This document shows positions 1 through 64,000 of a stretch of DNA of 64,000 bases, in pieces (positions within the stretch are counted from its first letter, which is position 1; every line of letters begins with the position of its first letter). This DNA is from Spirochaetaceae bacterium (GTDB taxonomy: Bacteria > Spirochaetota > Spirochaetia > Treponematales > Treponemataceae): NCBI GenBank assembly GCA_017936665.1, contig JAGBFB010000010.1, forward strand, positions 1 to 64,000. Direction: 5' to 3'. The position numbers were made by a program, and so were the translations under genes. Below the pieces are notes generated by a model. The model worked only from the letters and a program-made list of their open reading frames with translations. It was not told the origin of the DNA and did no database searches.

Positions 1-100
1 GAATCCCATTTTCTTGAGCTATCAAATGTGAACCTTTTTCTCCGCGCTCGTAGTCTCGGACAACTTTTAGCTTAAACTCAACTGAATATTTTTTATTCAT
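1..100 (-). CDS. IS3-family transposase OrfA (N-terminal 33 residues, partial)
   Basis: The minus-strand ATG at 98-100 is preceded by a GGAGGTGT ribosome-binding site and opens a frame that runs off the left edge. The first residues read MNKKYSVEFKLKVVRDYERG, the typical start of the small helix-turn-helix protein (OrfA) of IS3/IS150 elements, which binds the terminal repeats and is normally fused to the DDE integrase OrfB by programmed frameshifting. Only the beginning is present, so whether the element is intact cannot be judged. Confidence 0.75.
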   Translation of the reverse strand, partial: MNKKYSVEFKLKVVRDYERGEKGSHLIAQENGI

Positions 101-143
101 ACTACACCTCCAATTGTGTCCAATTTTTTGGGTGCAGTTCACA
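1..143 (-). mobile_element. IS3-family insertion sequence, one end (rest outside window)
   Basis: The terminal inverted repeat reads inward on the minus strand from about 143, beginning TGTGAACTGCACCC and continuing through an A-run to TTGGACA. This resembles the ends of IS150-type IS3 elements, which start with TG and carry a CTGCACCC block. A transposase start follows directly. The exact outer base (143 or 141) is uncertain, and the target duplication cannot be checked because the other end lies outside the window. The sequence just outside the IS (about 161-258) is a copy of a repeat also found at 62100-62195, so the element landed in a repeat upstream of secG. Confidence 0.75.
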
Positions 144-262
144 ATTTTGGCTGAGAGTGTTTTCTTGTACGAATTTTCTAAATATACAATTTCTATGCGA
201 TTTTTGTATCAATTTTTGAATTTACAAAATTTATTCTTGCTTTATTTTGAAAAAAATTTACA
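144..262. repeat. Intergenic repeat family A, arm copy 1 (IS-interrupted)
   Basis: About 100 bases here match 62100-62195 closely. The longest shared block is ATGCGATTTTTGTATCAATT plus one T (195-215 and 62133-62153), flanked by further similarity such as TTTTGTACGAA or TTCTTGTACGAA and TTTACAAAATTT. At the other locus this sequence is the right arm of a long palindrome. Here the left arm is replaced by the IS end, which implies insertion into a pre-existing repeat. No gene is seen in 144-348. Confidence 0.65.
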
Positions 263-279
263 GATGTTTTGTTTAGTCC

Positions 280-308
280 TTGCATATTTTTCCCTTTTTG
301 AGTAGTAT
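280..308 (+). promoter_or_regulatory. Putative secG/V-ATPase operon promoter
   Basis: TTGCAT at 280-285 and TAGTAT at 303-308 are separated by exactly 17 bases. This is the only good sigma-70-like pair between the IS end and secG, and the leader to the secG ATG would be about 35 bases. Whether it drives all genes to the end of the V-ATPase cluster is an inference from the tight spacing downstream. Confidence 0.4.
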
Positions 309-348
309 GTACTGAAGAAAATTAGTACTTTTGTATTGGAGTAATAAA

Positions 349-726
349 ATGGGTGTAATTGGTATTATCTTATTAGTAGTTTTTGTAATCGTATGTATTT
401 TATTGGTTGCAATTGTTCTTCTTCAAAATGAAGATGGAAATGGGCTTGGAGGTCTTTTAGGTGGACCAAGTTCTACAACTTTTGGTTCTCAATCAGGAAA
501 TGTTCTTACAAAAACAACTTATGTTTTAGTTACATTATTTTTCTTAACAAGTTTTGCTCTTGCTTTTATTAACAAGGCTCCAACTGTAAAATCACTTGAT
601 GCCGCTGTTGAACAAACAGAAGAAACTGCTGGTGATAATGAATTCTGGAAGGAAGAAGCTCCTGCAGAAATGAAAGCAGACGATGTATCTAGCTCAACAG
701 AAACAACAGAAGTTGTAGCAGAATAA
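349..726 (+). CDS. secG: Preprotein translocase subunit SecG
   Basis: SecG is the small non-essential subunit of the SecYEG channel that assists protein export across the inner membrane. The 125-residue product has the family plan: a first membrane segment (about residues 2-23), the conserved LLQNEDGNGLGGLLGG stretch with a Gly-rich SSTTFGSQSG loop, and a second membrane segment (about 54-75). A long acidic C-terminal tail (about 80-125, rich in Glu, Ala, Ser and Thr) follows, as in other spirochaete SecG proteins. The ATG at 349 has GGAG about 7 bases upstream and is preferred over the in-frame TTG at 331. The EIIA-like gene begins 17 bases after the stop. Confidence 0.93.
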   Translation: MGVIGIILLVVFVIVCILLVAIVLLQNEDGNGLGGLLGGPSSTTFGSQSGNVLTKTTYVLVTLFFLTSFALAFINKAPTVKSLDAAVEQTEETAGDNEFWKEEAPAEMKADDVSSSTETTEVVAE

Positions 727-743
727 TTATTTTTGAGGTGTGT

Positions 744-1220
744 ATGACCCTTGCTGAAGTTTTTAATCCCAACATTATCAAAGTAGGGCTTGAAAGCGAC
801 GATAAAGATGAATTATTTGAAGAAATGGTACAGGTTATTGTAGATTCAGATTCTTCGCTTAATCGTGGAAAGTTATTAGAGGCTCTTGAACAACGAGAAT
901 CTTTGATGAGTACAGGGATCATACACGATGTAGCTGTTCCTCATGGTAAAACAGACGCTGTTAAAAATATTGTAGGTTGTGTTGGTTTGTCAAAAAAAGG
1001 GATTGATTATGATTCCTTGGATAATGAACCTGTACACATAGTTTTTATGTTAATTTATCCTACTGATTTAGGCGAAGAAAATTTACATATCTTTAAGCGA
1101 TTAGCTATAATTTTAGAAAGTGGTAGTTTTAAATCAGATTTGTTACAACAACAAACTCCTCAAGGTGTTTACGAAGTGATTTGCCGTTATGAAGAAGAAT
1201 TAGGTGATATGTATGTCTGA
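744..1220 (+). CDS. PTS EIIA (PtsN/fructose type) domain protein
   Basis: This 158-residue single-domain protein has the EIIA-2 fold signature, with the phosphorylatable histidine (His67) in AVPHGK and the downstream segment VHIVFMLIYP. Such free-standing EIIA proteins either carry phosphate from HPr to a sugar permease or act as nitrogen-PTS regulators (PtsN). No EIIB/EIIC gene is nearby, which favours a regulatory role. The ATG at 744 has GAGG at 735-738 and is chosen over the GTG at 738. The stop overlaps the next start by 8 bases, implying translational coupling to the V-ATPase genes. Confidence 0.85.
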   Translation: MTLAEVFNPNIIKVGLESDDKDELFEEMVQVIVDSDSSLNRGKLLEALEQRESLMSTGIIHDVAVPHGKTDAVKNIVGCVGLSKKGIDYDSLDNEPVHIVFMLIYPTDLGEENLHIFKRLAIILESGSFKSDLLQQQTPQGVYEVICRYEEELGDMYV

Positions 1221-1524
1221 AATTGATGTTATAAGTCACTTAATGAATGTAGAAAATCAGGCTTCTTCTTTAATCTATGATGCTCAAACTGTGGCAGAAA
1301 AAAATATTAGCGAAGCACGTGCAAAAGCTGATAGCCTATATAAAGAGCATTACGATAATTTAATAAAAGATTTTGAATCAAATTTGACAGAAACAAAAAA
1401 TAAAATTTTACAAGAAAATAGAAATTCCTTTCAAGAATATCAACAAAAAATTCAGTCTGTGGCACAAGACGAAAAATCATTTAATAATTTATTAGATTCT
1501 CTGCTTTTTAAGAGTGAAAAGTAG
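1213..1524 (+). CDS. V-type ATPase peripheral-stalk subunit G/H-like
   Basis: The product is 103 residues, almost entirely charged and predicted alpha-helical or coiled coil, with Ala, Glu and Lys heptad-like spacing (for example NISEARAKADSLYKEH). This is typical of the small G/H (NtpF, AhaH) subunit that pairs with subunit E to form the peripheral stalk. Position at the head of the ATPase cluster and size support the call, since these subunits are poorly conserved in sequence. The ATG at 1213 overlaps the preceding gene by 8 bases; the in-frame GTG at 1204 is less likely. The next gene starts 6 bases after the stop. Confidence 0.7.
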   Translation: MSEIDVISHLMNVENQASSLIYDAQTVAEKNISEARAKADSLYKEHYDNLIKDFESNLTETKNKILQENRNSFQEYQQKIQSVAQDEKSFNNLLDSLLFKSEK

Positions 1525-1530
1525 GTTGCT

Positions 1531-2547
1531 ATGGATAAGTCTGGAGCTTCTGCCTATGTTTATGCTAAAGCAAGTGGAATTATAGCTCGTTCTTTTGTTG
1601 GAAATCGTACAATAAAACTTTTTGAAACAAAATCTCTTTCAGAGCTATGGAGTTTGATTTTTAATACAGAAGTTCCCATGGTTCCAGAAATTATGCTTGC
1701 AAAACAAATTGAAGTTGAAGCACAAAAAAAATTTATTAAGCAATATATCGATTTAGTAAGTTGTTATTCAAAACCAGAACCTATTTTTACGATTCTTTTA
1801 CGTTTTTATGAATATTCAAATTTAAAAGATGTTGTTTCATCCCTTGTAACAGGAAAAAATCAACTACCTTCTCTTGTTGATATTGGAAAGTTTGCTACTA
1901 TTGATTATTCAAAATATCCTGATTTAGCCAAAATGACAGAAAATACAGAATTTTCCTGGTGTACAGAAATTCCTGATATTCATAAAGAAAAAGATTTTGA
2001 ATATAAACTTGATTTACAATATGTTAGAAGTGTTTGGGCTGCAATTCAAAAATTGCCAAAATCAGAACGAATTCCTGTAGAAAAAATTATAAAACAATCT
2101 TTATCTCAGAGAAATGTTGCTTGGGTTGTAAGATTAAAACTTTATTATAAATATACTAATGAACAAATTAAAAAGCGTTTATTATCAATTTCCGAAAATC
2201 CTACTGAAAATGACCCTATAGCAGGAGAAGCAATAAAAGTTCTTGATTTACCTGTGGATTCTTGGGCAGATTGGAAGCAAAGTGTTTATTCCGATTGCTT
2301 AAATCCTTATTTAGGCTCAGAAGATTGGACTGTAGATCCTCGGTGGCTTCAGCAGGCTATGAGTAAAAAAAATAATGCTTTAGCCTTAAAGACTTTTAGA
2401 CAGTATCCTTTTACAGCAAATGTTTTGGTAACTTGGTTTAAGATGAAGCAATTTGAACTTGATTGCATTAGAACTGCGGCAGAAGGTTTGCGATTAAATG
2501 TTTCTTCATCTGAAATAAAAAAAATTGCAGGATTTGAGCAGTTGTAA
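1531..2547 (+). CDS. V-type ATPase subunit C (AC39/d-like)
   Basis: Subunit C is the funnel-shaped central-stalk connector between the rotating proteolipid ring and the D/F shaft. The 338-residue length and soluble, helix-rich composition fit the family, and the start (SGASAYVYAKASGIIARSF) resembles other bacterial subunit C proteins, which begin with a Y-x-Y-x-x-A-R/K-type segment. It lies between the G/H-like gene and subunit I, the usual position. Similarity to well-studied subunits C is modest by eye, so the call leans on context. Confidence 0.75.
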   Translation: MDKSGASAYVYAKASGIIARSFVGNRTIKLFETKSLSELWSLIFNTEVPMVPEIMLAKQIEVEAQKKFIKQYIDLVSCYSKPEPIFTILLRFYEYSNLKDVVSSLVTGKNQLPSLVDIGKFATIDYSKYPDLAKMTENTEFSWCTEIPDIHKEKDFEYKLDLQYVRSVWAAIQKLPKSERIPVEKIIKQSLSQRNVAWVVRLKLYYKYTNEQIKKRLLSISENPTENDPIAGEAIKVLDLPVDSWADWKQSVYSDCLNPYLGSEDWTVDPRWLQQAMSKKNNALALKTFRQYPFTANVLVTWFKMKQFELDCIRTAAEGLRLNVSSSEIKKIAGFEQL

Positions 2548-2562
2548 TATAATGGAGTAGTT

Positions 2563-4557
2563 ATGGCACGAACAGCAACTATGCGTCTTTTAGAGTTAAT
2601 GGTTCTAAAAGAAGACATTGCAAAAGTAATAGAATATATCGGAAAAGCAAAATGCTTTCAGTTTGATACAGACTTAGATGAAATTAAATCTTCTGTTTCA
2701 AATTCTTTTAAAGATACTTTTGATAAATTACAACTTGTAAGAAATTTTCTTGGTATTCAAGATGTAGAAGATTATGATGATGATTTTGCTTTACCTTCTG
2801 AGCAAGATGAGATTAGAGCAAATACAATTCTTGATTCTATTGATGATTTGAAAAAACGGGAATCTCAAGCAGCTGAAGAAAAAAAACGCATTGATGATGC
2901 TTACAAAGAAGCTCTTTCTTTTTCAAATTTGAAAGTACCTTATTCTCAATTGGATCATCTTTCTTTTTTAAGTTTACGAATAGGAAAAATCGATCCAAAG
3001 GTTTATGAGGAATTGGCTTTTGCTGTTGGAACTCGTGGAATTGTTATTCCTCTAGGTGAAGATAAATCAAAGATTCTTGCAGCATCTTCTAAAAAAGGAA
3101 GATTTGCCTTAGATTCAGAATTAAAAAAATACGGTTTTGTGGCTTTAGAAATTCCAGAAAATTTTAAGGGAATTCCTGATGATGTTTTAGCTTCAATGCA
3201 AATTGAAGCTGCAAAGGTAAAAGAAACTTTAGATTCTATTCAAGAAGAACGAAAAAATTTTGCAGATACTCATAAAGATGAAGTAATTTCTTTGTTGCGA
3301 CATTATTCAATTGGAATGCAGGTTCAAGCAATTCAAAATAAACTAGAATCTACTCAGTTAGTTTATAGAATTACCGGTTGGATTCCTTTAAGTCAATCAA
3401 GAGATTTTATGAATGATTTAGATGAACTTACAGAAGGAAGAATTGCAATCCGTCAATTTAATCCAAATGAAGTTCCTGCTGTAAAATCTGGTAGAGAAAA
3501 AGTTCCTGTAAAACTTAACCATGGAAAGATTGTAGGCAATTTTGACAGAATGGTTTTTAGTTACGGTGCTCCTCTTTATGGAACAATCGATCCAACTCCT
3601 TTTGTTGCCTTCTTTTTTACATTACTTTTTGGATTGATGTTTGGAGATGCTGGTCAAGGTTTGGTTTTCTTAATTCTTGGAATTTTAATGACAACTGGCG
3701 TAATAAAAAAGTTTCCAGTTTTAGGTGCAGGTTTTGGTCCAGTTTTTGTTTGTATCGGAATTAGTAGTACCATAATGGGAATTTTAACTGGTGAGTTTTT
3801 TGGTAATGGTCAAATTTTAGAACCTGTATCTAAATTTTTAAAAGGATTATTTGGTGTAACAAGTCATGGTCCTATTTTACATCTTATGCCATCAGCTAGT
3901 TCCATCGATAAACTTTTTTATTTCTTGTTATTTACCATGGGAATTGGTTTTATCATCAACTCTGTGGGCTTAGTGATAAATATTATAAATAATTTTTCAC
4001 TTGGAAGAATTGGTAAAGCAATTTTCAGCAAAACTGGTATTTGTGGAACAATTTTCTTTTGGTATGTGGTTTTTATCGCAATCAAAGTTTTCTTTCTTAA
4101 AAGTCCAATCTTTATTTATGATTGGATAATTTTAGGAATTTGTCTTTTAGGAATCTTTTTTTCAGAACCACTGACTCGTTTGGTAGAAGGTCATCATCCT
4201 GTTTTAGAAAATGGACTTGTTGCTACCATTGTAGAAGGTGTTGTTGAACTTCTTGAAGTTGTTTCAAGTTATCTTTCTAATTCAGTTAGTTTTTTGCGTG
4301 TAGGAGCCTTTGCTCTTGCTCATGCTGTTTTAGGATACATCATTTTTACAATGACTTCTTTAATTCAGTCTAATGGTGGAATTGGTGGAACTGCAGGAAG
4401 TATTGCTGTTTCGATTTTTGGAAATTTATTAGTTATCGTTCTTGAAGGAATGATTGTTGCAATTCAGGTAGTGCGTTTGCAATATTATGAATTTTTCTCA
4501 AAGTTTTTTACAGAAACTGGTAAAGAATTTGAACCATTTGAGTTCAAATATAAATAA
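2563..4557 (+). CDS. V-type ATPase subunit I (a-subunit, ion channel)
   Basis: Subunit I (NtpI, eukaryotic a) provides the ion half-channels beside the proteolipid ring. The 664-residue product has a cytoplasmic N-terminal half (about 1-340, charged, with coiled-coil segments) and a C-terminal half with about seven or eight membrane segments starting near FVAFFFTLLFGLMFGDAGQG. The essential channel arginine lies in SFLRVGAFALAHA (Arg about 579), the hallmark of the family. The ATG at 2563 starts 15 bases after subunit C. The product ends just before the K-subunit Shine-Dalgarno sequence. Confidence 0.93.
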   Translation: MARTATMRLLELMVLKEDIAKVIEYIGKAKCFQFDTDLDEIKSSVSNSFKDTFDKLQLVRNFLGIQDVEDYDDDFALPSEQDEIRANTILDSIDDLKKRESQAAEEKKRIDDAYKEALSFSNLKVPYSQLDHLSFLSLRIGKIDPKVYEELAFAVGTRGIVIPLGEDKSKILAASSKKGRFALDSELKKYGFVALEIPENFKGIPDDVLASMQIEAAKVKETLDSIQEERKNFADTHKDEVISLLRHYSIGMQVQAIQNKLESTQLVYRITGWIPLSQSRDFMNDLDELTEGRIAIRQFNPNEVPAVKSGREKVPVKLNHGKIVGNFDRMVFSYGAPLYGTIDPTPFVAFFFTLLFGLMFGDAGQGLVFLILGILMTTGVIKKFPVLGAGFGPVFVCIGISSTIMGILTGEFFGNGQILEPVSKFLKGLFGVTSHGPILHLMPSASSIDKLFYFLLFTMGIGFIINSVGLVINIINNFSLGRIGKAIFSKTGICGTIFFWYVVFIAIKVFFLKSPIFIYDWIILGICLLGIFFSEPLTRLVEGHHPVLENGLVATIVEGVVELLEVVSSYLSNSVSFLRVGAFALAHAVLGYIIFTMTSLIQSNGGIGGTAGSIAVSIFGNLLVIVLEGMIVAIQVVRLQYYEFFSKFFTETGKEFEPFEFKYK

Positions 4558-4585
4558 ATTTGTTACAATAAATTTGGAGGACAAT

Positions 4586-4951
4586 ATGAACAAAAAAAAT
4601 TTTTTGGTGGCATTTTTTATGCTTTGTTTTGTTTTAACAGGGGCTTTTGCTCAAGAAGCTGATGTTATGGCAATTAATGATGTAGCTTCAGTTCCTGCTA
4701 CAGAAGTAGTTGAAGAAGCAGAAGTTAAAGAAGCTGATAATACTTCAACAATTAAATACATCGCTGCTGCTATTGCAGTTGCAGTTGCTTGTATTGCTGG
4801 TAGTATGGCTGTAGGTAAAATTGGTGCTGCTGCTATGGGTGCAATGAGTGAAAATGCAGAACTTTCAGGAAAGGCTCTTCCTTTTGTAGGTCTTGCTGAA
4901 GGTATTTGTCTTTGGGGCTTCCTTGTAGCTTTGCTTATCCTTTTTGTTTAA
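4586..4951 (+). CDS. V-type ATPase subunit K (proteolipid) with N-terminal signal-like extension
   Basis: The proteolipid forms the rotating ring that carries H+ or Na+. This 121-residue product has two C-terminal membrane helices. The ion-binding carboxylate is Glu105 in FVGLAEGICLWGF, and helix 1 carries the Gly/Ala-rich GKIGAAAMGAM motif. Unusually, these are preceded by a signal-peptide-like segment (residues 1-22, ending TGAFAQ) and about 30 acidic residues. The ATG at 4586 follows GGAGG at 4577-4580 with good spacing and is clearly the start; the upstream in-frame ATG lies inside subunit I. Na+ versus H+ specificity cannot be decided here. Confidence 0.92.
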   Translation: MNKKNFLVAFFMLCFVLTGAFAQEADVMAINDVASVPATEVVEEAEVKEADNTSTIKYIAAAIAVAVACIAGSMAVGKIGAAAMGAMSENAELSGKALPFVGLAEGICLWGFLVALLILFV

Positions 4952-4968
4952 TTTGGATTTTTTGTAAA

Positions 4969-5307
4969 GTGAATTATTTTATTATTGGGGAGCGAGAACT
5001 TGTTTTAGCTTTTTCTCTTGTTGGTGTTTCTGGTGCAGTTGCAGTAAATCGTGCTGAAGCCTTAGAAATATTTAATCAAGTTACAGGAAAAGGTTCAGGA
5101 CAGTTATCCGCTCCTTCAGTAGAGCAAATACCAAAGGTTCTCATTCTTACAGAAGAAGTTTCTGCCATGCTAGAAAGTGAAGTTTTAGATTGGCAGATGA
5201 AGGGAAATTATCCTTTAATAGTAGAAATTCCAGGTATTCACGGACATTTGCAAGGTCATAAATCTCTTTCAGATTCAATTCGTGAAGCGGTTGGAATTAG
5301 TGTTTAA
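4969..5307 (+). CDS. V-type ATPase subunit F
   Basis: Subunit F is a small Rossmann-like protein that binds the central shaft subunit D and regulates rotation. A GTG start at 4969 gives 112 residues beginning (M)NYFIIGERELVLAFSLVGV, matching the usual subunit F opening of a beta strand, I-G-D/E-R/E, then L-x-F-x-L-x-G-V. The C-terminal part has the conserved YPLIVEIPG strand. The frame extends upstream, but those codons overlap subunit K and do not look like the family. The ribosome-binding site is weak, so translation is probably coupled to subunit K, whose stop is 17 bases upstream. Confidence 0.87.
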   Translation: MNYFIIGERELVLAFSLVGVSGAVAVNRAEALEIFNQVTGKGSGQLSAPSVEQIPKVLILTEEVSAMLESEVLDWQMKGNYPLIVEIPGIHGHLQGHKSLSDSIREAVGISV

Positions 5308-5339
5308 CGCAATTTATATTTTACGGAAGAAAAATAATT

Positions 5340-5981
5340 ATGGAAGAATTACGTTCCACAGATATTCTTGATAAAGAAATTCAAGAAGATGCTAGAAAAA
5401 AGGCTGAAAAAATAGTTAAAAATTCTCAGATTGAATCCCAAAATATTCTTGATGGTGTAGATAGTAAATTAAAAACAGCCCGTGAAGAAAAAGAAAAATT
5501 TTATGCAGAAAAAATTGCTAGATTTGAAAAAGATACAAATGCTGCTCTTCCATTAGAAAAACAACGATTTTTAGTTTCTTTTGAAGATGAGCAGGTTACT
5601 CAAGGTATAAAAAAATATCTTGAAAAACTTTCTATTGAAAAAAAAGCAGAACTTTTAAAATCTTTATTGCAAAAATACAAACCTACTTTAGAAAATCACA
5701 AAGTGTATATTTTTACAGTTGATTTTGAAAAAAAATTAGCTGAAAAAATTGTTGAAGATATATTAGGAAGTAAAAATATCATTTCTTGTAATGAACTTTC
5801 TGATTTTGAAAAGCATATCCTTACAGAAGAAAATGCTAATTTTGTTCAAGGTTTTGTTTTGAAATCTGAAAATTCTTTGATTACATGTAGAGTATTACTT
5901 TCAGAAATTATAAATAAGATTAAAGATGAAAATAGTTTTGAGTTAGCTCAAACATTGTTTGGTGGGAGGCTTCCTCAATGA
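5340..5981 (+). CDS. V-type ATPase subunit E (peripheral stalk)
   Basis: The 213-residue product has a long charged N-terminal helix (about 1-90, rich in Lys and Glu) and a mixed C-terminal domain (about 100-213) ending with [12 protein letters not shown]. This is the layout of subunit E, which with G/H clamps the catalytic head against the membrane sector. The C-terminal E-N-x-L-x-x-R-like segment is typical of family members. It overlaps the start of subunit A in an ATGA arrangement, indicating translational coupling. Identification is strengthened by operon position. Confidence 0.85.
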
Positions 5982-7744
5982 TTGAAGGTAGAATAACAAG
6001 AATTTCAGGTCCTATCATTTATGCTGAAGGATTAGGTGCTTGTGGACTTTATGATGTTGTAGATGTGGGGGATGCACGACTTATTGGTGAAATCATTCGA
6101 CTTAATAAGGATTGTGCAACAATTCAGGTTTATGAAGATGATACAGGGCTAAAAATTGGTGAAAAAGTAGTTTGTAATCAACGCCCTCTTTCTTTACGGT
6201 TAGGGCCTGGTTTGGTTGGTACAATTTATGACGGTATTCAGCGCCCTCTAAAAGCTATGTATGAAGATGCAGGTTCTTTTTTATTGCCAGGACAAAGAAC
6301 AGAGCCTCTTGATTCACAAAAAAAATGGCACTTTGAACCATCTGTTTCTGTAGGAGATTTAATTGGTTGTGGATGTGTTGTAGGTTCTGTTCAAGAAACT
6401 GAATCAATTTTGCATAAAATTATGGTTCCTTCTACGATAAAAGGAAATTCCATAAAATCAGTTGTTCCTGCTGGTGAATATACAATAGATGATGTGGTTG
6501 CCACAACAAACTTAGATGAAAATATTTATCTATCACAATATTGGCCTGTAAGAAAACCTCGTCCTTATGCAGAAAAATTAACTGTTTCTGAACCATTGAT
6601 TACAGGACAGCGTGTTATTGACGTTTTCTTCCCATTGTCAAAAGGTGGAACAGCTGCAATTCCTGGAGGATTTGGAACAGGAAAGACCATGACACAGCAT
6701 GCTATTGCAAAATGGTGTGATGCTGACTTAATCGTATATATTGGTTGCGGTGAACGGGGAAACGAAATGACTGATGTATTAACAGAATTTCCTTCTCTTA
6801 TTGACCCACGAACAGGTCGTTCTCTTATGGAAAGAACAATTTTGATTGCAAATACATCAAATATGCCTGTTGCTGCCCGAGAAGTTTCTCTTTATTCAGG
6901 AATAACTTTGGCAGAGTATTATCGTGATATGGGATACGCTGTTGCAATTATGGCGGATTCCACAAGCCGATGGGCAGAAGCCTTGCGTGAACTTTCTGGT
7001 CGTATGGAAGAAATGCCTGCCGAAGAAGGTTTCCCTGCTTATCTTCCTACAAGATTGGCTGAGTTTTACGAAAGAGCAGGACGAGTTACAACTCTTTGCA
7101 ATAAAGAAGGTTCAGTTTCTGTAATTGGTGCAGTTTCGCCTCCTGGAGGTGACTTTTCAGAGCCTGTTACTCAGCATACAAAACGCTTTATTCGTTGTTT
7201 CTGGGCTTTGGATAGAGAACTTGCAAATGCTCGTCATTATCCAGCAATTGGATGGATTGATTCCTATTCAGAATACGCAGATGAGGTGCGTGAATGGTGG
7301 GATAAACTTGATACTCGTTGGGCTCAAATTCGCCAAGATGCTTTAGACTTACTAAAACGAGAACAGCGTCTTCAGCAAATTGTTCGCTTAATTGGACCAG
7401 ACGCTTTACCAGATACTGAACGACTTATCCTTGTTGTTTCTGAAATGATAAAAAACGGATTTTTGCAACAAAATGCTTTTGATGATATTGATGTTTTCTC
7501 TGTTCCAGAAAAGCAAATTATGATTTTACAGTTAATTATTCAATATTATAAAAGAGCCTATTCAATTATCAAACAAGGTGCACCTTTGATGAAAGTTACA
7601 AATCTTCCTGTAAGAGAAGAAATTGTGCGTATTAAAACTTCTATTGCAAACGATAATTTAACTCAAATTTCGGCTGTGGAATCTCACTTAGAAGAACAAA
7701 TTAGTTCATTAGAAAAAATTTATCGAAGGGCGGATGTACTATGA
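5978..7744 (+). CDS. atpA: V-type ATPase catalytic subunit A
   Basis: Subunit A hydrolyses or synthesises ATP in the A3B3 head. The 588-residue length is standard. The P-loop GGFGTGKT lies at residues 230-237 (Lys236) and is followed by the GCGERGNEM segment with the catalytic-site glutamate. The non-homologous insert typical of A subunits (about 90-190) is present, as is the [10 protein letters not shown]-like segment [14 protein letters not shown]. It begins with an ATGA overlap with subunit E and ends with an ATGA overlap with subunit B. Nothing is missing from the catalytic motifs, so the enzyme should be active. Confidence 0.97.
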
Positions 7745-9117
7745 AAGGTGTAGAATATAAAGGTTGTAATTCTGTTGATGGACCAATTATCGTAGTTCGT
7801 CGAAGCGAAAATATTTTTTATGGTGAAATTGCGGCTGTTCGAGATAGATTTGGTGCAAAAAAAATCGGTCGAGTTATCGATGTTTCTGAAGAATATGCTA
7901 TTGTACAAATTTTTGGTTCTACAACTGGACTTGATTTAGATGAAACAACTCTTGAATTCCTTGAAACTCCAATGGAATTGCGTGTTGGAGAAGGTTTGCT
8001 TGGTCGTATTTTTAATGGTCTTGGGCAACCAATTGACGGGTACAAAGATATTATTTCTTCAAAAAAAGTAAATGTAAATGGATATCCTATAAATCCTTAT
8101 GCTCGTGTATATCCTCGAGATTTTATTCAAACAGGAATTAGTTCTATTGACGGAATGAACACTTTGATTCGTGGTCAAAAACTTCCTATTTTTTCAGGTA
8201 ACGGACTTCCTCATAACAAACTTGCAGCACAAATTATCCGTCAGGCAAAAATTCGTAACAGCGATGAACAATTTGTAATGGTTTTTGCTGGAATGGGAAT
8301 TAAATACGATGTGGCTAGGTTCTTTGTAAAAACTTTTGAAGAATCTGGAGTTTTGTCTAAGGTTGTAATGTTTCAGTCTTTGGCAGATGCACCTTCTATC
8401 GAAAGAATTATTACTCCTCGCTGTGCTTTAACTGCGGCAGAATATCTTGCTTACGAAAAAGGAATGCACGTTCTTGTTGTAATGACAGATATGACAAACT
8501 ACTGCGAAGCTTTACGCGAAATTTCTACAACTCGTGGAGAAGTTCCAGGAAGAAAAGGTTATCCTGGATATTTGTATTCAGACTTAGCCGAACTTTACGA
8601 GCGGGCTGGAAAAGTAAAAGGTTCTAATGGTTCAATTACTCAAATTCCAATTTTAACTATGCCAAATGATGATATTTCTCATCCAATTCCTGACCTTACA
8701 GGATATATTACAGAAGGACAAATTGTTCTTGATAGAGAAATGTCTCAAAAAGGAATGTATCCTCCAGTTGCGGGGCTTCCAAGTCTTTCTCGTCTTATGA
8801 AGGACGGAATTGGAGAAGGAATGACAAGGGAAGATCACAAAGATGTTTCTAGTCAACTTTTTGCTGCCTACTCTAAAGTAAAAAGCGTTAGAAGTTTGGC
8901 TTCAATCATTGGTGAAGAAGAACTTGCTCCTTTGGATAAATTATATTTGAAATTCGGTGAAAAACTTGAAAGTGAATTTTTATCTCAAAGTGAATTTGAA
9001 GATAGAACAATAGAACAGACTTTGGATTTAGGTTGGAAAGTTCTTTCAATTCTTCCTAAAAGTGAACTTTACAGAATTAAACCTGAATTTATTGAAAAAT
9101 ATATGCCTAAAGAATAA
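7741..9117 (+). CDS. atpB: V-type ATPase subunit B
   Basis: Subunit B is the non-catalytic nucleotide-site partner of A in the head. The 458-residue product has the expected [11 protein letters not shown] segment in place of a P-loop (about residues 150-160), the FAGMGIKYD strand, and the [12 protein letters not shown] and [14 protein letters not shown] motifs that are near-invariant in B subunits. It starts in ATGA overlap with subunit A and is followed by subunit D after 23 bases. Length and motifs are those of an intact protein. Confidence 0.97.
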
Positions 9118-9140
9118 AAGGGTGGTATAATTTAGAAGAT

Positions 9141-9770
9141 ATGGCAAAACTAAATATTGCACCAACAAAATCTAATCTTCTCATGGTAAAAGAGCAATTA
9201 TCAGTTGCCACCGATGGATATGAACTTTTGGAGCAAAAACGTGAAATTCTTGTAATGGAATTGATGCGTATGGTTGAAAAAGTAAAATTACTAGAACGTG
9301 ATATTGAAAAACAAATTTCTAAGGCATATCCTGCCTTAAAAAATATGTTAATGGCTGTAGGTGGAGACAGGGTTGAACGTTTAGCTTCTGGTGTTAGTTA
9401 TGATTTCAAAATTTCTGAAAAAAACATTGTTGCCGCTGGTATGAATTTTTCATCTATCGAAGTTGAATTGCCAAAAAGAGAATTGTTTTATTCTGTAATG
9501 GATTCTTTTGCAGATTCTGATAAGGTAATGGTAGAATTTTTTGAATTACTAAAATTACTTACGGACTTAGCTTCTATCAGAACAATTGTTTGGAGGCTAG
9601 CAAATGAAGTTAGAAAAACTCAACGCCGAGTAAATGCTCTCGATAAAATGGTTATTCCTCAATCAAAAGAAACTCAGGTTTATATAGAAAGTGTTCTTGA
9701 AGAAAGAGAAAGAGAAAATGTTTTTGTTTTAAAAGCATTAAAATCTAAACAAAAAGGAGGCTCTTATTAG
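9141..9770 (+). CDS. V-type ATPase subunit D (central shaft)
   Basis: Subunit D forms the rotor shaft inside the A3B3 head. The 209-residue product is mainly two long helices: an N-terminal one opening APTKSNLLMVKEQL, the classic T-K-x-x-L-x-x-L/V-K start, and a C-terminal one containing the RRVNALDKMVIP motif near residue 170, which is conserved in D subunits. A short beta hairpin region lies between. It is the last recognisable ATPase gene of the cluster and is followed after 11 bases by the UspA-like gene. Confidence 0.93.
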   Translation: MAKLNIAPTKSNLLMVKEQLSVATDGYELLEQKREILVMELMRMVEKVKLLERDIEKQISKAYPALKNMLMAVGGDRVERLASGVSYDFKISEKNIVAAGMNFSSIEVELPKRELFYSVMDSFADSDKVMVEFFELLKLLTDLASIRTIVWRLANEVRKTQRRVNALDKMVIPQSKETQVYIESVLEERERENVFVLKALKSKQKGGSY

Positions 9771-9781
9771 AGTACAAAAAT

Positions 9782-10264
9782 ATGATAAAACCTCTTTTTA
9801 ATAATATTCTTGTAGTAATAAATGGTTCAGAAGCTTCTATTCAAGCAGCTCAATATGGTGTCTTGATGGCACGACTTTATCGTTGTGATATGAAAGCAAT
9901 CTATGTTGTGGATACTGCAACTTTAAAAGAATTAACTATCAGTAAATTTTTTGTTTCTGAAGAAAGTTCTGAATATGAAAAAAGTCTTACTGAAGATGGA
10001 AAAAGATATTTGAATTATGTTGAAAATTTAGCAAAAGCCAAGGGAATTAAAATTGAAACTGAACTTCGTAAAGGTTCTGTTTGGTCAGAAGTTATTGCTT
10101 ATGCCGATGATTCAAAATCAGATTTAATTTTACTTGGAGAGCATAAACATATTCAAAGTAAAGATGTAATTTCATCAATTTATCGAGAAATAATATCTCA
10201 TGCAAATTGTTCTGTCTTGGTTGTAAAAGAAAAAGACATTGAAAAACTTTACAAGATGGCATAA
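9782..10264 (+). CDS. Universal stress protein (UspA) family protein
   Basis: The 160-residue protein has the Usp alpha/beta fold: an opening strand FNNILVVINGSEAS, a middle YVVD strand and a C-terminal CSVLVV strand. Usp proteins bind ATP or act as stress signalling partners. The usual ATP-binding G-2x-G-9x-G-S/T pattern is not clear; the corresponding region reads LGEHKHIQSKDV, so this may be a non-ATP-binding member. It lies 11 bases after subunit D and is probably cotranscribed with the ATPase, suggesting a role in modulating or sensing ion-motive energy state. That role is inferred from context only. Confidence 0.82.
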   Translation: MIKPLFNNILVVINGSEASIQAAQYGVLMARLYRCDMKAIYVVDTATLKELTISKFFVSEESSEYEKSLTEDGKRYLNYVENLAKAKGIKIETELRKGSVWSEVIAYADDSKSDLILLGEHKHIQSKDVISSIYREIISHANCSVLVVKEKDIEKLYKMA

Positions 10265-10288
10265 ATTACACTGTAGGAGAAATACAAA

Positions 10289-10702
10289 ATGAGAGTTGCC
10301 TTAGTTCATTTTTTATCACCATTAAAAAATGCAAATCATAAAGGAATTTTGCAAAAACTAGAAAATGCTGTAATAAAAAAAGGTTATCAAATTGATATTT
10401 TTAATGCCCATACAGATTCTTCTACAATGAGATTAACTGGTTACGATTATATATCAATTATAGTTCCATCTTCACCTCTTTTTGGAGCAAAACTTCCTGA
10501 AAAATTTGATGAAGTATTAGAAAATTGCGGAATGTTAACTTCAAAAAAAGGTTGTGCTTTAGTTGTAAAATCTGGTTTTTCTTCTTGGAAAACTTGTACA
10601 AAATTAATGGCTGGAATGGAAAAACAAGGAATCCTTCTTGATTATTTTGATGTGGTAGAAAATCCTGATCATGCATCCTATGTAGGAAAGAAAATAGGCT
10701 AA
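10289..10702 (+). CDS. Flavodoxin-like protein of unknown function
   Basis: The 137-residue product starts with a beta strand MRVALVHFLSP and has an alternating helix/strand pattern with YISIIVPSSPLFGAKLP and GCALVVKSGF strands, compatible with a flavodoxin-like fold. A classic FMN phosphate-binding T/S-rich loop is not obvious after strand 1, so cofactor binding is doubtful. AGGAG precedes the ATG. The J-domain gene begins only 4 bases after the stop, so the two are probably cotranscribed. I do not recognise a specific family. Confidence 0.5.
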   Translation: MRVALVHFLSPLKNANHKGILQKLENAVIKKGYQIDIFNAHTDSSTMRLTGYDYISIIVPSSPLFGAKLPEKFDEVLENCGMLTSKKGCALVVKSGFSSWKTCTKLMAGMEKQGILLDYFDVVENPDHASYVGKKIG

Positions 10703-10706
10703 AATA

Positions 10707-11504
10707 GTGCAAGATTGTTACAAAATTCTAGGAGTTTCTCCAACTGCAAGTGCTGCGGAAATAAAAAGGGCTTATCGTAAAAAAGCAAAAGAACTTCATC
10801 CCGATTTATCTGTGAAATCAGAAACTTCACAACAGTTTCAGGAATTGGTAAAAGCCTACGAAATTCTTTCTGATGCAAAACAGCGTTCTATTTTTGATGT
10901 TTCTTACGCAGCCTATAGTCGATATTCCTCTTCAAGTAAAAGTGAATCAACTTTTGATTATAGAACTTGGCTTAAAAATCGTAATGATGAAGAAAGTTTA
11001 AGCAAACTTGTTTTTTTTGATTTAATGCACCACAGAGAAGATGATGCAGTAAAACTTTTTAAGGAACTAAATTCTACTCGTTTTGGTTTTTCACTTTCTA
11101 AATGGTTTACTCGTGAAGATTTTATGGATTACGGTTTTATTCTTTGTGAGGAACTAATTTTTAGACAAGAATATTATGATGCAGCCTTATTACTTGAACA
11201 GATTATCAGAATGGAGTACAGTTATGAGTACTTTAGATTATTTTTTCCTGAAGTTTTAAAGTTAGCTAGAATTATTTTTAGAAAACACATTTTTGATGTT
11301 ATCAGTGATGAACTTGCCATCGATGTTTTTGAGCGAGCTTTAGAATTAAATTTAGGAAAATCCGACGATGCTTTCTTTTTATCAAAAATTGCTCAAGCCT
11401 ATTTTCGTTTAGGTGATAAAGAAACTGCAAAAATTTGTTTACTAGAAGCATTAAAATTAGACAATAATATAAATTTATCCAAAGAATTAAGGAATTTAAT
11501 ATGA
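10707..11504 (+). CDS. J-domain (DnaJ-like) cochaperone
   Basis: The first about 65 residues form a J-domain: YKILGVSPTASAAEIKRAYR, then the catalytic HPD at residues 31-33, then FQELVKAYEILSDAKQR. J-domains stimulate the ATPase of a DnaK partner. The rest of the 265-residue protein lacks the Gly/Phe and zinc-finger regions of DnaJ. It is a helical domain with a TPR-like ending (AQAYFRLGDKETAKICLLEALKLD), so it is a specialised cochaperone. The start is GTG at 10707. The stop overlaps the map start in an ATGA. Confidence 0.85.
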   Translation: MQDCYKILGVSPTASAAEIKRAYRKKAKELHPDLSVKSETSQQFQELVKAYEILSDAKQRSIFDVSYAAYSRYSSSSKSESTFDYRTWLKNRNDEESLSKLVFFDLMHHREDDAVKLFKELNSTRFGFSLSKWFTREDFMDYGFILCEELIFRQEYYDAALLLEQIIRMEYSYEYFRLFFPEVLKLARIIFRKHIFDVISDELAIDVFERALELNLGKSDDAFFLSKIAQAYFRLGDKETAKICLLEALKLDNNINLSKELRNLI

Positions 11505-12244
11505 TTAGATTAAAAAATGAAAAACAAATTGACGGAATTAGAAAATCTTGTAAATTGCTTGCTCACATGTTTGAAGAAATCATTCCAAAAGTTGAACCTG
11601 GAATGAGTACAAAAGATATTGACGATTTAGCTGTAAAATTTATTAAGTCCAATGGTGGAAAACCAGCTTGGTACACAGTTGATTTTCCGGGGGCTTTGTG
11701 TATTTCTGTAAATAATGAAGTTATCCACGGAATTCCATCTAAAAATCGAAAAATCAAAGAAGGTGACATTGTTTCACTTGATGGTGGAATTGTTTTAGAC
11801 GGATTTTTTAGTGATTGTGCAAAAACTATTCCTATTGGGAAAGTTAGCAAAGAAGCAGAAAATTTAATGGAAATTACAAAACGTGCTTTAGATGCAGGAA
11901 TTGACGCTTGTAAATTTGGTAGCAGAATTCACGATATTTCTAGGGCTGTTTCTGGTGTTATTAATAAAAAGTATGGTATTGTAACTGAATATTGCGGTCA
12001 TGGTGTAGGATTAGCTGTTCATGAAGATCCTAATGTTCCTAATGATTTAGTTGGAGGTCCAAATCCCCGTTTGCAAGAAGGAATGGTTTTGGCTATTGAA
12101 CCAATGATAAATCTTGGAACAGGAGATGTTGAACTTTTAGATGACGAATGGACAGTTGTTACTGCTGACGGAAAACTTTCTTCACATCAAGAACATACTG
12201 TTGTAATTTTCAGAGATCACACAGAAATTCTTACAATTATTTAG
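11501..12244 (+). CDS. map: Type I methionine aminopeptidase
   Basis: This enzyme removes the N-terminal methionine from nascent proteins. All five metal ligands of the pita-bread fold are visible: Asp94 (SLDGG), Asp105, His167 (YCGHGVG), Glu200 (AIEPM) and Glu231 (HQEHT). The 247-residue length and lack of an N-terminal extension fit the bacterial type I enzyme. It is coupled to the upstream J-domain gene by an ATGA overlap. A gap of 82 bases separates it from htrA. Confidence 0.97.
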   Translation: MIRLKNEKQIDGIRKSCKLLAHMFEEIIPKVEPGMSTKDIDDLAVKFIKSNGGKPAWYTVDFPGALCISVNNEVIHGIPSKNRKIKEGDIVSLDGGIVLDGFFSDCAKTIPIGKVSKEAENLMEITKRALDAGIDACKFGSRIHDISRAVSGVINKKYGIVTEYCGHGVGLAVHEDPNVPNDLVGGPNPRLQEGMVLAIEPMINLGTGDVELLDDEWTVVTADGKLSSHQEHTVVIFRDHTEILTII

Positions 12245-12326
12245 AATATTTTAATAAAAATGTAACACTTTTCTCTTAAAATTATTTATATTTAAAACAG
12301 ATACAAATAATTTTTGGAGGAAATTA

Positions 12327-13796
12327 ATGCACAGCAAATTTAAACTTTTTATTAGTGCAATCCTTTGTTTCACAATGCTTGGGCTAACAGCTTCATGTTC
12401 AGGAAAGGAGAGAGTAAAATCTGCTGTAACAGCCTTTGCCGATACAGAATCTTCTACTTCTATTCCTGCTGATTCTTTATCAGTTGTAGAAGCTTTGCAA
12501 AATGTTTTTAGATCAGTTTCATCAGAAGTGTTAAAATCAGTTGTAGAAGTTGATGTTGTAGAAACAAAAACTCGTCCAGCAAATCCTTTTGCCGATATCC
12601 CATTCTTCTTTTTTGGACAACCAAATGGAGATAACGAAGGAAGTAGAGAATACAAGCAATCTGGTCTTGGCTCTGGAGTAATCGTTCGTAAAGATGGAAA
12701 CACTTACTATGTTCTTACAAATGAACATGTTGCAGGTTCTGCTGATGAAATTTCAGTAAAACTTTATGATTCTAGAGAATTTACATGTAAATTGGTTGGA
12801 AAAGATGAACGCAAAGATATCGCCTTACTTTCTTTTGAATCAAAGGATGATATTCCTGTAGCTTCTCTTGGAGATTCAGACAAGGTTCAATCTGGTGATA
12901 TTTGTTTTGCCATGGGAACACCTCTTGGATATTTTGGAAGTGTAACACAAGGTATTGTAAGTGCCACAGGTCGTGACGGTAGTGGAATTGGAAATATCAG
13001 TGATTTTATTCAAACTGATGCTGCTATCAATCAAGGAAACTCTGGTGGACCTCTTGTAAATATCTATGGAGAAATTATTGGAATTAATACTTGGATTGCT
13101 TCTCAATCTGGTGGTTCTCAAGGTCTTGGTTTTGCAATTCCTATCAATAATGTAAAAAAAGCAATTTCAGATTTTATTTCAGATGGAAAAGTTACATACG
13201 GTTGGATGGGTGTTTCTTTAACTGCACTTGATAAAGATTACGAAAAAGCTCTCGGCATCGATGGTAAAAAAGGTGCTTTCGTAGCTCAAATCTTCTTAAA
13301 TTCACCTGCTGCTAAAGGTGGAATTCAAGCGGGCGATTTTATCATTGCTCTTAACGGAAAAAATGTAAAAGATGTGGATCAACTTGTTCGTGATGTAGGG
13401 GACTTGCGAGTTGGCGAAACTGCTGACTTTACAGTAATTCGTGGAGGAAAAGAAATTCATGTTAGCGTAAAAATTGAAGGCAGAGATGATTCCGTTGTAA
13501 CAGATAATTCTAAACTTTGGCCAGGTTTTATGGCTCATCCTATCACAGAAGAAATTCGCAAAGAAATGAAACTTGATAATAGCGTAAAAGGCGTTGTTGT
13601 TACAAATGTTCAGGCAAAATCTCCTGCCGCTGCTTTAAGAATCCAAAATGGAGATATTATTACTGCCGTAAATGGAAAACCTGTAACAAATATTAGCGAA
13701 TTTTACAATGAACTTGTAACCAAACAGAAAGAAATTTGGTTTGAATTATATACATCTGAAGGTCACAAAATAGAAACCTCTAGATATAGATTTTAG
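12327..13796 (+). CDS. HtrA/DegP-type periplasmic serine protease, probable lipoprotein
   Basis: The protease domain has the catalytic triad His134 (TNEHVAG), Asp164 (RKDIALL) and Ser239 (GNSGGPL). Two PDZ domains follow (about 285-385 and 395-489), as in DegP/DegQ, which degrade misfolded envelope proteins. The N-terminus has a hydrophobic segment ending LTASC (Cys24), a plausible spirochaetal lipobox, so the enzyme may be membrane anchored. GGAGG precedes the ATG at 12327. A strong terminator follows at 13837. The 489-residue length is normal for a two-PDZ member. Confidence 0.95.
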   Translation: MHSKFKLFISAILCFTMLGLTASCSGKERVKSAVTAFADTESSTSIPADSLSVVEALQNVFRSVSSEVLKSVVEVDVVETKTRPANPFADIPFFFFGQPNGDNEGSREYKQSGLGSGVIVRKDGNTYYVLTNEHVAGSADEISVKLYDSREFTCKLVGKDERKDIALLSFESKDDIPVASLGDSDKVQSGDICFAMGTPLGYFGSVTQGIVSATGRDGSGIGNISDFIQTDAAINQGNSGGPLVNIYGEIIGINTWIASQSGGSQGLGFAIPINNVKKAISDFISDGKVTYGWMGVSLTALDKDYEKALGIDGKKGAFVAQIFLNSPAAKGGIQAGDFIIALNGKNVKDVDQLVRDVGDLRVGETADFTVIRGGKEIHVSVKIEGRDDSVVTDNSKLWPGFMAHPITEEIRKEMKLDNSVKGVVVTNVQAKSPAAALRIQNGDIITAVNGKPVTNISEFYNELVTKQKEIWFELYTSEGHKIETSRYRF

Positions 13797-13836
13797 TTGT
13801 TTTTTTCATAGTAAATAAAAGCTCCTTAATTTTTTG

Positions 13837-13880
13837 GGTTGTCTTGTTTGTAAGTTTTACAGATAAGACAACCTTTTTTT
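13837..13880 (+). terminator. Rho-independent terminator after htrA
   Basis: GGTTGTCTT (13837-13845) pairs with AAGACAACC (13865-13873) and is followed by a run of seven T. It ends the htrA transcript before the phosphoribosyltransferase gene. Confidence 0.85.
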
Positions 13881-13965
13881 ATTTATAAATTGATTTTATC
13901 TTGTCTACAAAGGAAATTTAGGTTATTATATTCTATGTTGAGATTTATTTTTGTAGGAATATATT

Positions 13966-14574
13966 ATGATTAAAGAATTTTTACCATACGATAAAGTAAG
14001 AAATAATGCATTGAAGTTGGCTCACAAAATTTACACAGAGGGTTTTATTCCTGATGTAATTTATGTTTCTCTTAGAGGAGGAGCATACATGGCAAATGTT
14101 ATAAGTGAATATTTTAAACTTCGCCGTAAAAATGTGCGTCCTGTGTTATTTGCTGCTGTTGTGGCTCGTTCCTATACTGATGTGCAAGAATATTCAAAAG
14201 TAATGGTTGATGGCTGGACATATTCTCCAAAATATTTACGAAATGGTGATAAAATTCTTCTTGTTGATGATATTTTTGATACAGGAAATACAATAAATTC
14301 TCTTGTAAATATCCTTTTAGAACGAGGTGTTCCAAGAAGTGATATAAAAGTTGCTGTTCATGATTATAAATATTTTCCAAATAAAGAAGAACAACATCCA
14401 AATCAACCTGATTATTGGTGCCGAAAATTTGAAATCAATAGTCCAGAAGAAGATAGATGGATTCATTATATGAGTCATGAATTGGTTGGGCTTTCTAAAA
14501 AAGAACTAGAAGAATATTATTATAAAGATGATCCAGAATTAAAAGAGATTTTAGATCCTCTTTTAGGAAACTAA
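13966..14574 (+). CDS. Phosphoribosyltransferase-domain protein (purine PRTase-like)
   Basis: Residues 97-109 read ILLVDDIFDTGNT, the PRPP-binding signature of type I phosphoribosyltransferases, and VIYVSLRGGAYMANVIS near 31-47 is the upstream pyrophosphate loop region. These enzymes attach ribose 5-phosphate to free bases in salvage. The 202-residue length and the C-terminal Trp/Tyr-rich part resemble xanthine or hypoxanthine PRTases, but the substrate cannot be assigned. The ATG at 13966 is preceded by GTAGGAATATATT. The next gene follows after 15 bases. Confidence 0.85.
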   Translation: MIKEFLPYDKVRNNALKLAHKIYTEGFIPDVIYVSLRGGAYMANVISEYFKLRRKNVRPVLFAAVVARSYTDVQEYSKVMVDGWTYSPKYLRNGDKILLVDDIFDTGNTINSLVNILLERGVPRSDIKVAVHDYKYFPNKEEQHPNQPDYWCRKFEINSPEEDRWIHYMSHELVGLSKKELEEYYYKDDPELKEILDPLLGN

Positions 14575-14589
14575 TTTTAAGAGGCAAAA

Positions 14590-16818
14590 ATGCAAAAGAA
14601 GATAAATTTAAAAAAACAAAAATCTGATTTTACTCGTTTTGCGATTTTTACTGTTTTGTTTTTAATAGTGAGTTTTTCTTCTTTTGCAGAAAAAAATCAT
14701 ATTATAAGTCCTATTTCTGGAACTTGGTCAAATTATCAAACAATTTTGCTTGATGTTCCCGAAGGAGCTTCTGCTTTCTATTCTTTTACAGGTGATAATC
14801 CTTTGTATTCGGGGTTTGCCTATGAAAAGCCTGTGTTACTTGAACTAGAAGGAAATATCAATCTAAAGGTAGCAATTGTAAATACAGATAATTCTGTTAT
14901 AGAAGAAAGTGTAGATTTTTCTGTAAAAAACTCTCCTATAGATTTGCAATTTTATATTGAAAACAAAAATCAAGCTTTAATTCCTGTAAAAGAAAAAAAT
15001 GTTTCAATTCCTTCATATATGAAGTATTCAATTTCAGATTCAACTGAACCTTATTTAAAAGGCAGAACTTTAACAATAAATTCTGAAAATTCTTTAGAAC
15101 AGATTTTACCTTTAGTTATAAAAAATCAAAATGATATGTACAGATTTATGTTACATATAATGCCATCAGTATCTAAATATGATTCTCAATATAATTTTAC
15201 AAATAATACTTTGTCAAATGATGTAACTTTTGAAGATGATTATACAGTAAGAAGAATAGAAAAAAAACTTTCTCAAGTTCCATTTACTTTGGAATTTACA
15301 GATTGGACAAAACTAAAAATTTCAGCAAATGAAAATATTTATATTTCAATTGATGATGATATTTGGCAAACTGGAACTTTTGTTTTAGATATAAATCGTA
15401 ACGAAGAGCATACTCTTTCTTGGATTGATTTATCAGGCTTAAATCCAGAAGAATTTATTCCAGAGCAATTTAAAGTTTGCTATACAGTTATTCCTAAAAT
15501 GCCGAATCTTGTAGTTGTTCAAGAAAAGACTAAGGTAGTTAATATTTCATTAGATGATAAATTTTATACAATGAAAATTTTACAAGATTATAATTTTTCT
15601 TCTTCTGTTAATGATTATAAGAAAAATTATTGTTTAATTGATACAATTTTAGGAAATTATCTAGAAAAAAATATTTGTTTTGATGTTTTTTATGATAATG
15701 TTTATCAAGGTAAATTATCTACAGAAGTTTTAATTGATAAAGAGTCTCCTAAAATTCCAGATATTGAAATTTCAAATAAAAATTTTTTTGTTAGGGAACC
15801 TGTTAGTATAAAATTTAAAACTGATGAAAAAGTTTTTTATGTATTAAAATCAAAATTGCTTTCAAATTTGAATCTAAAAAATTTGGAATTAGAAGTTAAT
15901 AAAAATTTTGATATAGATTTGAATTCTGCTGTTGAATTAACTAACGATACTTTGTATTTGGCAGAAGATAAGAATAATGCAATTTTTTATAATCTTGCTT
16001 ATTTTTCAAAGGATGATTTTGGAAATGTTAGTGATATTGAATATTATCAAATTTTAATTGATTCATATAATTATTATATAGAATCATCTTCAAAAAATAC
16101 AAATTATATACAAGATGGAAGTGCTGCTCGTCCATTTTCTGATATTTCTCAGATTTTACCATATCTAAATAAAAATGAATTTATCAAAATTCATATCGAA
16201 GGAACCTTCGAAAATATTCCTTCAATGGTTATAACTTCTCCTTGTGAATTTATCTCTGTGAATGGAGCTAGACTTTCATTTGCAGAAGATTCTTTTTTTG
16301 ATGTACAAAGTTCTTCTTTAAAAATTTATAATTGTATTTTTGAACAAGATTTTACAAAAAATAAAAATTCTTTTTCTCAGCAAAATTTATTTAAATTAAA
16401 TAATTCATCTTTAATAATTGATAGTTGTGAATTTGTTTCTTTGTATGAAAATAATGGTTCTGTGATTTTTGCAGATAATTCTGATGTTACTATATTAAAT
16501 TCTGGAATTACTATTCAATCAAATATTTTTGCAAGCGTTTTTAATTTATTAAATTCATATTTGACTTGTAAACAATCAAGAATTTCAGCTGTTTCTGATT
16601 CATCAATTGCTTTAACAATGAATTTAGGAAAGTTGGTTTTCGAAAATTCTCAATTTTATATTGATGGAAAAACTACAAAGTTTTATGAATTGTTCGGTGT
16701 AGAATATAATATTAACAATAATAAATTTTTGTACAAAAATTATTCTAATGATATGGAAAGTTCTGATATTTTTTCTACAAAAAAATCCTACAGTAATAAT
16801 GAAGTTCTTTCTTTTTAA
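14590..16818 (+). CDS. Large exported protein with beta-sandwich and beta-helix-like regions, function unknown
   Basis: The 742-residue product has a signal peptide (hydrophobic core about 20-35, ending SSFA) after a basic N-terminus. The region ISPISGTWSNYQTILLDVPE resembles the small beta-sandwich repeat seen in chitobiase C-terminal domains. The last third (from about YIQDGSAARPFSDISQI) has the D-G-S-x-x-x-P-x-x-x-I entry motif and short strand repeats typical of right-handed parallel beta helices. A surface or periplasmic role is inferred. GAGG precedes the ATG. It begins a run of three uncharacterised exported proteins ahead of rnhB. Confidence 0.6.
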   Translation: MQKKINLKKQKSDFTRFAIFTVLFLIVSFSSFAEKNHIISPISGTWSNYQTILLDVPEGASAFYSFTGDNPLYSGFAYEKPVLLELEGNINLKVAIVNTDNSVIEESVDFSVKNSPIDLQFYIENKNQALIPVKEKNVSIPSYMKYSISDSTEPYLKGRTLTINSENSLEQILPLVIKNQNDMYRFMLHIMPSVSKYDSQYNFTNNTLSNDVTFEDDYTVRRIEKKLSQVPFTLEFTDWTKLKISANENIYISIDDDIWQTGTFVLDINRNEEHTLSWIDLSGLNPEEFIPEQFKVCYTVIPKMPNLVVVQEKTKVVNISLDDKFYTMKILQDYNFSSSVNDYKKNYCLIDTILGNYLEKNICFDVFYDNVYQGKLSTEVLIDKESPKIPDIEISNKNFFVREPVSIKFKTDEKVFYVLKSKLLSNLNLKNLELEVNKNFDIDLNSAVELTNDTLYLAEDKNNAIFYNLAYFSKDDFGNVSDIEYYQILIDSYNYYIESSSKNTNYIQDGSAARPFSDISQILPYLNKNEFIKIHIEGTFENIPSMVITSPCEFISVNGARLSFAEDSFFDVQSSSLKIYNCIFEQDFTKNKNSFSQQNLFKLNNSSLIIDSCEFVSLYENNGSVIFADNSDVTILNSGITIQSNIFASVFNLLNSYLTCKQSRISAVSDSSIALTMNLGKLVFENSQFYIDGKTTKFYELFGVEYNINNNKFLYKNYSNDMESSDIFSTKKSYSNNEVLSF

Positions 16819-16836
16819 TTCTTAGCGAGGTAACTT

Positions 16837-17955
16837 TTGAAAAAAGTTTTATTTTTAATCCTTTCAATTTTGGTTACAATTAATTTTAATAATTTTGCCC
16901 AAGAAATTATAATTGTTGATACTGAAAATACTGAACATGAAAAAATTATTGAAAACTATAATAATTATTCTTCAATGTTAAAAGAATATTTGATAACAAA
17001 TCAAAATGATTATTTAAAAAGTTATGCAAGTCTTTCTGATGAATTTTACAATTTAGAAAATACTTTTTCACCTATGTTGCCTTATTTAATTACTGAATCT
17101 TTATTTTATTGGAATTTTTTTAGAAACAAAATCGATGATGAAAATTCTAAAAATATTATTGATAATGAAATAATTTTGTTTTGGAATTATCTCAAAGAAA
17201 ATTTTAGATTGGGTAAATCAGAAGTTGTTGCTTACAATTATGTAAAATCTTTTTCTTCAATTTACAATGTTGAATTTGTTTTACCTCTCGAAAAATTATC
17301 TATAGAAGATTTTAAATTTCAAAATGATGAAAGTAATTATGAATTAATTTCTGATACAAAAATGAGAAATGATTTTTATCATAATTTGTCAAAAGTAGAA
17401 GGAATGTTATTTAGGTTAAATAAAAACAAAGAAGTTTTAGATGTTCCAATGGCGATGTCAGAAAAATCATTTTATGAAGTTTGTAATAATCCAAAGTTTT
17501 TATATATCATATTTAATGATAAAAAATATAATTTACTATTGGATTCTTTTATCAAAACTTCTGAACTTTTATACAAAGTAAATTATTTTGATTTTGATAA
17601 AACAAAATTTGAAAATAAAAATTATATTTTACCAAAAAATTTTTATGATGAACTTTATAGTTTGTTTTCGGTAGAAAATAGTTTGTACGAAGTTTCATTA
17701 CAATATGAATTTTGTAATTTATTTTCTAGTTTGTTATACAAAAGTTTGAAAGAAGGATTTGATATTTCAACTTTGCTTAATGAAACTGAAGTTAAAGTTT
17801 ATAATAAAATTTTAGAAAATTTTTATTTTGCATTTTGTATTGATATTGAATTTATAAATAGTTTTTTAGAAAATACAAAATTTCTTTTGAATTTAGATTA
17901 CTCAAAATATTTAATGATTTCTAATTTAAAAACAGAGGGAGATGAAAATGAATAA
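16837..17955 (+). CDS. Predicted exported protein of unknown function
   Basis: A TTG start at 16837, well placed after GCGAGG (16825-16830), gives 372 residues with a signal peptide (KKVLFLILSILVTINFNNFA, then QE). The mature part is Asn-, Phe- and Tyr-rich and predicted largely helical, with no domain I recognise. It lies 18 bases after the preceding exported-protein gene and overlaps the next one, so the three are probably one operon with a joint envelope function. Confidence 0.6.
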   Translation: MKKVLFLILSILVTINFNNFAQEIIIVDTENTEHEKIIENYNNYSSMLKEYLITNQNDYLKSYASLSDEFYNLENTFSPMLPYLITESLFYWNFFRNKIDDENSKNIIDNEIILFWNYLKENFRLGKSEVVAYNYVKSFSSIYNVEFVLPLEKLSIEDFKFQNDESNYELISDTKMRNDFYHNLSKVEGMLFRLNKNKEVLDVPMAMSEKSFYEVCNNPKFLYIIFNDKKYNLLLDSFIKTSELLYKVNYFDFDKTKFENKNYILPKNFYDELYSLFSVENSLYEVSLQYEFCNLFSSLLYKSLKEGFDISTLLNETEVKVYNKILENFYFAFCIDIEFINSFLENTKFLLNLDYSKYLMISNLKTEGDENE

Positions 17956-19066
17956 ATCTTCTGTAAAAATTTTTTTTAGCATTTTATCTATTTTAATTTT
18001 ATTTGTTTTAGCTTTTTTTATTTTAATTAAATTTAATATCTTTCCAGATTTAACAAAAAACTATAACGAAATTATTGCAAAAATATTTTTAGATAATTCA
18101 AATCCTAATTTTGAAAATTCTGTTCCAATAAAAAACGAAAAGATTATTTTAGAAAGTGGTGAAATAAATTTTTCTGAAATAGATTTTTCTTTTTGTTCTG
18201 TAGAGGAATTTACAAATGAATTAATTCAATTTAAAACAACTTACGATATTGATGGAATAGAATTTGTTTTATTGGATAATAACACTGCTATACAAGCAAC
18301 TGGAGTTCTATCAAGATTCTCTTCTTATTACGATATTAACTTTCCTGTAATTGATAATTGGATTTTTAAAAACGATTTTTCTATAATTACTTCTTTAGGA
18401 TTTTATCAGAATGTAATCGTTTTTATTGATGCTACATTGAAATTTCATTTTGTAAATATTCTTAATGGTCAAGAAATTTTATTTTCTGATGAGGTTTCTA
18501 AAAATTTATTTTCGCCAATTTATCCAACTGGAAACATTTTTGCAAATAATAATGGTTTTGTTTTTGAAGGTCGAGATAAAAATATTTATGTTTTGGCTTT
18601 TACAAATGAAATTGATAACTTAAAAATTCAACAAGAATATTATATTGACGCAACTTCTTTTTTTGAAATTTCAGAAGAAGCAAAAAATCATATAAAGGAT
18701 TATGTTTCAAATTGGATGTCATTATCAGATGAATTTGAATTACCACAAATAAAAATTATTCCAGATGGAATAAATCCTATTCCTCTTGAAGATGAAGACT
18801 TGATAATTTATGCATATTGTCCAGATTGGTCTGGAATTAAAACAGTTGGTTTGTGTGATGAAAATTCTTCTTGGATAAATTCTTATACTTTCATTTCTAT
18901 ATTTACTACTGATGGTGAATTGCGTAGTGTTAGTATGGATTATGTTGCAGATAATCCTCAACTTGAACTTCATCATTCAGAATCAGATTCTAATTTTTAC
19001 TATTTTGTTATTGGTAAGTTACCACATAACGAAGACACACAGCAATTATTTTTTACAATAAAATAA
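17948..19066 (+). CDS. Membrane-anchored protein of unknown function
   Basis: The product is about 372 residues with one N-terminal membrane segment (about 10-30, IFFSILSILILFVLAFFILI) and a long extracytoplasmic part of alternating strands, some with repeated G-x-Y/F turns (for example SIITSLGFYQNVIVFIDATL) that hint at a beta-propeller. The ATG at 17948 is six bases from GAGGGAG; an ATG two codons upstream is also possible. It overlaps the preceding gene by 8 bases. rnhB follows within 20 bases. No family recognised. Confidence 0.58.
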   Translation: MNKSSVKIFFSILSILILFVLAFFILIKFNIFPDLTKNYNEIIAKIFLDNSNPNFENSVPIKNEKIILESGEINFSEIDFSFCSVEEFTNELIQFKTTYDIDGIEFVLLDNNTAIQATGVLSRFSSYYDINFPVIDNWIFKNDFSIITSLGFYQNVIVFIDATLKFHFVNILNGQEILFSDEVSKNLFSPIYPTGNIFANNNGFVFEGRDKNIYVLAFTNEIDNLKIQQEYYIDATSFFEISEEAKNHIKDYVSNWMSLSDEFELPQIKIIPDGINPIPLEDEDLIIYAYCPDWSGIKTVGLCDENSSWINSYTFISIFTTDGELRSVSMDYVADNPQLELHHSESDSNFYYFVIGKLPHNEDTQQLFFTIK

Positions 19067-19083
19067 TTTTTATGGATATAAAT

Positions 19084-19668
19084 ATGAATAAAATAATTTG
19101 TGGTATTGATGAAGCAGGAAGAGGACCTTTGTCGGGACCAGTAACTGCTGCTGCTGTAATTTTGCCAGATGATTTTGAAATTGAATTATTAAATGATTCA
19201 AAAAAACTTTCAGAAAAAAAACGTAATGCTTTAGAAATTTTAATCAAAGAAAAATGTATTGCTTGGAGTGTAGTGCATATTCCTCATAATGTTATTGACG
19301 AAATTAATATTTTAAATGCAAGTTTGTTAGCAATGAAAAATGCTTATGAATCTTTAGTTACTCCAAATGGAAATATTTTTTCAGGGGAAGTTAATAAAAT
19401 AATTGTTGATGGAATTTATTTTCCAAAATTAAATGTTAGTAAAAATATTGAATGTGTTGCAAAGGTAAAAGCTGATGCAACAGAACCTTCTGTAATGGCT
19501 GCTTCAATTTTAGCAAAAACTGCTCGTGATAAATTAATGATTGAATATTCAAAAATATATCCTGAATATCAATATGAAAAACATAAAGGTTATCCAACTA
19601 AATTACACAAAGAAATTTGTAAAAAAATAGGTCCTTCTCCAATTCAGAGAAGAACCTTTAAGATTTAG
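19084..19668 (+). CDS. rnhB: Ribonuclease HII
   Basis: RNase HII nicks RNA:DNA hybrids and excises misincorporated ribonucleotides. The diagnostic opening GIDEAGRGPLSGPV carries the Asp9-Glu10 catalytic pair. Further carboxylates lie in IIVDGIYF and in KADATEPSVMAASILAK, the family signature. The 194-residue size is normal. Two starts are possible: ATG at 19072 with no ribosome-binding site, or ATG at 19084 with a weak GGA upstream, which fits the family N-terminus better. It ends convergently with the PspC-like gene, 9 bases away. Confidence 0.95.
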   Translation: MNKIICGIDEAGRGPLSGPVTAAAVILPDDFEIELLNDSKKLSEKKRNALEILIKEKCIAWSVVHIPHNVIDEINILNASLLAMKNAYESLVTPNGNIFSGEVNKIIVDGIYFPKLNVSKNIECVAKVKADATEPSVMAASILAKTARDKLMIEYSKIYPEYQYEKHKGYPTKLHKEICKKIGPSPIQRRTFKI

Positions 19669-19677
19669 AAGTTTTTG

Positions 19678-19872
19678 TTATTCATCGATTGATGGAAATG
19701 GAATAATTATTGCGGCAATAATATAAATTACAACTCCTAAACCAATTCCACCAAGACTTAATATTACAGTAATCAATCTTACGATTGTTGGATCGATGTT
19801 AAAATATTCAGCAATTCCTGCACATACACCGCAAATCATTTTTTTGTGTGATTTATAAAGTTTCTTTCCCAT
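19678..19872 (-). CDS. PspC-domain membrane protein
   Basis: The 64-residue product matches the PspC domain: KMICGVCAGIAEYFNIDPTIVR, then a membrane segment (about 32-58) ending IIPFP. PspC domains sense envelope stress or modulate transcription in phage-shock-type responses. AGGAG precedes the ATG. It is downstream of the HAAS/DUF4097 gene and the PadR regulator, a combination often seen in bacterial membrane-stress operons. Confidence 0.88.
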   Translation of the reverse strand: MGKKLYKSHKKMICGVCAGIAEYFNIDPTIVRLITVILSLGGIGLGVVIYIIAAIIIPFPSIDE

Positions 19873-19906
19873 AAAAATTCTCCTATAAAAAATTGTTTGT
19901 TAATTA

Positions 19907-20785
19907 TTATTTAAAATGGAATTTAATTGCACCCATTCCACAATTTGCAATAATTTTATTTTCAGCAGTTATTGTTGAAGTGTACTGGCTTAATCCATTT
20001 ATTTTATTGTTACCAACTTTTACTTCACCAAGTCCTACTTGTGCTTGATAACCATAATCAGATTCATTACCCATAATTGTTGCAACAATTGAACCCATTC
20101 CACATTCAGCATTAATTTTGCTTGTAAGTTTTCCTTGTACATCAATTGAACCCATACCACAATTTAATTCTGTTTGTGTAGAATTAATTTCTTTAACAAT
20201 AATTTGTCCAGCACCTACAGTTAATTTTGCTTTTTTACACTGGATATTCACTTCTTTTGCTTCAAAACTTCCAGCACCAAGATCTATTACAAAATTTTCC
20301 AAATATAAGTTTTTAGGTAATGTTAGTAATATTGTTGGACATAAATGTTCTTTCTTTAAAGAAATTCCAGAAAAAATTCCTAACAAATTTTCTTTATTAG
20401 TAATTGAAAGTGTTCCATCAGAACTTAAATTTACATCAACTTTGTTTGAACCCATATTTTTTTGTTCAATGGAAAAATTTTCACCTTCTGTTACTAAGAT
20501 TCTACATGCTCCGAATTTTCCATCGATGGATTTAATTGATTCATTATTGTACTCTGTATAAGTCTTTGCTGTTGGAGGTAAATTTGCAAGAACTCCTGGA
20601 ACTCCATCACTGATTGATTTAGCAAGTTCTTCGGGACTTCCTAATTCTTCTATTACTTTAGCGATGTTTTCTTTTCCTGCGTCTTCAAAATAACTTTCGT
20701 AATATTCTAAAGCCTGATTTTTATCTTCGTAAGAAAGCATATCCAATTTTTTTTCTAATTCTGCAAGATATTCATATTTAGTCAT
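19907..20785 (-). CDS. HAAS (DUF1700) plus DUF4097 beta-repeat protein
   Basis: Residues 1 to about 70 resemble the HAAS/DUF1700 helical domain (YLAELEKKLDMLSYEDKNQA, then YYESYFEDAGKENI and ELGSPEELAKSI). From about 80 to 292 the sequence is a repetitive beta structure of DUF4097 type, with repeated GAG, CGMGSI and CGMGAI turns. HAAS proteins are usually paired with PadR regulators, which they are thought to bind. Unlike many relatives it has no clear membrane segment between the parts. It is the middle gene of a PadR-HAAS-PspC operon. Confidence 0.83.
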   Translation of the reverse strand: MTKYEYLAELEKKLDMLSYEDKNQALEYYESYFEDAGKENIAKVIEELGSPEELAKSISDGVPGVLANLPPTAKTYTEYNNESIKSIDGKFGACRILVTEGENFSIEQKNMGSNKVDVNLSSDGTLSITNKENLLGIFSGISLKKEHLCPTILLTLPKNLYLENFVIDLGAGSFEAKEVNIQCKKAKLTVGAGQIIVKEINSTQTELNCGMGSIDVQGKLTSKINAECGMGSIVATIMGNESDYGYQAQVGLGEVKVGNNKINGLSQYTSTITAENKIIANCGMGAIKFHFK

Positions 20786-20817
20786 AAATTAATTCCTTTC
20801 TGTTTTAAACAGATTTG

Positions 20818-21135
20818 TTAGATTTTTTTGTTACCAAAAAGAACAAAATTTATTTGTTCAACATATTTTTTCCAATTACTACGTTCTTCGTCAAGTTTTA
20901 TCATACCAATTGATGTAATTTTGTAGTAACGCCTATTCCTTCCGTCAACTTCAACATCGTAGGTTTCTAACATTCCTTCTTTTTGAAGTCGGCGTAAAAC
21001 TGGATACAAAGTACTTTCAGAGATGTCAATTACATTTCTAACATCTTGTGTAATTTTGTATCCATAGGTTCCTTCTCTTGAAACAACTGCTAAAACAACT
21101 GTATCAAGTAGTGTAGAACCACTTGTAAAAGACAT
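20818..21135 (-). CDS. PadR-family transcriptional regulator
   Basis: The 105-residue winged-helix protein shows the PadR pattern: LLDTVVLAVVSREGTYGYKI, then the recognition region ESTLYPVLRRLQKEGML and the wing VDGRNRRYYKITSIG. PadR proteins repress operons, often including their own, and respond to ligands or partner proteins such as HAAS. GGAGG lies just upstream of the ATG. It is first in its operon, and a dyad at 21179-21208 overlaps the promoter. Confidence 0.93.
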   Translation of the reverse strand: MSFTSGSTLLDTVVLAVVSREGTYGYKITQDVRNVIDISESTLYPVLRRLQKEGMLETYDVEVDGRNRRYYKITSIGMIKLDEERSNWKKYVEQINFVLFGNKKI

Positions 21136-21178
21136 ACAACCTCCGTTTATAAGTTTTAATTGTTATAATATTGTTTTG

Positions 21179-21208
21179 ATAATGATACTATATAATGTAT
21201 AATATTAT
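21179..21208. promoter_or_regulatory. Putative PadR operator dyad
   Basis: On the plus strand ATAATGATAC and GTATAATATTAT are imperfect inverted halves whose core ATAC and GTAT arms are separated by 8 bases. PadR-family operators commonly have short arms 8 bases apart (ATGT-N8-ACAT type). The dyad overlaps the -10 box of the padR promoter, consistent with autorepression. This is inferred from sequence only. Confidence 0.45.
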
Positions 21209-21216
21209 TTTGTCAA
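21187..21216 (-). promoter_or_regulatory. padR operon promoter
   Basis: Reading the minus strand, a perfect -35 TTGACA (21216-21211) is followed after 18 bases by TATAGT (21192-21187). The 5' leader to the padR ATG would be about 45 bases. It is the best sigma-70 match between padR and nrdR. Confidence 0.6.
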
Positions 21217-21247
21217 TATAGATTATTTGATTAATTTAAATTATTTC

Positions 21248-21715
21248 TTATTTTTCTGTTGTGTCATCAATTTTTTTTACTTCTTGAATAAATTCATCTA
21301 AGTTTTCAAAATGTTTGTATACAGAAGCAAATCTGATATATGCAACTTTGTCTACTGAACTTAATCTTTCTAAAACCAAGTCACCTAATTCTGATGTAGA
21401 AATTTCTCTAGTAACTTTACCTTTTGTTATTGCAAGGTCTTCTATCTCATTTACAATATTTTCGATAGTTAAAGTTGAAACTGGTCGTTTTTCTAGAGCT
21501 CGTTCAATTCCTTTTTCTAATTTTTGTCTATCAAATGGTTGTCTGCGATTATCTCGTTTTACAACCATAAATGGTTTTTCTTCGATATGTTCGTAACTTG
21601 TAAATCTGTATCCACATGAGTTACATTCTCGGCGGCGGCGAGTACTTTCACCATTTGCCATTGTTCTAGATTCTATAACTTTGTCGTCAAAACTTCCGCA
21701 AGATGGACATCTCAT
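21248..21715 (-). CDS. nrdR: Transcriptional repressor NrdR
   Basis: NrdR represses ribonucleotide reductase genes in response to nucleotide binding. The 155-residue product has the N-terminal zinc ribbon with Cys3, Cys6, Cys31 and Cys34 (MRCPSCGS and ECNSCGYRFTSYE). An ATP-cone domain follows (about 47-140), with VVKRDNRRQPFDRQKLEKGI at its start. It is read in the same direction as bioY and lnt and lies 12 bases after bioY. No reductase gene is in the window, so its target is elsewhere. Confidence 0.96.
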   Translation of the reverse strand: MRCPSCGSFDDKVIESRTMANGESTRRRRECNSCGYRFTSYEHIEEKPFMVVKRDNRRQPFDRQKLEKGIERALEKRPVSTLTIENIVNEIEDLAITKGKVTREISTSELGDLVLERLSSVDKVAYIRFASVYKHFENLDEFIQEVKKIDDTTEK

Positions 21716-21727
21716 TATTTTTTTCCT

Positions 21728-22336
21728 TTATTCAATTCCTTTATAAAAATATTTTGCACAAACAGGACGCAAAAAATATGTTGCAATACTTGTTATTATC
21801 AGTTTTATAAAATCTAAAATAAATAATGGTATAGAAGTATACAAAATTCTTTCAAGTATTGTAAACGAAAATTTTATATGAGTTGATTTAAAATATTGAA
21901 AAATTCCAACTATGTAAATTATCAAAAATCCAATAAAAAGTGAAATTATTATTTTTTTTATAGGAGTTTTTTCTTCTTGTGGTTTACCTAAAAAAATTCC
22001 AACAAAAAGAGAAGCTATAAAATATCCTATTAAAAAACCACCAGTTTCTCCTGATAAACTAGCTAGACCTTTGCTACCAAAAGAAAAAATTGGTAAGCCT
22101 AAAGCACCCATCATTAATGTTATTCCTGAAACTGCTGCACCTGAAAATCCACCAAAAATTCCTGCAAATAATAAACACATCATATTTTGTATAACTAAAG
22201 GATAAAATGTTCCTTCAATTTGATAAGATAACAATCCTGATGCAGCACAAATTACGGCACTTAAAATAATTGCTAGAGAACGCAAATTATCTTGAGGTGA
22301 ATTTTTTATAAATGATTTATTTTCAGTTTTCTTCAT
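21728..22336 (-). CDS. bioY: BioY-family biotin transporter substrate-binding (ECF S) protein
   Basis: The 202-residue protein has about six membrane segments and the BioY signature region LASLSGETGGFLIGYFIAS (usually S/G-P-T-G-G-Y), preceded by MMGALGLPIFSFGSKG. BioY binds biotin in the membrane and works alone or with an ECF ATPase and T component; none is encoded nearby. The signature proline is Glu here (SGETGG), a modest deviation. It overlaps the end of lnt by 14 bases, so it is translated with it. Confidence 0.87.
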   Translation of the reverse strand: MKKTENKSFIKNSPQDNLRSLAIILSAVICAASGLLSYQIEGTFYPLVIQNMMCLLFAGIFGGFSGAAVSGITLMMGALGLPIFSFGSKGLASLSGETGGFLIGYFIASLFVGIFLGKPQEEKTPIKKIIISLFIGFLIIYIVGIFQYFKSTHIKFSFTILERILYTSIPLFILDFIKLIITSIATYFLRPVCAKYFYKGIE

Positions 22337-24182
22337 TTAATTCTTCTTTGGGTTGCTTTTTCTTAGTAGACCTTTTTTTAGTAGTACTGCTAGTATCTTT
22401 TCCTTTCATTTTTAGAAATTCTTTGTAAATTTTTTCTTTATTTTTCATAATGAAAGAATATAAAAATTCTGCAAATTCTTCTTCTTCATCAGGTTCTCTT
22501 GGTAAAGGATCAAATTCAATTTGTAAAGCGTTATAATATTTTTTTTCTTTTTGCAAAATTACAAATAGATATATTGAATACAAGAAAGCAAGTACAAATA
22601 AAACATAAATCATCCAATTTCCGAATCTTGAATAAGTTGTCATTGTTCTTTTGTAAACAGGAACTTCTGCATTTAAATATCCTGTTGTGAATAAAGGCAT
22701 ATCAGCTACAACTCTTCCTAGTGAATCAATTACAACCGAATAGCCTGATGTACAACTTCTTAACATTGAAGTTCTGTGTTCGATGGTGCGATAACTTGAA
22801 ATTACAAAATGTTGATATTCTGCGGATTTTGTTTCAGACCAAGAATCATTTGTGATGTTTACAAATAATTCACTTCCAAATAAATATAATCTACGACAAA
22901 GGTCCGAAAATGCGTCTTCAAAACAAATAGGTGTTGTAAACTTGATAGAATCGCCATTTTCAAGTGGAAGTGTAAATAATTTGTAGTTTTGACCAGGTTG
23001 CCATCCGTTAGAAAATCCTACAACTGAACCCATAAATTTCTTTACTAAAGGATGATCTGCGTAAGGAATAACTTCTGCAAATGGAACAAGGTGAATTTTT
23101 CCGTAGGCGTCAACAAAGTTACCGTCTTTATCAAAATATACTGCGGCGTTAGAAGTATTTTCTGCATTATCCAAATATGCTGGGGCTCCCATAACAAAAG
23201 GAACACCAACTTCTTGTATAAAAGGAATTAAAGGTTTTTCTTTAGGATATGTTTTATATCGTTGTAAAGCTCTTGGAAAAGAATAACCTAAAGAAGATTC
23301 ATTCCACACAACTAAATCTGGTTTTTGTACAGAATTTTCTCTGTTTGCATAATCTTCTAAGGCTTTTTCTGTTTGTTCAATAGAAGTATTTATTATATCT
23401 TTTTGACTAGAAACCCAAGGTGGACAGTTATGTTGAATCATAGAAACGTTTATGGTTTTTTCTGGTTTCGGATTTATTAAATATTGTATTGCACCAAAGA
23501 AAACTGAAACTGATAATAAAGTCATACATAAAGCGGCTGTTTGAGCATACATTTTAATTGGAGCTTTGTTATATTCATATTTTGTAGCATCAGGGATTAA
23601 GAGAATGCCTTTAGCCAAAACAGCAGAAAATAGGGCAAAAATAAAAGTAATTCCCCAAGTTCCAGTAACAGAAGCAATTTGTGTTAATAAATTCCATCTG
23701 TAAGCACTCATTACTAAAGTGCCCCATGGGTAAGCCAAAAATCCTGTTGAACGGAACCATTCGTAAATTGTCCAAATTGCTGCAAAACTTAAAATTTGCT
23801 GAACTGGATAACTTGAAGCGTAAATACTGTAGGATTTTAACTTGTTTTTTCCATCGGTGTATCTAAATGGCAAAAAAAGATAATTACCAAATACAAAACC
23901 AAACACAAAATATGCAACACCAGAAGCTCCTAGTGTAAAAATTGCAAAATCCTTAAACCGTCCAAGCCAATAACTTGAAAGCATGTGAGTTACAAAAAGT
24001 TGTAAACCAGTTAATAATCCAGCTTCTGCAAAAGATTTTGACCTAGAAATTACCACAAAAAGCGGAATTAGTGCTATAATACCTAGTAGGGGAGAACCCA
24101 ACAAGAATAGTTCGTTTGGAATTGCAAGAGCTGTTATAATTCCTGAAAAAATCGAATAAAAAACTTGTAAAATTTGCATCAT
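22323..24182 (-). CDS. lnt: Apolipoprotein N-acyltransferase
   Basis: Lnt adds the third acyl chain to lipoproteins at the inner membrane. The 619-residue product has about six N-terminal membrane segments (1-235), a nitrilase-type domain (about 243-510) and a final membrane segment near 520-545. The Glu-Lys-Cys triad is visible: Glu295 (VVWNESSL), Lys362 (YGKIHLVPFAE) and Cys420 (TPICFED). A basic Lys/Ser-rich tail of about 70 residues is longer than usual. The start is one of two adjacent ATGs (24182 or 24179). The many lipoproteins in the window would be its substrates. Confidence 0.95.
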   Translation of the reverse strand: MMQILQVFYSIFSGIITALAIPNELFLLGSPLLGIIALIPLFVVISRSKSFAEAGLLTGLQLFVTHMLSSYWLGRFKDFAIFTLGASGVAYFVFGFVFGNYLFLPFRYTDGKNKLKSYSIYASSYPVQQILSFAAIWTIYEWFRSTGFLAYPWGTLVMSAYRWNLLTQIASVTGTWGITFIFALFSAVLAKGILLIPDATKYEYNKAPIKMYAQTAALCMTLLSVSVFFGAIQYLINPKPEKTINVSMIQHNCPPWVSSQKDIINTSIEQTEKALEDYANRENSVQKPDLVVWNESSLGYSFPRALQRYKTYPKEKPLIPFIQEVGVPFVMGAPAYLDNAENTSNAAVYFDKDGNFVDAYGKIHLVPFAEVIPYADHPLVKKFMGSVVGFSNGWQPGQNYKLFTLPLENGDSIKFTTPICFEDAFSDLCRRLYLFGSELFVNITNDSWSETKSAEYQHFVISSYRTIEHRTSMLRSCTSGYSVVIDSLGRVVADMPLFTTGYLNAEVPVYKRTMTTYSRFGNWMIYVLFVLAFLYSIYLFVILQKEKKYYNALQIEFDPLPREPDEEEEFAEFLYSFIMKNKEKIYKEFLKMKGKDTSSTTKKRSTKKKQPKEELNEEN

Positions 24183-24249
24183 TATATTATCATTTTATCT
24201 GATTTTGATTCATAAATCAATCAGTTTGTAAGGAAGTGAACAAAGTTAC

Positions 24250-25425
24250 ATGGAAAAAGTCATTGAAGTACACACAGAAGAATTTGGTTCTCAGCCAGAA
24301 ATTGTGGTAACTGCTCCAAGTAAATTTGATATTATTGGAGAACATTCGTCTTTTTTTGATGACAAAACTTTGTCTATGGCTATTGATTTGCCTGTTTATG
24401 TTGCACTTTCAAAAAGAACTGATAATTTGCTTCGTTTTTTTTACTATCAGCAAAAAGAAAGAAAAAAAATTCCTTTATCTATCACAAAACATCGTAAAGA
24501 AGATAAATTAGCAAATATAGTAAAAGCAGTAATTGCTGGATATGCAATAGAAGGCTATTCTTTTTCTGGCTTTGATGTTACTTTTTTTTCAGAAATTTCT
24601 CCTTCTGTGGAGTTTGGAATTACAAGTGCATTAAAATCAGCAACTGCTTTTGCTATAAAAAAATTGTTTAAAATCAGAGGTAATGATTCTTTTCTTCTTA
24701 GAGTTATAGAAAATGGCGATAAACAACTTTTTAATTCAGAATTTTATTCTTCCGATATAAATACCTCGCTTTTTGCAAAGAAAAATTCTTGTATCGTTAC
24801 TGATTCATCAGATAATTCTTACCAAATAGTACCGTTTAAATTTGAAGGAATGTCCATTATTTTAACAGATACAAAGGTTCCTAGAGCAACAATGTGGAGT
24901 GAAACTTCTCTTTATTCAGAAGAAAACAAAGAATTGATGTTATCACTTAAAAGAAAACGAAATTCTCAAACGATATATGAAGATTCTATTTCAGAAATAA
25001 ACGATGTTTTATGTAATCTTTCTGAAGAGGTGCGTCGTAGATTGATTTGTATAATGAAAGAAAATCAAAATCTTATTGACGCTGTTGATGCCCTTAAAAA
25101 TTCAAATTTGCATAATTTTGCCAAAATAGTAAACAAATCCCACGAACTAATGCGAGATTTATTTATGATTTCTTGTCCTGAAATTGACTGGCTTGTTAAA
25201 CGAGTTCAAGAATTTGATCAAAATTCACTTCCTGCATTGTTTTCTTGTTCAAGAATTACAGGAAGAGGATTTGCTCGTTGTACTTATTCCATCATTAAAG
25301 ATGAATATGTAGATTCTTACATGCAAAAATTGCAGGATTTTGAAAGAATTTTTGGGTTTCATCCTACTACATATATTGTTCGTCCTAGTGCTGGAGCTAG
25401 TATAATAAAAGAATTGGATAAATAA
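24250..25425 (+). CDS. Galactokinase-like GHMP-family protein, divergent
   Basis: The 391-residue product has galactokinase size and landmarks: APSKFDIIGEHSSFFDDKTLSMAID matches the region of the galactokinase R-x-N-L-I-G-E-H-x-D-Y signature, though R, N and D are changed. FGITSALKSATAFAIKK replaces the GHMP ATP loop G-L-S-S-S-A-A. The C-terminal RITGRGFARCTYSI corresponds to the third motif (G-A-G-F/W-G-G-C). With these losses, activity as a galactokinase is doubtful; it could be a different sugar kinase or a regulator. GGAAGTG lies upstream of the ATG. surE begins 2 bases after the stop. Confidence 0.7.
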   Translation: MEKVIEVHTEEFGSQPEIVVTAPSKFDIIGEHSSFFDDKTLSMAIDLPVYVALSKRTDNLLRFFYYQQKERKKIPLSITKHRKEDKLANIVKAVIAGYAIEGYSFSGFDVTFFSEISPSVEFGITSALKSATAFAIKKLFKIRGNDSFLLRVIENGDKQLFNSEFYSSDINTSLFAKKNSCIVTDSSDNSYQIVPFKFEGMSIILTDTKVPRATMWSETSLYSEENKELMLSLKRKRNSQTIYEDSISEINDVLCNLSEEVRRRLICIMKENQNLIDAVDALKNSNLHNFAKIVNKSHELMRDLFMISCPEIDWLVKRVQEFDQNSLPALFSCSRITGRGFARCTYSIIKDEYVDSYMQKLQDFERIFGFHPTTYIVRPSAGASIIKELDK

Positions 25426-25427
25426 AA

Positions 25428-26171
25428 ATGAAAATATTGCTAACAAATGATGATGGAGTTCACGCAGAAGGACTTTTAGAACTTACAAAATATTTAGAAA
25501 AAAATCACGATGTTTGGGTTGTTGCTCCTAATAAGAATCGTTCTGGAGTTTCTCATGGAATAACAATGACAGAGCCTTTACGTTTTTGTGAATTAGATAA
25601 ACAACGTTTTTCTTGTTCAGGCGTTCCTGTAGATTGTACTTTTAATGGAATTAAGGGAATTTTAGATGAAAAACCAGATATAGTAATTTCTGGAATCAAT
25701 AAAGGACCAAATTTAGGCACAGATATTATTTTTTCGGGAACTGCTGCCGCTGCTCGACAGTCTTCTTTTTACAATATTCCAGGAATTGCTGTTAGTCTTG
25801 CAAGTTTTGATGGTTCATGGAATTATTCATCTTTAGCTGATTTTGTATCTAAAAATCTTGAGAGTCTTGTAACTTTGTGTGAACAAGATATTTTTGTTAA
25901 TATAAACGCAGCATCTTTATCTTCATATAAGGGATATAAATTTACATCTCTTTCAAAACGGAGTTACAAAGATAAAGTTTCTGTGTATAATGCTCCAGAT
26001 GGAAATTTATATAGTTTCTTTCTTGGTGGAGATGTGGAATCTTTTGGTGATGATGACTCTGATGAAAAAGCTGTTTCTGAAGGATATATTTCTATTTCTA
26101 GAGTTTTATCTCAGCCAGTTAGCATCAAAACCGATTTACAAATGCAGGAGAGTTTATGTCTGACACTTTAA
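25428..26171 (+). CDS. surE: 5'/3'-nucleotidase SurE
   Basis: SurE dephosphorylates nucleoside monophosphates and short polyphosphates. The opening MKILLTNDDGVHAEGL gives the metal-binding Asp8-Asp9 pair. NRSGVSHGITM (around 37-47) and ISGINKGPNLGTDIIFSGT (around 85-105) are the other conserved metal and substrate motifs. The 247-residue length is standard. The downstream TPR gene starts inside its last codons (16-base overlap), and the galactokinase-like gene precedes it with a 2-base gap, so the three form an operon. Confidence 0.96.
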   Translation: MKILLTNDDGVHAEGLLELTKYLEKNHDVWVVAPNKNRSGVSHGITMTEPLRFCELDKQRFSCSGVPVDCTFNGIKGILDEKPDIVISGINKGPNLGTDIIFSGTAAAARQSSFYNIPGIAVSLASFDGSWNYSSLADFVSKNLESLVTLCEQDIFVNINAASLSSYKGYKFTSLSKRSYKDKVSVYNAPDGNLYSFFLGGDVESFGDDDSDEKAVSEGYISISRVLSQPVSIKTDLQMQESLCLTL

Positions 26172-26860
26172 GACAGGGAATAAAATTATATCAAGCACGA
26201 AAATATACAGATGCGCTAAGTTTTTTTCTTTCTTTGCCACCTGACTCAGCAGATAATATTGATTTGGCATATTTTATTGGTCTTTGTTATGCCAGATTGA
26301 ATAAATACGATGAAGCCTTGTTGTATTTAGAACAGGTTGTTACCAATGGAACTGATGAAGAACGAATAAAACAGTGCAGATTGTCTTTGGCAGTAATTTA
26401 TAGTTTAACAAACCGTTCTAAGATGGCAGAATTTGAACTTTCAAAACTTACAGAAGACGGAATCGATACAGAACAAATACAATGTGCAAAGGGCTATGTT
26501 ACTTGGTATAGAAATGAAATTGACAAATCTATCGATTATTACGAAAATGTTTTAGACCAAAACCCAGAAAATTCTACGGCATTAAATGGATTAGGTTATA
26601 TTTTGGCTTCTACAGGAAAGGACTTAACAAGGGCTTTGTTTTTGTGCAAAAAAGCTGTGGATTCAAATCCTAATTCTGCTGCCTATTTAGATTCTTTAGG
26701 TTGGGTGTATTTTAAATTAGGATTGTTAAAAGAAGCAAAAACTTTTGTAAAAAGAGCTTTAGAACATAATCCTGATAATGAAGAAATAAAAAATCACTAT
26801 CAAGAAATTTTATCTAGTTCTTCAGATATAAAAAACAATGATATTCATAGAAGGGGTTAA
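26156..26860 (+). CDS. TPR-repeat protein
   Basis: The 234-residue soluble protein consists of tetratricopeptide repeats. Clear copies are YFIGLCYARLNKYDEALLYL, then NSTALNGLGYILASTGKDLT and AAYLDSLGWVYFKLGLLKEA, each followed by a helix ending in a P-x-N/D pattern. TPRs mediate protein-protein contacts. It overlaps surE by 16 bases and is followed after 6 bases by another TPR-containing gene, suggesting a shared envelope-related function that is otherwise unknown. Confidence 0.75.
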   Translation: MSDTLRQGIKLYQARKYTDALSFFLSLPPDSADNIDLAYFIGLCYARLNKYDEALLYLEQVVTNGTDEERIKQCRLSLAVIYSLTNRSKMAEFELSKLTEDGIDTEQIQCAKGYVTWYRNEIDKSIDYYENVLDQNPENSTALNGLGYILASTGKDLTRALFLCKKAVDSNPNSAAYLDSLGWVYFKLGLLKEAKTFVKRALEHNPDNEEIKNHYQEILSSSSDIKNNDIHRRG

Positions 26861-26866
26861 TTTTTA

Positions 26867-28918
26867 ATGAAAACTATTATTTCAAAGTTTATGTGTTTGC
26901 TCATTTGTTCATTGTTTTTAGTTTGTTTTGTAGTGGCTCAAGCAAGTTCTCCAACTCCAGCCGACAGAGGAATGGCGTCAGAAGAATTTAGAAGGGGTGT
27001 GCAATCTTATTATCGTGGTTCATACAACGATGCAATTTTGCAATTTGAAAAAGCCCTATCATATATCCCTGATGAACCTTTAATAATAGATTGGCTTGCA
27101 AAATCCTATTATAAATCAGGAATGGAAAGTACGGCTTTAGATCAGTGGGAATATGTTTCTGAAATTGAGCCAAATAAAATTTTATTACAAAACAAAATGG
27201 AAATTATTTCTCACAGAAGATTAGCAAATGAATTTTTTTCAAAAGAAACTCGTTATGTTAATTCAACTAGTTTTTCTGGAACTGAGGGCGAAAATTTTTA
27301 TTTTAGTCAACCAATTTCTGTTTTACCTCAAAAAAATGGTAGGGTTTGGGTTTTAGCCTACGGTTCAAACGAATTACTAAATATCGATGTAAATGGTTCA
27401 ATCGTAAATAGAATCCGAGGTCCTCTAACTGGTTTTGATAGACCAATGGATATAATTCAGTCAAAAGATGGAAATTTATTAGTAACTGAATATGCAGGAG
27501 ATAGAGTTTCTAAGTTGTCTCATAAAGGTGAATATCTTTCTAGTTTTGGAAAAAAAGGAACAGGTGATGGAGAATTACTTGGACCTCAATATATTGCTCA
27601 AGATTCTAACGGAAATATTTTTGTAACAGATTTTGGAAATGCTAGAGTTGCTGTTTTTGATGAAGATTTTAACTTTTTGTTTAATTTTGGAAAAAAAGAT
27701 AATTCTGGAAAATTTGCTGGTTTTTCAGGTCCTTCTGGAATTGCAATAATTGATGACATTGTTTATGTTGCAGATAATATTACAGGTGCAATCTATTATT
27801 TTGATAATTCAGGAAACTATCTAGATACTTTGGTAAAACCTAGAACTTTGTCCTCTCCTGAAGCACTTCGAATTTATCAGGATAATTTACTTATTGCTGA
27901 CGGAAATAAAATATACTCTATAGATATTACCACAGGTGCCGTTTATGAAACTGCAAGACTTGGTAATGGAACTATGAAGGCTACAAGTGCTGCAATCGAT
28001 GCAAACGCAAATTTAATCGTTGCAGATTACGGTGCAAATGAAATTAATGTAATGTCTAGAATGAATGAACTTGTAGGTGGTTTTTTTGTTGATATTGAAA
28101 AAATTAATGCCGAAAAATTTCCTCACGTAATTGTAGATGTTAGAGTTGAAAATAGATTTAGACAAAATGTAGTAGGTTTAAATGATGTAAACTTTTATGT
28201 TTCAGAAGAAAATAGACCTGTATCTGATTTGCGATTTGAAGGTTCTGTAACTTTAGAACAATCTTCAGATGTAACAATTATCATTGATAGAACTTTAGAC
28301 AGTGCAAAATATTCTTCTGCTATAGAAAATGCTATTAGAGAAATTTCATCATCCATGGGGAAAGATGCAAAACTAACTATTATTAGTTCATCTAATGTTC
28401 CTGTAATTGAATATTCTGGTAATCCAGAAGGATGTAAAAACTTTTCTATAAAAAGGTTAAATTCAAAATTGGTAAATGAAACTTCTCTTGATAATTCTAT
28501 AAGATTGGCAGCAAATAATTTAATTTCTGATTCAACAAAGCGTTCTGTTATTTTTATAACTTCTGGAAAAATTTCGCAAAATGCTTTTTCTAAATATCCT
28601 GTATCAGAAGTTGTATCCTATTTAGGAAATAATGGAATTAGTTTTTCAACAATTTTGTTAAACCAAGGTGCAGTTGACCCTCAAATTGAATATTTAACAT
28701 CTCACTTAAATGGAAAAACTTATTACGTATACCGAAAAGAAGGTTTATCTACTGTTATTGATGATATTGAAAACATTCCAAACGGATTGTATCGACTTTC
28801 ATATACTTCTAGCTTAAATTCTGGTTATGGTAGAGATTACTTACCTGTAGAATTAGAAGTTTATCTACATAACCGATCTGGCAAAGACGAAACAGGATAT
28901 TTTGCTCCGTTAGAATAA
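26867..28918 (+). CDS. Exported TPR / NHL-repeat / VWA-like protein
   Basis: The 683-residue product has a signal peptide (about 1-25, ending VVAQA). TPR repeats follow (about 40-110: FRRGVQSYYRGSYNDAILQF), then an NHL-type six-bladed propeller (about 145-400: PMDIIQSKDGNLLVTEYAGD and FVTDFGNARVAVFDEDFNF). The C-terminal domain (about 430-640) resembles VWA, with DVTIIIDRTLDS where a MIDAS D-x-S-x-S would be; the missing serines make metal binding doubtful. This looks like a periplasmic or surface scaffold. It is the last gene before a repeat-rich gap. Confidence 0.72.
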   Translation: MKTIISKFMCLLICSLFLVCFVVAQASSPTPADRGMASEEFRRGVQSYYRGSYNDAILQFEKALSYIPDEPLIIDWLAKSYYKSGMESTALDQWEYVSEIEPNKILLQNKMEIISHRRLANEFFSKETRYVNSTSFSGTEGENFYFSQPISVLPQKNGRVWVLAYGSNELLNIDVNGSIVNRIRGPLTGFDRPMDIIQSKDGNLLVTEYAGDRVSKLSHKGEYLSSFGKKGTGDGELLGPQYIAQDSNGNIFVTDFGNARVAVFDEDFNFLFNFGKKDNSGKFAGFSGPSGIAIIDDIVYVADNITGAIYYFDNSGNYLDTLVKPRTLSSPEALRIYQDNLLIADGNKIYSIDITTGAVYETARLGNGTMKATSAAIDANANLIVADYGANEINVMSRMNELVGGFFVDIEKINAEKFPHVIVDVRVENRFRQNVVGLNDVNFYVSEENRPVSDLRFEGSVTLEQSSDVTIIIDRTLDSAKYSSAIENAIREISSSMGKDAKLTIISSSNVPVIEYSGNPEGCKNFSIKRLNSKLVNETSLDNSIRLAANNLISDSTKRSVIFITSGKISQNAFSKYPVSEVVSYLGNNGISFSTILLNQGAVDPQIEYLTSHLNGKTYYVYRKEGLSTVIDDIENIPNGLYRLSYTSSLNSGYGRDYLPVELEVYLHNRSGKDETGYFAPLE

Positions 28919-28925
28919 AATATCT

Positions 28926-29165
28926 CTACAGAATTTTGCAAAGTAATATTAGACCAGAAAGGACTTTAAGAATTTTGTAATTAGCAAATATAGCCCAAAA
29001 CGGCTCTCGACTGAAATCTCCCCACGACCTGCGGTGCTGCACTGCGTTTGCAATGCAGGTGTGTGTCAATTTCAGTCTACGCCTTTTTGTACTGTTTTGG
29101 TTATTTACGAGATTTTCAAAGTCCTTTCTGCACTCGTTGTGCTTTGCAAACTTTTTTCGTTCGAA
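28926..29165. repeat. Palindromic intergenic repeat family B, copy 1
   Basis: About 240 bases form a long imperfect palindrome. The left arm (TTGCAAAGTAATATTAGACC, then AGAAAGGACTTTAAGAATTT) is matched by the complement of the right arm (AAAGTCCTTTCTGCACTCGT, then TGTGCTTTGCAAAC). An inner stem GACTGAAAT pairs with ATTTCAGTC around a GC-rich centre. The first 17 bases, CTACAGAATTTTGCAAA, recur exactly at 57334-57350, where a second copy has the same plan. The rest of 28919-29285 contains no credible gene; the short frames inside are a by-product of the palindrome. Confidence 0.7.
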
Positions 29166-29292
29166 TAAGAAATATTTCTTGTATTTATATTCCACTTTCA
29201 CACTTTGTAATAAAAACTTTCGACCAAAATTTTAATCAGGAAAGTTATTGTTTTTTTGAATCTGCCTGATATATTTATTTAAAATTTCATAC

Positions 29293-29320
29293 TTGACGGG
29301 GGGGGGAACTCTGATACAAT
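29293..29320 (+). promoter_or_regulatory. Poly(G)-spacer promoter of the FGE-fold lipoprotein gene (probable phase switch)
   Basis: A -35 box TTGACG (29293-29298) runs directly into a tract of nine G (29298-29306). The -10 box TACAAT (29315-29320) is preceded by TGA, an extended -10. The spacer is 16 bases and most of the first half is G, so gain or loss of a G changes the spacing. The transcript would start about 27 bases before the ATG at 29354. The block TTTCATACTTGACG plus G tract recurs upstream of the lipoprotein gene at 53693. Confidence 0.75.
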
Positions 29321-29353
29321 AAAATTGGATTTTTGTATACAAGGAAGGTTTTT

Positions 29354-32300
29354 ATGAAATTTAATTTTATGAAGTCAAAAATTTTTGAAGTTTTATCAAT
29401 TTTATTGTTTGTGGAAATTTTATTTTGTATAACAGGTTGTAAAGATTTGTTAATTTCTCAAAATGCAGCAAAAACTTCTATAAACATCAATTTGGATTTG
29501 TCAAAACTCATAAAAACTTCTAGAAATCAAACTTCGCAAGAAGTAACTGAATATCTTTTGAAAATAGAAGCCTATAATGCAGAAAATTATCAAGAGAACG
29601 CAGAAGTGGAAAATCTTCCATTGCTTACTCAAGCAAAAAGTAAGGTTGATGTAAGTGGCCTAGTAAAAGTAACTTTGGAAGTTCCAATTGATTCAAATGT
29701 AATTTTAGTTGCAAAACTTCATAAAATTATTGATGAAAACACAGAATCTGAAAAACCACTTTATAAAGGCAAAAGTGAAATTTTCAAAGTAAAAGAAAGT
29801 GATAACAAAATTCATTTAGTTTTAACAAAAACAAATTCTGATTTAGATATTGATATCAGTTTAAATACTCAAAGTACTTACAAAGTAGAACATTACAAGC
29901 AAAATATCGAAGATGATAATTACACACTTGTGGAATCCGACTCAGAAAACAAAACAGGCACGATTGGAACAAACACAGAAGCCGTTGCAAAATCATACGA
30001 AGGATTTAGCGTAAACCCATTTGAACAAAAACCAATTTTAGCAGACGGCTCAACTACCGTAAAAATTTATTACACAAGAAATGTTTACACCGTAATATTT
30101 AATGCAAACGGTGGAAGTTTAAAAGATGATACAAGTCAAAAAGTAAAATACGGTGAAACACCAGCAGAACCAACACCACCAGAAAAGGAAGGATATAATT
30201 TTGGCTATTGGTACACATCAAAAGATAATGGCGTAACTGAAGATGTTTCCTACAATTTTTCAACTACAGTAACAAATGATGTTACATTGTATGCAATGTG
30301 GATAGCAGGAACTGATATTGTTTATAAGGTAGAACATTATCAGCAAAATATCGAAGACGATGAATATTCTCTTGTTGAAGCTGACACAGAAACAAAAAAA
30401 GGTACAATCGGAACACAAACAGAAGCCACTGCAAAATCATACGAAGGCTTTAGCGTAAATCCATTTGAACAAAAAACAATTTTGTCAAACGGTTCAACTA
30501 CCGTAAAAATTTATTACACAAGAAATGTATACACTGTAACTTTCAATGCAAACGGTGGAATATTAAGCGAAAATAGTTCTCAAATTGTAAAATTTAAAGG
30601 AAAATCCACTGAACCAACAGAGCCTACAAAAGAAGGACATTTATTCCAAGGTTGGTACACAAGTGAAGATTATGGTGCAACGTTTAACGACACCACTTAC
30701 GATTTTGAAAAGGAAATTACTGAAAATATCACTCTGCATGCAAAGTGGTGGAATAGTTCAAGTTTTGTTTATGTAGAAGGTGCAAGTATAAATGGAGCAA
30801 TCACAGCAGAAGGCTACACAGAAAGTGAAATTTTCAAAGAAGGTGGAATTGTTTCTATTCCTAACTTTTACATAAGCGACCACGAAGTAACCCAAGAAGA
30901 ATATAAAGCTATTATGGGAACTTGGCCAGATGAATCAGTTACTGAAGAAACACTGTATGGTGTTGGCGATAATTTCCCAGCTTATTATATAAGTTGGTTT
31001 AATGCATTAGTTTATTGTAACAAACGAAGTATAAAAGAAGATTTAACCCCATGTTATTCAATAAAAGATAGTACAGATCCTAAAACTTGGGGAGATGTTC
31101 CAGATTCTGAAGACCATGAAAATTTTGAGACTTGGTTTAATGCAACTTGTGATTTTCAAGCAGATGGTTACAGACTACCAACGGATGCTGAATGGGAATA
31201 TGCTGCCCGAGGTGGAAATGGACTTACAGGTTTTCAGTACAAATACGCGGGAAGTAACTCAATAGATATGGTTGCATGGTGTAGTGAAAATTCTAGTGAA
31301 ACTAGTCACGAAGTAAAATTAAAACAACCAAACGAATTAGGCTTATACGACATGTCTGGAAATCTTTGGGAATGGTGTTGGGATGATTCTGCTAGTGATA
31401 ATTTAATAAATTACCGAAAAAATCGAGGTGGCAATTGGTATGATGGTACCGATGGATGTATGTTATCTTATAGAAATAACTATTTCTCTTATGAGCGTAT
31501 GAGTAATATCGGTTTCCGTGTAGTTCGTACAGCAACAGAACAATCTCAAGGAGATGTTTATTCTCAAGGAATCTCACTTAATGGCAAAATCTACGATAAA
31601 ACCAGCGAAGTTGTAGTTGTTCCAAAAGGTACTGTAGCAAAAATTGAAATGACAGACGATTCTAGTTGGAATACTTATTATGAAGGTGATGATGCTAGTC
31701 TAAAAGGTGTTTTCTTGAAAGACAGAAAAGTTCAGTTAAGTCCATTTTCAATGAGTCAATTTGAAGTTACACAAGAATTGTATGAAGCAGTTTTTGATTG
31801 GAATCCTAGTAATTTTCAAACCGGTGTTGCAGATAGTGAAGTTCAAGAATTACGCCCTGTTGAATGTATTTCTTGGTATGATGCAGTAAACTTTTGTAAT
31901 GAATTAACTAAACGCACAATGGGTGAAGAACATTGTGTTTATAAAATAGAAAATTCTTCTTATCCTAATGGCTATATAGAATATGCAGATGTATCTATAG
32001 ATTTATCCAAAAAAGGTTACCGTTTACCAACAGAAGCCGAATGGGAATTTGCCGCCCGTGGAGGAGACCCCGCAAAGCCAGAATGGAAATATGCTTACGC
32101 AGGAGTTCAAACAAATATAGCAAAAGATTCTTTTTCGAATTATACAGATAGTACTTCTTTAGAAGAATTCGGATGGTATGGTTGTAATAGTGATAGCAAA
32201 ACTCACGAAGTTGGAAAGAAATATCCAAATACACTCGGTTTGTTTGATATGAATGGTAACGTGTATGAATGGTGTTATGATTGGCATAGTGATGAGATTG

Positions 32301-32476
32301 ATACTACAGTTGTAAATCCTTTGGGTGCAAATTCTGGGGAAAAACGTTCTGCCCGAGGAGGATGTTTAACTAGTAATCATAAATGGGCTTCTGTGGGTTA
32401 TAGATTTACAATGACACCTGGAGTTAATGACGATTCTGGTATCGGTTTCCGTCTAGTTCGCACAATTACAGAATAA
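29354..32476 (+). CDS. Large lipoprotein with two InlB/MucBP-like repeats and two FGE-sulfatase-fold domains
   Basis: The 1040-residue product starts with a signal peptide ending in the lipobox CITGC. Residues about 176-323 and 324-470 are two similar units, each with YKVEHYKQNIEDD/YQQNIEDD, then SYEGFSVNPFEQK, VKIYYTRNVYTV and FNANGG, resembling MucBP/InlB B-repeat adhesion modules. Two formylglycine-generating-enzyme-type domains follow (about 470-735 and 750-1040), each with YRLPT-AEWE-AARGG, then GN-WEWC/YEWC and ending GFR-VRT. Catalytic FGE cysteines are not evident, so a binding role in this C-type-lectin-like fold is likelier. AAGGAAGG precedes the ATG at 29354. Regulation is probably by the poly(G) promoter. 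Confidence 0.85.
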   Translation: MKFNFMKSKIFEVLSILLFVEILFCITGCKDLLISQNAAKTSININLDLSKLIKTSRNQTSQEVTEYLLKIEAYNAENYQENAEVENLPLLTQAKSKVDVSGLVKVTLEVPIDSNVILVAKLHKIIDENTESEKPLYKGKSEIFKVKESDNKIHLVLTKTNSDLDIDISLNTQSTYKVEHYKQNIEDDNYTLVESDSENKTGTIGTNTEAVAKSYEGFSVNPFEQKPILADGSTTVKIYYTRNVYTVIFNANGGSLKDDTSQKVKYGETPAEPTPPEKEGYNFGYWYTSKDNGVTEDVSYNFSTTVTNDVTLYAMWIAGTDIVYKVEHYQQNIEDDEYSLVEADTETKKGTIGTQTEATAKSYEGFSVNPFEQKTILSNGSTTVKIYYTRNVYTVTFNANGGILSENSSQIVKFKGKSTEPTEPTKEGHLFQGWYTSEDYGATFNDTTYDFEKEITENITLHAKWWNSSSFVYVEGASINGAITAEGYTESEIFKEGGIVSIPNFYISDHEVTQEEYKAIMGTWPDESVTEETLYGVGDNFPAYYISWFNALVYCNKRSIKEDLTPCYSIKDSTDPKTWGDVPDSEDHENFETWFNATCDFQADGYRLPTDAEWEYAARGGNGLTGFQYKYAGSNSIDMVAWCSENSSETSHEVKLKQPNELGLYDMSGNLWEWCWDDSASDNLINYRKNRGGNWYDGTDGCMLSYRNNYFSYERMSNIGFRVVRTATEQSQGDVYSQGISLNGKIYDKTSEVVVVPKGTVAKIEMTDDSSWNTYYEGDDASLKGVFLKDRKVQLSPFSMSQFEVTQELYEAVFDWNPSNFQTGVADSEVQELRPVECISWYDAVNFCNELTKRTMGEEHCVYKIENSSYPNGYIEYADVSIDLSKKGYRLPTEAEWEFAARGGDPAKPEWKYAYAGVQTNIAKDSFSNYTDSTSLEEFGWYGCNSDSKTHEVGKKYPNTLGLFDMNGNVYEWCYDWHSDEIDTTVVNPLGANSGEKRSARGGCLTSNHKWASVGYRFTMTPGVNDDSGIGFRLVRTITE
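29879..30766 (+). repeat. Two tandem 444-base coding repeats within the lipoprotein gene
   Basis: The unit starting at 29879 (tacaaagtagaacattaca) recurs 444 bases later at 30323 (tataaggtagaacattatc). The DNA is nearly identical over long stretches, for example around GCAAAATCATACGAAGG and ACTACCGTAAAAATTTATTA. The similarity at synonymous sites implies fairly recent duplication or gene conversion, so copy number may differ between strains. Confidence 0.8.
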
Positions 32477-32483
32477 TTCCTAC

Positions 32484-32514
32484 AGCCCAGTATTTTTTTG
32501 CTGGGCTTTTTTTT
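32484..32514 (+). terminator. Rho-independent terminator of the lipoprotein gene
   Basis: AGCCCAG (32484-32490) pairs with CTGGGCT (32501-32507) across a T-rich loop and is followed by a run of T. It lies eight bases after the stop, so the lipoprotein gene is a single-gene transcript. Confidence 0.88.
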
Positions 32515-32536
32515 CTCGCAACCATCTTAACTTTAC

Positions 32537-32612
32537 TCGAATAAAAAATCTTACAAAACACAATGCGTTCAGAAAGGACTTTAATAATCTAGCAAATAAC
32601 AAAATAGTACAT
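32537..32612. repeat. Decayed half-copy of repeat family B
   Basis: The stretch CGAATAAAAAATCTTACAAA, then CACAATGCGTTCAGAAAGGACTTT and AGCAAATAACAAAATAGTAC, matches the complement of the right arm of the copy at 28926-29165 (for example TTCGAACG and CAGAAAGGACTTT) and also its left arm. The second half of the palindrome is missing. No gene is present in the 211-base gap 32477-32687. Confidence 0.55.
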
Positions 32613-32687
32613 AATGCGTAGCAAAAAAATGACTGTACAAGTTTTGTAAAACAAAATTTTAATTTGCATATTTTTGAAAAAAAAATT

Positions 32688-33869
32688 TTAATCCAATAAT
32701 CTTGCTTTCTTTATTGGAAGTTTTGGATTTTTCTGTTTTAATTTTAGCACTGTTTGCTCAAGAGATTGTTTTTTCTTATCCCCAAAATCAAATAATTCTC
32801 CTTGGGGGTCTTCAATTCCATCTTGAATATTATGGAAACCTACTCCCAAAAGTCTAATTCCTCTGCCTCTTTCATATTTTTTGTAAAAAAGAGATTTTGC
32901 CTTTTCAAATAAGTCTTCAATATAACATATACTTCGTTGAAATGTTTCTTGAATTGTAAGTGTTGTAAAATCTTCATAACGAATTTTTACGCAGATTGTT
33001 TTGCTATTTTTTTCTTCGCTTAACATTCTAAACATACAGTTTGAACATAATTCAAGTAGGGCAGTGTCAATTATGTATTCTTCAGTAATATCTGTAGGAT
33101 ATGTTTGTTCTTCGCTTATGGATTGAGATTTTGGTTTACCAGAAAAAGTGTCGTTGTTTATTCCTCGAACTGTATTGTACAAAAAATTTCCTGTGCTGTT
33201 ACCAAAAAGACTTATCAGTAATTCTTTTGATGCTTCGAAAATTGCCTTTGTTGTGTAAAATCCTGCGGAATTTATTCGTTCACGAGTTTTACTTCCTATT
33301 CCCCAAAGTTTGTCCAACGGAAGATTAAGCATAAAATCTTCTTCCTTTCCGTAGGGAATTACAAAAAGTCCGTTGGGTTTTCTTAAGCCAGAAGCAATTT
33401 TTGCAAGATATTTGCTAGATGCAATTCCCACAGAAACTGTAAGTCCTGTTTTCTCAAAAATTTCGTTCTTTAATTTTTTTGCAGTATCTGTAGGATTTCC
33501 AAAAAGTCGTTCTGTTCCAGTTAAATCTAAAAATGCTTCATCAATTGAAATTTGCATAATTTCAGGAGAATAATTTGAAAAAATACTCATTACTTCTTTT
33601 GATTTTTCTTGATAACGTTTCATTCTTCCACGAAGGTAAATTCCATTGGGGCAAAGTTTTACTGCTTTGAAAATTGGCATTGCAGAGTGAACACCGTATT
33701 TTCTAGCTTCGTAAGAACAGGTTGAAACAACTCCTCGTTTTTCCCCTGGAAGTCCACCAACAATTACAGGTTTTCCTTTTAATTCAGGATTGTCTAATTG
33801 CTCTACAGAAGCAAAAAAAGCGTCTAAATCCACATGAAAAAAACAAGTTTTAGTTATTGCTTTTTCCAT
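32688..33869 (-). CDS. dinB: DNA polymerase IV (Y family)
   Basis: This is a translesion polymerase. Catalytic carboxylates are visible: Asp14 in FFHVDLDAFFASVE and Asp110-Glu111 in ISIDEAFLDLTG. The palm/finger segment EARKYGVHSAMP and the HhH region LPLDKLWGIGSKTRERI are typical. The 393-residue length is normal, and the C-terminus lacks a clear beta-clamp motif in my reading. It is 2 bases downstream of the stop-proximal end of the membrane-protein gene on the same strand, so the two are probably cotranscribed. Confidence 0.96.
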   Translation of the reverse strand: MEKAITKTCFFHVDLDAFFASVEQLDNPELKGKPVIVGGLPGEKRGVVSTCSYEARKYGVHSAMPIFKAVKLCPNGIYLRGRMKRYQEKSKEVMSIFSNYSPEIMQISIDEAFLDLTGTERLFGNPTDTAKKLKNEIFEKTGLTVSVGIASSKYLAKIASGLRKPNGLFVIPYGKEEDFMLNLPLDKLWGIGSKTRERINSAGFYTTKAIFEASKELLISLFGNSTGNFLYNTVRGINNDTFSGKPKSQSISEEQTYPTDITEEYIIDTALLELCSNCMFRMLSEEKNSKTICVKIRYEDFTTLTIQETFQRSICYIEDLFEKAKSLFYKKYERGRGIRLLGVGFHNIQDGIEDPQGELFDFGDKKKQSLEQTVLKLKQKNPKLPIKKARLLD

Positions 33870-33871
33870 AT

Positions 33872-35803
33872 TTATTCTTGTCCTGAAATTATTATTTGTT
33901 TTCTAGTTTTTACAAATTGATTTGAATTTACTTGAATGTAAGCAATAATATCAATTTTAATTGTATATTTTGTTGATGAAGAAAAACTTAATGTTAAATT
34001 CTTTGGTGGATATTCATTTAAATTAAATAAGGCAGTACTTCTTTCTGTCATAATATCATATGGAAAGTTAGCATCATAAATTGGAATTAATGATGGAGAA
34101 TTAATTGAAATATCATATTTTATTACATTATTGTTTGAATTAATATTTAAATTAATTTCCTGTTTTTCAAAAATAATATTCTTTGAATAATTTACATTAA
34201 AAAAATCTGTTTGATTATCTTCTCTTACAGAAATAATATTTTGAGAATTTAAATTTGTTTTTAAAATTATAAATTCTATTAGAAGTGAAGAAATTATCAA
34301 TCCTGTAAAAATAGAAATTAGGATAACTAATTGTTTTATAAGTTTTTTGTAGTTTGAAATTTTATTATTTTTGTATAATTTTTCAGTTACTAAAATTCTT
34401 ATTATCATTAAAATAAATGGCATTAAAAAAAGTGCAAAAAATAAATTATTTATGACTTTTGCATTGTTTATAAATCCTAAAATTTGTTTTAAGGATTCAA
34501 AATCTGTAAAAAGAATCGGAACAAAAATCAAAGTCATTGCTAATAGAGCAATACTTAATAAAGTAGTGTTTTTTACAGCTCTTGAAAGATAAGCGATTAT
34601 ATATCCTCCAAGGAAAAAAAAGAAAAAAGATAAATCGCATAGTGAAAATATAAAAATGTTTACAAATGTTACCAGTGTTAATAAAAATCCATAGATATAT
34701 GTGGTTTGAGGAAACTTAAAGAAGAATCTAATTCTTGCAAAAATTAAGTATAATGAAATTGTGATAATTAATTTAATAATTGAAGACGTTATTGGATAAT
34801 CATTGTATTGTGGAATAATCGACTTTGTTATTATTTGTCCTAAAATTAAGCTTATAAAAAGAATCACCAGTGTTAATGGAATCAAAATTGCCGTTTGTGT
34901 AAATTCTTTTTTTCTGAAGAATGCTGTTCTTCCAAACAGTAAAGAAAAACAAATTAAGAAAAGACCGATTGCAATTGCTAATAAAACAAAGAAAATTAAT
35001 ATTTTTTCGGTAACAAAAAATGGAGTATTAAAAATTATTGTAAAAAAGTATTGTGAATCCCAATTTTCGTTATCAACTGGTGGTTGATTATAGATAAAAT
35101 TTTCTATTCCAGTAAAAATATTTGTTGTTGGTGTAAAATGCATCGTTGGAATATCTTGATTTAGCAAATATGATAAAATTTCATCTGAATTGATAATTCC
35201 AAGCCGATAAAATGCCAAAAGTGAAGAATTTATAACATATTTTGTTTGACTTGTTGTAAAACTATCCATAATTCTTTTTACAAAATTTGGAGGAGTGGAT
35301 TTTCCTTTTGTAGAAAAAGAAATTGTAGATTTTTCGCTTAATTCAGGTTCTATTCCACCTGAAATTACGATTGCAGCGGTATATTCTGTTGTATCTAAAT
35401 TTTCTATATACGTGGCACTTCCTGCTGGTGTGTAAGACAAAACACTTTGAGGAATTGGACTATAATCATCTGCAGAAAGTAAAATATCTACATAATAAGG
35501 TGTTTTTGCATTTTGAATTTTTTTTATGAAATCTACTAATTCTTCTTCTAATAAAATTGCAGTTTTTTGTGGAATAATTACACATAATTTATGCAATGGG
35601 TATTGATTTGTTGTTTGTGAAGTAAATAAAATTGAATATGGAAAGTCTTCAGATAAAGAATCTGATAAAAGTTGTATTTCAGTTTCTATTCCAGATTCCG
35701 ATAATAAAGAAAATAGATTATCTGAGATTGTTTTAGGTTGAGGATACAAGGCATTCCCTAGTAAAATGAATAAAAATATGGATAATGTAATGTATCGTTT
35801 CAT
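33872..35803 (-). CDS. Multi-pass membrane protein of unknown function
   Basis: From the ATG at 35803 the product is about 643 residues. It has a signal-like first segment (ITLSIFLFILLGNALYPQ), an extracytoplasmic domain (about 25-255), then about eight or nine membrane segments (about 260-500) and a final beta-rich domain ending in a charged tail. The N-terminal domain has strand patterns such as LCVIIPQKTAILLEEELVDF and ADDYSPIPQSVLSYTPAGSA. I do not recognise the family. The longer frame from TTG at 35839 is unlikely, because that TTG is part of a promoter-like -35 box. No Shine-Dalgarno sequence precedes the ATG. Confidence 0.6.
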   Translation of the reverse strand: MKRYITLSIFLFILLGNALYPQPKTISDNLFSLLSESGIETEIQLLSDSLSEDFPYSILFTSQTTNQYPLHKLCVIIPQKTAILLEEELVDFIKKIQNAKTPYYVDILLSADDYSPIPQSVLSYTPAGSATYIENLDTTEYTAAIVISGGIEPELSEKSTISFSTKGKSTPPNFVKRIMDSFTTSQTKYVINSSLLAFYRLGIINSDEILSYLLNQDIPTMHFTPTTNIFTGIENFIYNQPPVDNENWDSQYFFTIIFNTPFFVTEKILIFFVLLAIAIGLFLICFSLLFGRTAFFRKKEFTQTAILIPLTLVILFISLILGQIITKSIIPQYNDYPITSSIIKLIITISLYLIFARIRFFFKFPQTTYIYGFLLTLVTFVNIFIFSLCDLSFFFFFLGGYIIAYLSRAVKNTTLLSIALLAMTLIFVPILFTDFESLKQILGFINNAKVINNLFFALFLMPFILMIIRILVTEKLYKNNKISNYKKLIKQLVILISIFTGLIISSLLIEFIILKTNLNSQNIISVREDNQTDFFNVNYSKNIIFEKQEINLNINSNNNVIKYDISINSPSLIPIYDANFPYDIMTERSTALFNLNEYPPKNLTLSFSSSTKYTIKIDIIAYIQVNSNQFVKTRKQIIISGQE

Positions 35804-35809
35804 GTTATT

Positions 35810-35839
35810 AGAATAATCTATTGGAAAAGAAAACGTCAA
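35810..35839 (-). promoter_or_regulatory. Promoter of the membrane protein/dinB operon
   Basis: On the minus strand TTGACG (35839-35834) is followed after 18 bases by TATTCT (35815-35810), or after 17 by TTATTC. The transcription start would fall at or next to the ATG at 35803, suggesting a leaderless or very short leader. Confidence 0.4.
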
Positions 35840-35867
35840 TAGTTTATATAAAGTTTATACAAAGGAT

Positions 35868-35896
35868 TTTACAAAAGTTTTATTTTAGTGTATAAT
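35868..35896 (+). promoter_or_regulatory. Promoter of the HATPase-like gene
   Basis: TTTACA (35868-35873) and a perfect TATAAT (35891-35896) are 17 bases apart, with a start about 45 bases before the ATG at 35950. It is divergent from the minus-strand promoter at 35810-35839. Confidence 0.65.
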
Positions 35897-35949
35897 GAAA
35901 TGATAGATTTGTCATATAAATTAGTTTTACGTAACAGGAGAAGGCTTGA

Positions 35950-37107
35950 ATGTGTGCCTCTAGTAAAAAAGAAATATTACAATTACCTTTGAAAGTTATT
36001 CTTACAGAAGAAGGGGTTTCTCAATTTATTCGCCAAAAAAAGCGATTGTTGCGTTTTAAACTAGCAGACAATGTTGAAGAGTCTGGTATTAAGTTTACAG
36101 AATTTACCCCATCATCTTTGCAACAAATGATGCATCTTGATTATGTTTCAAAACTAGAAATTTCTATGCCAGAATTTGGTTCTTCTCGACAAGAAATTAT
36201 GGATTTGTCAAAATTGATTGTTTTTTCAGTTTTATACAAACAGTTTGATAGACAAATTCTTACAGCCTTGTTAGAAACAAATTGTATTAGACATCACAAT
36301 AGAGCAAATCCTGCCCAGTTATTAGATGAAAAAACTCAAATTCCTGATAATATTTTGCGTTCAAGAATGGTAGGAAAAGCTGCTGTAATAAATCAAGCTA
36401 GAGAGAAAATCCTTGAGCCAATTTGGGATTCAATCGTAAATAATGATGAACTTTCTCCAGAAGAAAAAAATATTAACTTGTTGATGGCTGAAAAATTTTT
36501 GAATCGGCTTAGTTTGTTCAACTGGTATATTATTGTAAAATTTTTCAAAACTGATGGATTTGACGAAATGCTAAGTAGTATTCGTTCTACTTTGCATGAT
36601 TTTATGGATAAGAGTAAAATTGCTGAGTACATTTCTTTGATGGTTATGGAATTGGCACTTAATAGTGAAAATACAAACATGAAAAAAGTTGCTCGTGTTC
36701 TTTATCGAGGTTTAGACGATGTTGATACTCTAATTTTTGACCCAGATATTCGTTCTAAAATCATTCAAGAACTTGAAAAGAAACATGAATTTGTATTTAT
36801 TTCTTGGAAATTAGGTGGTGGTTCAACTTCTATCGGTAAGCAAGGTCGATTACAAATTACTCTTTATAATAAAAATGATGAATTCCAAGAATTCAAAGAA
36901 AATGTAGAAGGTAAAAAATCTGCAAACTTAAATAAAAAATCTCTTATTGACTTCTACAGGGAAGGACAAGAAGGTGCTGATTTAGGTTTGTATTATTTAT
37001 CCTATCTTGATGAAGCTTGTAAAAAAGAAAACGTTAAATTTGAATCTTTGGTAAATCAGTTTGCTTCTAATGACTTAACCGTTATTAGTTTAACTTTCAA
37101 TTTCTAA
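35950..37107 (+). CDS. Uncharacterised protein with possible histidine-kinase-type ATPase fold
   Basis: The 385-residue soluble protein starts at an ATG preceded by AGGAGAAGG. The N-terminal half is helical with no recognised family. In the C-terminal half, ISLMVMELALNSENTNMKKV resembles the N-box of GHKL ATPases (E-L-x-x-N-A). The strand pair FVFISWKLGGG and RLQITLYN, then ADLGLYYLSYLDEACKK (like G-L-G-L-Y-I-V), and the closing LTVISLTFNF continue that fold. The phosphate-binding D-x-G-x-G is not clear. It may be a regulator of the slr1659 or anti-sigma type; this is inference. A short lipoprotein gene follows after 2 bases. Confidence 0.5.
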   Translation: MCASSKKEILQLPLKVILTEEGVSQFIRQKKRLLRFKLADNVEESGIKFTEFTPSSLQQMMHLDYVSKLEISMPEFGSSRQEIMDLSKLIVFSVLYKQFDRQILTALLETNCIRHHNRANPAQLLDEKTQIPDNILRSRMVGKAAVINQAREKILEPIWDSIVNNDELSPEEKNINLLMAEKFLNRLSLFNWYIIVKFFKTDGFDEMLSSIRSTLHDFMDKSKIAEYISLMVMELALNSENTNMKKVARVLYRGLDDVDTLIFDPDIRSKIIQELEKKHEFVFISWKLGGGSTSIGKQGRLQITLYNKNDEFQEFKENVEGKKSANLNKKSLIDFYREGQEGADLGLYYLSYLDEACKKENVKFESLVNQFASNDLTVISLTFNF

Positions 37108-37109
37108 AA

Positions 37110-37790
37110 ATGAAGAACAAAGATTTATTTTTTATGCATAAACAAATATTTTTTTTATTTTTATCTCTTTTTTTTGTATTTTGCTTTTCTTGTTCTGATT
37201 CTTCTCCTCAGATTTCTGGAATTTTCAAAACTTTAATTTATGAATTTAATTCAGAAGATGAAAAAGCAAATATTAGACTTTCTGTGTTTTTAACACCTTC
37301 ACAAGATGTTCGTCGTTCAAAATCAATGGAAGTAACTCATCACGATTCACAATTTGTTTGGAAAATTAATACGCCTCAAGTATATGCTCATGATAACAAA
37401 AATTACATAGGACATTCTTCTTTAATTGTTCCAGAAAATTTTATTTTTCCTGAAGGATTGTTTGAAGTTGCATATTATGATGTAGCTGATAGGAAAATTA
37501 CTGAAAATATAAACGTTACTCCATTAAAATCAATGATGGAAACTGAAGAAGGTTTTGTAAAAGCATCTGATGTTCGTTCTAAAAAAGCTGGAACGGAATG
37601 TACACAGAAAAAAATTATTATTTGTGATGAAATTGGCAAAGAAATATTTTTTGGATTTTATTCATCTAAGTTAGACACCAATGATAAAATTTTAAAACTG
37701 TTTCCTGATGCTGTAACAAAAAGAATTTATTATTGTAATCAAAATAATTCTGTAGGAATTTTATTACCAACAGAAAATATAAAAAATTAA
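37110..37790 (+). CDS. Putative lipoprotein of unknown function
   Basis: The 226-residue product has a hydrophobic N-terminus ending FSCSDSS, where Cys lies in a plausible spirochaetal lipobox (CFSC). The mature part is a small beta-rich domain (for example GHSSLIVPENFIFPEGLFEV) with no recognised family. The annotated ATG at 37110 lies 2 bases after the preceding stop; an internal ATG at 37134 is also possible. trmB follows after 15 bases, so it sits in an operon with unrelated functions. Confidence 0.62.
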   Translation: MKNKDLFFMHKQIFFLFLSLFFVFCFSCSDSSPQISGIFKTLIYEFNSEDEKANIRLSVFLTPSQDVRRSKSMEVTHHDSQFVWKINTPQVYAHDNKNYIGHSSLIVPENFIFPEGLFEVAYYDVADRKITENINVTPLKSMMETEEGFVKASDVRSKKAGTECTQKKIIICDEIGKEIFFGFYSSKLDTNDKILKLFPDAVTKRIYYCNQNNSVGILLPTENIKN

Positions 37791-37805
37791 TTTATAGGAA
37801 AATTT

Positions 37806-38489
37806 ATGGATAATCCCATACGTAGAGAAATTAAAACTTTTGTATTAAGAGCTTCTCGAATGACTGATAGTCAAAAACGAGATTACGAAACTTTAAGTAC
37901 ACGGTGGTGTATTCCTTTTGAAAAAAAGCCATTAAACTTTGCAGACATTTTTAATAATTCAAATCCTGTTGTTGTGGAAATTGGTTTTGGAATGGGGGCT
38001 GCAACTGCGATTATTGCTGAACAAAATCCAAATATAAATTATCTTGGTCTTGAAGTTCACACACCTGGTGTTGGTCGTCTTTTAGGAAATATCAGAGATA
38101 AAAATTTACAAAATCTTTTAATTGTAGAACATGATGCCATGGAAGTTTTAGAATATATGATTCCAGATAATTCTGTTTCTGGATTCCATGTTTTTTTTCC
38201 TGATCCTTGGCCAAAGAAAAAACATCATAAGCGAAGATTAATGCAACGTCCTCGCACAAATCTTTTATCAAAAAAACTTTATGAAGGTGGCTATGTTTAC
38301 ATGGCAACAGATTGGGAGCCTTACGCAGAATTTGCTTTGGAAGAACTTTCGCTTACTGAAAATCTAAAAAATAAATATGATGGTTATGCTCCTCATCAAG
38401 ATTGGCGACCTGAAACAAAATTTGAACACAAAGGTTTACTTGCCGAAAGAAAAATTTGTGAATTATTTTTTGAAAAAACTGAAGAATAA
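37806..38489 (+). CDS. trmB: tRNA (guanine-N7-)-methyltransferase
   Basis: TrmB makes m7G46 in tRNA using SAM. The SAM-binding motif [20 protein letters not shown] lies near residue 60, and the family-specific [15 protein letters not shown] block near 135 carries catalytic and tRNA-contacting residues. The final third has the [10 protein letters not shown] motif. The 227-residue length is normal. AGGAAAATTT precedes the ATG. ligA starts 35 bases downstream after its own GGGAG site. Confidence 0.96.
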
Positions 38490-38524
38490 ATATATTATAT
38501 TTTAAAGTAAGTGGGAGATTAAAA

Positions 38525-40501
38525 ATGAATAGAATTCAGGAACTAGAAAAATTAATTACAAAGTATCAACATTCTTATTATACAAATGAAGCAGAAATTT
38601 CTGATGAAGAATTTGATATACTTTGGGATGAATTAAAAGTTTTAGATCCTGAAAATCCCATATTAAAAAAAGTTGGTTCAGATATTGAAGAAAATTTTCA
38701 AACAGAAAATTCTTATTCAGGTGGAAATTTTGAAAAAGCAACCCACTTGATTCCAATGGGCAGTCAAGAAAAAGCAGCGGATCCAAATGCATTTTTAGCT
38801 TGGACAAAGAAAGTTAATTTTAAAGAATATCTTGTTGAATATAAATTAGATGGTGCCAGTCTTGAACTTCAATATGAAAATGGAAAGTTTGTAAAAGGTG
38901 TTACTCGTGGCAACGGAATTATTGGTGATGATATTACTGCAAATGTTTTAAAAATGAAAGGTCTTGTAAAAGAATTAAAAATTAAAACAGATGAGTTGTC
39001 ATTATTTGGAGAAGAAGTTTTGCCATTTACAGGTGGAATTCGTGGGGAAGTAATTATGACTCACGAAGTTCATCAAAAATATTTTTCAGATAAAGCAAAT
39101 TGTCGCAATGCTGCAAATGGTCTTATGAAACGAAAAGATGGAGAGGGCAGTGAGCATTTGCAAATTATTTGTTACGATGCTTTTTTTACAGATACATCAA
39201 ATTATGAATATCCATTTAAAGACGAAGTTGAAAAAATGAATTGGCTTGAAAAAATTGGTTTTACAACTTCACCTTTGCAACTTTGTAATTCTCCAGAAGA
39301 AGTGATTGATTATCGAGTTAAGATAATGGAAAATCGAAAATCAATTCCCTACGATATTGACGGACTTGTAATTAAAGGAAAAAAAATTGATTTAATTGAC
39401 GCAAAACGAAATCGGCCTGAAAAACAAATTGCTTTTAAATTTAGTTTAGAAGAAGCAATTAGTGTTTTGCGTGATGTTATCTGGAGTGAAAGTGGTGCAA
39501 CCTATACGCCTATCGGAATTTTTGATACAGTTGAACTTGCTGGAACAAAAGTAAAACGAGCAAGTTTAGTAAATACAAATACAATAAAATCTTTGGATGT
39601 AAAAATTGGTTCTCATGTTGTTGTTACTAAACGTGGCGAAATTATTCCAAAAATTGAACGTGTTATAAAACATGACGAAGAAAAAACTTTAGAAATAGAA
39701 ATTCCTTCAATTTGTTCTGTGTGTGGTTCAAAATTAATTGACGAAGGAACTCGGCTTTATTGTCCAAATAAAACTTGTTCAAAAAAAGTTTATCACCAAA
39801 TTGAAAAATGGATTAATGTTTTAGATATTCGTGATTTTGGAATTGCTCTTTTGAAATGGGTTTTAGATAATAAAAAAATAAATTCTATTTCTGATATTTA
39901 TAAATTAACTGAAGATGATATTATTGAATTTTTCTTGAACGAAGAAAGTTTAGCAAATGCAAAAGAATCTCTTGGTGCAAAAAAAGTTATTGCTTCGATA
40001 AAAAATCATACAGAAATTTCTTTGTCAACTTTTATTGCAGGTTTTGATATTGAAGGAATTGGTGAGTTGTCTGTTGATAAACTTGTTAATGCAGGATTTG
40101 ATTCTATTGAAAAACTTATCAATGCAACAGAAGAAGAACTTGCAAATGTAAATGGATTTGGTGAAATTCTTGCTGCAACTTTTAAACAAGGTTTAAAAGA
40201 AAATTCTGATGAAATGTTGCATTTACTAAATTCAGGAATAATAAAATTAAAATCAAATAAAGATGGAATTTTTGCAGGTCTTACATTTTGTTTTACAGGT
40301 GAACTTTTTACTATGAAAAGAGCCGATGCAGAAAGTTTAGTAAAATCTCTTGGAGGAACTACAAAATCTTCTGTTGTAAAAGATTTGTCTTATCTTGTTA
40401 CCAATGATACAAGTTCTGGCTCTTCAAAAAATAGAAAAGCTCAAGAACTTGGAATTCCTGTTATTGACGAAAAAACTTTTCTCTCTCTTGCAGGAAAATA
40501 G
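38525..40501 (+). CDS. ligA: NAD-dependent DNA ligase LigA
   Basis: LigA joins DNA nicks in replication and repair. The adenylated lysine is Lys107 in EYKLDGASLEL. The NAD-binding domain Ia (YQHSYYTNEAEISDEEFDIL) is at the N-terminus. The zinc site CSVCGSKLIDEG followed by LYCPNKTC is near 400-422, helix-hairpin-helix repeats follow (about 455-575), and a BRCT domain ends the protein (about 585-658). At 658 residues it is full length. Its last 41 bases overlap the convergent M23 peptidase gene on the other strand. Confidence 0.97.
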   Translation: MNRIQELEKLITKYQHSYYTNEAEISDEEFDILWDELKVLDPENPILKKVGSDIEENFQTENSYSGGNFEKATHLIPMGSQEKAADPNAFLAWTKKVNFKEYLVEYKLDGASLELQYENGKFVKGVTRGNGIIGDDITANVLKMKGLVKELKIKTDELSLFGEEVLPFTGGIRGEVIMTHEVHQKYFSDKANCRNAANGLMKRKDGEGSEHLQIICYDAFFTDTSNYEYPFKDEVEKMNWLEKIGFTTSPLQLCNSPEEVIDYRVKIMENRKSIPYDIDGLVIKGKKIDLIDAKRNRPEKQIAFKFSLEEAISVLRDVIWSESGATYTPIGIFDTVELAGTKVKRASLVNTNTIKSLDVKIGSHVVVTKRGEIIPKIERVIKHDEEKTLEIEIPSICSVCGSKLIDEGTRLYCPNKTCSKKVYHQIEKWINVLDIRDFGIALLKWVLDNKKINSISDIYKLTEDDIIEFFLNEESLANAKESLGAKKVIASIKNHTEISLSTFIAGFDIEGIGELSVDKLVNAGFDSIEKLINATEEELANVNGFGEILAATFKQGLKENSDEMLHLLNSGIIKLKSNKDGIFAGLTFCFTGELFTMKRADAESLVKSLGGTTKSSVVKDLSYLVTNDTSSGSSKNRKAQELGIPVIDEKTFLSLAGK

Positions 40502-41495
40502 TTGGATAAGTTGTTACAAAAAAATCTGGATTTATTGCTTCCATATTCAATCTGATTTCCCAATGAAGATGAGGACCTGTAGCAAGTCCCGTTGCACCAG
40601 ATTTTCCTATGAATGAAAGTGTATCTACTTCGTCTCCTGCTTTTACAGAGAGTTCATCCAAGTGATAATACAAACTGTAAAGTCCTGGAAGATGTTCTAT
40701 GCAAATAGACCAACCAGTTGAAATTCTATTTTCTGCCATAACAACTTTTCCAGCACCACAAGAAAAAACTTCAGTTCCAGTTTTTACACCGTAGTCAATT
40801 CCATAATGTAAACTAGTTGAACTTTTTCCGTTTGTGTATTTGTAAGTTCTTCTGTCTGCAAAAAAACTTGTTCGTCTATCACAAACTAAAGGTTCTGAAA
40901 ATTCTGAAAGAACTTCATCTTTGTAAAATGAATAATTGTTTGTATCAAGAATTTTATTTAGACTTTCAATTTGATTCATTCTTTCTTTTGAATAATCATT
41001 TTTTATGTCAGAATTTTTTTGATCTAAAACTAAAACTTCTTCAACAAATTCTTTTGGCATAAATTCAAGAGGAAGTGTAAAGGAATTATTTTCAAATTCG
41101 CCAATGTTATATTCAATTTTTACTTTGTAATTATTTTTTTCAAACCAAGTTGTTGTAGGAACCATTCCCATATAAATTACAGAGTTTCTTTTTTTTGACT
41201 TCATTTCAAAAAGAGTAGAGCTTCTTAAATTTTTATCTGTGTCAGAATTTACAAGACGAATTTTTCCAGAAATAATTTTTTCGTCCTTGGGTAATTTTGA
41301 TAACTTACCTAAAAACTTAAATTGCATTTGTACAAGAATTGGATCTCCTGGACAAAATTCTTTATTGTAAATTAATTTTATTTCGTAATTTTTTCCTTCG
41401 TAAGATGCAGTTGTTGCAAAAGAACAAAAACAAAAAATAAAAGAAAAAATGATTAAAAATAAAATTTTTATTTTAGAAGTTTTTGAATTAAACAA
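40461..41495 (-). CDS. M23-family (LytM-type) peptidase
   Basis: The 344-residue product has a signal peptide (about 1-27), an unknown N-terminal beta domain and a C-terminal M23 domain. The metal-binding motif H-x3-D is present as LHYGIDYG, and the second motif GPHLHWE contains the HxH. These residues are required for peptidoglycan endopeptidase activity, so the enzyme should be active. The start is TTG at 41495 after AGGAG, overlapping the recJ stop by 8 bases. The 3' end overlaps ligA. Confidence 0.9.
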   Translation of the reverse strand: MFNSKTSKIKILFLIIFSFIFCFCSFATTASYEGKNYEIKLIYNKEFCPGDPILVQMQFKFLGKLSKLPKDEKIISGKIRLVNSDTDKNLRSSTLFEMKSKKRNSVIYMGMVPTTTWFEKNNYKVKIEYNIGEFENNSFTLPLEFMPKEFVEEVLVLDQKNSDIKNDYSKERMNQIESLNKILDTNNYSFYKDEVLSEFSEPLVCDRRTSFFADRRTYKYTNGKSSTSLHYGIDYGVKTGTEVFSCGAGKVVMAENRISTGWSICIEHLPGLYSLYYHLDELSVKAGDEVDTLSFIGKSGATGLATGPHLHWEIRLNMEAINPDFFVTTYPTIFLQEREKFFRQ

Positions 41496-43626
41496 TTTTA
41501 TGTTCTCCTGATTTACACAAATCTACAATTGTGAGTTGAGTATTTTCCATTCCATTAAAAATATTTCTTGAAACTTCATAGATAATATCAACTGTATCTC
41601 CAATGTCAAAATCTCGTTTGATTTTTTCACTTGCGTTCCAATAAAGTGCAGGCCATTTTGTTCCACCACAAAGTATTGTAAGTTTCAAATGGGTTTTATC
41701 GGTACCAATTAAATTTGCATCTACTATTTTTACTTTGTCTGTAAAAAAGTTTAATGACGCATTTGATTCACCGTATGGTTCAAATAAGTCTACAATCTTT
41801 AAAATATCAGGAGATAAATAATTATGAGGAAGTTGTGCATCAATGTTTATTATTTCTTCACTGGTTTCTGAAAATTCTATTAAGACTGAAAGTTTTTTTA
41901 GTTTTTCTATAAATGGATTTACATTTTCTTTTGGCAAACTAAATCCCGCTGCAAAATCATGTCCACCGTGATTTATAAAAAATTCGCTACATTGATCAAG
42001 TAATGATGTGATTTTGTATCCTCTAGTTGAACGTGCAGAACCGATAGCACATTCTTCTGTTTCTGTAATTACGATGGCAGGAACATTTAGAATATTCATC
42101 AATCTTGAAGTTACAATTCCTGTAACGCCTCTGTTAATTCTTGAATCATGAACAACAGCAAGATTATTATTGAAATTCTTTAAACTATTAAAACCTGCTT
42201 GTTCACAATAATTCCAAGCTTCAACACCAAGTTTTTTTCTTTCTTGATTTAATTCAATTATTCTTTGTGCAATTTTATCTCGTTCATTTGCATCTTGATT
42301 TATAAAAAGTTCTAAAGCAGTTTGAGGTTCTCCTAATCTTCCTGTTGCATTTAACGCAGGAATTAATCCCCAACTTAAATCTGTGCTTGTAACTTTTTTT
42401 CCGATTAAGTTTAATCTTGCCATAAGTTCAATTAATCCTGGGCGTATTTTTCCTGAATTAATTGAATCTAAACCTTGCTTTATTAAAATTCTATTTTCAT
42501 TTTTTAGTGGCATTATATCTGCAATGGCGGCAATGGCAACAAGTTGTAAATCAAAATTATTTCTTTCATTATTGTTTTTAAAAATTGCTTGTTGAATATA
42601 AGTTATGAAGATATTGAAAAATCCGTCAAGTTCGGTACAAAGGGATTCATCATATTTTCCGATTGTTGAAAGACTTTTTAATCTAAGTAAACTCATATTT
42701 GCAACAGAAGGAATTATTTTTGCAATCTCATCACGGATATCTAGCATATTAAATTCAATTCCGTTTCCAAAAATTGTTGATAATAATTTTGTTTGAACAG
42801 CTTTATCCCATACAAAAATTTGTTGTCCTTGTAAAAATGGAAGAAGTCTTGTTTGTTGAATATTTACAAGTCCAGGAATAATTGTTTCTGTAAGTCTTGC
42901 TTTTTCTGTCATGTTTTGTACTTTGATACATTCTATTATGTAAGCATCTGTAATAGGACGAACATTCATTAAACAAATTTCTTGTTTGTACATACTACAT
43001 CGAGAAAATCGTAAAGCTTGTACAAGTTTGTATGCAACAGCACAACCAGAAATATCCGCAAAAGGATATCCTGAATTTTCAATTTTTGGATTGATAATAA
43101 TTGCAGGACTTGGTAATTCTTGAGGTGGATTATGATGATCTGTTACGATAACATCAATTCCCTTTTCTGCTGCGTATGCAATTTCATCATTGTTTGAAAT
43201 TCCGCAGTCTACTGTGATGATAAGACTTCCGTAATTTTTGGCAAATTCATCAATTACTTCTTTTGAAATTCCGTAGGCTTCATCCCCAGAAGGAAGTTTA
43301 TATTGAACATCAAGTCCTAAATCTTTTAAACATTGATAAAGAATTGTTGTGCTTGTAATTCCGTCAACATCCCTGTCGCCAAAAATTAAAACTTTTTCTT
43401 CTTCATCTTTTGCGTCCAAAATTCTATCAACTGCATCTTCCATATTTTCAAATAAAAATGGATTATGTAGATAGCGTTGATCTTTTTCTGTGTAAAATAA
43501 AATATCTTTTCCGTCAGTAATTCCACGACGAGCAAGAATACTTGCAGTCAATAAATCGCAAGAATATCTTTTACTGATTTCTTGTACAATTTCTTTTGCT
43601 ACATCTTTTTTTTTCCAAATTGACAT
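41488..43626 (-). CDS. recJ: Single-stranded-DNA exonuclease RecJ
   Basis: RecJ is a 5'-3' ssDNA exonuclease in recombination and mismatch repair. DHH-family motifs are visible: FGDRDVDGITS (Asp84, Asp86, Asp88), TVDCGIS and VTDHHNPP (163-168). The DHHA1 signature is at INHGGHDFAAGFSL. The 712-residue length includes an insertion of about 130 residues between the DHH and DHHA1 parts (about 215-340), longer than in many RecJ proteins. It abuts the nucleoside phosphorylase gene with no gap and overlaps the M23 gene by 8 bases. Confidence 0.94.
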   Translation of the reverse strand: MSIWKKKDVAKEIVQEISKRYSCDLLTASILARRGITDGKDILFYTEKDQRYLHNPFLFENMEDAVDRILDAKDEEEKVLIFGDRDVDGITSTTILYQCLKDLGLDVQYKLPSGDEAYGISKEVIDEFAKNYGSLIITVDCGISNNDEIAYAAEKGIDVIVTDHHNPPQELPSPAIIINPKIENSGYPFADISGCAVAYKLVQALRFSRCSMYKQEICLMNVRPITDAYIIECIKVQNMTEKARLTETIIPGLVNIQQTRLLPFLQGQQIFVWDKAVQTKLLSTIFGNGIEFNMLDIRDEIAKIIPSVANMSLLRLKSLSTIGKYDESLCTELDGFFNIFITYIQQAIFKNNNERNNFDLQLVAIAAIADIMPLKNENRILIKQGLDSINSGKIRPGLIELMARLNLIGKKVTSTDLSWGLIPALNATGRLGEPQTALELFINQDANERDKIAQRIIELNQERKKLGVEAWNYCEQAGFNSLKNFNNNLAVVHDSRINRGVTGIVTSRLMNILNVPAIVITETEECAIGSARSTRGYKITSLLDQCSEFFINHGGHDFAAGFSLPKENVNPFIEKLKKLSVLIEFSETSEEIINIDAQLPHNYLSPDILKIVDLFEPYGESNASLNFFTDKVKIVDANLIGTDKTHLKLTILCGGTKWPALYWNASEKIKRDFDIGDTVDIIYEVSRNIFNGMENTQLTIVDLCKSGEHKIV

Positions 43627-44949
43627 TTATATTCCTTTTAAAATTAGAGGTTGTTTTTTTATTTCTTCATTAGAATATGTTATAGCTGAATTTAGTAAAG
43701 GAATTGCATTTTCAAAGCATTCTTCATTTTTACCAAAAACTTCCATAATTGTTTCATCTTTTTTTACAAAGTTTCCTTCTGTTTTGTGCAAAATAAATCC
43801 TGCATCTGCACAAACTTTTTCTGTTGTCACATTTCTTCCAACACCAAGATGAATTCCTGCCAATCCACATTGATAAGCATCAATTTTGATAAAACCATCT
43901 TGACTAGCTTTTATCTTACGATAAAATTGACTTCTTCGGTTGTTTCTTTGTTCTAAAAGTTTTTTTACATTTCCACCTTGAAGTTCCACATTTTTCAAAA
44001 ATAATTCCATTGCTTTGCCAGACTCAACTGCTTTTTTACACATTGCAAGTGCTTCTTCTTTGTTATCAGTTTTTTCTGCCAATAAAATCATTTGAACGGC
44101 TAAAGCGTAGGTTAGTTCCATTACATCTTTTGGACCGATGTTTTCAAGACAATCTAGGGTTTCTTCAATTTCTAAAAAGTTTCCTGTTTTATAGCCAAGT
44201 GGTGTATTCATATTAGTAATTAAAGCAGAGGCTTTTCTTCCCATTTGCTGAGTTGTTTTTACAAGACTTTCTGCTAAAAGTTCTGCATCTTCAGCTGTTT
44301 TCATGAAAGCACCAGTGCCATATTTTACGTCAAATACAAGAGCTTGTGAACCTTCTGCAATTTTTTTAGAAAGGATACTTCCTGTAATTAGCGGAATTGA
44401 TTCAACAGTTGCAGTAACATCTCGCAGTGCGTACAAAAGTCTGTCAGCTGGAACAATTTGTTTTGTCTGACCTGTCATTGCAAATCCAACTTGTTCAATG
44501 ATTGAAGCAAATTTTTCTTTAGAAAGATTTACATTATATCCTTCGATTGATTCTAATTTATCTAAAGTTCCACCTGTATGCCCTAAAGCTCTTCCACTCA
44601 TCATTGGAACTTTTACGCCACAAGCAGCAACAATAGGTGCTAAAGGAAGTGAAATTTTATCTCCAACACCTCCTGTAGAATGTTTGTCTACAAAAGGACC
44701 AGAAAGATTCATTTTTGAAAAATCAATTAAGTCTCCAGAATGTAACATTACTTCTGTTAGGTTGGCTGTTTCAGAAAATGTCATTCCGTTAAAGTAAACT
44801 GCCATAAGCCAAGCAGAAATTTGATATTCAGGAATTTCTCGTGCCACATATCCCTTGATTAAAAATTCAAGTTCTTCTTTTGAAAGTTCTTGTCCTTTAG
44901 GATTTATTACAGTTCCTCTTTTTTTCATGATGATATCAGTAGCACGCAT
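43627..44949 (-). CDS. Pyrimidine-nucleoside/thymidine phosphorylase
   Basis: The enzyme cleaves pyrimidine nucleosides with phosphate for salvage. The family signature SGRALGHTGGTLDKLESIEG is near 118-137, and the phosphate-binding DKHSTGGVGDK near 88-98. From the ATG at 44949, preceded by AGAGG, the product is 440 residues, the usual size; the longer TTG frame from 44964 has no support. Substrate preference (thymidine-only deoA type or broad pdp type) cannot be told by eye. It is first in an operon with recJ and the M23 peptidase. Confidence 0.93.
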   Translation of the reverse strand: MRATDIIMKKRGTVINPKGQELSKEELEFLIKGYVAREIPEYQISAWLMAVYFNGMTFSETANLTEVMLHSGDLIDFSKMNLSGPFVDKHSTGGVGDKISLPLAPIVAACGVKVPMMSGRALGHTGGTLDKLESIEGYNVNLSKEKFASIIEQVGFAMTGQTKQIVPADRLLYALRDVTATVESIPLITGSILSKKIAEGSQALVFDVKYGTGAFMKTAEDAELLAESLVKTTQQMGRKASALITNMNTPLGYKTGNFLEIEETLDCLENIGPKDVMELTYALAVQMILLAEKTDNKEEALAMCKKAVESGKAMELFLKNVELQGGNVKKLLEQRNNRRSQFYRKIKASQDGFIKIDAYQCGLAGIHLGVGRNVTTEKVCADAGFILHKTEGNFVKKDETIMEVFGKNEECFENAIPLLNSAITYSNEEIKKQPLILKGI

Positions 44950-44979
44950 TTTTGCCTCTTTCAAAAATTATTTTACTAT

Positions 44980-45007
44980 ATTATATCACTTTACTTGACA
45001 TAATCAA
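44980..45007 (-). promoter_or_regulatory. Promoter of the nucleoside phosphorylase operon
   Basis: On the minus strand TTGATT (45007-45002) and TATAAT (44985-44980) are 16 bases apart, about 30 bases before the ATG at 44949. It interlocks with the divergent promoter at 44995-45023. Confidence 0.5.
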
Positions 45008-45023
45008 CCTAAATATATAGTCT
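44995..45023 (+). promoter_or_regulatory. Promoter of the DUF554 gene, possibly leaderless
   Basis: A perfect TTGACA (44995-45000) is followed after 17 bases by TAGTCT (45018-45023). The start of transcription would fall at about 45029-45030, the ATG of the gene itself, and no Shine-Dalgarno sequence is present. Confidence 0.45.
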
Positions 45024-45029
45024 TTTTTT

Positions 45030-45800
45030 ATGATTGCTGTTTTCGTAAATTGTATTGCTATAATTTTAGGTTCCATTTTAGGCCTTGCTATTTCAAATAA
45101 AATGACAAAAGAATTAAATGTTACTATTTCTGATGCCGCAGGAATTGTAACTTTAGTTATAGGCTTGCAGATGGCACTAGCTTATAACAACATTATTTAT
45201 GTTATTCTATCTCTTATTATAGGTGGAATTTTAGGAAATTTAGCAGATATTGACGGAAAAATTTTAAAATTTGGTAAATTTTTAGAAAAACATTTTTACC
45301 ACAAGAAAGTTTATCAAGAAACAAAAGAAAATCCAGAGATTAATGAAATTTCAAAACCACTTTCTTCACAAAAAAATTTTGCTTATGCTTTTTTAAACGC
45401 ATCTGTTTTGTTTTGCGTTGGTGCAATGGCAATAATTGGTTCTTTTAAGGCTGGAATTCAAAAAGATTATACGATTATTTTTACAAAATCAGTTCTTGAC
45501 GGTTTTATGGCAATTGGATTTGCTGCTTCTATGGGAGTAGGAACTGCATTTTCTTGTATTGCAATTTTAATTTATCAAGGTGCGTTGACATTACTTTCTT
45601 CTGTTATTGCTCCTTATGTTACAGATGGATTGATTACAGAACTTTCTGCAGCAGGTGGATGTATAATTATGATGATTGGAATAAATCTTTTGGAAATAAA
45701 AAAGATTAAAACAGCAAATTATTTACCTGCAATGATTTTAGTAGTAATTTTTGTTTTAGTAGACCCATATATTCAAAATATTTTTTCTTTTATGAAATAG
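45030..45800 (+). CDS. DUF554-family membrane protein
   Basis: The 256-residue protein has about seven membrane segments and the DUF554 landmarks: an opening GSILGLAISNKM-like segment (CIAIILGSILGLAISNKM), VLFCVGAMAIIGSFKAGIQ, ALTLLSS and SAAGGCIIMMIGINLLEIK near the end. Members are putative transporters of unknown substrate. There is no Shine-Dalgarno sequence before the ATG, consistent with leaderless translation. The M16C peptidase gene follows after 9 bases. Confidence 0.88.
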   Translation: MIAVFVNCIAIILGSILGLAISNKMTKELNVTISDAAGIVTLVIGLQMALAYNNIIYVILSLIIGGILGNLADIDGKILKFGKFLEKHFYHKKVYQETKENPEINEISKPLSSQKNFAYAFLNASVLFCVGAMAIIGSFKAGIQKDYTIIFTKSVLDGFMAIGFAASMGVGTAFSCIAILIYQGALTLLSSVIAPYVTDGLITELSAAGGCIIMMIGINLLEIKKIKTANYLPAMILVVIFVLVDPYIQNIFSFMK

Positions 45801-45809
45801 GAATTGAAC

Positions 45810-48800
45810 ATGACTCAAAATGAATTAAAACTTAACGAAGTTTACAATGGATTTAAAGTTGTTGATATTAGTGAAATTTCAGAATACAAATCTGTAGGAA
45901 TTTTGTTAAAACACGAAATAACAGGCTTAGAAGTTTTTCATATGTTGAATGAAGATGAAGAAAACTTATTTTCTTTTGGATTTAAAACTCCTTCATCAGA
46001 TTCAAAAGGAACTGCTCATATTATCGAACATTCAGTTTTGTGTGGTTCTAAAAATTATCCTTTAAAAGACCCATTTATAAAATTATCAAATCAAAGCATG
46101 CAGACTTTTTTGAATGCAATGACTTTTCCTGATAAAACTTTATATCCTGCTAGTTCTACAGAAGAAGTTGATTATTTTAACCTTATGGCTGTTTATGGGG
46201 ATGCGGTTTTTTTTCCTTTGTTGACAAAAGAAACTTTTATGCAAGAAGCCCACAGACTTGAATTTGATAAAAATGGAAAATTAAATTTTCAAGGTGTTGT
46301 TTTTAATGAAATGAAAGGAGATTATTCTGGGTTAAGTAATCTCATTCATACTTATGTAATTGAATCACTCTTTGAAGATTCTTCTTATGCCTATGATTCA
46401 GGTGGAAATCCTTTTTATATTCCTGATTTAACTTACGAAGAATTTATTGAATTTCATAAATTTTATTATCATCCATCAAATTGTAAATTATTTTTGTACG
46501 GAAATATTTCTACAAAAAAACAGCTTGATTTTATAAATGAAAAATTCTTGTCAAAAATTACAGAAAAATCTCATCCAGAGTTTGATGTAAATAAAATTGA
46601 AAAAATGACTTTTTCAAAAAAATTTGATAGTCCTAAATATATTACCAAAATAGGACCTATTGAAAACTCAAGTAAAGGTTCTAATGTAGTTTTAGCTTGG
46701 AAAAGCAACGAAATTACAAATCAATTAGAACTTATGGAACTTATATTAATTTTTGAAATTCTTTTAGGGCACGATGGAGCACCTTTATACAGAGCTATTT
46801 TGCAAAGTGGCTTATGTGAAGATTTAAGCAATTCTTATTTTTCTACAGCTTTACGATATATAATGTATGGTTTTGGTGTACGAGGAGTAAAAAAAGGCAA
46901 AGAAAAACTTTTTGAAAAATTTATTTTTGAACAACTAAATAAAATAATAAAAGATGGTATTTCACAAGATGAAATTGAAAGTGCTTTAATGTCACAAGAT
47001 TTTTCTAATCGGGAAATTAGAAGAGCCAGTGGAGGACCATATTCTTTAGTTTTAATGCAACGAGCTTATAGAAATTGGATGAATGGCAGTAATCCCGCTG
47101 GTTCAATTTCTTGTAATGAAGTTTTTAATAAAATAAAAGAAAATATTAAGAACAACAAGGATTATTTGAATTCTTTAATCGAAAAATATTTATTGAATAA
47201 TAACAGTAGAATTTGTTTAACTGTAATTCCTGACAAAAAATACAACAAGAAGTTTGATAAAATTCTAAAAAATAAAATTGATTTAATTTGTAAATCTGTT
47301 CCTAAAAAAGAAAGAAAATCTTTCTTTGAAAAAATCAAAGCAGATACAAACAAATTAAATGAATTTCAAAAAACACCAGAAACTCCAGAAAATTGTAATT
47401 TAATTCCTCATCTAACTTCTAAAGATATAAAAGTGAAGTTTGAAAAATCCACGATTGAAAAATCTGAAATTTTAGGTGTTGATATTTATGAAAACAAAGA
47501 AAACGTAAATGGAATTGTTTATGTCAATTTGTGTTTTCCTATTGATTTGCTTGAACCAAAAGATTATTTCTTCTTGTCTTTTTATGCAGATGTTTTAACT
47601 AATTTGGGCGTTGATGGAAAATCTTGGATTGAAAGTTCTCTAATAAGTACAAAATGTACAGGGGATTTTACTTCAACTATCATTAATTCTTCATGTCCAA
47701 AATCTTTTTACGAAAAAATCGGCTGTAAAGATTTAAAAGATGCCAAATTGATGGAATATCTTTACAAGTATGACCCAAATATTGCACGAAATTGGCTTGT
47801 TGTTCGTATAAAAATGCTAGAAGAAAAAACTGAAGAAGCTGTAAAAATGCTTTTTTCTGCCATAAAAACTGTGGATTTTTCTGATACAGAACGATTATCA
47901 GATTTACTCACAGAATATACAAATGATTTATGTTCATCAATCACTTCTATGGGATACAATTATCCATCAATGAGAGCTTCTTGTAAAATGTCAAAAAACA
48001 ACGCTATTGATGAAATTTTATGTGGCGTTTCTCAATTATTTGCAATAAAATCTCAGGATTTTTCTAAACAAAATATAAAGTCATTACAATCAAAACTAGA
48101 ACAAATTCATAAAACTATAATTGATAGCGGATTTATTGTTCATTTAGTTGCAGAAGAATCAGGTCTTGAAAAAGCAAAATCTTGTTTGAAACAACAAATT
48201 CAAGAATTTCCTTGTTACAAAGGAAAAGTAAAGCCTCCATTTATGTGCTCAGATGATGAATTTTATAAATTAACTGAAATTCAAGGTGATAGTGAGCAAT
48301 TAGAACATTTTGTGTTTCCTACTCAAGTTGGAATATATGCCCAAGCTTTTTCTACTTCTTTAACTGATGTAAAATCAAATGTGTATACTTCATTGTTTGC
48401 ACATTGGCTTTCTAATACAGTTTTATGGGAACAACTACGAACAATTGGTGGTTGTTATGGAGCGCATTCATCTTTTGATATGCAAGATAATGTTTTTAAT
48501 ATTTCAACCTATAGAGATCCAAATCCATATAAATCAAAGGAAATTGTAAAAAATATTTTTGAAAATATTGATAACTGGACTATTGATGAAACTGAATTTG
48601 AGCGAATAAAAACTGGTTTTTACAGCAAAATAACTCAGCCTAAAGCACCTTCTGCAAAAGGATTTATTCAATTCCGTAGGCTTTTATATGGTATTGATGA
48701 TGAGTATAGATTTAATAACACAAAATTGGTTTTAGAAGCCACTGTTGATAATTTAATTGATAATGCAAAATCTATTTGCCAAGATTCTAAAACAAGTAAA

Positions 48801-48863
48801 TCAGCAATTATTTTTACAAAAATAGAAGATTTTACTAGCAAATTTGTGAATTTGCCTTTATAA
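45810..48863 (+). CDS. M16C-family zinc metallopeptidase (presequence-protease type)
   Basis: The 1017-residue product has the inverted zinc motif HIIEH (His70, Glu73, His74) in GTAHIIEHSVLCGSKNYP and the downstream FNEMKGDYSG helix, both diagnostic for the PreP/falcilysin branch, which degrades free peptides inside a closed chamber. The full four-domain length is present, with the C-terminal half ending in the LLYGIDDEYR and TVDNLI segments. No signal peptide is visible, so it is likely cytoplasmic. The ATG at 45810 has AGGA about 8 bases upstream and is preferred over TTG at 45804. Confidence 0.94.
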   Translation: MTQNELKLNEVYNGFKVVDISEISEYKSVGILLKHEITGLEVFHMLNEDEENLFSFGFKTPSSDSKGTAHIIEHSVLCGSKNYPLKDPFIKLSNQSMQTFLNAMTFPDKTLYPASSTEEVDYFNLMAVYGDAVFFPLLTKETFMQEAHRLEFDKNGKLNFQGVVFNEMKGDYSGLSNLIHTYVIESLFEDSSYAYDSGGNPFYIPDLTYEEFIEFHKFYYHPSNCKLFLYGNISTKKQLDFINEKFLSKITEKSHPEFDVNKIEKMTFSKKFDSPKYITKIGPIENSSKGSNVVLAWKSNEITNQLELMELILIFEILLGHDGAPLYRAILQSGLCEDLSNSYFSTALRYIMYGFGVRGVKKGKEKLFEKFIFEQLNKIIKDGISQDEIESALMSQDFSNREIRRASGGPYSLVLMQRAYRNWMNGSNPAGSISCNEVFNKIKENIKNNKDYLNSLIEKYLLNNNSRICLTVIPDKKYNKKFDKILKNKIDLICKSVPKKERKSFFEKIKADTNKLNEFQKTPETPENCNLIPHLTSKDIKVKFEKSTIEKSEILGVDIYENKENVNGIVYVNLCFPIDLLEPKDYFFLSFYADVLTNLGVDGKSWIESSLISTKCTGDFTSTIINSSCPKSFYEKIGCKDLKDAKLMEYLYKYDPNIARNWLVVRIKMLEEKTEEAVKMLFSAIKTVDFSDTERLSDLLTEYTNDLCSSITSMGYNYPSMRASCKMSKNNAIDEILCGVSQLFAIKSQDFSKQNIKSLQSKLEQIHKTIIDSGFIVHLVAEESGLEKAKSCLKQQIQEFPCYKGKVKPPFMCSDDEFYKLTEIQGDSEQLEHFVFPTQVGIYAQAFSTSLTDVKSNVYTSLFAHWLSNTVLWEQLRTIGGCYGAHSSFDMQDNVFNISTYRDPNPYKSKEIVKNIFENIDNWTIDETEFERIKTGFYSKITQPKAPSAKGFIQFRRLLYGIDDEYRFNNTKLVLEATVDNLIDNAKSICQDSKTSKSAIIFTKIEDFTSKFVNLPL

Positions 48864-48915
48864 TATGATACATAGACATTGTACTTTACAAAATAAATTA
48901 TAAGCAGGTTTGATT

Positions 48916-49131
48916 ATGGATAAAAAATTCAAAGAATGTTCAGAAAAATTAAGAAAATTGGTTTCAGATATCCAAGGAGCTCCTTATCCTGGAAATGTAG
49001 ATGATGAGTTGTATTATATTTGGTACGAACATGTACAAAGAAGTGCTATGGAATGCTATGAATTCTTAGATGAATATTTCCCAACTGATCAAAAAGATAT
49101 TTCAAAAGCATTGGATAATATCGCTGACTAA
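48916..49131 (+). CDS. Small acidic protein of unknown function
   Basis: The product is 71 residues from ATG at 48916, with GCAGG about 10 bases upstream. It is acidic and Tyr-rich (DDELYYIWYEHVQRSAMECY), predicted helical and soluble, with no recognised family. It stands alone, about 50 bases after the peptidase gene and about 100 before the next. Codon use is like its neighbours, and the frame is well placed between genes, so I think it is real. Confidence 0.55.
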   Translation: MDKKFKECSEKLRKLVSDIQGAPYPGNVDDELYYIWYEHVQRSAMECYEFLDEYFPTDQKDISKALDNIAD

Positions 49132-49228
49132 AATTTATTTGATAAATTGGATTTTTTGCAGATTTTTCTAAGATTTTCTAAGAAAATACCGAAAATTAAC
49201 TAGAGGAATTATAGTTAAGGATAAGGGT

Positions 49229-50323
49229 ATGGGAATTTCAAGGGAAAATCGAAAGAAAAACAGATTTATGCTTCGTGGCGCTGCAAAGAAAAATGGTTTT
49301 GATATGTGGCGCCATTCGTTTACAGGTTATAACAAGTTAACAGGCGAAATTCGTTCATTTTTTATAGAGTTCTATATCGTAAATCCAGGAGTTTCTTTAA
49401 AAGAAGTTTCTTTTGGAAGTGGTCTTTTATCCTCTCAAGAACTTAAACCTTCTTTTTTCATGGTAAAAGCAGGTTCTTGGGGAAAAGATGGCAAACAATT
49501 ACATTCCTTCTTTCCTATCGGTGATATTTCAATAAATAAACGCAAATTAGAAATTAAATCAAATACTTTTGTTGCTACTGAAAATGAGTTGTCAGGTTCT
49601 GTAGAAGTTTCTTTTTCTAAAGCTTCTTCTCATCCTGAATATTTGTGTACTTCAGGTTCAATGTCTTGGAATTTGAAGATGGATAAAAAAATTCCTTTTG
49701 TTGCAAAAAAAATTAAATCAGATACAAAACTTCATTGGTTTGCTCAAGGTGCAAAAACTATTTATGGAGGAACTGTAGTTTTTGACGGAATTGAATATGT
49801 TGTTGTTCCTCAAAAATCCTATGGACATGCTGATAAATTTTGGGGTAAAAAACTTTCAAATCCTTGGTTGTGGTTATCTAGTTCAAATTTAACAAGTTTG
49901 ATTACAGGACAAAACTTAAATCATTCTTGTTTTGATATTGGTGGTGTTTCTGTTGTAAATTCCAAACCTAAAGGATTACAACTTTTCTTTACAAATCAAA
50001 ATCAATCTTACGATTTTTCTCCTAGTGGATTCTTAAGGAAAGATAAAATTCATTTTGATTTTACTCAAAATGAAGAGGCAGGTCATTGGACTGTAACTGC
50101 TGAAAATTCAAAATATCTTCTTGATGTTGATATTTTCTGCAAAAAAAATGATATGATTTTTATGAATTACATAAATCCAGACGGCTCTGCTCCTCATAAA
50201 ACTCTTTGGAGTGGTGGAAGCGGTTCTGGAGAAATTCGTCTTTACAAAAAAATCAATAAATCACTTGAAATTGTAGAACATGCTCGTGTAGAAAATTGTG
50301 GCTGTGAATACGGCGAATACTAA
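49229..50323 (+). CDS. Uncharacterised protein, possibly tocopherol-cyclase-like beta-barrel
   Basis: The 364-residue protein is predicted to be all beta. It has segments FDMWRHSFTGYNKLTGEIRS, FFIEFYIVNPG, MVKAGSWGKDG and AKTIYGGTVVFDGIEYVVVP, then HADKFWGKKLSNPWLWLSSS. The pattern of a Trp/His-rich N-terminal strand, N-P-G and a W-W core suggests the tocopherol-cyclase/AttH-like double-barrel superfamily, but this is by eye only. There is no signal peptide or membrane segment. AAGG is present upstream of the ATG. Confidence 0.5.
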   Translation: MGISRENRKKNRFMLRGAAKKNGFDMWRHSFTGYNKLTGEIRSFFIEFYIVNPGVSLKEVSFGSGLLSSQELKPSFFMVKAGSWGKDGKQLHSFFPIGDISINKRKLEIKSNTFVATENELSGSVEVSFSKASSHPEYLCTSGSMSWNLKMDKKIPFVAKKIKSDTKLHWFAQGAKTIYGGTVVFDGIEYVVVPQKSYGHADKFWGKKLSNPWLWLSSSNLTSLITGQNLNHSCFDIGGVSVVNSKPKGLQLFFTNQNQSYDFSPSGFLRKDKIHFDFTQNEEAGHWTVTAENSKYLLDVDIFCKKNDMIFMNYINPDGSAPHKTLWSGGSGSGEIRLYKKINKSLEIVEHARVENCGCEYGEY

Positions 50324-50352
50324 ATAATATTTTTCTAATTTGTAAAAAATAC

Positions 50353-50381
50353 TTGCCTTTCCAAATTAATAGCATTACATT
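50353..50381 (+). promoter_or_regulatory. clpB promoter, possibly leaderless
   Basis: TTGCCT (50353-50358) and TACATT (50376-50381) are 17 bases apart. The transcription start would be about 50388, the A of the clpB ATG, and no Shine-Dalgarno sequence is visible. I see no heat-shock CIRCE inverted repeat. Confidence 0.4.
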
Positions 50382-50387
50382 TTAGAT

Positions 50388-52958
50388 ATGAACTATGATC
50401 AATTTACACTAAAAGCACAAGATGCTATTCAAGAAGCAAACTCAATTGCTCAACAAGAAGACCACAGCGAAATCGGTACAGAACATTTGCTTTTGGCCTT
50501 ATTAGAACAGGAAGATGGAGTAATTCCGCCTCTTGTTGAAAGAATTGGTTTAAAAGTTTCAACTTTAATTCAACAAGTAGAAGATTTACTTGCAACTTAT
50601 CCTAGAATTACAGGAAATGCACAAATAAGTTTTTCGCCAGAGGCACAAAAAATTATTGCCAAAGCTGAAAAAGAAGTTTCTGCATTAAAAGATGAATATC
50701 TTTCCACAGAACATTTATTTTTAGCCATTGCTCAATCTGATGGTAGATGTGGAACTTTATTAAAAAATAACGGAATTACAAAAGATTCAATTTTATCAGC
50801 ATTAAAAGCCGTTCGTGGAAATCAGCGAGTTACAAATCAAGATCCAGAAGCTACAATGCAATCTTTAGATAAATATTGTAAAGATTTAACAACTCTTGCA
50901 AAACAAGAAAAAATTGATCCTGTAATTGGGCGAGATGAAGAAATTCGTCGAGTGATGCAGGTGCTTAGCCGACGAACAAAAAATAATCCTGTTTTGATTG
51001 GTGACCCAGGTGTTGGTAAAACTGCCATCGTAGAAGGTTTAGCTCGTCGTATCGTTTCTGGGGATGTTCCAGACAGTTTAAAAGACAAACGACTTTTAAG
51101 TTTAGATTTAGGTGCCTTGGTTGCAGGTGCAAAATTTCGGGGCGAATTTGAAGAACGACTAAAAAGCGTAATTCACGAAGTACAAAAATCCGAAGGAAGA
51201 ATAATCCTATTTATTGACGAACTTCATACTCTCGTTGGCGCTGGTGCAAGTGAAGGTTCTATGGACGCTTCAAATATGCTAAAACCAGCACTTTCTCGTG
51301 GCGAAATTCATGTTATTGGTGCTACAACTTTAGATGAATATCGAAAATACATCGAAAAAGATTCTGCCCTAGAGCGACGATTTCAACAAGTTTATTGTGC
51401 AGAACCTTCTGTAGAAGACACAATTGCAATTTTGCGTGGTCTAAAAGAAAAATACGAAGTTCATCACGGGGTAAGAATTAGGGATGAAGCACTTGTTGCC
51501 GCTGCCACACTTTCAAATCGTTATATTACAAGCCGATTTTTGCCAGACAAAGCAATCGACCTTGTGGACGAAGCTGCTAGCCGACTAAAAATGGAGATTG
51601 AAAGTCAACCAACTGAACTTGACCAAGTTGAACGAAGAATTTTGCAATTAACAATCGAAAAACAAGCTCTTTCTAAAGAAACTGATTCTGCCTCCATTGA
51701 GCGTTTAGAAAAACTCGAAAAAGAACTTGCAGAACTTACTTCAAAACAACAAGCCATGCGTCTTCAATGGGAAAATGAAAAGAAGCGAATTGATGAAGGC
51801 CGTCAGTTAAAAGAAGAATTAGAGCAATTACGAATTGATGAAGTAAAATACACTCGAGAGGGAAATTTTAACAAAGCCGCAGAAATCAAGTACGGAAAAA
51901 TTCCTGAAATTGAAAAACGCCTTGCCAAAGAAGAATCTGAAGACGAAAATCTTTTACGAGAAGAAGTTGGAGAGGAAGATATTGCTCGTGTTGTTTCAAC
52001 TTGGACTGGAATTCCTGTAAGCAAAATGATGGCAAGCGAAATGCAAAAGTACATTGAACTAGAAGATGTTTTGCATAAACGAGTTATTGGACAAGACGAG
52101 GCTGTACAATCAGTTGCTGATGCAATCCGCCGAAATAGAGCAGGACTTTCTGATGAAAACAAACCTCTAGGAAGTTTCTTATTTATCGGACCTACTGGGG
52201 TTGGAAAAACTGAACTTGCAAAAACTTTAGCAGATTTCTTGTTTAATGACGAAAAATCTCTTACACGAATTGATATGAGCGAATACATGGAAAAATTTGC
52301 TGTAAGCCGATTGATAGGTGCTCCTCCTGGATATGTTGGTTATGATGAAGGTGGCCAACTTACCGAAGCTGTTCGTCGTCGTCCATACAGTGTAGTTTTG
52401 TTTGATGAAATTGAAAAAGCTCATCCTGATGTATTTAATATTTTACTTCAAGTTTTAGATGATGGTAGATTAACTGATAGTCAAGGAAGAATTGTAGATT
52501 TCAAAAATACAATTATTATTATGACAAGTAATCTTGGAAGTAATTTAATACTTGAAGCAGATACAGATGAAAAACTTCAATCATTAAAACCTCAAATTCA
52601 AGATATGTTGATGAAATCTTTTAGACCTGAATTTATCAACAGAATTGACGAAGTTATTACCTTTAGTCGCTTGGATAAAAGTTGCATCACTTCTATCGTT
52701 AAAAATCAACTTGATAGAGTTGCAAGACGCTTACAAACTCGTCGTATAAAACTTGATTTTGATGAAAGTGCTATTAACTTTTTATCAGATGTTGGATATG
52801 ACCCACTTTTTGGAGCAAGACCAATAAAAAGGGCAATTCAAACTTATCTTGAAAATCCTTTAGCAAAAGAAATTCTTTCTGGAAAATTCCTTGAAGATTC
52901 AACTATTAAAATTTCTAAAAATTCAGAAGGGACTGGCTTAGAATTTACAAAAGGATAA
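50388..52958 (+). CDS. clpB: ATP-dependent disaggregase ClpB
   Basis: ClpB rescues aggregated proteins with DnaK. The 856-residue product has the N-terminal Clp-N repeats (about 1-145), the first AAA module with Walker A GDPGVGKT (205-212) and Walker [14 protein letters not shown], the coiled-coil middle domain (about 400-520), and the second AAA module with GPTGVGKT (601-608) and the sensor region [15 protein letters not shown]. The presence of the full middle domain separates it from ClpA and ClpC. It is followed by a hairpin at 52968 and appears to be monocistronic. Confidence 0.98.
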
Positions 52959-52967
52959 TGAAAATAA

Positions 52968-52998
52968 AACCACCATCTTAAAAAAAGAGATGGTGGTT
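52968..52998. terminator. Bidirectional hairpin between clpB and the convergent lipoprotein gene
   Basis: AACCACCATCT (52968-52978) pairs perfectly with AGATGGTGGTT (52988-52998) across an A-rich loop. It lies between converging genes and probably terminates both, though the T tract is short on either side. Confidence 0.75.
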
Positions 52999-53015
52999 TA
53001 ACGAAATTTTAATAA

Positions 53016-53693
53016 CTAAAGTCTTTCTAATTCCATATTTACTGAATAATAAAACTTATAGTCACCATATTCATTTTCACCATCACCAAAATTACTTTCT
53101 AGCTCTGAAGAAGACTGTATTTTAATTTTTGTATTTGCGGGATTAGTTCTAGCATCCCATTCTGAACTACCGCTTCCTAACAAATCTCCAATCTCTGGGA
53201 AATAGGCATATGGGGATATAAATGATTCGTAAAAATTATATACAGGCTCATTATTTTCTAACTTGTGCCCATAACTTCCAAACAAATCAAATTCTCGTAT
53301 ATCATAATATCCCGTTTCAGGTCCATTTGGGGTAGATATTGTTATTTTCATTAATTTTTTATTTTCTTTACTTTCCTTTTCTTCAGAAATATCTGTTTCT
53401 TCATTGTATACGCTGTCATACCAGATTACATTTTCATTGACAACTTCGATTTTCATGCTGTAGTCAGCCTCGGTTTTGTCAAAATCTTCTTTATATTTTG
53501 CTACGTATTTTTCTCCTTCAGTAGTCAAATTTGAAAAAACATACTCTTGCGAACCAGTAACTGTTCCTTCCCATGTTCCTTCAAACCAATCGTAAGTTAA
53601 AAGATCATCAATAACAAAATACTGACCACAACTTGTAAAAACAAAAAGTGATATAGAAAATAAAACTGTTAAAACTACTGTCAACTTCTTCAT
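53016..53693 (-). CDS. Lipoprotein of unknown function under a poly(G)-spacer promoter
   Basis: The 225-residue product has a signal peptide ending in the lipobox VFTSC (Cys22) and an acidic mature part, Tyr/Phe/Trp-rich (for example YDWFEGTWEGTVTGSQEYVF), resembling a small beta-barrel (lipocalin-like) in pattern; no family is recognised. GGAAGGAG precedes the ATG. The gene stands alone. Its upstream region shares the TTTCATACTTGACG plus poly(G) block with the lipoprotein gene at 29354, so expression is probably phase variable. Confidence 0.75.
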   Translation of the reverse strand: MKKLTVVLTVLFSISLFVFTSCGQYFVIDDLLTYDWFEGTWEGTVTGSQEYVFSNLTTEGEKYVAKYKEDFDKTEADYSMKIEVVNENVIWYDSVYNEETDISEEKESKENKKLMKITISTPNGPETGYYDIREFDLFGSYGHKLENNEPVYNFYESFISPYAYFPEIGDLLGSGSSEWDARTNPANTKIKIQSSSELESNFGDGENEYGDYKFYYSVNMELERL

Positions 53694-53768
53694 AATAATT
53701 GACTCCTTCCTAAATAAATTTCATTATCAAAGTAGTTAGAATATCTAATTCACTTTGATTATAAATTC

Positions 53769-53796
53769 ATTTTACTGCTATTACCCCCCCCGTCAA
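53769..53796 (-). promoter_or_regulatory. Poly(G)-spacer promoter of the lipoprotein gene at 53693 (probable phase switch)
   Basis: On the minus strand TTGACG (53796-53791) runs into a tract of eight G (53791-53784). TAAAAT (53774-53769) follows after a 16-base spacer. The layout, spacing and preceding TTTCATAC are the same as at 29293-29320. The leader to the ATG is about 70 bases. Confidence 0.72.
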
Positions 53797-53867
53797 GTAT
53801 GAAAATAGTTTTTTGTTTGAAAATTTTTAGTATTTTATGTTGTGTTTTTTTTACGTGTTATTAATAT

Positions 53868-53906
53868 AAAAAAAAGGTGTGCTTTAGAAAATTTTCTAGC
53901 ACACCT
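53868..53906 (-). terminator. Rho-independent terminator after the ABC-F gene
   Basis: AGGTGTGCT (53875-53883) pairs with AGCACACCT (53898-53906), with an AT-rich inner stem. On the minus strand it is followed by a T run (complement of the A run ending at 53875). It is about 115 bases downstream of the ABC-F stop. Confidence 0.75.
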
Positions 53907-53925
53907 AATTTTTTTTATAAGAATG

Positions 53926-54006
53926 AATCATCGTATCATTCCGAACTCGTTTCGGAATCTTTCTACGATATATTATGTAGATGCCGAAATAAATTCAGCA
54001 TGACAA
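53926..54006. repeat. Dispersed intergenic repeat family C, copy 1
   Basis: ATTCCGAACTCGTTTCGGAAT is a perfect short hairpin, followed by GATGCCGAAATAAATTCAGC and ATGACA. A degenerate copy of the second part lies at 58905-58965 (AATGCTGAATTAAGTTCAGTGTGACA). Short repeats of this shape are common in AT-rich genomes. The rest of 53694-54022 holds the poly(G) promoter and the terminator hairpin but no gene. Confidence 0.55.
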
Positions 54007-54022
54007 ATTTTTAGTCATTAAC

Positions 54023-55660
54023 TTAGAATTTTACTTTTTTTCCTGTGTCTTTGTAGTATTCAAGACGCATAGCTTTAATTTGTTCATCTTTTAGATAATC
54101 ATCAAAATCCATCATTCTGTCAATTACGCCATTTGGTGTAATTTCGATAATTCGGTTTGCAATAGAAGAAATAAATTCATGGTCATGACTATTGAAAAGT
54201 ACAACACCAGGAAAGTTGATTAAAGCTTCGTTTAAACTTGTAATTGCTTCAAGGTCAAGGTGATTTGTTGGTTCATCTAGGATAAGAATATTTGCTCCAG
54301 AAAGCATCATCTTTGAAAGCATACAACGCACCTTTTCTCCTCCAGAAAGAACTTTTACAGGTTTTAAAGATTCGTCACCACTAAAAAGCATTCTTCCTAA
54401 AAATCCACGAACATAAGCATCATCTTGGTCTGGTGAATATTGCTTTAGCCATTCTGTGATGTTCATATCATTTTTGAAGTAACTTGAGTTGTCGATACTG
54501 AGATATGTGTTAGAAACAGTCTGTCCCCAATAATATTCCCCAGAATCTGCTTTTACATTTCCTGTGATAATATCAAAAAATGCTGATTTTGATTTATGTT
54601 CCATTCCAACAAAAGCAATTTTATCACCTTTATTTACAGTTAAGTTGAAATCTTTAAGAAGTTGCACACCTTCTACATTGTAATTTAATTTTTCAACTCG
54701 TAAAACATTGTTTCCAACTTCTCTGTCTGGTTTGAAGTTTACATAAGGGAATTTTCGGCTTGTAACTTGAAGTTCTTCCAAAGCAAGTTTGTCGTAAATC
54801 TTCTTTCGGCTTGTTGCTTGTTTACTTTTTGCAGCATTTGAAGCAAATCGAAGGATAAATTCACGCAAGTCTTTCATTTTTTCTTCGCGTTTTTTAGCTT
54901 GGTCTTTTGCTTGTCGTTGCATGATTTGGCTCATTTGATACCAGAAATCATAGTTTCCTGCAAAAGGAGTGATTTTTCCGTAATCAATATCACAAATACA
55001 AGTACAAACTGCGTTCAAAAAGTGTCGGTCGTGGCTAACTACAATAACTGTGTTAGGAAAGTCAATCAAAAATTCTTCAAGCCAAGCGATTGATTCTAAG
55101 TCAAGACCGTTTGTAGGTTCGTCAAGAAGAAGAATGTCTGGTTCACCGAAAATTGCTTGTGCTAAAAGAACACGCACTTTTTGGCTTTCATCAAGTTCAC
55201 TCATCATTCTTCCATGGTAATCTTCTTCCAAACCAAGACCAGAAAGCATTTGTTCAATTTGATTTTCAGCTTCCCAGCCACCAAGTTCAGAAAATTCACC
55301 TTCAAGTTCTGAGGCTTTAATTCCGTCTTCTTCTGTAAAATCTTCTTTTGCGTAAATTTCTTCTCTATCTTTGTAACACTTGTATAATTTAGGATGCCCC
55401 ATCATTACAGTGTCCATTACAGAGTATTCATCGTAAGCGAAGTGGTCCTGCTTAAGAACTGCCATTCGTTCACCTGGAGTGATGATAATATCCCCTCGGT
55501 CATGTTCAAGTTCTCCAGAAAGTACTTTTAAAAATGTTGATTTCCCAGCGCCATTAGCACCGATAATTCCGTAACAGTTGCCTGGTGTAAATTTAAGATT
55601 TACGTCTTTGAAAAGTGGCTTTTCGCCAAAACTTAAACTAACGTCAGATACAGTAACCAA
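54023..55660 (-). CDS. ABC-F family ATPase (YbiT/YkpA type)
   Basis: ABC-F proteins act on ribosomes rather than in transport. The 545-residue product has two ATP-binding cassettes. The first has Walker A GANGAGKS (34-41) and a degenerate signature (LDESQKVRVLLAQ). The second has a modified Walker A (VGMEHKSKSAFFDI) and a good signature LSGGEKVRCMLSKMM. Both have the LLDEPTNGLDLES or LILDEPTNHLDLEA motif. The linker (about 240-315) is the ABC-F arm. The atypical second Walker A is usual for the YbiT/YkpA branch. It starts 3 bases after the DEAD helicase stop. Confidence 0.93.
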   Translation of the reverse strand: MVTVSDVSLSFGEKPLFKDVNLKFTPGNCYGIIGANGAGKSTFLKVLSGELEHDRGDIIITPGERMAVLKQDHFAYDEYSVMDTVMMGHPKLYKCYKDREEIYAKEDFTEEDGIKASELEGEFSELGGWEAENQIEQMLSGLGLEEDYHGRMMSELDESQKVRVLLAQAIFGEPDILLLDEPTNGLDLESIAWLEEFLIDFPNTVIVVSHDRHFLNAVCTCICDIDYGKITPFAGNYDFWYQMSQIMQRQAKDQAKKREEKMKDLREFILRFASNAAKSKQATSRKKIYDKLALEELQVTSRKFPYVNFKPDREVGNNVLRVEKLNYNVEGVQLLKDFNLTVNKGDKIAFVGMEHKSKSAFFDIITGNVKADSGEYYWGQTVSNTYLSIDNSSYFKNDMNITEWLKQYSPDQDDAYVRGFLGRMLFSGDESLKPVKVLSGGEKVRCMLSKMMLSGANILILDEPTNHLDLEAITSLNEALINFPGVVLFNSHDHEFISSIANRIIEITPNGVIDRMMDFDDYLKDEQIKAMRLEYYKDTGKKVKF

Positions 55661-55663
55661 AGT

Positions 55664-57241
55664 TTACCTCCCAAAAAATTTCTTTATTCTATCTAACAAT
55701 GACAATTTTTCTGTTGTTTTTGTAGAATTTGTAACTGATTTTTTGCTTTGTTTTTTTGTAGTTTTTTTATCATTTTTCTTTGAAGATGAAGAAACATTGC
55801 TTTGTTGACCATATTTTTCTTTGTAAAGTTTCATGCGTTCTTCAAAAGAAAGATTTGATAAATCTTGTTGTTCACAAATACTTTGTGATTTTTTATCTTG
55901 AAATTTATTATTTCCTTTGTAGGAAGAAGTTTTTTTGTAATCTTTTTTGTTGTTTTCTTTATTTGAATAAGAACCTTTTTTACCAGAAGATTTATATCCA
56001 GATTTTCCTTTTTTAGAACCATCACGATTTGATTTATAAGATTTTGAATTTGATTTTTCATCATCGTGATAATTTCCTGTTTTGATGTAAATATCTTTAC
56101 TTTTATCTTCTATAAACATATCTTCATAAGCAACAACAGAAGGAATTGAAATTTCAATATATTTTTCTATTGCAGGAAGATTATAAACATCTTGCTCACT
56201 ACATAAAGTGTATGCTTTTCCTGATTTTCCTGCTCGTGCTGTTCGTCCAATTCTGTGAACATAATTTTCGCTTTCGTTTGGTAAATCATAATTGATTACC
56301 ATTGCCAAATCGTCAACATCAATTCCACGAGCAGCTACATCAGTTGCAACTAAGCAGTTTAGCTTTCCATTTTTGAAAGAATTTAGCACCTTCAATCTTG
56401 TTGCTTGTGGTAAATCTCCAATTATGAAATCTGCATTTATTTCGTTGATTTTAAGACGCTGAGCAATAACTTCGCAAGTGCGTTTTGTGTTACAAAAAAT
56501 AATTACGCTTTCTGGATTTTCTCTTTTTAAGATTCCAAGCAGAAGTTTCATTTTGTCGTCACTTGAAACGTGGATAAGTTCTTGATCAATTTCTTCTACT
56601 GTAATGTTTTCTGGTTCAATTTCGATTTCTTTTGCGTTTTCAGTATATTCCCAAGCAAGGTTTTTTACGTAAGTATTGAGTGTTGCACTGAAAAGCATTG
56701 TTTGTCTATCTTTTTGACTTGGTAAAACTTTGATAAGTTTTCGTAAATCAGGATAAAAGCCCATATCAAACATTCTGTCGGCTTCATCAACAATAAGATA
56801 ATTTACTTTTGATAAATCCATGGCTCCTGATTCTTGCAAATCGATTAAACGTCCTGGAGTTCCAATAAGAATATCGAGATTTTTTTTGAGAAGTTCAGTT
56901 TGTCGAGTGTAACCAACTCCACCATAAAAACTTGCACATTTTAATTTTGTTCCAGAGCAAAGAGTTTTTGCTTCTTCTTCAACTTGAACTGCAAGTTCTC
57001 TAGTTGGCACCATAATCAAAGCTTTTTTTTGATTTTGTTCAGATGCTGATAATAATTCTTGAATAATTGAAATTAAAAATGCAGCAGTTTTTCCTGTTCC
57101 TGTTTGGGATTGAACATATAAATCTTGTCCTGTAAGAGCAGCTTGTAAAACTTGTTCTTGTACAGGTGTACAATTTTCATAACCAGCTTTTTCAATTCCT
57201 TTAAGTAGATTTTCGTTTAAATTAAATTCTGTAAATTTCAT
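55664..57241 (-). CDS. DEAD-box RNA helicase with a basic C-terminal tail
   Basis: The 525-residue product has the RecA-like helicase core: Q motif CTPVQEQVLQ, motif I SQTGTGKTAAF, motif II VDEADRMFD, motif III FSATL and motif VI HRIGRTARAG. From about residue 385 to the end it is Lys-, Ser-, Asn- and Gly-rich and probably binds RNA nonspecifically, as in RhlE, CsdA and DbpA-type proteins. The specific paralogue cannot be assigned. It is first in an operon with the ABC-F gene, so both may act on ribosomes or structured RNA, for example in the cold. Confidence 0.94.
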   Translation of the reverse strand: MKFTEFNLNENLLKGIEKAGYENCTPVQEQVLQAALTGQDLYVQSQTGTGKTAAFLISIIQELLSASEQNQKKALIMVPTRELAVQVEEEAKTLCSGTKLKCASFYGGVGYTRQTELLKKNLDILIGTPGRLIDLQESGAMDLSKVNYLIVDEADRMFDMGFYPDLRKLIKVLPSQKDRQTMLFSATLNTYVKNLAWEYTENAKEIEIEPENITVEEIDQELIHVSSDDKMKLLLGILKRENPESVIIFCNTKRTCEVIAQRLKINEINADFIIGDLPQATRLKVLNSFKNGKLNCLVATDVAARGIDVDDLAMVINYDLPNESENYVHRIGRTARAGKSGKAYTLCSEQDVYNLPAIEKYIEISIPSVVAYEDMFIEDKSKDIYIKTGNYHDDEKSNSKSYKSNRDGSKKGKSGYKSSGKKGSYSNKENNKKDYKKTSSYKGNNKFQDKKSQSICEQQDLSNLSFEERMKLYKEKYGQQSNVSSSSKKNDKKTTKKQSKKSVTNSTKTTEKLSLLDRIKKFFGR

Positions 57242-57333
57242 TGATAACCTTATATGTTTTGTTGTAAAAAAAACAACATTATTTGTAAATTATTTCTATT
57301 AAATATAACAGAATATCTTTATTGGGTAAAGTA

Positions 57334-57510
57334 CTACAGAATTTTGCAAAAATAATTACTACCAGAAAAAACTGGCTCTCGCCGAAAAGCCCCAAACTCG
57401 CTGGTGCTGCGCTGCGCTTGCAAGGCTTCGTTTTGGTATTTTCGGCTACGCCAGTTTTTTCTGCATTTATTGTGATTTTGCAAACTTCTTTCGTTGTGGT
57501 AGAAGGGGAA
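57334..57510. repeat. Palindromic intergenic repeat family B, copy 2
   Basis: The element starts CTACAGAATTTTGCAAA (57334-57350) as at 28926. It has a stem CAGAAAAAACTGGC/GCCAGTTTTTTCTG with an inner CCGAAAA/TTTTCGG and a GC-rich centre CTGGTGCTGCGCTGCGCTTGC. It closes with TTTGCAAACTTCTTTCGTTG. The centre is very like copy 1 (GGTGCTGCACTGCGTTTGCA). It lies directly downstream of the Rpn gene fragment. The frame 57322-57525 across it is a palindrome artefact. Confidence 0.72.
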
Positions 57511-57513
57511 AGA

Positions 57514-57735
57514 TTATTTTGCTAAAGATTTTATATCTTCTACAGAAAGGTCCGTGTATTTAAGGATAGTATGAATATCTAAATTATCATTGAGCATATT
57601 TTTAGCTGTTTCGATTTTTGCTTGTTGAGAACCTTGAGATATACCTTGTGAGATACCATCCGAAAGACCAGCGGAGTAGTCTTCTTTTTTACTGCGACGT
57701 TCTGTATCAAATTCTGCAAACCCCAAGCCATGTAA
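57514..57735 (-). pseudogene. Duplicated C-terminal fragment of an Rpn-family nuclease
   Basis: The readable part encodes about 70 residues: GFAEFDTERRSKKED, then GISQGISQGSQQ, then a helical end (ILKYTDLSVEDIKSLAK). Upstream the DNA continues as GATTACATGGCTTGGGG, which would encode DYMAWG as in the neighbouring gene, but a missing base (GGGG rather than GGGGG with a C) puts it out of frame. It is a tandem partial duplication of the end of the gene at 57742-58640, without an N-terminal nuclease domain. Confidence 0.75.
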
Positions 57736-57741
57736 TCACAT

Positions 57742-58640
57742 CTAAATATCTGTAGACTTTTGTTCTTCTGCTAGTTTTTGTATGGCATCTAAAGAAATAC
57801 CTGTTGCTTTTGCTATATTTTCTATAGAAAGGGACATTGAAAGTAAATTCTTAGCAGTTTCGATGGCTTTTTGTTGAGCACCTTGAGATATGCCTTGCTG
57901 GATACCTTGTGATATGCCTTGTTGCAAACCTTGTGCGATTCCTTGACTAATCCCTTGTGAGATACCAACTGCTACGCCTTCTTTATAACCACGTCGTTCT
58001 GCGTCAAATTCTGCAAGCCCCCAAGCCATATAATCACCTCTAAAAATTTCGTTAAGTTTAGTTTTTTCTACCAAGGAATTAAGTTTTGCTGTAAAATCAG
58101 TTGTAGAAGTCCTATCTACAATATACTCCAGAATCGATTTTTTTCTACATTTTTTTCTTGTTTAAAAGCAGAAGCGTTGAAAATGATTTTGTGAGATTCA
58201 TCCTTTAATGATAAATCTGGTTTTTCTTTGCAAATATTTGAAAAACTGTAACAAGGCAAATTAAAGCCGAAAAAATCTTTTTTGCAAATGAAAATTACAA
58301 AGCTTTCTTTTAGTTCGGTGTAATTTTTGCCTTTCAGTAAGAGGTCGATGTCCATCATGGATTGATAATAGCGAGTACGTTTTGGTAAGTTTTCGTCAAG
58401 GGAATTTTGAATTTCAATGTCGAAAACCCGATTTGAATCTTGCACGTAGACATCAAGTCTAATTCCCTTTGACTGATAATGTGGCGAAATTGATTTTTGT
58501 AATTCTGGATATTCAATTTTTTCAATTTTGATTTCTAGCATTCTTTCAAGAAATCCTTTGCAAATTTCAGCATTTTGCATAACGCGACCGAATAAAAAGT
58601 CATCTGTGAAGGTTAATTCTTCGATAGGTTTTAGTTTCAC
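57742..58640 (-). pseudogene. Rpn-family (PD-(D/E)XK) recombination-promoting nuclease/transposase, frameshifted
   Basis: The N-terminal piece (58640-58116) opens LTFTDDFLFGRVMQNAEICK and carries the nuclease-type RLDVYVQD, then VFDIEIQN, typical of Rpn proteins. It stops early at a run of seven A (58144-58138, minus strand). With one more A the frame would continue KKSILEYIVDRTSTTDFTAK, then LVEKTKLNEIFRGDYMAWGL into the second piece (58074-57742). A related fragment at 61954-61961 has eight T on the plus strand, that is the in-frame length, which supports a one-base loss. The C-terminus has GISQ-type repeats. Contingency switching at the A run is an alternative to simple decay. Confidence 0.8.
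57871..57967 (-). repeat. 12-base tandem repeat encoding GISQ-type tetrapeptides
   Basis: Eight consecutive four-residue units encode GISQ, GISQ, GIAQ, GLQQ, GISQ, GIQQ, GISQ and GAQQ. The neighbouring fragment at 57514 has only about three such units, so unit number has changed since the duplication. Confidence 0.75.
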
Positions 58641-58772
58641 AGTTTTTTTCTCCCAAAAATAAATTTTTTTTGTACATATTTATTATTGAGAAAAACTTTC
58701 AAAATTTAGCAAAAATTTGGAAAATTTTTTGTAAAATTTTGCAAAAAGATTCGTATCAAAAAAATATGTTAT

Positions 58773-58843
58773 TCTAAAAAAAATAAACTGTATTGCTCCC
58801 TTGACGCTTCGCTAGACGGTCGCACTACAGTTTATTTTTTTAG
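58773..58843. repeat. Long hairpin in the gap upstream of tmRNA
   Basis: TAAAAAAAATAAACTGTA (58775-58792) pairs with TACAGTTTATTTTTTTA (58826-58842) around a GC-rich loop (TTGCTCCCTTGACGCTTCGC onward). It looks like a bidirectional terminator or a further small palindromic repeat. The 410-base gap 58641-59051 otherwise holds repeat fragments and the tmRNA promoter but no gene. Confidence 0.6.
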
Positions 58844-58873
58844 TTACCGAATTTTTTGATTTAAATAATTTTT

Positions 58874-58965
58874 ACAAACTTCTTTCGTTGTGGTAGAAAG
58901 GGAGACAATCTTTGTGGATAAATGCTGAATTAAGTTCAGTGTGACAGGAATAATTTTAGTCTAAC
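58874..58965. repeat. Fragments of repeat families B and C
   Basis: CAAACTTCTTTCGTTGTGGT plus AGAA (58875-58898) is identical to 57481-57504, the right end of family B copy 2. It is followed by AATGCTGAATTAAGTTCAGT and GTGACA, a degenerate match to family C at 53926-54006. The junction suggests repeated insertion or recombination at this spot. Confidence 0.6.
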
Positions 58966-59004
58966 AAACTTTTTTTTCTAAAATATTTTTATTCTTTTTT
59001 TTCT

Positions 59005-59033
59005 TGACTTCTGTAACTTTTTACTATATTTTA
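59005..59033 (+). promoter_or_regulatory. tmRNA promoter
   Basis: TTGACT (59005-59010) and TATTTT (59028-59033) are 17 bases apart, with tmRNA beginning 18 bases after the -10 box. The surrounding sequence is very AT-rich, so nearby alternatives (TATATT at 59026) are possible. Confidence 0.5.
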
Positions 59034-59051
59034 ATGTTATAAGATATGAAT

Positions 59052-59400
59052 GGGGGTGCACCGGTTTCGACGGGTGTGATCGTGATCTTGAACTGCAAGT
59101 GAGGTCGCCAGTCCTCTAAACTGACAAAAACTATAATTGCCAATACTGACAATTATTCAGATTACGCACTAGCTGCATAATCTCGGAACTCAAGTTGTGC
59201 CGCTCTGAACGGCTTGAAGTTCCGTTGCTAACCAGAGCTTGCTGATTGTGGTGTCTGATACGCTTTCGGGACTTTTATCAGAATAAGGCGCCGACGCTTG
59301 TGATGCTGCTACCGGAGCCCGACAACTACCTCGCATTACTAAACTTGTAGACGTTCCTGGTTCGCTCACTCGGACGGGAGTTCAATTCTCCCCATCTCCA
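59052..59400 (+). ncRNA. ssrA: Transfer-messenger RNA (tmRNA, SsrA)
   Basis: tmRNA rescues stalled ribosomes and tags the nascent protein for degradation. The 5' end GGGGGTGCACCGGTTTCGAC is the conserved tmRNA start. The acceptor stem GGGGGTG (59052-59058) pairs with CATCTCC (59393-59399), including two G-U pairs, and the T-arm GGGAG-TTCAATT-CTCCC precedes it. The discriminator A is at 59400 and the next bases are ATC, so CCA is not encoded. The tag frame at 59139-59180 reads ANTDNYSDYALAA then TAA. A terminator follows at 59410. Confidence 0.96.
59139..59180 (+). other. tmRNA tag-peptide reading frame
   Basis: From GCC at 59139 the frame encodes ANTDNYSDYALAA and ends with TAA at 59178-59180. 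The YALAA ending is the expected degradation signal and resembles other spirochaetal tags. The resume codon is assigned from this ending and from the usual position upstream of the pseudoknot region. Confidence 0.85.
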
Positions 59401-59409
59401 ATCTTTTTT

Positions 59410-59452
59410 AAGGTTATCAGTTGTGAATACTTCACAGGATAACCTTTTTCTT
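59410..59452 (+). terminator. Rho-independent terminator of tmRNA
   Basis: AAGGTTATC (59410-59418) pairs with GATAACCTT (59438-59446), with an inner TGTGAA/TTCACA stem, followed by a T run. It starts 10 bases after the tmRNA 3' end. Confidence 0.9.
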
Positions 59453-59493
59453 TTTTCATAATAAAAACTGAAAAATTCTAACGGAGATTTATT

Positions 59494-61026
59494 TTGAAAA
59501 AAATCAAGCCATTATTATATTTTAATAGATTTCTAATTTGTTTGATAATTCTAGGTCAAATCATTTCATTAATATATTTCGTGTTAAGTACTTCTGCAAT
59601 TTCTACCTGGATTCAGCGTGGTTTGATGCTTTTTAGTATATTGATGGCTTTGTTTATTATCAGCAAGCATGAAAAAAGTGGTTTCAAAATAATTTGGATT
59701 CTCTTGATTATGATTTTTCCTCTTTTTGGAGGGCTTACATATTTTATTTTTCATGGACAAGGTGCAACTAGAAAATTTAGAAAAACTCTCACTAGACTAG
59801 AAGAAAATACTCGGCACACATTTTTACTTCCTTCTTCAGCCTTTAATCAAGCAATTCAAAAAAATCCTGACTATCACAATAATATTTCTTATCTTGAAAA
59901 CTTTGCTGGTTTTCCCGTTTATAAAAATTCATCTGCAAAATATCTTTCTCCTGGTGAAAAATTTTTTCCTGTTTTACTAGAAGAACTTGAAAAAGCCGAA
60001 AAATACATCTTTATGGAATATTTTATAATTGATGAAGGTGAAATGTGGGATAAAATTTTACAAGTTCTTGAACGAAAAGCACAAGAAGGTGTAGAAGTTC
60101 GTGTAATGTATGATGATGTTGGCTCTTTTGTTTTGCTTCCTACAAATTATCCTAAAATTTTAGAAAAAAAAGGAATTAAGTGCGTTGCTTTTAACAAGTT
60201 TAGGCCTTTTTTCATCGTGAGTCATAATAATCGTGACCACAGAAAAATAACTGTAATTGATGGCAAGGTTGGTTTTACAGGTGGAATAAATCTTGCCGAT
60301 GAATACATCAATAAGCGTGAACGTCATGGTTATTGGAAAGATGCTTCTGTTATGATTTATGGAGAATCAGTTTGGAGTTTAACAGTTATTTTCTTGCAAC
60401 TTTGGAATTTTAGTATGAAAACATCAGAGGATTTTGCACAATTTTATCCTTGGCATGAAACTGAATGTAGTATTAAATCAGATTGTTTTATTCAGCCTTA
60501 TTGTGATAGTCCAACTGATTTAGAAAATGTAGGAGAACATGTTTATTTAAATATTATCACGCAAGCAAAAAAATATTTGTACATTCAAACTCCTTATTTC
60601 ATTGTGGATGAACAAATGCTAAGTGCCTTGTGTCTTTCTGCAAAGTCTGGAGTTGATGTTCGTATTGTAACTCCTTTTAAGTGGGATAAATTTTTAGTTC
60701 ATTCTTTAACTCGAAGTTACTACAATGATTTGATAAATGCAGGTGTTAAGGTTTACGAATATACTCCAGGATTTATTCATTCTAAAGTAGTTTTGTCTGA
60801 TGATAAAATTGCAACTGTAGGTTCTGCAAATTTTGATTACAGAAGTTTGTATCATCATTTTGAGTGTGGAACTTGTATTTATGGTTCAGAAGAAATTTCA
60901 TCAATTTATGATGATTTTATTGAAATCTTTGAAATTTCAAAACTAATGCAAAAAAAAGATTTGAAATACAATGTAGTAAAAAGTTTATTTCAGCAAATTT
61001 TACGAGTTTTTGCTCCATTGATGTAA
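59494..61026 (+). CDS. cls: Cardiolipin synthase (phospholipase-D type)
   Basis: The enzyme makes cardiolipin from phosphatidylglycerol at the inner membrane. The 510-residue product has two N-terminal membrane segments (about 10-75) and two HKD motifs: RDHRKITVIDGKVGFTGGIN (His249, Lys251, Asp256) and FIHSKVVLSDDKIATVGSAN (His429, Lys431, Asp436). The length and layout are typical of bacterial Cls. The start is TTG at 59494, 8 bases after CGGAGA. It converges on recO. Confidence 0.95.
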   Translation: MKKIKPLLYFNRFLICLIILGQIISLIYFVLSTSAISTWIQRGLMLFSILMALFIISKHEKSGFKIIWILLIMIFPLFGGLTYFIFHGQGATRKFRKTLTRLEENTRHTFLLPSSAFNQAIQKNPDYHNNISYLENFAGFPVYKNSSAKYLSPGEKFFPVLLEELEKAEKYIFMEYFIIDEGEMWDKILQVLERKAQEGVEVRVMYDDVGSFVLLPTNYPKILEKKGIKCVAFNKFRPFFIVSHNNRDHRKITVIDGKVGFTGGINLADEYINKRERHGYWKDASVMIYGESVWSLTVIFLQLWNFSMKTSEDFAQFYPWHETECSIKSDCFIQPYCDSPTDLENVGEHVYLNIITQAKKYLYIQTPYFIVDEQMLSALCLSAKSGVDVRIVTPFKWDKFLVHSLTRSYYNDLINAGVKVYEYTPGFIHSKVVLSDDKIATVGSANFDYRSLYHHFECGTCIYGSEEISSIYDDFIEIFEISKLMQKKDLKYNVVKSLFQQILRVFAPLM

Positions 61027-61050
61027 AAACAAGATTTTGTTCTAAAAAAA

Positions 61051-61809
61051 TTATAATATTCCACTACTCATTTCTAAAGTTTTTAATTTACAACCTGTGT
61101 ATCGATTTATAAGAAAAGTTAAAAATTCATGAAGTTGTTGTGTTGTAGAAAAATGAAGTGGAATAGAACGAGCCTCTTTTGGTGAAAGCAAAGTTACTGC
61201 TTGTAAAAAAATAATTGCTTCAGAAGAAAGTTCAAAAAAACTATCATTTGACTGATTAAAACAGTTTTCGCAAATAAATCCGTTTTCCAAAATAGAAAAG
61301 TATATTTTTCCTTTAGAATTAGTAAGATTTTCCCCACAATGTAGACAACTTTCTGTATCACATTGTAGTCCCATAATCCCGATGTATCGCCAAATAAATC
61401 GTAAAAACGCAATTCTACATTCATCTTCAGAACTTACAGAAATTCCGTCTAAAAATCCGTTAGCCAAAGTCCAGATTTTTTCGTACTCTCCACAAGCATC
61501 TGTTTTTATAACTAATTCTGAACAAAATGAAGCACACCAAGTCTTAAAAAGATTTTCTCTAATTTCAGGATGATATTTGATAACTTCAAAATCGGTAATT
61601 TTTATAGAATGTTTTGTTTCGTCGGTGTAAATCCATAAATTTCCAAAATGATATGGCGAAACATAGGCACGAAGTTTACTTTTAGGTCCTCCATATAAAA
61701 CTGCATCAAAAATACCTTTTTCTTTTGATAAAAATTTTACGATGCGATTATCTTCTCCAAATGGTCGAACGCTTAAGACTAAAGCCTGTAATGATGAATT
61801 TCTACTCAT
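61051..61809 (-). CDS. recO: DNA repair protein RecO
   Basis: RecO loads RecA with RecF and RecR. The 252-residue product has the OB-fold N-terminus (ALVLSVRPFGEDNRIVKFLS), then AVLYGGPKSKLRAYVSPYHF, and a C-terminal part with a zinc site: CDTESCLHCGENL and CENC provide four cysteines. The length is normal. The ATG at 61809 has no strong ribosome-binding site. It stands alone, convergent with cls, and its 3' end is 24 bases from the cls stop. Confidence 0.93.
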   Translation of the reverse strand: MSRNSSLQALVLSVRPFGEDNRIVKFLSKEKGIFDAVLYGGPKSKLRAYVSPYHFGNLWIYTDETKHSIKITDFEVIKYHPEIRENLFKTWCASFCSELVIKTDACGEYEKIWTLANGFLDGISVSSEDECRIAFLRFIWRYIGIMGLQCDTESCLHCGENLTNSKGKIYFSILENGFICENCFNQSNDSFFELSSEAIIFLQAVTLLSPKEARSIPLHFSTTQQLHEFLTFLINRYTGCKLKTLEMSSGIL

Positions 61810-61861
61810 AAAAGTTAATGTTATATTTTAATGTATTTGTTTTGTTTATTGAAAGCTCAAT

Positions 61862-61973
61862 AAGAGCCGTAATTTGTTCTACAAGGAAATTAAATTTTTT
61901 TTGTAAAATCAGTTGTAGAAGTTCGTTCTATCACTAATATACTCCAGAATTGATTTTTTTTCTACATTTTTTT
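61862..61973 (-). pseudogene. Degenerate internal fragment of an Rpn-family gene
   Basis: The minus strand matches 58069-58152 closely: both contain GTAAAATCAGTTGTAGAAGT, then ATATACTCCAGAAT, then a T run and CTACATTTTTTT on the plus strand. Translated, it gives VEKKSILEYI as expected for Rpn, then breaks at a four-base insertion. It is a remnant of about 110 bases with no start or domain. It directly abuts the family A palindrome. Confidence 0.75.
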
Positions 61974-62195
61974 GAAAAATCGCAGAAAACTGTGAACCAG
62001 CAAATCGGTGAAAAAATCCGCAGACAGAAAAGCACACCGACCTGCCTTGACGACTGAAAGGAGGAGCCGCAGGTCGCGGGGGATTTTCTGTCGAAAGGAT
62101 TTTTGTACGAACCTGCTATATATACAATTGTTATGCGATTTTTGTATCAATTTCTGCATTTACAAAATTTTCATCTTGCTTTATTTTACAAAAAA
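61974..62195. repeat. Palindromic intergenic repeat family A, copy 2
   Basis: Outer arms GAAAAATCGCAGAAAACTGT and onward (61974-62018) match the complement of 62095-62148 (AAAAATCGCATAACAATTGT). The inner stem GACAGAAAA (62023-62031) with GACCTGC (62039-62045) pairs with GCAGGTC (62069-62075) and TTTTCTGTC (62084-62092). The right arm and flank (62100-62195) also occur next to the IS end at 161-258. The 428-base gap 61810-62237 holds this, the Rpn remnant and the leuB promoter. Confidence 0.72.
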
Positions 62196-62204
62196 ATATA
62201 GTAT
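62176..62204 (+). promoter_or_regulatory. leuB promoter
   Basis: TTGCTT (62176-62181) and TAGTAT (62199-62204) are 17 bases apart. The -35 box lies inside the family A repeat flank, so the repeat contributes the promoter. The leader is about 27 bases. Confidence 0.5.
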
Positions 62205-62237
62205 TATACAAAATTTAATTTATTTAGAGGTTTAGTG

Positions 62238-63329
62238 ATGGAAAAGAAAATTGCTTTAATTCCAGGTGATGGAATTGGTCCTGATATCGTTCATGAAGGT
62301 ACTCGTGTTTTAGATGCAGTTGCTGCAAAATTTGGTCATAAATTTACATACGAAACAGTTTTGGCAGGTGGAGCTGCTATTGATAAATTTGGAGAACCAC
62401 TTCCCCAAGCAAGTTTGGATACATGTTTGAAAGCTGATTCTGTGCTTTTAGGTGCAGTTGGTGGACCAAAATGGGATAATGTTCCCGGAAATCTTCGTCC
62501 AGAAAAAGCATTGCTTGGGCTTCGTGGAGGAATGAAAGTTTATGCAAATCTTCGTCCAGCTTTGATGTTCAAACAACTTTCAGCTGCTTGTCCATTAAAA
62601 GATGAAATTGTAGGAACAGGATTAGATATTCTTATCGTTCGTGAACTTACAGGTGGAATTTACTTTGGTGAAAGAGGAAGAAACGCTGAAAACACTGAAG
62701 CCTGGGATACAGAACGCTACTCAAAACCAGAAATTGAAAGAATCCTTAGACTTGGATTTGAATCTGCACAAAAAAGACAGAAAAAACTTTGTGTAGTTGA
62801 TAAAGCAAATATTCTTGAATCAAGCCGAATGTGGCGAGAAGTTGCAGAATCAATCAAAGATGACTATAAAGATGTAGAACTTTCTTTTATGTATGTTGAT
62901 AACGCTGCAATGCAGTTGGTAAGAAATCCTCGTCAATTTGATGTTATTGCAACTAGCAATATGTTTGGTGATATTCTTTCTGACGAAGCAAGTCAAATCA
63001 CTGGTTCTATCGGAATGTTGGCATCTGCTTCATTAGGTGACGGAACAGGTCCTGGTCTTTATGAACCAATTCACGGTTCTGCTCCTGATATCGCAGGAAA
63101 AGATATTGCTAATCCTTTGGCAACTATTCTTTCTTGTGCTATGCTTTTACGCTATGATTTTGGTATGGAAGAAGAAGCTCGCTGTATCGAAAATGCTGTA
63201 GAAAAAGTACTTGATGAAGGTTGGCGAACAGGTGATATTGCAGGTTCTTCTATCGATGAAGTAAAAGCTGCTGGAAAACTTGTTGGCACAAAGAAAATGG
63301 GTGATTTAGTAATCCAAATGATTGGATAA
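62238..63329 (+). CDS. leuB: 3-isopropylmalate dehydrogenase
   Basis: LeuB performs the oxidative decarboxylation step in leucine synthesis. The 363-residue product has the opening [20 protein letters not shown], the IPMDH-type substrate loop [17 protein letters not shown], the [10 protein letters not shown] signature, the [14 protein letters not shown] lysine region and the [20 protein letters not shown] metal site with Asp residues. [20 protein letters not shown] binds NAD. This favours LeuB over isocitrate or tartrate relatives. AGAGG is 7 bases before the ATG at 62238 (a GTG at 62235 is possible). It stands alone, without leuA, leuC or leuD next to it. Confidence 0.95.
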
Positions 63330-63344
63330 ATTTCATATTAAAAG

Positions 63345-63389
63345 AGAGAAATAGCACTGAAAAATTTGTGTTATTTCTCTTTTTTTTTG
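63345..63389 (+). terminator. Rho-independent terminator of leuB
   Basis: AGAGAAATAGCAC (63345-63357) pairs with GTGTTATTTCTCT (63368-63380; one bulge), followed by a run of nine T. leuB is therefore a single-gene transcript. Confidence 0.88.
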
Positions 63390-63556
63390 TTATTTAATAA
63401 TGTAAAAATTATTTAAAAATATTTTTATTTTATTGACATTTTCACCATATAAATGATATATACAAATCGAAAAATTATGAGTAAGTTGCAATTTAAATTA
63501 ACATACAGACTTAATTATGTATTAGTCTTATAGTATATTATATTTATGGAGCAAAG

Positions 63557-64000
63557 ATGATTTTATCTGTAGTTACTTCGGTTATGAATTTTGTTGGTGC
63601 CCTTGCATTATTGCTTTGGGGAATGGATCTTTTAAGTTTTGGTATTCAAAAAGGTGCTGGAAATAAACTACAAAAACTGCTAAGTGTTGTTTCTGGTAAT
63701 CGATTTACTGCTGTTTTAACTGGTCTTTTTGTTACAGGTATAATTCAGTCATCAAGTGCTACAACTGTAATGGTTGTAAGTTTTGTAAATGCTCAAATTT
63801 TATCATTAACACAAGCCATCGGGATTATTTTTGGAGCTAACATCGGTACAACAGTTACCGCATGGATTGTTTCTCTTTTAGGATTTTCTTTCAAAATTTC
63901 TGCTGTAGCAATTCCACTTGTTGGTGTGGGATTTTTCATGAAATCCTTGAAGAATAAAGTAAAAGATTTTGGCGATATGGTAATGGGTTTTGGTCTTTTA
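63557..64000 (+). CDS. Na/Pi-cotransporter family protein (N-terminal 148 codons, cut by window end)
   Basis: The ATG at 63557 follows GGAG (63548-63551), and the frame is open to the window edge. The translation shows membrane segments and the two hallmark motifs of the NptA/PNaS family: QSSSATTVMVVSF (near residue 66) and FGANIGTTVTAWIVSLLG (near 92). These transporters take up phosphate with sodium; many bacterial members also carry a C-terminal PhoU-like domain, which would lie outside the window. The start LALLLWGMDLLSFGIQKGAG is typical. Confidence 0.88.
   Translation, partial: MILSVVTSVMNFVGALALLLWGMDLLSFGIQKGAGNKLQKLLSVVSGNRFTAVLTGLFVTGIIQSSSATTVMVVSFVNAQILSLTQAIGIIFGANIGTTVTAWIVSLLGFSFKISAVAIPLVGVGFFMKSLKNKVKDFGDMVMGFGLL

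Follow-up and report, generated by a model that had tools for sequence, protein, structure and literature searches.

A poly-G promoter upstream of an FGE-fold lipoprotein gene, one of about 20 similar promoters and a probable slippage switch

The promoter at 29288-29320 and the lipoprotein gene behind it

The window, which is the whole 64,000-nt stretch of DNA that was analysed, contains on its plus strand a promoter with a run of nine G in its spacer, followed by the gene for a large lipoprotein. Read directly, the letters from 29288 to 29320 are CATAC-TTGAC-GGGGGGGGG-AACTCTGA-TACAAT. The box CATAC (29288-29292), which fits the C(C/A)TA(C/G) consensus of the promoter family described below, stands directly 5' of the -35 hexamer TTGACG (29293-29298), and the first G of the G9 tract (29298-29306) doubles as base six of that hexamer. 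An extended -10 element, TGA (29312-29314), adjoins the -10 hexamer TACAAT (29315-29320), so that the spacer (29299-29314) measures 16 bases. This direct reading confirmed the architecture given in the initial annotation, namely TTGACG with a G9 tract starting inside the -35 box, a 16-base spacer and TGA-TACAAT. The distance from the -10 box to the start of the lipoprotein had been given as 27 bases and is corrected here to 33, as the likely start codon is the ATG at 29354, located 3' of a ribosome binding site, AAGGAAGG (29341-29348), recognized by eye. The TTG at 29333 that appears as the start in the open reading frame list is a mechanical call, and the ATG with its AAGGAAGG was preferred. 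Runs matching G7 are enriched in the window, with five overlapping matches versus 0.45 expected. An Rfam scan of the gap upstream of the gene matched no RNA element.

The gene (29354-32476, plus strand) encodes a 1,040-aa lipoprotein with the lipobox ITGC and its cysteine at Cys29. Profile searches found PF09479 (List_Bact_rpt) twice, with an E-value of 1.2e-32, and PF03781 (FGE-sulfatase) twice, with an E-value of 5.5e-65, the two FGE-fold domains lying at about 30851-31528 and 31724-32461, which bears out the earlier description of the product as a repeat-bearing FGE-fold lipoprotein. For the last domain, the top match among solved structures is the Treponema denticola protein TvpA (2Y3C, E-value 6.4e-43), far above the true FGE enzymes. 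When this domain is aligned to the FGE-fold chain 5nxl, the two cysteines of the motif GGSFLCHESYC, the catalytic pair of FGE, are replaced, the query reading GGCLTSNHKWA at this position; the cysteine pair in the first FGE domain was judged by eye only. The last domain is thus probably a C-type-lectin-like module that binds a ligand, not a catalytic one.

A second copy of the promoter lies on the minus strand of the window (53796-53769) and reads TTGAC-G8-taatagcag-TAAAAT, with TTGACG at 53796-53791, TAAAAT at 53774-53769 and a spacer that is again 16 bases long. Its G8 tract was read from the sequence at 53784-53791. The gene that follows (53016-53693, minus strand) encodes a 225-aa lipoprotein with the lipobox FTSC; a Pfam search of this protein gave no match, and it matched a lipocalin-like lipoprotein profile weakly (E-value 9e-4).

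A promoter family in the genome and its occurrence in relatives

The motif TTGACG8 (TTGACGGGGGGGG) occurs at 17 exact sites in the 2.58-Mb genome, compared to 0 for the reversed control. Adding a single G7 site and two whose tract begins with C or T brings the family to 20 promoters, 19 of which carry a tract of G8 or longer (full range G7-G10), and TTGAC followed by exactly G6 was found nowhere in the 2.58-Mb genome. By our count, 19 of the genome's 35 runs of G8 or longer stand in the promoter context of this family. Alignment of the 20 sites, anchored at both TTGAC and the -10 box, gave the consensus C(C/A)TA(C/G)-TTGAC-G(7-10)-(T/A)A(T/C)nnTGn-TAnnnT, with the extended TGn present in 13 of the 20. 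The invariance of TTGAC (20/20) is that of the search pattern itself, and as the scan for the -10 box favoured TAnnnT, the invariance of that box is partly by construction. Features that do not arise by construction are the upstream C(C/A)TA(C/G), an A seven bases 5' of the -10 box, and the presence of TAnnnT 7-9 bases past the tract (20/20). The successive positions of the upstream box are C in 18, C or A in 20, T in 19, A in 20 and C or G in 20 of the 20 sites. Searching for CTASTTGAC without regard to the G run yielded 33 sites versus 17 in the control, an excess close to the number of tract sites.

The spacing between the -35 and -10 boxes is 16 bases in 14 of the promoters, 15 in four and 17 in two. 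The longer the tract, the shorter the segment after it tends to be (r = -0.61, permutation P = 0.007), as illustrated by promoters in which G10-A, G9-AA and G8-TAA each precede TC(A/G)TGATATG. Because these two lengths compensate for one another, the spacing is the quantity that is conserved, and it is therefore under selection. These values lend no support to the suggestion in the initial annotation that G10 would be optimal and that G9 represents a moderate or low state of expression. That suggestion assumed a spacer optimum of 17 bases, which is an E. coli-type rule; the modal spacing here is 16, so that G9 is the modal state.

Each of the 20 sites is followed by a lipoprotein-type gene; a strict lipobox pattern is passed by 18 of the products, and inspection by eye extends this to all 20. 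At least seven of these genes belong to a lipocalin-like family, further members of which directly follow in places, and the others include CotH, OmpA, TRL, DUF6567 and FGE families. The genes behind the family promoters thus do not form one related family, and the sites lie dispersed through the genome. A run of similar form, TATAGAT-G9-TACTCGTTACCCC (C22:20083; locus at 5092, minus strand), stands before a large lipoprotein gene and has no TTGAC; it is a possible degenerate member of the family.

Paralogues of the FGE lipoprotein gene differ in what precedes them. The nearest (contig C40, 57-65% identical) has kept TTGAC-G9, with the rest of its promoter diverged, while a third (C12) starts 25-50 bases past another gene and has no tract. 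The fourth is a giant lipoprotein gene (C1:1712-7815) split into four overlapping frames, and two of its three frame breaks coincide with coding G9 tracts at 3875 and 6880, the third break not being at such a tract. In addition, a gene on C13 has its frame broken at a coding G8, and in genes on C7, C17 and C29 the reading frame continues unbroken through a G9 close to the start. The genome thereby appears to use promoter and coding G tracts alike.

Across 274 genomes of the bacterial family, none apart from the window's own has more than three TTGACG7 sites, and some of these sites lie in a similar context, such as TTGAC-G8-TATCATGATAATGT in another genus. The longer pattern CTA(C/G)TTGACG8 gave only eight scattered records, from unrelated organisms, among 84,980 species in a collection that may omit the window's own genome. 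TTGACG7 is absent from the assemblies of two sister species, both of which are incomplete, and the G8+ tracts of these species are mostly in other contexts. Promoters of homologues in relatives were located by position, and several were left out where the match started without a start codon. In one sister species of the same genus (G001), a lipocalin-like lipoprotein gene has 108 bases ahead of it a C-rich, interrupted 16-base spacer, TTGACCCCTCCTCCCCCCATGTTAAAAT (locus L247), which may be a relative of the window promoter that does not slip.

A genome from another genus (G016) contains 70 tracts of G8 or longer, about 12 of them near TTGAC and several with C9 in the spacer. Its C9-spacer promoters, TTGACACTA-C9-GTGC-TATAAA (of the type TTGACAcTA-C9-GTGC-TATAAA), precede exported proteins and lipoproteins at loci L154, L161, L163, L167, L185 and L201, with a one-base difference between the spacers of the paralogues L161 and L163. 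Promoters with a homopolymer in the spacer seem to have more than one origin within the family. A different layout, in which the tract adjoins the -10 box, is seen in the window's own genome at C22:540-549 (locus L056), where TTGACA-AAACTTATC-G10-CATAAT, with a spacing of 19, precedes a short gene whose product has a double-glycine leader like a bacteriocin precursor; lipoprotein genes in G002 (L180) and G016 (L220) have this layout ahead of them as well.

Probable slippage, a possible shared regulator and other readings

The G9 tract at 29298-29306 is probably one copy of a lineage-specific promoter that acts as a slippage switch and is carried by about 20 mostly unrelated lipoprotein genes. 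Under this mechanism, slipped-strand copying would add Gs to, or remove Gs from, each tract within the population. As the -35 hexamer TTGACG would be untouched by slippage, only its distance to the -10 box would shift, within the 15, 16 and 17 bases seen among the promoters. If the spacing sets expression, transcription of each gene would go up or down randomly and independently of the others, and the outcome would be a combinatorially varied lipoprotein coat, assuming surface exposure of the proteins. The initial annotation had proposed a promoter tuned by slippage in its spacer, and this remains the best explanation, strengthened by the genome-wide pattern; that same pattern, with about 20 such promoters, shows that the arrangement is not peculiar to the FGE lipoprotein.

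The closest view of a change in tract length comes from a tandem pair of lipocalin-like genes on contig C18, 527 bases apart, whose promoters carry G8 and G9, respectively. These promoters are identical over the 31 bases 5' and the 91 bases 3' of the tract, with one difference in the first 159 bases 3' of it. As the flanks are identical and the tracts are not, the tract changed while its flanks stayed the same. Of 17 poly-G tracts tested in T. pallidum, all with 8 or more G, 76% show variation within strains, and the poly-G between the -35 and -10 boxes of TP0126 sets transcription via spacing (PMC7864442).

Some observations count against slippage. Compensation holds most sites at a spacing of 16, as in a fixed promoter; the CCTA(C/G) box is conserved more than slippage requires; and the two sister species, both with incomplete assemblies, are without the motif. 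Since the upstream box exceeds what slippage needs, a shared regulator is a live addition to the slippage reading or a rival to it. As an addition, we tentatively suggest that C(C/A)TA(C/G)-TTGAC-Gn-AT..TGnTAnnnT may form one portable cassette, in which a putative regulator acting on the upstream box would be combined with slippage at each gene, giving coordinated control with a random setting.

As a rival, the shared regulator would make the promoter a fixed regulon element, with C(C/A)TA(C/G)TTGAC-Gn bound by a dedicated regulator, or with RNA polymerase reading a spacer that is stiff and rich in GC, such that the lipoprotein genes would be controlled in a coordinated way. The G run would then serve for recognition or structure, and its length would be no switch at all. 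We consider this unlikely, since pure runs of 8-10 G are the form most prone to slippage, their lengths range from G7 to G10 and differ even between otherwise identical promoters, and the same genome has coding G tracts with broken frames. What such an element would account for well is the strong conservation 5' of the -35 box and 3' of the tract, the compensation that keeps the modal spacing at 16, and the C-rich, interrupted spacer before the lipocalin-like lipoprotein gene of the sister species.

Several of the downstream genes are paralogous, including the lipocalin-like family and the FGE pair, and the promoters could in principle be recent copies that arose when lipoprotein genes were duplicated, the G run being a functionless passenger of common descent. 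This is very improbable given that the downstream genes fall into at least five unrelated families and that the FGE paralogues retain TTGAC-G9 despite otherwise diverged promoters; moreover, unconstrained G runs would decay at about 31% GC, yet TTGAC-G6 does not occur. Finally, although assemblies can miscall homopolymer length, such that any single length, and only the exact length, stays uncertain, a chance motif or an assembly artefact is ruled out by the genome-wide counts, with 17 exact sites where the reversed control has none and 20 sites sharing a consensus, all of them 5' of lipoprotein-type genes.

Comparison with known poly-G and lipoprotein variation systems

The slippage mechanism proposed here is in itself already known from TP0126, porA and Vlp. 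The Vlp genes of Mycoplasma hyorhinis form one cluster and are interrelated, whereas the genes described here are mostly unrelated and their sites are scattered, and the homopolymer is poly-A there and poly-G here. The likeness lies in several lipoprotein genes each having a homopolymer in its own promoter region, which in the Vlp family gives independent on/off switching (PMC10502178). In Neisseria meningitidis porA, poly-G likewise lies between the -35 and -10 boxes, and transcription drops once the spacing leaves 17 (PMC7864442); that system, however, concerns a single porin gene, whereas in the present family the modal spacing is 16 and most sites have an extended -10 element.

The nearest likeness is to TP0126 of T. 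pallidum, an OmpW homologue with poly-G between its -35 and -10 boxes, for which spacing sets expression and the product is an outer-membrane protein (PMC7864442), and T. pallidum probably belongs to the same bacterial family as the host of the window, which is probably treponeme-like to judge by the FGE relative TvpA and by the make-up of the family. The tracts of T. pallidum are diverse and occur at single genes, in contrast to the one consensus promoter that recurs about 20 times here, each time ahead of a lipoprotein gene, and the tprL tract lies across the -10 region, not in the spacer. As far as our literature searches show, with subscription papers and preprints outside their scope, a uniform poly-G module shared by about 20 lipoprotein genes that are scattered and mostly unrelated is new, as is the link of such a module to TvpA-like FGE-fold lipoproteins.

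For treponemes, poly-G promoter switching has been known at single genes, in an organism that can be cultured only with great difficulty. In the present genome a uniform module is found on about 20 lipoprotein genes, in a lineage whose GC content of about 31% makes each tract stand out. If the switch is confirmed, the genome would offer 20 natural replicates of one promoter at spacings of 15, 16 and 17 bases, and both the rule relating spacing to expression in spirochaetes and the rate at which the lipoprotein coat is re-mixed would become directly askable.

The FGE-fold lipoproteins would in this way be tied to a second, proposed mechanism of variation. T. denticola TvpA, which is likewise a lipoprotein of the FGE/C-type-lectin fold (PMC4891356), varies by a diversity-generating retroelement, whereas here variation is proposed to come from the promoter tract. 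The genome has two reverse transcriptases, neither of them inside the 64,000-nt window. The window's FGE gene was considered as a retroelement target, which was unsupported, as the template repeat that was found matches another lipoprotein. That template belongs to a diversity-generating retroelement at C40:43670-49115 (minus strand), the only one of its type seen, which comprises a 388-aa reverse transcriptase with the motif GNLTSQ, a 131-aa Avd-like protein and the template repeat. Two variable repeats lie in a 1,097-aa lipoprotein (C40:45822-49115), and in the best window of the comparison between the template and the terminal variable repeat, all 17 of 17 mismatches fall at template A positions.
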